DNA of 15,122 bases from Thermoplasmata archaeon (GTDB taxonomy: Archaea > Thermoplasmatota > Thermoplasmata > Thermoplasmatales > Thermoplasmataceae), in assembly GCA_021799755.1 (NCBI GenBank), contig JAJYZU010000015.1, positions 1 through 15,122 on the forward strand, read 5' to 3'. This document shows, in pieces, positions 1 through 15,122 of the stretch. Position 1 is the first letter of the stretch. The number at the start of each line of letters is the position of its first letter. Made by a program: the position numbers and the translations under genes. The notes under the pieces are model-generated. The model had not been told where the DNA came from. It did not search any database and saw only the letters and a program-made list of their open reading frames with translations.

Positions 1-2350
1 TCTTCATAGAATCGTATACGGCCTGGGCAATGTTACTAACGATGTGCTTGATTATGCTCTGCTGTGTTATCAACAGGATACGCCAGTTATTGTCCTTGAG
101 AGGATCAAATTCCTCTCCGAACAGCCTATGTCTTATGTATTCATCCGTAAGCTTTGCGATGAGGGCTGAATTCACCTGCATTAATGGAAAATCCCTCTGC
201 TTTCTTCCTCTGGCATTCACATGGATTACTGAAACTGCATTAACTACTTTCTGGATGAATGAATTATAACTCTTGGCAGTGAATATGTCTGCTGTGACTG
301 TGTATTCACCAAAGGTCGTCTTTACTGTGAGCTCTTCGCTGTAAAAGGTGTCTCCCTTGTTCTTTACCAGAGGTCTTAATTCTTCAAGTTTCATGGGAAA
401 CGGTTCAAGTTTTTCAATGGATAGATCGGGGACTGCAAGCTCCTCCTCCTTTTCCTGCAATATTATGATCCAGAAAAGGTCATAATCTCTGTAGTTTGGT
501 TTGAGTCCGACCCTGATAAGGTCACCCACAACCTTTGTCTTTGCTGGCTCTTCTCCAACTTTGCCGACCATTCCAGCAAGGACTCTTTCGTAATACTCGA
601 TGAAGTTGGGATGCTCGACCACGCTCAAGATATCTATGTAACTGTCAGGTTCTTCCTTCTTCACCAGGAGTTTTTCCCGGTTCTCTGACCTTATGTCGTC
701 ATAGTCTGGTCCCCGCCACATCAGCCTTAGGCCTCTTCCTATCAGTTGTTCTAGAAGAACATAAGAAGATGCTGATCTGAGAGGAACTATAACGCAGATG
801 TTGTTTACGTCAAATCCTTCCCTGAGCATCAGGACAGAAACTATCACCTTTGGTTTCTCGTGTCGGTCTATGTCAAACAATCTCTGCTCTATTGCCTTCC
901 ACTCATCTTCACTGACATCGCCCTTCTTGGTGGAATGAATCTCCATTACTTCATCCTCGGAATAGCCCTCCTTCATCATAAAGGCTACAACAAGAGGTAC
1001 TACCTTAGTATCTTCACAAACGACAAGCATCTTCGGGTATTTTGTGGGATCAAGTTTTGTGAATTTCTCCTCCAATATGTTGAGTTTTTTCATTCCGGCC
1101 CTAAGCATCAGTTTCTGGCCATCTGAAAGACTGGATACCTGCCTGCCTTCGCGCTCGGCCTTAAATTCCAGGTCTTCAAGAGGTATGGCACCAAATTCCT
1201 TTCTCTTGTCAATGGCTACTGTCTTTACTAGTCCTTTCTTTATGGCATCCACTAGTTCGAAATTGGCCACGATGTGCGGGAAGTGATTTTGTACCCTGCT
1301 CTGGCCGCTTCCTGTGACCACGTATGGGGTTGCAGAAAAATCAACTTGAATGAAACGGTTCTTCTTGTTCTCTGATATCCTGTCGAGTGCTTCCTGCCAT
1401 TTCTTCTCCACGATTTGGTCCGATTTCTTCATCTCTCCAAGGTGGTGGGCCTCGTCATTGAAAACGACGAGACTGGGTAAATTGGCCAGGTAATTCAGTT
1501 CCTGCCCTCTGAGGTATTGATTGTCCAGTTCTTCCAACGAGTGACCCTGTGAAGTTCCTGGCGTAATGGGCAGCAGCTCATTCACTGTTATATCTGGTCT
1601 GTCCAACGGTGATTCGGCGTCCATAGCTTCCTCGTCCTCTGTCAGCAGGTGCCAGTTCGTAATTGCGATCAAGCCGTCACCGGTCACCTTCTTGCCGATT
1701 TCTTCCTTCTGTGATACACAGCCCTGGATGAATCCAAAGATCTCGTCCTTGTGTGCCGAAGGGATAAAGAGCTTTTCAAATTTCCAGAAGTCGGATTGCT
1801 CAAAATCCCTGGTTCCATCTTCTCTTCGCTTGCCTAGATACGCATCCAACAACCTTTCATAGACGATAATTCCCGGAGCAACCAGAAGGAAATTCCTGGA
1901 ATACTCACCGCTTTCACTTTCTTCGTACTTTGAATTTAGGTATTGCCAGATCAGCAACGCGTCAAGAACCCAGGTCTTACCAGTCCCTGTGGCCATTTTA
2001 ACGCAATATTTTGGATGCTCATACTTATCCCGCTTCAGATCAAGCAGATCCATTTGAGCCAACAATTCGGGATAGATTTGAGTATAGATTTCTCCAACGC
2101 TTTTGAGTTTGAGTACCTCATGGACGTAAATTATATTCAGAATGGCTTGCCATTGGCCCTCATGGAAGTTAATGTTTCTTTCATCGGAGAAAATACCATT
2201 GGGGTCCCAGAATTTCAGAAGTTCCTGTGTTATGGGCGTGACTTTCTGCATGAAGTCTCCGGATTTCCACAAATCGCTGGCTTCTTCTGTTATTCTTTTC
2301 GCAAGTTTTAACGGGATGTCTTTGGTGCCAAGAGATTTTATGTTTACCAT
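1..2350 (-). CDS. res: Type III restriction enzyme, Res (helicase/endonuclease) subunit, 3' end cut by window edge
   Basis: ATP-dependent restriction subunit that partners with Mod, translocates on DNA and cuts it. I read one continuous frame from the ATG at 2350 to the left edge (783 codons, no stop reached). Superfamily 2 helicase motifs appear in order: Walker A MATGTGKTW at about residues 119-127, the DEAH-type motif II NDEAHHLGE at about 298-306, motif V-like LREGFDVNN near 505, and motif VI QLIGRGLRLMW near 532. Type III Res proteins are usually 900-1000 residues, so the C-terminal endonuclease domain lies outside the window. The start is set by a GAGGT ribosome binding site at 2357-2361, six bases upstream. 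The ATG overlaps the mod stop by one base (TGATG), which indicates translational coupling. The family call is firm; recognition specificity cannot be read. Confidence 0.93.
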   Translation of the reverse strand, partial: MVNIKSLGTKDIPLKLAKRITEEASDLWKSGDFMQKVTPITQELLKFWDPNGIFSDERNINFHEGQWQAILNIIYVHEVLKLKSVGEIYTQIYPELLAQMDLLDLKRDKYEHPKYCVKMATGTGKTWVLDALLIWQYLNSKYEESESGEYSRNFLLVAPGIIVYERLLDAYLGKRREDGTRDFEQSDFWKFEKLFIPSAHKDEIFGFIQGCVSQKEEIGKKVTGDGLIAITNWHLLTEDEEAMDAESPLDRPDITVNELLPITPGTSQGHSLEELDNQYLRGQELNYLANLPSLVVFNDEAHHLGEMKKSDQIVEKKWQEALDRISENKKNRFIQVDFSATPYVVTGSGQSRVQNHFPHIVANFELVDAIKKGLVKTVAIDKRKEFGAIPLEDLEFKAEREGRQVSSLSDGQKLMLRAGMKKLNILEEKFTKLDPTKYPKMLVVCEDTKVVPLVVAFMMKEGYSEDEVMEIHSTKKGDVSEDEWKAIEQRLFDIDRHEKPKVIVSVLMLREGFDVNNICVIVPLRSASSYVLLEQLIGRGLRLMWRGPDYDDIRSENREKLLVKKEEPDSYIDILSVVEHPNFIEYYERVLAGMVGKVGEEPAKTKVVGDLIRVGLKPNYRDYDLFWIIILQEKEEELAVPDLSIEKLEPFPMKLEELRPLVKNKGDTFYSEELTVKTTFGEYTVTADIFTAKSYNSFIQKVVNAVSVIHVNARGRKQRDFPLMQVNSALIAKLTDEYIRHRLFGEEFDPLKDNNWRILLITQQSIIKHIVSNIAQAVYDSMK

Positions 2351-4500
2351 CAACTGACCTCTTTGATCGCAACGCTTTCAAACCCAAAAACGTCCACCGC
2401 TTTCACACAGACCTTTCTCATCCCTTTAGCTTTGGGAACAAGCAGTTTCACTTTCCTGTCCACTTTCGATGTACCTTCGTGGTTTTCCCTGTAATCCTGC
2501 CATTTGCTCCTGAACACTTGCCCATCATACTCAGGGTCGATACTCCAATACTCAACAAGGCTCAATGGGTCTTCCTCGATTATCTTCTCAAGTTTGTCCT
2601 TGTCTGCCTTATCTAACGGTAGTGCATCTGGAGATAGGAGAACATAGTTTTCGAGCTCAATAATTAGCTCTTCCTTATCGTCTTCTGCCGCTTTCCTAAT
2701 GATCGGTTTTACAGTGAGGTATTGCAATGAGCTGAATCTTACGCTACCTTCCTTTATGAGTTTTTCATAATCGGCTTTGTGTTTTAGTTTTTCCAGCAGG
2801 TCTGGGGGAATCACCAGTACTTCGAGTTTATCATCGTTCAGACTGTCTATGATCTTACCGATATCCGTTCCAAAATTCCAACCTAGGACAATTATTTTCT
2901 CCCATCCTCCCATGAAAGAAGCTCTGAGCTCTTGGGCCTTTTTGAGGGTCGCATATCCCGTTATCTTTGTTGGGGAGTCGACAAATACAAGTGTCTTGCT
3001 CTGTTTTATGTATCCTAGATTAGCAGGTGTACCATCCTGCATCGGAAAGGGCAGAGCACCATATAGGTTGATCACTACATGAGCAAGATCACCTATACGC
3101 CTGAATTGCGATCTTTCGAACTGTTCCTTCTGGTAATCTCCAATGGCTTGGTAAAGAAATGGCTTTGAATCTTGGTCAATAAGACGTTTTCTTGAGATCA
3201 TACACGCAGGTTTCCCAAGATCGCACATAATCCAGTTTCTAAGAAGTTTTTCAGCTACAACGCCTGTTGTGCCAGATCCCGCGAAGAAATCTGCTATAAT
3301 CGAGTCTTCGTTTGAAGACGCCTTAATGATCCTTTCTAATAATTTATCGGGCTTTTGCGTCGAATAACCTCCGGAGCCACCCTTCATTCTACCAACATCT
3401 TGCCAGATATCTTGAATCACCTGGCCTTCAGCTTGTCTTTCTTCCAGATAATATACTCTACATCTTTGGGCACCCTTGGGATATTTTGGCAAGAATAATT
3501 TCCCTTGCCGTAACATTTCTTCCATTTCTTGCTCTGTGCCCATCCATTGAAGACCTGCTTTTGGCAGAACGCCGCGCCAAACAAAAATTCTATCTGGGTT
3601 ATTCCCCTTTTGAGTTGCTCTCTCTAACTTGACTATCTTAGCTCCCTCTGGGATTGGAGCGGTTTTTTTCACAATTTTGCCATTGGGCAACTCCATCCAA
3701 GAATACTCCTTTATGGCGCTTTCAGATAGGCTTACTGTGACTTTGTCCCAGTTATAAATTGACCCCCCCTTCACTTTGGAATAATGCAGAATTGTATCGT
3801 GTATATTCCCATATTGATTCTTGGCATCATTATGTGGGTCAGCTCGCTGCCAGATTATCTCATTCCTGAAATTCTCTTTCTGAAAGACTGCATCCAAAAT
3901 AACTTTCACATAATGTCCTATGTGCCAATCTATGTGAAGGTATAGTGAGCCTTTTTCACTCAATAGCTCTCTCATTAAAAATAATCTCGGAACTATCATT
4001 TCCAAATAAGACTTTGTTCCATCTTTCCAGGTATCAGAGTAAGCAAACTGCTCTATAACCGAGGGCTTTTGTTCAATGTCCATAGATGGGAGGTGTATTC
4101 TTGTTCGATAATCCGCCTTGCTGTCAAAAGGAGGATCGATATAAATCAAGTCTATCTTGCCTCGCATTGAGGGCAGACCAGAATCTGGATCACCTGCAAG
4201 AAGTGCCTGCATTGCAAGAAGATTATCACCATAAATGAGCCTGTTGAGAAACTCATTGCTCTCTTGGCTTTTGACTGTTTGACCTGTGAATTTGGTTAAG
4301 CCACCCTCCGCTTTTGTTGGAAGTACCAGTTCGTTTGTCTGTAACGTTATTCTCTGTGACTTTGATAGTCCCTCCAGAATTTTCTGGGCCTCCTTTTTAC
4401 CTCTTTCGACTATTCTTGGGAGTTCTTCAATTAATGACCTCTTCTGCCCATTTCCACCTTTTTGAGTTGGATCACTTTTTTCCTCCGACGTATCAACCAT
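2350..4500 (-). CDS. mod: Type III restriction-modification DNA methyltransferase, Mod subunit
   Basis: Adenine-N6 type methyltransferase that sets the recognition specificity of the R-M system. The motif order is that of the beta class: DPPF (motif IV) at residues 122-125 within LIYIDPPFD, then STQKP (motif X) near 380-384, then FFAGSGTTG (motif I, SAM binding) at 405-413. The long stretch between DPPF and STQKP is where the target recognition domain normally lies. The C-terminal 280 residues carry no motif I can name. Length is 716 residues, within the Mod range. I chose ATG 4500 over an in-frame GTG at 4512 because GGTG at 4506-4509 gives a ribosome binding site six bases upstream of the ATG. 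It ends in a one-base overlap with res. The gene lies 27 bases downstream of the Cdc6-like gene, so co-transcription is possible. Confidence 0.93.
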
Positions 4501-4505
4501 GTAAA

Positions 4506-4509
4506 ACAC
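4506..4509 (-). promoter_or_regulatory. Ribosome binding site deciding the mod start
   Basis: The minus strand reads GGTG followed by six bases and ATG (4500). This core of the archaeal anti-16S complement favours ATG 4500; the in-frame GTG at 4512 would include the site itself in the coding region. Confidence 0.5.
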
Positions 4510-4527
4510 CACGATATTGAGTGCTAC

Positions 4528-5613
4528 CTAAAGCCTCTTCCTTAACTCTCCAGATACAATCGACGCATCAGATAATAATATTTGCGATTCCATTGTATAA
4601 TATCTGCCTATCTTCTTCTTAATCAGCGTTATGAGGCCAAGGTTCTGCAAGTAGTTTACACTCTGGAAGAATGTTGACTTGCTCACTCCTCTGAGTAGAA
4701 GCTGGTTGGATGCTGAGACCTCGGAATATGCCTTGTTTGTATCCTGGTTCTTGATCAAAGCTGCCAGTATCAATAAATCACGATCTCCTAGGTTCTTCAA
4801 CGTTTCGCCTTCTACTTCTACATAAGCCTGTTTCAGTGCTGTTGCCACAGAATCCTCATCCCATTTATTGCTTCTGCCAAGGATTTCCAGTGCTTTTATG
4901 CCTATTCTGGCATCGCTTCTGTAGTCCCTTACAAGCAAGGCAGATAAGAGGCCTAAAGACTCCTTGTCGAATTCATTGAGGCCTTCTTTAGCCCTCATTT
5001 TCAAGATTTCCCTGATCTCTTCTGTGCTGTATTCATGGAACACAATATGGTCAGGCTGCAATGAGCTTTTTACACTCTCGTCATTCATGTTCTTGTACCA
5101 GTATACCTTCTGAGTCAGCAATATCAGGTTTGCCTTTGTGTGTCTCGTTAGGTGATAAAGAACGTCATAATCCTGCAGGAAGTCGATTTCGTCTAGAATT
5201 ACGATGGATTTTCCGGAAAGCATTGAGTCGCATCTGCTCTTCACCTCTTCCACTTCGTGTCCCTTGCCAAATAGCCGAGTTATGTTACGATAAATCTTTG
5301 TAGACGTTGGGTTCTCTCTGACATTTATGTAGAAATAGGGGACAGCTTTGGTGTCCCTGAGTGCCTTAGCCATGATAAGTGCACTCAGTGTTTTGCCTGA
5401 TCCTTTGGAACCGTAGATGATGATGTGTCTCGGAAGGCCGAGATTTACATAATCGGCAAGATCATCGGTTACTCTTTCCAATTCTGTTCTAATGAGTATC
5501 TCATTCGGAGTATAGCCGATGTTGAAAACCTGTGCATTCTTCATGTTGCTTGTTTCTGCTGCACGGGCAGTGAGCTTCGCAGCCATAAACGACTTGGGAT
5601 TCTTTGTATCCAT
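4528..5613 (-). CDS. Orc1/Cdc6-like AAA+ ATPase, likely the element's replication initiator
   Basis: AAA+ ATPase of 361 residues. Visible are Walker A YGSKGSGKT (about 67-75), Walker B VILDEID (about 138-144), the sensor-1 region LILLTQ (about 163-168), the lid signature FHEYSTEEI (about 192-200), a sensor-2-type DARIGIKALE (about 234-243), and a C-terminal winged-helix stretch (about 275-345). This is the layout of archaeal Orc1/Cdc6, which binds origin repeats. The protein is somewhat short and divergent compared with chromosomal copies, as plasmid-borne versions often are. A TTG at 5634 would add seven residues; I prefer ATG 5613 because a TATA-like box near 5658 places transcription start near 5633, which leaves a short leader containing AGATGAT. 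The gene sits directly beside an AT-rich region with inverted repeats, the usual place for a cognate origin. Confidence 0.82.
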   Translation of the reverse strand: MDTKNPKSFMAAKLTARAAETSNMKNAQVFNIGYTPNEILIRTELERVTDDLADYVNLGLPRHIIIYGSKGSGKTLSALIMAKALRDTKAVPYFYINVRENPTSTKIYRNITRLFGKGHEVEEVKSRCDSMLSGKSIVILDEIDFLQDYDVLYHLTRHTKANLILLTQKVYWYKNMNDESVKSSLQPDHIVFHEYSTEEIREILKMRAKEGLNEFDKESLGLLSALLVRDYRSDARIGIKALEILGRSNKWDEDSVATALKQAYVEVEGETLKNLGDRDLLILAALIKNQDTNKAYSEVSASNQLLLRGVSKSTFFQSVNYLQNLGLITLIKKKIGRYYTMESQILLSDASIVSGELRKRL

Positions 5614-5643
5614 TGTATCATCTGCAATGCACAATAATTCTCA

Positions 5644-5667
5644 GATAGTAAGGTTATTAATACTATC
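5644..5667. promoter_or_regulatory. Inverted repeat overlapping the TATA region of the Cdc6-like gene
   Basis: Perfect 7-bp arms GATAGTA (5644-5650) and TACTATC (5661-5667) flank a 10-base centre. The minus-strand TATA-like TATTAATAA lies inside it, about 45 bases before the ATG at 5613. This is a plausible operator for autoregulation; the binding protein is not known. Confidence 0.45.
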
Positions 5668-5711
5668 GAACGAGTCGAACACATGTGTGTTAGGAAATGG
5701 TAATTTCTGAT

Positions 5712-5728
5712 GCAAGAGTGTGTGTATC
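5712..5728 (+). repeat. Left arm of the origin-flanking inverted repeat
   Basis: Reads GCAAGAGTGTGTGTATC on the plus strand. Its partner is inverted at 5857-5873. Confidence 0.6.
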
Positions 5729-5856
5729 AAAAAACGAGTAAATTTTTACATTGGGATGATGTTATTCAAAAAATACGAAAAATTCCATTTTTTAGAATAT
5801 AATGTTCATTGTATCAGTTATATATTATATATAATAAAGAGCTTGACGCGTTCGGA

Positions 5857-5873
5857 AACACACACACTCAAGC
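5857..5873 (-). repeat. Right arm of the origin-flanking inverted repeat
   Basis: Reads GCTTGAGTGTGTGTGTT on the minus strand and continues into TCCGAACGCG. It shares GC, two differing bases, then GAGTGTGTGT with the left arm. Confidence 0.6.
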
Positions 5874-5913
5874 AAAGAATGACTATTGGAATGACGCATT
5901 TCGCGACTCTCTC

Positions 5914-6519
5914 TCAGCGATTTTCTTTGAGAATCCTTAGCACCGGGGTAATAGAAGATCCGAGTAACTTAGCTATAGCCCTTGCGGACAGACCTTTCTC
6001 TTTTAATTCCAGTACCTTCCTCTTATCTATGAAACTGCCGTTCCTGGTCTTTAAGGCAGGTCTTCCGAACTTTACTCCTTTGTTCAGAGCCTGCTCCCTG
6101 CCTGCCTTGGTCCGGGAATTGATCATGTTCCTCTCAAATTCCGCAAATGCGCCCAGAATTTGCAGCAGGAGCCGTCCATTTGGAGTGGTGGTATCTATTC
6201 CAGAGTCGTTGACACTAACGAATCCTACACTATTCTGGTCAAGGTATTCAAGCGTCTTTAGGAGATCGGATAAGGAGCGGGCAAATCTGTCTATCTTTGC
6301 AACAATGACAACCTTCGGCTTGGCATCAAGAGATTTCAGCATCCTTTCGAAATCTGGTCTCTGAGTGTTCTTCCCGGACTTTGCACGGTCTTCGAAGAAG
6401 CCCAGCTCATATCCTCTGGATTCCGCGTATTGAATGATTACATCCTTCTGTCTCTCATTGGAGCCCTGCCTTACCTCTTCTTTGGTACTTGCCCTGACAT
6501 AGGCAAAGGCGAGCGTCAT
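5914..6519 (-). CDS. Small serine recombinase (resolvase/invertase family)
   Basis: Site-specific recombinase of 201 residues. The N-terminal catalytic domain (about 1-135) shows YVRASTKE with nucleophile Ser11 and Arg9, EDRAKSGK (about 43-50), KIDRFARS (about 75-82) with the conserved arginines, and AEFERN (about 126-131) at the start of the long E helix. A C-terminal helix-turn-helix (about 177-197, GLSARAIAKLLG) is of the kind that binds resolution sites. No TnpA or TnpB partner is nearby, so this does not look like an IS607 element. Next to Cdc6, ParA and a res-like upstream region, the likeliest job is resolving multimers of the replicating element; DNA inversion is the alternative. ATG 6519 lies about 25 bases after a TATA-like TTTAATAACAT on the minus strand (about 6556-6546), consistent with a leaderless transcript. 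Confidence 0.9.
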   Translation of the reverse strand: MTLAFAYVRASTKEEVRQGSNERQKDVIIQYAESRGYELGFFEDRAKSGKNTQRPDFERMLKSLDAKPKVVIVAKIDRFARSLSDLLKTLEYLDQNSVGFVSVNDSGIDTTTPNGRLLLQILGAFAEFERNMINSRTKAGREQALNKGVKFGRPALKTRNGSFIDKRKVLELKEKGLSARAIAKLLGSSITPVLRILKENR

Positions 6520-6532
6520 TAAAATCAGAGTA

Positions 6533-6597
6533 TTTAGTGATGCATATGTTATTAAAGTCCAGTGTTTAGTGGCGTTACTAAAATTACAAGTTTAGTG
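6533..6597. other. Candidate resolution (res) site: repeated TTTAGTG boxes
   Basis: Three direct TTTAGTG boxes lie at 6533-6539, 6565-6571 and 6591-6597, and a reverse copy reads TTTAGTA on the minus strand (6583-6577). The copy at 6565 and the reverse copy form an inverted pair around a short spacer. The boxes fill the 91-base gap between the recombinase start and the end of the next gene. Resolvases bind arrays of short repeats immediately upstream of their own gene, so this is the expected place for res and for autoregulation. Confidence 0.55.
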
Positions 6598-6610
6598 ACA
6601 GTGAGGCGAT

Positions 6611-7108
6611 TCAGCAAGTATAGTAGACGTATATCTTCACATCAAGCGGACCCGTATATGGGTAAGAAGGGGCTATTATTGTTATGTTGAAATTGGTTGG
6701 TGTGTAAGGAAAAAATGTAAGGGGTAAGTTGTGAACCTGATAGATGAATCCTGGGGTTAGTGCGGAGGCATTGGTGAATGTCATGGAACAATTAAGACTG
6801 GATGTGAACGGATATGTTCCGTTCACTGAGGAACCAGTTGCCATGCTGTAGTTTCCAGGCATAGAATACGTCCAGTTAGCACCTGTCTGTGGATCATAAT
6901 AATGATATTCTATGCCGTTGACATGAACGTTTGAAACAGCTCCAGAAACAGCCCTAAGGTATAATCCATGCGAGAGACCTAAAATTATGGCAGCAAACAT
7001 CATTCCTAACGTAATCCAGAGCCAAGGACTTCCTTTCTTTGACCCCGTTGTCGGCTCATTTTTAGTTTTATCGCTTTGCTCTTTCTGTATTCCTTCTTTT
7101 TGTGCCAA
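6611..7108 (-). CDS. Membrane-anchored outer protein rich in glycosylation sequons, unknown function
   Basis: Not recognised as a named family. It has 165 residues: a charged N-terminal cytoplasmic segment (1-27, Lys/Glu rich), one transmembrane helix (about 28-52, WLWITLGMMFAAIILGLSHG) and an outside domain rich in Tyr, Ser, Thr and Asn with sequons NWT, NYS, NGT, NCS, NAS and NIT. It ends in a lone C-terminal cysteine. The positive N-terminus supports an N-in, C-out topology. The start is TTG 7108, set by a strong GAGGTGA ribosome binding site four bases upstream. It is the last gene of the parA operon, 12 bases after the RHH gene. Such proteins are common on cell surfaces of wall-less archaea; a link to partition is not implied. 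Confidence 0.75.
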   Translation of the reverse strand: MAQKEGIQKEQSDKTKNEPTTGSKKGSPWLWITLGMMFAAIILGLSHGLYLRAVSGAVSNVHVNGIEYHYYDPQTGANWTYSMPGNYSMATGSSVNGTYPFTSSLNCSMTFTNASALTPGFIYQVHNLPLTFFPYTPTNFNITIIAPSYPYTGPLDVKIYVYYTC

Positions 7109-7112
7109 ACGC

Positions 7113-7120
7113 TCACCTCA
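7113..7120 (-). promoter_or_regulatory. Strong ribosome binding site deciding a TTG start
   Basis: The minus strand reads TGAGGTGA, then GCGT, then TTG (7108). It is a near-full match to the archaeal 16S rRNA complement and justifies the non-ATG start of the 165-aa protein. Confidence 0.7.
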
Positions 7121-7396
7121 TTATTCACGAGTTAACCGTTTCCTGATTTCAGTTTCAACGCTCTCCATGTCCTTGCCTTTCTCCTGCTCAATCCTGTCAA
7201 TATCAGAACGCCACTTCTTTATTAGATCATCAGAACCAAAGTACTTGGAGTATCTCTTGTAAGTTTCATACTGCCTCTCCGTTACCTTGAAACCCACTGT
7301 CTTTGTGTATCTTTCTGGCCCTTCGTTTATTTCATTGCCAGAGCGCGAATTTCGGGATATTAGGCTATCCAAACCTCTCTTCCTGATATCTGTCAT
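7121..7396 (-). CDS. Small ribbon-helix-helix-like protein, probable ParB-type partner of ParA
   Basis: 91 residues. A central segment, KTVGFKVTERQYETYKR (about 32-48), fits a short beta strand followed by a helix as in ribbon-helix-helix DNA-binding proteins. A basic, flexible N-terminus (RKRGLDSLISRNSR) precedes it, and a charged helical tail follows. ParA operons often encode such a small centromere-binding protein directly downstream; N-terminal basic tails of these proteins stimulate the ParA ATPase. I chose ATG 7396 over ATG 7399 because an AGGTGA site lies at better spacing for it. Its ATG overlaps the parA stop by one base (TGATG), so the two are translationally coupled. The RHH fold is inferred from sequence pattern and context, not from a strong motif. 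Confidence 0.7.
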   Translation of the reverse strand: MTDIRKRGLDSLISRNSRSGNEINEGPERYTKTVGFKVTERQYETYKRYSKYFGSDDLIKKWRSDIDRIEQEKGKDMESVETEIRKRLTRE

Positions 7397-8148
7397 CATT
7401 TCACCTTTAATCTTCTGTCAAGCTCTTTTGCCAGTTCCACATAGGATTTTGAAGCTGGTGCGTTCCTACGATATTTCACAGCTGGCGATCCTGCCATTGT
7501 CGAATCCGTTACTGTAACATTCCTTGGAATTATTGTCTTGAACAAGTTCTTTGCATAGTGCTTCTTCACATCCTCAAGAACCTCTTTCGACGACCTTGTA
7601 CGAGCGTTGAACATGGTCATTACCATACCGGGAAGTTTTAGGTTCTTCGCAAGCCTTGAGTTTACCAGGTCTATGACCTTCAGAAGTTGTGTAAGACCTT
7701 CCAAGGCGAAGAACTCTGCCTGCACCGGTATAAGGACATAATCGGATGCCACCAGTGCGTTGATGGTGAAGACACCAAGGCTTGGTGGTGTATCAATCAG
7801 GATATAGTCATATTTCCTTGATATCCTTTTAAGTTCGTTGTCAAGGATATATTCCCTTCCAATTTTTCCTGTGAGCTCGACCTCGGCTCCTGCCAGGTCA
7901 ATGGTGCTAGGCACTAGGTCCACACCATCCTTCTGGATTATGGTATTCTCGATCCTTCCGTTGAGCATGGTGTCATAGATGGTGTATTTCAGGTCATCTT
8001 TGTTTATGCCAAAATGAGTTGTGAGGTTTCCCTGAGGGTCTATGTCAACCAGTAATACCTTGTGCCTCTCCGATAGCAGTGAGCCTAAGTTTGCGGCAGT
8101 AGTTGTCTTCCCGCAGCCTCCCTTTTGGTTGGCGATGGAGATGATCAT
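7396..8148 (-). CDS. parA: ParA-family partition ATPase
   Basis: Cytoplasmic Walker-type ATPase that moves or positions plasmid copies on the nucleoid. 250 residues. The deviant Walker A motif KGGCGKTT with the signature lysine is at 9-16, the A' box LLVDIDPQGN at 32-41, and Walker B YILIDTPPSLG at about 115-125. There is no N-terminal helix-turn-helix domain, so this is the short Type Ib/Soj-like form, in which the partner rather than ParA usually regulates the promoter. It is divergent from the surface-protein gene at 8295, and the 146-base gap contains the phased heptad repeats. It overlaps the downstream RHH gene. Start ATG 8148 gives the standard MIISIANQKGG beginning. Confidence 0.95.
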   Translation of the reverse strand: MIISIANQKGGCGKTTTAANLGSLLSERHKVLLVDIDPQGNLTTHFGINKDDLKYTIYDTMLNGRIENTIIQKDGVDLVPSTIDLAGAEVELTGKIGREYILDNELKRISRKYDYILIDTPPSLGVFTINALVASDYVLIPVQAEFFALEGLTQLLKVIDLVNSRLAKNLKLPGMVMTMFNARTRSSKEVLEDVKKHYAKNLFKTIIPRNVTVTDSTMAGSPAVKYRRNAPASKSYVELAKELDRRLKVK

Positions 8149-8169
8149 CCATTGAATTTGGAAGCAAAC

Positions 8170-8218
8170 AGTTAAGAGTTTATGGTTAACTCGCTTGGAA
8201 TAACGGTTAGCGGTTAAC
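8170..8218. repeat. Phased 7-bp repeats (GGTTAAC type): candidate partition centromere and operator
   Basis: Cut in steps of seven from 8170, the sequence reads AGTTAAG, AGTTTAT, GGTTAAC, TCGCTTG, GAATAAC, GGTTAGC, GGTTAAC. Units 3 and 7 are identical; unit 6 differs by one base and units 1 and 5 by two; unit 4 is unrelated. The block overlaps the TATA-like CATAAAC of parA (minus strand, about 8183-8177). The omega protein of Gram-positive delta/omega partition systems, also an RHH protein paired with a ParA, binds tandem 7-bp heptads in its promoters, which serve as the centromere. The heptad sequence here differs from the omega one. Role is inferred. Confidence 0.6.
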
Positions 8219-8232
8219 CTTTCCAGAAAGCC

Positions 8233-8242
8233 GGTATTTTAT
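8233..8242 (+). promoter_or_regulatory. Putative TATA box of the 286-aa surface protein gene
   Basis: T/A-rich GTATTTTATTTC lies about 55 bases before ATG 8295. Transcription would begin near 8262, leaving a leader that holds a GTGAT ribosome binding site at 8286-8290. Confidence 0.4.
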
Positions 8243-8294
8243 TTCTTCCCATTCCTTCCATATTGTTCAAAACAAAGAGCAGAACGTGATTTGT

Positions 8295-9155
8295 ATGAGC
8301 AATAAATCCATAGACAAGCTTCCGATTCTCGTTTCGTCTATTACCCTGATGATGGTGATACTTACTCTCCTTTTCGTAATAACAAAGCCTTCTACGGCTT
8401 CGGTTACGTGGCACGTCAATACAACAGCAGTGAATCCCAACGTTGTATTGCCGGCTGGGCATGTAACGTCTCTAAACAGTCTTTTTGGGGTTTACGTTGT
8501 GGAGTTCAACGCTTCCAATGGGCAATCAATTACTGGGACATATTCATCAACACGGCCACTGCAATTCTTCGTTATGACACCTTCGGAGTACCAAATATAC
8601 ATGGGAGATGTTCCTTTGGATAGTTTAATTTCAGGTACGGGCGAAGTGTGGGATATGTTTGGACGCATTACTTATCTAGACAACATGATGTTGCCGTCCT
8701 ATAACGGTACGGTGTTAAATTATACCATAACTGGCGCATTTGAATCGAACCATCCTACTACCTTCTATATTATGACTCCAAGCGAGTATTCTAACTATGA
8801 TCTATACGACCAGATAAATGGCTATGTGTATGCTACAACCAGTGGATCGAGTTCTCTGACCTCAATAAATGCCAAGATAAGGCCCGGTGCGTACTACTTT
8901 GTTTTATACTCACCCAACGCCGGTTATAATGATACCACCTTTACATACTATAATACGACGGCAATAATCGAGCAGGCCATAAAAGCATCGCCTGAATACT
9001 CCATTGGTAGCGTCTATAATTCAACGCAATCTAGGAACGGCAGTTTCACCGCATATCTTCCTTCGGCAGGACCGTATTATCTTGTTTGGGAATATAACAA
9101 TGCATCTGGTAGTGGTGCTGCGCTACAAGTAACAAAATCGATCAGACTGAATTAA
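8295..9155 (+). CDS. Secreted or membrane-anchored surface protein with duplicated domain, unknown function
   Basis: 286 residues, family not recognised. The N-terminus (MSNKSIDK) is followed by one hydrophobic helix (about 10-30), a signal anchor or uncleaved signal peptide. The rest is beta-rich, Ser/Thr/Tyr/Asn-rich and has many sequons (NTT, NAS, NGT, NYT, NDT, NST, NGS), as expected for a protein outside the membrane. An internal duplication is visible: FFVMTPSEY (91-99) and FYIMTPSEY (157-165), 66 residues apart. A third related unit, PYYLVWEYNNASG, is near 260-272. I start at ATG 8295 with GTGAT four bases upstream; a GTG at 8286 would add three residues. It is divergent from parA and followed by a 50-aa membrane protein. 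It could be a surface coat, adhesion or exclusion protein of the element; none is shown. Confidence 0.75.
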   Translation: MSNKSIDKLPILVSSITLMMVILTLLFVITKPSTASVTWHVNTTAVNPNVVLPAGHVTSLNSLFGVYVVEFNASNGQSITGTYSSTRPLQFFVMTPSEYQIYMGDVPLDSLISGTGEVWDMFGRITYLDNMMLPSYNGTVLNYTITGAFESNHPTTFYIMTPSEYSNYDLYDQINGYVYATTSGSSSLTSINAKIRPGAYYFVLYSPNAGYNDTTFTYYNTTAIIEQAIKASPEYSIGSVYNSTQSRNGSFTAYLPSAGPYYLVWEYNNASGSGAALQVTKSIRLN

Positions 9156-9186
9156 CCTTTGATTATCCCCAACGAGTAGGGAAAGA

Positions 9187-9196
9187 GTTTTATTTT
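9187..9196 (+). promoter_or_regulatory. Putative TATA box for the 50-aa membrane protein
   Basis: GTTTTATTTTTATC (about 9187-9200) sits some 23 bases before ATG 9216, the spacing expected for a leaderless archaeal transcript. Confidence 0.45.
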
Positions 9197-9215
9197 TATC
9201 TACGGAATAAATACT

Positions 9216-9368
9216 ATGTTAATATCCCAAACCACCACTGTCATCATCGCTGTTCTACTTATAGGAGAGGTAGCACTGCTTCACGCGCTCAAAGTCCCTA
9301 AAGAGTTGGCTGGTCTTGCGCTGGGCGCCACCATCTTTCTGCTTCTATTTCCACTGCATATATTATGA
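9216..9368 (+). CDS. Small membrane protein with two predicted transmembrane helices, unknown function
   Basis: A 50-residue frame from ATG 9216 to TGA 9366-9368. Two hydrophobic segments, VIIAVLLIGEVALLHAL (about 9-25) and LAGLALGATIFLLLFPLHIL (about 31-50), are joined by the short polar loop KVPKE, making a helical hairpin. A TATA-like box at a leaderless distance supports expression. It overlaps the end of the convergent HerA-like gene by six bases (9363-9368). Proteins of this size and shape include holins, conjugation accessory proteins and small toxins, but the sequence does not decide between these. The case rests on composition, promoter and lack of any other use for this gap. Confidence 0.55.
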   Translation: MLISQTTTVIIAVLLIGEVALLHALKVPKELAGLALGATIFLLLFPLHIL

Positions 9369-11138
9369 GTGGCCGCTCCTTTCAGTTTCTATTAGCATTT
9401 CCCTGAGCGAATCCATTGTTATTGTCGATACACGTTCTCCAAGCCCCTTGTACTTGTCAATCAATTCTTTATTGGGAACGATTATTACCACTCTCAGGTT
9501 CGTGCCTGCAATCCTTTCCTTCAGGTCCTCCATGCTGTGCTTCAGGCCTGTCTCAATCTCTACCATGAAGAAATCTGTCTCTACGTCGAAGGCCCCTCTC
9601 TCTCCCGTGGTGGATATCCTGTTAATGGATACGCCGAGTTCCGTGAGAATGTCTACTGCCTGGGATTGCATTCCCGTGTGCAGATTCGAAAGATTAGGAC
9701 GCCTGGAATAGTACATCACAATGGGCTTTCCGTCCCTGAGATACTTAACCCTTCCAACCTCGTTGCTGTTTTTCAGCTCTTCCAATACCGACTTTATCCT
9801 CAGCTTTGCCTGGTCTTTTTCTATGCCGTATTTCGCGGATATTTCCTTGCCCATCTCAGTTGCATAGGACATCCTCTCTCCGAGGATGAGAAGAACCTCC
9901 TCCTTAAAGTTGATATCCTTCCCTCTCCCTCCTGCTCCCTCTTCCATCTTTATTTCCTTTACCGCTGCAAGAATCCTTGGCGATTCTTTGTATTCGGTGC
10001 CGTTGGGTATGTACGTCATTACAGGGTTAAATGCCTGGCTCTCTGGGAACTCTATGTCCGTAAATTGTCGAGGATGCAGCACAGAAACGGAATATCTCAC
10101 AAGCTGGTTGTAGGAGAGCATCTGCAGATCAGCATCTCCAAGCCTGAATGAGAACTTTGTGCCAAAGTTCGCTCTCATTTCCGGTAGTATGTCGATGAGG
10201 TTCTGCGTTATGATCCAGAGCATTCCCTTGTCCCTTATTTCCCTGCTCATTACGTCGAGGATGGTGTGGTATGATTTCGTGAGCCTGTGGGCCTCGTCTA
10301 TGCAGATAAGCACATCCTTCCTTGCTCTGGATTCCATCTCCCTATAGATTTGCCTGAGCATCAGCTCGGCATAGAAATTCTGTGCCTGTTTTGTGGGCAG
10401 TGTTGAGAAGTCAAACACAGTGCTTTCGTTGGCAAGCTCTACATTCCCCATATCTTCCACAACAAGGGATTTCACGTTCTGCTCTATTGCATTGAGCGTC
10501 TCGATCTGGTTCTTCGATGCCGATCTCCTCTTTTCGCTGATCGTTTTCATGAAGCTTTTCCAGTCGCTGCTTTGCGATGCTATTTCCTGCAGGAACGCCG
10601 GCGTTTGCTGCAATTGAATGCCTGAGCTTACCTTCTCTCCGAAGAATGCCGTCATATACGATTCGGAGAAGGCGTTTATGTCCCTGAACGGATTTGGAAG
10701 GCACTGCTTTGCTTCTATCACTGGAATTCCCAGGTGAACCTCATGGTCATCTGGCTTAAACGAGAATATGATCCTCTGCCTGTCTTCGAATTTATGCAGG
10801 AGGTGCATTGTCAGGTAACTCTTTCCTTGGCCAGAAACGCCCGTTATGGATACATTGCGGTTTCCCTTGTGCTCTATGTAGTCCCTGAGATCTGTCGCTT
10901 TAGGGGAGCATTCCTCTCTCCTGAACTTTCCTCTCTCAACATCGGGTATGATGTTGTAGGCAAGCGTCGTATGACCGGCAAACCTTCTTAGTCTCCTTGA
11001 GAGGTCATAGAATAACCTCTGCTCATTCCTAAGAGGCAGATCTATGAATGGCTTTGACAACACGCGCCTTGCATTTATGAGCTCCGAAAAGCCATATTCT
11101 CTCATAGTCGTATTCTGGCTTTCCAAATATTTATTCAT
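9363..11138 (-). CDS. HerA/VirB4-superfamily ATPase with C-terminal winged helix and endonuclease-like domain
   Basis: Ring-forming DNA or protein translocase of the FtsK-HerA type; 591 residues. Walker A GVSGQGKS is at 100-107, Walker B LICIDEAH at 277-284, and a sensor-like WIITQNLIDILPEMRANFGTK follows at about 308-328, which is typical of HerA-like ATPases (glutamine after the strand, then the FGTKFSFRL strand). A linker leads to a winged-helix-like stretch (about 410-480) and a last domain (about 490-585) with an alpha-beta-beta-beta-alpha-beta pattern like PD-(D/E)xK nucleases: D518, then VEIETG at 526-531. The usual catalytic Lys of ExK is Glu here. No NurA gene is adjacent, unlike repair HerA loci. 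It is the last gene of an operon after a four-helix membrane protein (six-base gap), suggesting a membrane-associated DNA-transfer or packaging role; anti-invader defence is an alternative. Confidence 0.82.
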   Translation of the reverse strand: MNKYLESQNTTMREYGFSELINARRVLSKPFIDLPLRNEQRLFYDLSRRLRRFAGHTTLAYNIIPDVERGKFRREECSPKATDLRDYIEHKGNRNVSITGVSGQGKSYLTMHLLHKFEDRQRIIFSFKPDDHEVHLGIPVIEAKQCLPNPFRDINAFSESYMTAFFGEKVSSGIQLQQTPAFLQEIASQSSDWKSFMKTISEKRRSASKNQIETLNAIEQNVKSLVVEDMGNVELANESTVFDFSTLPTKQAQNFYAELMLRQIYREMESRARKDVLICIDEAHRLTKSYHTILDVMSREIRDKGMLWIITQNLIDILPEMRANFGTKFSFRLGDADLQMLSYNQLVRYSVSVLHPRQFTDIEFPESQAFNPVMTYIPNGTEYKESPRILAAVKEIKMEEGAGGRGKDINFKEEVLLILGERMSYATEMGKEISAKYGIEKDQAKLRIKSVLEELKNSNEVGRVKYLRDGKPIVMYYSRRPNLSNLHTGMQSQAVDILTELGVSINRISTTGERGAFDVETDFFMVEIETGLKHSMEDLKERIAGTNLRVVIIVPNKELIDKYKGLGERVSTITMDSLREMLIETERSGHS

Positions 11139-11144
11139 ATCCAG

Positions 11145-11549
11145 CTACCTTCTTATTACGTATCGTCGGTGGAGGTTGACTGTTATTGTATAGTGCTCCA
11201 CCTTTACCGTATGGGTTTCTATCAGGTATACGAGTATTATGACGCCGATAACGACAGCGAGAATTATGCTGTATTCGAGACCAAGGGCAAGGTAGATCAG
11301 GTATGCCGGAATGCCAAATATTAAGGCAAAAATGAAGACATATACGAGAAGAATGAGAGCACAGTACAACAGGACAAGAGCTCCAACGAATGCCAGCAGA
11401 AACCCCACAACCCCGATTGTCTCATAGAATATGTTGCCGGACATTGTCATGGCAAAGAGGAAGGACCAGAAACATTGCCATACCAGGCCGGTTATGAACA
11501 CCGAAACTGCGGTGATCAGGAATCCGAAGGTTAGAGCATCCTCGTCCAT
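11145..11549 (-). CDS. Integral membrane protein with four predicted helices, partner of the HerA-like ATPase
   Basis: 134 residues, not recognised. Hydrophobic segments lie at about 7-33, 45-65, 66-88 and 91-110, followed by a short C-terminal tail that is basic and beta-like (KVEHYTITVNLHRRYVIRR). The acidic N-terminus (MDEDA) and basic end suggest the tail is inside the cell. ATG 11549 has a GAGGT ribosome binding site five bases upstream. Two bases separate it from the gene before and six from the ATPase gene after it, so it belongs to one operon. A small membrane protein just before a HerA/VirB4-type ATPase is a common arrangement in conjugation modules, where it would form part of the channel; that role is inferred from position only. 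Confidence 0.72.
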   Translation of the reverse strand: MDEDALTFGFLITAVSVFITGLVWQCFWSFLFAMTMSGNIFYETIGVVGFLLAFVGALVLLYCALILLVYVFIFALIFGIPAYLIYLALGLEYSIILAVVIGVIILVYLIETHTVKVEHYTITVNLHRRYVIRR

Positions 11550-11551
11550 GA

Positions 11552-11914
11552 TTACCTCTGTGCCCTGAATCTCCTGTTCGGTGTCAGTGTTGCAGATATC
11601 GATGCTTCCTCGCGCTTGAAGATCAGCCCGCGTCTCGTAATCACGAGATCCATCCTCAATACAGGATTTGATTCGTACTCCACGTAGCTTATGTCGGGAT
11701 TCCGTTCCATGAACTCCCGAATTGCTGCGATCTGCCTCCTGTCCTCAAGCTCGTACTGGTTAACCGTTTTCTCGATAACCGTTTCCTGAAGCCTCTCTAT
11801 GGTGCCTTTTCTTTCTGGCTTTGCTACATCGTATCTCACTATCTCAGGCGCGGAACCCTCAAAATAAACAGGCCCCTCACCGTCATTTCCCAAACTCACT
11901 CTCACCTTTTTCAT
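11552..11914 (-). CDS. Conserved-looking 120-aa protein of unknown function in the HerA-like operon
   Basis: Soluble protein starting MKKVRVSLGNDGEGPVYF, with a helical, charged middle (about 38-72, alternating Glu/Lys/Arg, possible coiled coil) and a beta-rich, basic end. No motif I recognise. A longer reading from ATG 12004 exists, but its first 30 residues overlap the preceding gene in another frame; ATG 11914 forms a four-base ATGA overlap with the stop of that gene, which strongly favours the short form. The gene contains two copies of TAACCGTTT 15 bases apart that resemble the parA heptads. Confidence 0.68.
   Translation of the reverse strand: MKKVRVSLGNDGEGPVYFEGSAPEIVRYDVAKPERKGTIERLQETVIEKTVNQYELEDRRQIAAIREFMERNPDISYVEYESNPVLRMDLVITRRGLIFKREEASISATLTPNRRFRAQR
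11758..11784. repeat. Heptad-like GGTTAAC and repeated TAACCGTTT inside the 120-aa gene
   Basis: GGTTAAC lies at 11758-11764, and TAACCGTTT occurs at 11761-11769 and again at 11776-11784. The second copy extends to a 14-base identity with 7133-7146 (end of the RHH gene), read in a different codon frame. Possible extra binding sites for the partition protein. Confidence 0.35.
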
Positions 11915-12102
11915 TTTCTCGAACCCTTTTTTTGTTGCAGGAAAGCAAGCCAGGTGCCAGTTTTGGCGATGAGCTCGTCTACACTCATTGAATCCGGCTC
12001 GCAAAGAAGAATTGGAGTCAGTGGACTATCGGGGAATTCTTGCATAAAATTCCTCTTCAAGTCTGATATCGTTATTTCTCTGGCAACCCTGCCTTCCTGC
12101 AT
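11911..12102 (-). CDS. Small protein of unknown function, first gene of the HerA-like operon
   Basis: 63 residues from ATG 12102, or 44 from ATG 12045. The longer start has no ribosome binding site and lies next to an AT-rich TTATTTATTT that could itself be the TATA box. The internal ATG 12045 has GAGG six bases upstream (GAGGAATTTTATG), and the AT-rich box would place transcription start near 12080, so the short form is quite possible. The sequence is polar with a helical end (SVDELIAKTGTWLAFLQQKK). The stop overlaps the next ATG by four bases. No function can be assigned. Confidence 0.5.
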   Translation of the reverse strand: MQEGRVAREITISDLKRNFMQEFPDSPLTPILLCEPDSMSVDELIAKTGTWLAFLQQKKGSRK

Positions 12103-12117
12103 AAATAAATAATGCAG
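12097..12117. promoter_or_regulatory. Inverted repeat around the operon's AT-rich promoter box
   Basis: Perfect 6-bp arms CTGCAT (12097-12102) and ATGCAG (12112-12117) flank AAATAAATA. On the minus strand the centre is a TATA-like TATTTATTT. A repressor bound here would block the four-gene operon. Confidence 0.4.
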
Positions 12118-12120
12118 ATC

Positions 12121-12147
12121 AAGGTATTGTATCGTTTTAGATACCTT
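12121..12147. promoter_or_regulatory. Inverted repeat AAGGTAT/ATACCTT downstream of the regulator gene
   Basis: Perfect 7-bp arms at 12121-12127 and 12141-12147 enclose a second, inner pair, GTATC and GATAC. It fills the gap between the zinc-ribbon regulator stop (12154) and the operon promoter. Either an operator for the upstream-encoded regulator or a stem-loop ending its transcript. Confidence 0.45.
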
Positions 12148-12153
12148 TCAGAA

Positions 12154-12681
12154 TCAGAAAGCGATGTGGCTTTTCATTGAGTTTTTGTGCTTAAAGCTGC
12201 ATTTAGGGCATTCCCACTTTATTGTCTCTACCATCGTGAAGGGGTGCCCCTTTGAATAATGTCTGAAAGTCCTGCTATACACAGGCTCTATTCCTTTGGT
12301 TCTACATTCTGGGCAGTCTATTGCCAAAGCTTCCCTAAAGTTGCTCTTCTCAGATGCCAGTACAAATGGAAAGAATGCACTTTCCTTTATGAGCTTCCAT
12401 TTTAGCCTAGGGTCTTTCTCTACCATTGACACATAGATTTTGTTGCTGTCTATCTCAAGGTGCTCGTGATCGTCTTTGCTTCGGATAAATTTGAATAGGT
12501 ATCCATTATCCATTAGTTCGCCAATGTGCTTATCAATGGTCTTGTGGGACATCTTACTTTTCAGAATTGCATAAAGATCAGAAACTCGTATGTCCTTGGG
12601 GGCGCTTTTGATTATGCTAATTACGGCCTCACATCGTTTGCAGTTCAGGATGAAATCGGATGGACAGTTTCTACATGGCAA
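12154..12681 (-). CDS. Zinc-ribbon winged-helix transcriptional regulator
   Basis: 175 residues. An N-terminal zinc-binding knuckle pair, C3RNC6 and C14KRC17, is followed by a helix-turn-helix or winged-helix segment (about 31-68: DIRVSDLYAIL, then SHKTIDKHIGELMDNGYLFK). A middle region follows, and then a second zinc ribbon with C123PEC126 and C158PKC161. Winged helices ending in a hydrophobic wing after the recognition helix are typical of archaeal regulators. The start is TTG 12681: it is the only usable start after the upstream in-frame TAA that keeps the first CxxC. It follows the integrase stop by 15 bases, so the two probably share a transcript. The likely targets are the inverted repeats just downstream, which control the HerA-like operon. 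Family not named with certainty. Confidence 0.72.
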   Translation of the reverse strand: MPCRNCPSDFILNCKRCEAVISIIKSAPKDIRVSDLYAILKSKMSHKTIDKHIGELMDNGYLFKFIRSKDDHEHLEIDSNKIYVSMVEKDPRLKWKLIKESAFFPFVLASEKSNFREALAIDCPECRTKGIEPVYSRTFRHYSKGHPFTMVETIKWECPKCSFKHKNSMKSHIAF

Positions 12682-12696
12682 GGTACAACCACACTG

Positions 12697-13986
12697 TTAG
12701 AATGGCAGTTTCATTATAGCCTTTCCGTTGGGCAGGACTGCCTGGAACTCGTATCCTTCGCTGAGGAGCTTCTCTATCTCGTTCATGGGAACGAGCTTCT
12801 GCTTCGAGCCGTTGCTTGCCATTGCTCCCGCCACCTTGTCTCTCAACAGCTTCTGGAAATCCTCTGTGGTTGTATCTGCAAGATTCATCCTATCTATTTC
12901 ATCCTGCCTGTATCCCACTGCGGAAAGAAGCTGCTGCTGCAAATAAAGTCTTGCGTTGTCCTCTGATACCTCGCTCACTCTCGTTTCCATATACTTGAGG
13001 CATTTCTGATATGACTGCCTCATCTCCTCTATCATGTCAGGCGGTAATCGCTTGTTTGTGGAATATCTCGCCTCTATGTCTCCCTTGTGGCCCATTATGA
13101 ACTGCCTCCAGGGATGCGATATCAGGCCCTTGGATTCCGCAATATCAAGTGCAGTTGAGAAGTATGCCCTGAGCACGTATGGCCTCATCTTCAGTCCTGC
13201 CTGTTCTATCGCTTCCCTTATGTCCCTTGTAACCAGAGTCGTCCGTAGGAAGTTGTTCTTCTTTACGCCTCTCACATCGAACTGCAGCAAAGGGGAATCA
13301 TATGTCAGCTCTTCCCCCTGTTTTCTCCGCTCTTCCAGATACTCTTTAATGTAGGTTGCCCCTTCTTCACCAACAAAGCTGAAATACTGGTGCCTAGCCT
13401 TGCTCAGCTTGTTCTTGACCACAATCATTGCTGGTATTTTGTCGAACTGTATCTTGTCTGCTAATCGCAAATCCTTGAGATCGCCAAGTCTGAGACCGTC
13501 CGTACCTTCATAATCTCCAAGGGATTCTGGCCTCAAACCGGAGAATGCCATAATCGCTATTGCAACCCTAGCTCTTGAGGTAGCTTTCCTCATGATTCTT
13601 GCCAGCTCTTCCTTGCTTGGCACCCTCTCGTTAGCGATTGTCGGTGTTTCGTTTTCCCCAGAGATGTTAACGGTTAACTGCAAACCGATACCGTTAAACT
13701 TCAGCCATGATAGAATGACCTTCTTGAATCTCGCTATGTATGATCCTGCCTTGCCCTCTTTCTCCATCTTCCTGACAAAATCTGTAAATTCGTACCTGAA
13801 ATCCTTCTCATCCGCCCCTGCCTTTTTCAGGATTTCTTTTGGATTTGTCTGGGTAAGTTCGCAATAATGGCCAAGATTTCTCAATGCCACTGTTGCCGTA
13901 AGAACAGACTTTGCCCTTAGGTTCTCAAACCACCTTCGCACGTCCTCGTCAAGAAGCAGTTCCCGATACTTTGGCTGCATGGTCAT
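12697..13986 (-). CDS. int: Tyrosine recombinase (archaeal integrase)
   Basis: Catalyses integration and excision between the tRNA site and the circular element. 429 residues. An N-terminal SAM-like core-binding domain (about 5-110) precedes the catalytic domain, with the first Arg at 152 (SGLRPESLG), a candidate Lys at 192 or 194, the second Arg at 273 in a YVLRAYFS box (the usual His is Tyr270), His300 (MGHKGD) and nucleophile Tyr308 (ARYS). About 120 residues follow the tyrosine; the end (EIEKLLSEGYEFQAVLPNGKAI) resembles tails seen on other archaeal integrases. The gene is intact, so this is not the SSV type that splits its integrase on integration. ATG 13986 fits a leaderless transcript from a TATA box near 14011; ATG 13980 is an alternative. 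It faces away from the tRNA-Ala gene, 49 bases from its 3' end. Confidence 0.93.
   Translation of the reverse strand: MTMQPKYRELLLDEDVRRWFENLRAKSVLTATVALRNLGHYCELTQTNPKEILKKAGADEKDFRYEFTDFVRKMEKEGKAGSYIARFKKVILSWLKFNGIGLQLTVNISGENETPTIANERVPSKEELARIMRKATSRARVAIAIMAFSGLRPESLGDYEGTDGLRLGDLKDLRLADKIQFDKIPAMIVVKNKLSKARHQYFSFVGEEGATYIKEYLEERRKQGEELTYDSPLLQFDVRGVKKNNFLRTTLVTRDIREAIEQAGLKMRPYVLRAYFSTALDIAESKGLISHPWRQFIMGHKGDIEARYSTNKRLPPDMIEEMRQSYQKCLKYMETRVSEVSEDNARLYLQQQLLSAVGYRQDEIDRMNLADTTTEDFQKLLRDKVAGAMASNGSKQKLVPMNEIEKLLSEGYEFQAVLPNGKAIMKLPF
13665..13678. repeat. Tandem heptads TGTTAAC-GGTTAAC inside the integrase gene
   Basis: Two contiguous 7-bp units match the parA upstream array; a related reverse-oriented GTTAAAC lies 14 bases on, in the same 7-bp phase (13693-13699). 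The stretch encodes part of the linker around residues 103-108, so it is not an intergenic control region. Confidence 0.45.
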
Positions 13987-14005
13987 GATAACATAACGAA
14001 TGGCA

Positions 14006-14016
14006 GGATAAATAGT
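14006..14016 (-). promoter_or_regulatory. Putative TATA box of the integrase gene
   Basis: The minus strand reads ACTATTTATCC, centred about 25 bases before ATG 13986, the distance for a leaderless archaeal promoter. It lies in the 49-base gap between tRNA-Ala and int, so it is part of the element or att arm. Confidence 0.5.
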
Positions 14017-14035
14017 ATTCGATTAATAGATTAAA

Positions 14036-14107
14036 TGGACCGGTCGGGATTTGAACCCGAGGCCTCCTGCTTGCGAAGCAGGCGATCTACCGCTGATCTA
14101 CCGGCCC
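14036..14107 (-). tRNA. tRNA-Ala (anticodon CGC), integration target
   Basis: A 72-base cloverleaf can be folded by eye: acceptor GGGCCGG paired with CCGGTCC, D arm GATC/GATC, anticodon stem CCTGC/GCAGG with loop TTCGCAA, T arm TCGGG/CCCGA with loop TTCAAAT, and discriminator A. The G3-U70 pair is the alanine identity mark, in agreement with anticodon CGC. CCA is not encoded. The 3' end faces the integrase gene, the usual arrangement when an element recombines with the tRNA 3' half and leaves an intact gene. I found no second copy of the tRNA 3' end in the window. Confidence 0.95.
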
Positions 14108-14118
14108 TTCCATAGAAT

Positions 14119-15075
14119 TCAGTTGATCTCTTGCCCTATATAGCAAATCCGTGCTATCATTGCATCCAGCTGTATGTTGTCGCTGGATCCCTCGACAAGT
14201 CGAAACTCAGCGTCTCCTAATGCCATTATCACCTGAATCTTTTGCTTTGCTGGCATGTTCTCTCTCCGGATTGCCGAGTGTATGCCCCTGACAATGTCGA
14301 TTCCGGAAAGGCCTTCCTCGATAAGCATCTTATCGAGCATTTCCCTAGCGTCGTTGAACAGGCCGGCCAAGGAGGCTGCTGCGAGTTTTCTGAAAGCCTC
14401 TTTGTTGGCCATGCCCTGTATTTCAAATATATTCATGGCTCCAGAGTTCCCTGAGGCCTTAACAGACTGGAGAACATTCAGTGCTCTTCTCATGTCTCCT
14501 TCAGAGGCCTCTGCAATGGACATAAGCGACTCGTTATCAATGGTGAGTTTCTCCTGCTCGGAAATGAACCTTAATCTCTTTACCATCTCCTCTGGTTTAA
14601 CAGGTCTGAAACGCATAACTACAGTCCTTGACTGTATAGGAGGTATAATCTGAGAAGAATAGTTGCATGAAAATATGAATCTTGTAGTGGAGGAGTAGAC
14701 CTCCATGGTTCTCCTTAGCGCAGCCTGAGCCTCCGGAGTCAGTTGGTCTGCCTCGTCCAGGAATATTATCTTGAATCCAAGTTCATTGGACGCCATTATG
14801 CGGGCGAAATCCTTTACATTTTCCCTTATTACATCTATTCCGCGCTCGTTGGACGCATTCAATTCAAGTATGTTCTGCTTCCATTCCTGGCCGAAGAGTT
14901 CCATGGCCAGCGCAAGAGCAGCCGATGTTTTACCTATCCCCGCAGGTCCTGCAAATATAAGATGGGGCAACTCCCTGCGATCAACGAAGGACTTTAATTT
15001 CCTAACGTTCTCTTCCTGTCCAACTATTTCGGATAGGTTCTTCGGTCTGTACTTCTCTGTCCAAATGTCAATCAT
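14119..15075 (-). CDS. rfcS: Replication factor C small subunit (clamp loader)
   Basis: AAA+ subunit that, with the large subunit, loads the PCNA sliding clamp onto primed DNA. 318 residues, the usual length. The order of motifs is standard: N-terminal WTEKYRP (5-11), Walker A GPAGIGKT (43-50), Walker B IIFLDEAD (103-110), sensor-1 FSCN (135-138), the arginine-finger region IQSRT (147-151; SRC in most relatives, SRT here), and sensor-2 GDMRRALNVLQ at about 194-204. No intein interrupts it, although rfc genes are common intein sites. It ends 11 bases before tRNA-Ala. It is a chromosomal housekeeping gene and marks the host side of the junction. Confidence 0.96.
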   Translation of the reverse strand: MIDIWTEKYRPKNLSEIVGQEENVRKLKSFVDRRELPHLIFAGPAGIGKTSAALALAMELFGQEWKQNILELNASNERGIDVIRENVKDFARIMASNELGFKIIFLDEADQLTPEAQAALRRTMEVYSSTTRFIFSCNYSSQIIPPIQSRTVVMRFRPVKPEEMVKRLRFISEQEKLTIDNESLMSIAEASEGDMRRALNVLQSVKASGNSGAMNIFEIQGMANKEAFRKLAAASLAGLFNDAREMLDKMLIEEGLSGIDIVRGIHSAIRRENMPAKQKIQVIMALGDAEFRLVEGSSDNIQLDAMIARICYIGQEIN

Positions 15076-15110
15076 CAGGTTCCACTTTTCTATGGTTCAT
15101 GGCATGCTGG

Positions 15111-15122
15111 ACTTAAAATATT
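15111..15122 (-). promoter_or_regulatory. Putative TATA box of rfcS, at the window edge
   Basis: The minus strand reads AATATTTTAAGT about 40 bases before ATG 15075. Upstream elements are outside the window. Confidence 0.4.

Follow-up and report, generated by a model that had tools for sequence, protein, structure and literature searches.

Which function do the 7-bp repeats upstream of the parA gene in this DNA from a Thermoplasmata archaeon serve, and what kind of partition system do they form with the small gene behind parA? The whole stretch of 15,122 bp that was analyzed is referred to as the window. The first-pass annotation had tentatively seen in the repeats and in a small RHH-like protein an archaeal counterpart of the delta/omega partition system, situated in an integrated element. 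This interpretation was partly supported: the array, its 7-bp phase, the pairing of the two genes, and the surrounding element stood, while membership in the delta/omega family did not. The locus is genuine and conserved, its parts fit together functionally, and it probably represents a new form of ParA-based plasmid partition, for which the labels RHH and delta/omega are unproven. The features are compiled in Table 1.

Table 1. Positions of the features in the window
Feature	Position	Strand	Remarks
Conserved intergenic region between resolvase and orc, presumed origin	5635..5913	−	17-locus alignment, read by eye
Orc1/Cdc6-like initiator, 368 aa	4528..5634	−	TIGR02928 E 1.5e-29, 103 bits, below curated cut-off of 181
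Serine resolvase, 201 aa	5914..6519	−	Pfam Resolvase E 3e-43
3' array remnant	7121..7138	−	one GGTTAAC in last partner codons
Partner gene, 92 aa, presumed centromere-binding protein	7121..7399	−	overlaps parA end
parA, Soj-type deviant Walker-A ATPase, 250 aa	7396..8148	−	PHROG 164 E 5e-66; Pfam AAA_31 E 1e-61
5' array, candidate centromere and operator	8171..8219	−	periodicity and conservation
TATA-box position of presumed parA promoter	8172..8177	−	consensus TTATAA, window TCTTAA; inside heptad 7
P-loop ATPase, element core gene	9363..11138	−	weak VirB4/CedD/HerA resemblance
Tyrosine recombinase (integrase), 429 aa	12697..13986	−	weak: PHROG 1 E 1e-5, XerA E 4e-11
Integrase-internal site GTTTGCAGTTAACCGTTAAC	13666..13685	−	codons 102-107, plus at most two bases ahead of them
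tRNA-Ala (CGC), presumed integration target	14036..14107	−	

On the plus strand, positions 8170 to 8218 read AGTTAAG, AGTTTAT, GGTTAAC, TCGCTTG, GAATAAC, GGTTAGC, and GGTTAAC. The heptads had been counted correctly, with two exact copies of GGTTAAC, one with one mismatch, and two with two mismatches; “seven consecutive” heptads was generous because AGTTTAT and TCGCTTG deviate and five units fit. Owing to the palindromic GTTAAC, strand and frame of the array are ambiguous, and both were settled by the related loci in favor of the coding (minus) strand. Read from 8219 to 8171, the units are GGTTAAC, CGCTAAC, CGTTATT, CCAAGCG, AGTTAAC, CATAAAC, and TCTTAAC, which gives a consensus unit 5'-NNNWAAC-3' with AAC at the end of five of the seven units. 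The array is not contiguous but consists of two heptads, two weak units (CGTTATT and CCAAGCG), and three heptads. Its 7-periodic score of 70 was reached at some point of the sequence in a fraction of 0.0006 of 5,000 dinucleotide shuffles of the 137-bp intergenic region and attained by 17 of the 15,074 49-bp stretches across the whole window, with scores above 70 only at starts 5780 to 5792 in an A+T-rich region.

A search for such arrays upstream of parA in related loci, which the first-pass annotation had proposed, found the array in all 27 loci read (25 distinct sequences), a set without repeats of the same place (L083, L085 to L088, L090, and L110), without the fragments L103 and L104, and without L092, where the array is present but parA is split. 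Mean information in the three parts of the array was 1.83, 1.46, and 1.88 bits per column, compared to 0.22 to 0.43 bits further upstream, as calculated from 23 distinct gap-free rows after leaving out two identical rows and L005 and L089, which are one base longer. Beyond the array, the upstream DNA diverges and conservation is near background. L005 and L089 contain GATTAAC GGTTAAC, with a spacing of 15 bp between the clusters instead of the 14 bp elsewhere, and L099 has TGAAAAC GGTTAAC; these variants show that the letters change while AAC keeps its 7-bp phase. The heptads are thus confirmed as real and non-random. When the two 5' boxes were searched in 117 genomes, the matches were mostly the cassettes and the remainder weaker single matches, with a few matches of the reversed controls. 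An orphan array containing both boxes, without a match for parA or the partner, was found in L124 (positions 1502 to 1548; G053:C13:38353-38400) upstream of an acyl-CoA dehydrogenase-like gene and looks like a recombined remnant.

The position of the array relative to the parA start codon needs to be considered for its function. The TATA-box position lies 24 to 29 nt before the ATG, which fits a leaderless transcript, and the array covers the presumed BRE/TATA position 24 to 36 nt before the ATG. With TTATAA at this distance, the partner bound to heptads 5 to 7 would block the promoter. Operator function alone could explain the 5' array because of this overlap: the partner may repress parA and neighboring promoters without any centromere being involved, and a TATA-like sequence follows some of the 3' arrays described below as well (for instance, in L091). 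An operator without a centromere should be evaluated together with the sites that are not located at a presumed parA promoter.

The 7-bp phase recurs in two separate arrays, one behind the partner gene and one within the integrase gene. The 3' array was evaluated in 26 loci, 24 of them distinct, since L099 and L109 end too early. GTTAAC or GCTAAC followed the partner stop codon in 19 of the 24 distinct loci; the window and the four others were without a 3' array at this position. A further AAC was found 7 bp after this first unit in 14 and 14 bp after it in 6 of these 19 rows, and among the other offsets between 3 and 14 bp, only 10 bp (three rows) and 13 bp (one row) occurred. In L139, the end of the partner gene and its 3' array are present a second time (10327 to 10404), separated from the intact gene upstream by about 660 bp.

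The integrase-internal site combines AGTTAAC/CGTTAAC in 7-bp phase with an inverted TGCAAAC. The codons TTG CAG TTA ACN GTT AAC were exactly present in all 15 full-length integrase genes, and codons 94 to 107 represent the most conserved 14-codon stretch of the gene, with synonymous positions fixed. In a set of 30 integrases graded by identity, which overlaps in part with the 15 full-length genes, the exact site occurred in 17 of 18 integrases with at least 84% identity and in one with 80%, but in none of the 11 with 74% identity or less, a pattern that phylogeny by itself could explain. A GGTTA-type word pair in a 150-aa open reading frame (11759 to 11780) was rejected as a coding coincidence, with one or both cores missing in 7 of 21 loci.

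A pattern of two heptads, GTTAACYNNWAAC, which was derived from the arrays themselves, matched 93 times in nine cassette-bearing genomes, with 82 matches inside the elements and 11 elsewhere as sorted in this analysis, compared to 24 matches of the reversed control in the same nine genomes. Outside the elements, the word was not enriched (11 versus 24). This concentration in the element and the phased site within the integrase gene, where no promoter would be expected and synonymous positions are nevertheless fixed, argue against a pure operator, as does a partner that is paired with ParA and carries a putative ParA-binding motif like that of ParB. An array that acts solely as an operator is consequently rather unlikely.

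The site within the integrase gene may also indicate that the heptads serve the integrase as arm-type or directionality sites, or that they are kept by exchange of modules through recombination there. This site lies about 300 bp into a gene whose start is near the tRNA, and it is kept in L183, a locus with integrase and ATPase in whose 16 kb neither ParA nor the partner was found. Moreover, the DNA shifts abruptly at the edge of the 5' array, and there is the orphan array of L124 in genome G053. The two further arrays, however, flank the parA-partner pair at a distance of kilobases from the attachment site; all 11 integrases with 74% identity or less are without the site, and ParA, the partner, and the site were all missing from 12 surroundings of such distant integrases, some of which are cut by contig ends. 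A role of the heptads in integration or module exchange is therefore very unlikely, and a role in partition is preferred.

The gene order of the element in 20 loci, as far as the contigs or stretches reach, is integrase, three to four small genes, P-loop ATPase, variable genes, array, parA, partner, variable genes, resolvase, orc, and cargo, with the integrase conserved across the element family. A tRNA-Ala gene adjoins the integrase in 11 of the 18 loci scanned (CGC in eight, TGC in three), and most of the loci without it are cut off at this point or stop short of it. In L145 (8732 to 8982), only the 3' part of the tRNA-Ala gene adjoins the integrase, and the 5' part is replaced. An exact copy of 18 to 22 bp of the tRNA 3' end was present 17 to 32 kb away in all six elements tested, which came from four genomes; several of these elements have more than one candidate end, and the window itself ends inside the element. 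The presumed origin could be aligned in 17 of 21 loci (L133, L137, L146, and L150 were left out) and is composed of two arms at about 5716 to 5738 and 5844 to 5867 around an A+T-rich core at 5795 to 5837. The arms contain GAGAGAG/CTCTCTC in one subgroup of loci but GTGTGTG/CACACAC in a second, which looks like a joint change of initiator boxes in the two arms.

Iteron-like phased repeats can mark origins, and the element encodes an Orc1/Cdc6-like protein, so that the GTTAAC arrays may be considered as its iterons for replication or as boxes bound by Orc. The separate origin-like region with its A+T-rich core, located directly upstream of orc, contained no GTTAAC in any of the 17 aligned loci, which renders a function of the arrays in replication initiation highly improbable. 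With its resolvase, an integrase at tRNA-Ala, repeats resembling att sites, and an origin-like region next to orc, the element looks, as judged from its genes, like an integrated plasmid, and the claim of an archaeal integrated element as host of the array was borne out. This plasmid-like appearance gives partition a reason.

Other parts of the element should also be mentioned. The core ATPase is situated beside a membrane protein-like open reading frame (9363 to 11549), and this pair could represent a DNA-transfer motor. Within the ATPase gene, codons 1 to 12 and about 396 to 401 show a synonymous codon identity of 0.97 to 1.0 across loci in 6-codon windows. The cargo in the window (positions 2 to 4512) is a type III restriction-modification-like pair, named from reading the open reading frames; L133, L134, and L149 have closely related versions of both genes behind orc. 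A second element family (L185 to L188 and L191) has an integrase with 70 to 73% and an ATPase with 28 to 30% identity; no match for ParA or the partner and none of the sites were found in these five loci.

The closest solved relatives of ParA are 8ray (218.2 bits), 1wcv (168.8 bits; annotated as “segregation protein” and presumably Soj), and other proteins of the Soj type. Orf delta' (2oze) scored far lower with 74.7 bits, and 7dut, deposited as Soj protein and presumably SegA, reached 83 bits versus 169 bits for 1wcv. The partner had 242 related proteins at E ≤0.001, including the query. All 27 full-length partner genes, that of the window included, are encoded behind a parA: 25 directly behind an intact parA, the gene of L082 about 340 bp behind, and that of L092 behind the split parA.

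The N terminus of the partner, KKRGLDSLIS or RKRGLDSLIS in the version of the window, matches the N-terminal motif of chromosomal ParB proteins. The N-terminal region of ParB binds and activates ParA, as described in PMC12462528. The pattern [RK]G[LI]xx[LI][ILFM] was present in 76 of 81 partner proteins. Near the N terminus, it was also found in 62 of the 73 neighbors of related ParAs from other taxa (74 loci were surveyed, with no open reading frame at L034), a number that needs to consider that the pattern was broadened after inspection and that a stricter first pattern matched 21 of the 73. As a background, the pattern was contained in 67 of the 978 open reading frames ≥150 aa at the same loci, those neighbors included. 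The octamer RGLDSLIS is common to the partner and four of the ParA neighbors. Residues T34, G36, F37, and K38, which would be part of a strand in contact with DNA, are invariant in the 81 partner sequences. This invariance would fit a DNA site that is itself invariant, but is no proof of the fold. Another small non-ParB partner accompanies a Soj-like ParA in L007, L011, L014, L032, L038, L050, L054, L058, L064, and L068, mostly in Methanobacteriaceae and other Euryarchaeota. It combines a ParB-like GLGxGLDxLI tail with the conserved domain NPRITLWSxRSAAVxRYLRKTEPEFSISKEAS and in many cases has an acidic linker; the tail is also visible in L008, which is truncated by the end of its contig.

Membership of the system in the delta/omega family was not supported: the ParA is Soj-like, and neither Omega_Repress nor another RHH family was matched. 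The partner of the window had no Pfam match at E ≤1 and no match to an RHH family in PHROGs or NCBIfam; no RHH or ParB family was among the Pfam matches of 24 partner members at E ≤10, and searches of the PDB with the partner gave no match. Two AlphaFold runs yielded pLDDT values of 51.3 and 54.6. The first model displayed strands at 31-34 and 37-40 and helices at 41-54, 56-74, and 78-90, the second model no strand, and Foldseek, used with the first, low-pLDDT model, returned 0 matches. A comparison by hhalign with 30 RHH_1 proteins of the same order aligned the expected strand and helix but at a probability of 0.5% (Neff 1.75), and the RHH_1 HMM scored the partner of the window with −0.2 bits, with 47% of 2,025 shuffles being as good. 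An RHH fold is still conceivable, since the partner alignment is shallow and an obligate dimer may, under this condition, be missed by every one of these tests. A control search for Omega_Repress in five bacterial genomes gave no match anywhere and was uninformative.

The partner occurred in 17 of the 117 genomes of the order, with as many as three copies per genome, among them fragments. In a profile search of 400 genomes sampled from the class, 14 contained it, all of which were known from the search of the order, and the best six loci of a genome scan for ParA relatives carry this cassette. It is present in the cultured organism Cuniculiplasma divulgatum and probably also in Thermoplasma volcanium. 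No relatives of the partner were found in viral contigs with six exact peptide patterns or in plasmids and phages by tblastn at E ≤0.01. Titles and abstract starts of open-licence literature contained no description of this cassette, which is weak evidence of absence. Some copies are located on long chromosomal contigs, and a ParA closer to Soj-type proteins than to the plasmid protein delta would also be expected for a chromosome segregation system of the host, similar to SegAB. The patchy distribution among the genomes and the heptad word that is not enriched outside the elements leave hardly any probability for such a host system.

A plasmid partition cassette with the arrays serving as centromere and operator fits these data best, and its most likely form is a ParA of the Soj type that is driven by a small protein with a ParB-like tail, which would bind the heptads and may have an RHH fold. 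The protein of about 90 aa would bind the 7-bp-phased NNNWAAC heptads, probably as adjacent dimers. Upstream of parA, it would cover the promoter used by TFB and TBP and repress its own operon. Bound upstream of parA, at the end of its own gene, and inside the integrase gene, it may form the centromere complex, and its RGLDSLIS tail would engage the Soj-type ParA on the nucleoid and trigger ATP hydrolysis. Following excision into an active episomal state, the Orc-replicated plasmid would be distributed to the daughter cells in this way. That array and parA-partner operon form a partition cassette of tRNA-Ala-integrating plasmids of Thermoplasmatales that operates by this complete mechanism is considered likely.

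A wider reading is conceivable but somewhat less likely than not, namely that the cassette belongs to a hybrid archaeal class in which a Soj-type ParA is driven by a ParB-like N-terminal activation peptide that is attached to unrelated small DNA-binding domains. In the plasmids of Thermoplasmatales, the domain would read a heptad-phased centromere, convergent with delta/omega, and the same tail would be attached to a different conserved domain in Methanobacteriaceae; the centromere copy within the integrase gene may tie partition to integration. The data suggest a repeated emergence of 7-bp-phased centromeres and a transfer of the activation peptide of ParB from one DNA-binding domain to another. 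Archaeal ParA-based segregation has been described for few systems in the literature covered, SegAB on chromosomes and the plasmid pNOB8, and since the cassette is compact, with two genes and a well-delimited candidate centromere, and present in a cultured organism, binding and plasmid stability are directly testable.

To understand the position of the cassette among partition systems, its features can be compared with those of the known ones. Like delta/omega of pSM19035, it combines a small partner with ParA and several promoter-overlapping arrays of 7-bp units per replicon, as described in PMC9499535 for that system, in which each omega dimer binds one 7-bp unit. Here, several sites are present as well, before parA, inside the integrase gene, and, in most loci, after the partner gene, and the phased array covers a par promoter that was deduced from the TATA position. 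The heptads are NNNWAAC (GGTTAAC) and interrupted, compared to 7 to 10 consecutive WATCACW units per site in pSM19035; ParA is of the Soj type and not of the delta type, as indicated by the bit scores given above; and the partner has no detectable sequence relation to Omega_Repress or other RHH families and an N-terminal tail unlike that of omega. Full activation of the ParA ATPase by omega needs four contiguous heptads, according to PMC9499535, so that the weak units of the interrupted 5' array may be bound too, or this requirement may differ.

With SegAB of the Sulfolobales, the cassette shares the archaeal host, the overlapping two-gene arrangement with parA first, and sites just upstream of the ParA gene. 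SegB binds the 13-bp palindrome TCTAGASTCTAGA at many chromosomal places, as stated in PMC12284271, whereas the sites described here are 7-bp phased and concentrated in a mobile element. The ParA-AspA-ParB system of pNOB8 is likewise an archaeal plasmid partition system in which ParA is accompanied by a centromere binder other than ParB, as outlined in PMC9178275, but it uses three proteins, and no third gene is conserved directly beside the cassette. The Soj-type ParA and a partner N terminus with what appears to be the RGLxxLI motif of ParB resemble chromosomal ParABS (Soj/Spo0J); in contrast to ParABS, the partner is short (92 aa), without a detectable ParB domain, CTPase or HTH, and a heptad array would serve as the centromere. 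The cassette probably works like those of pSM19035 and SegAB but, judged from the features tested, belongs to neither.
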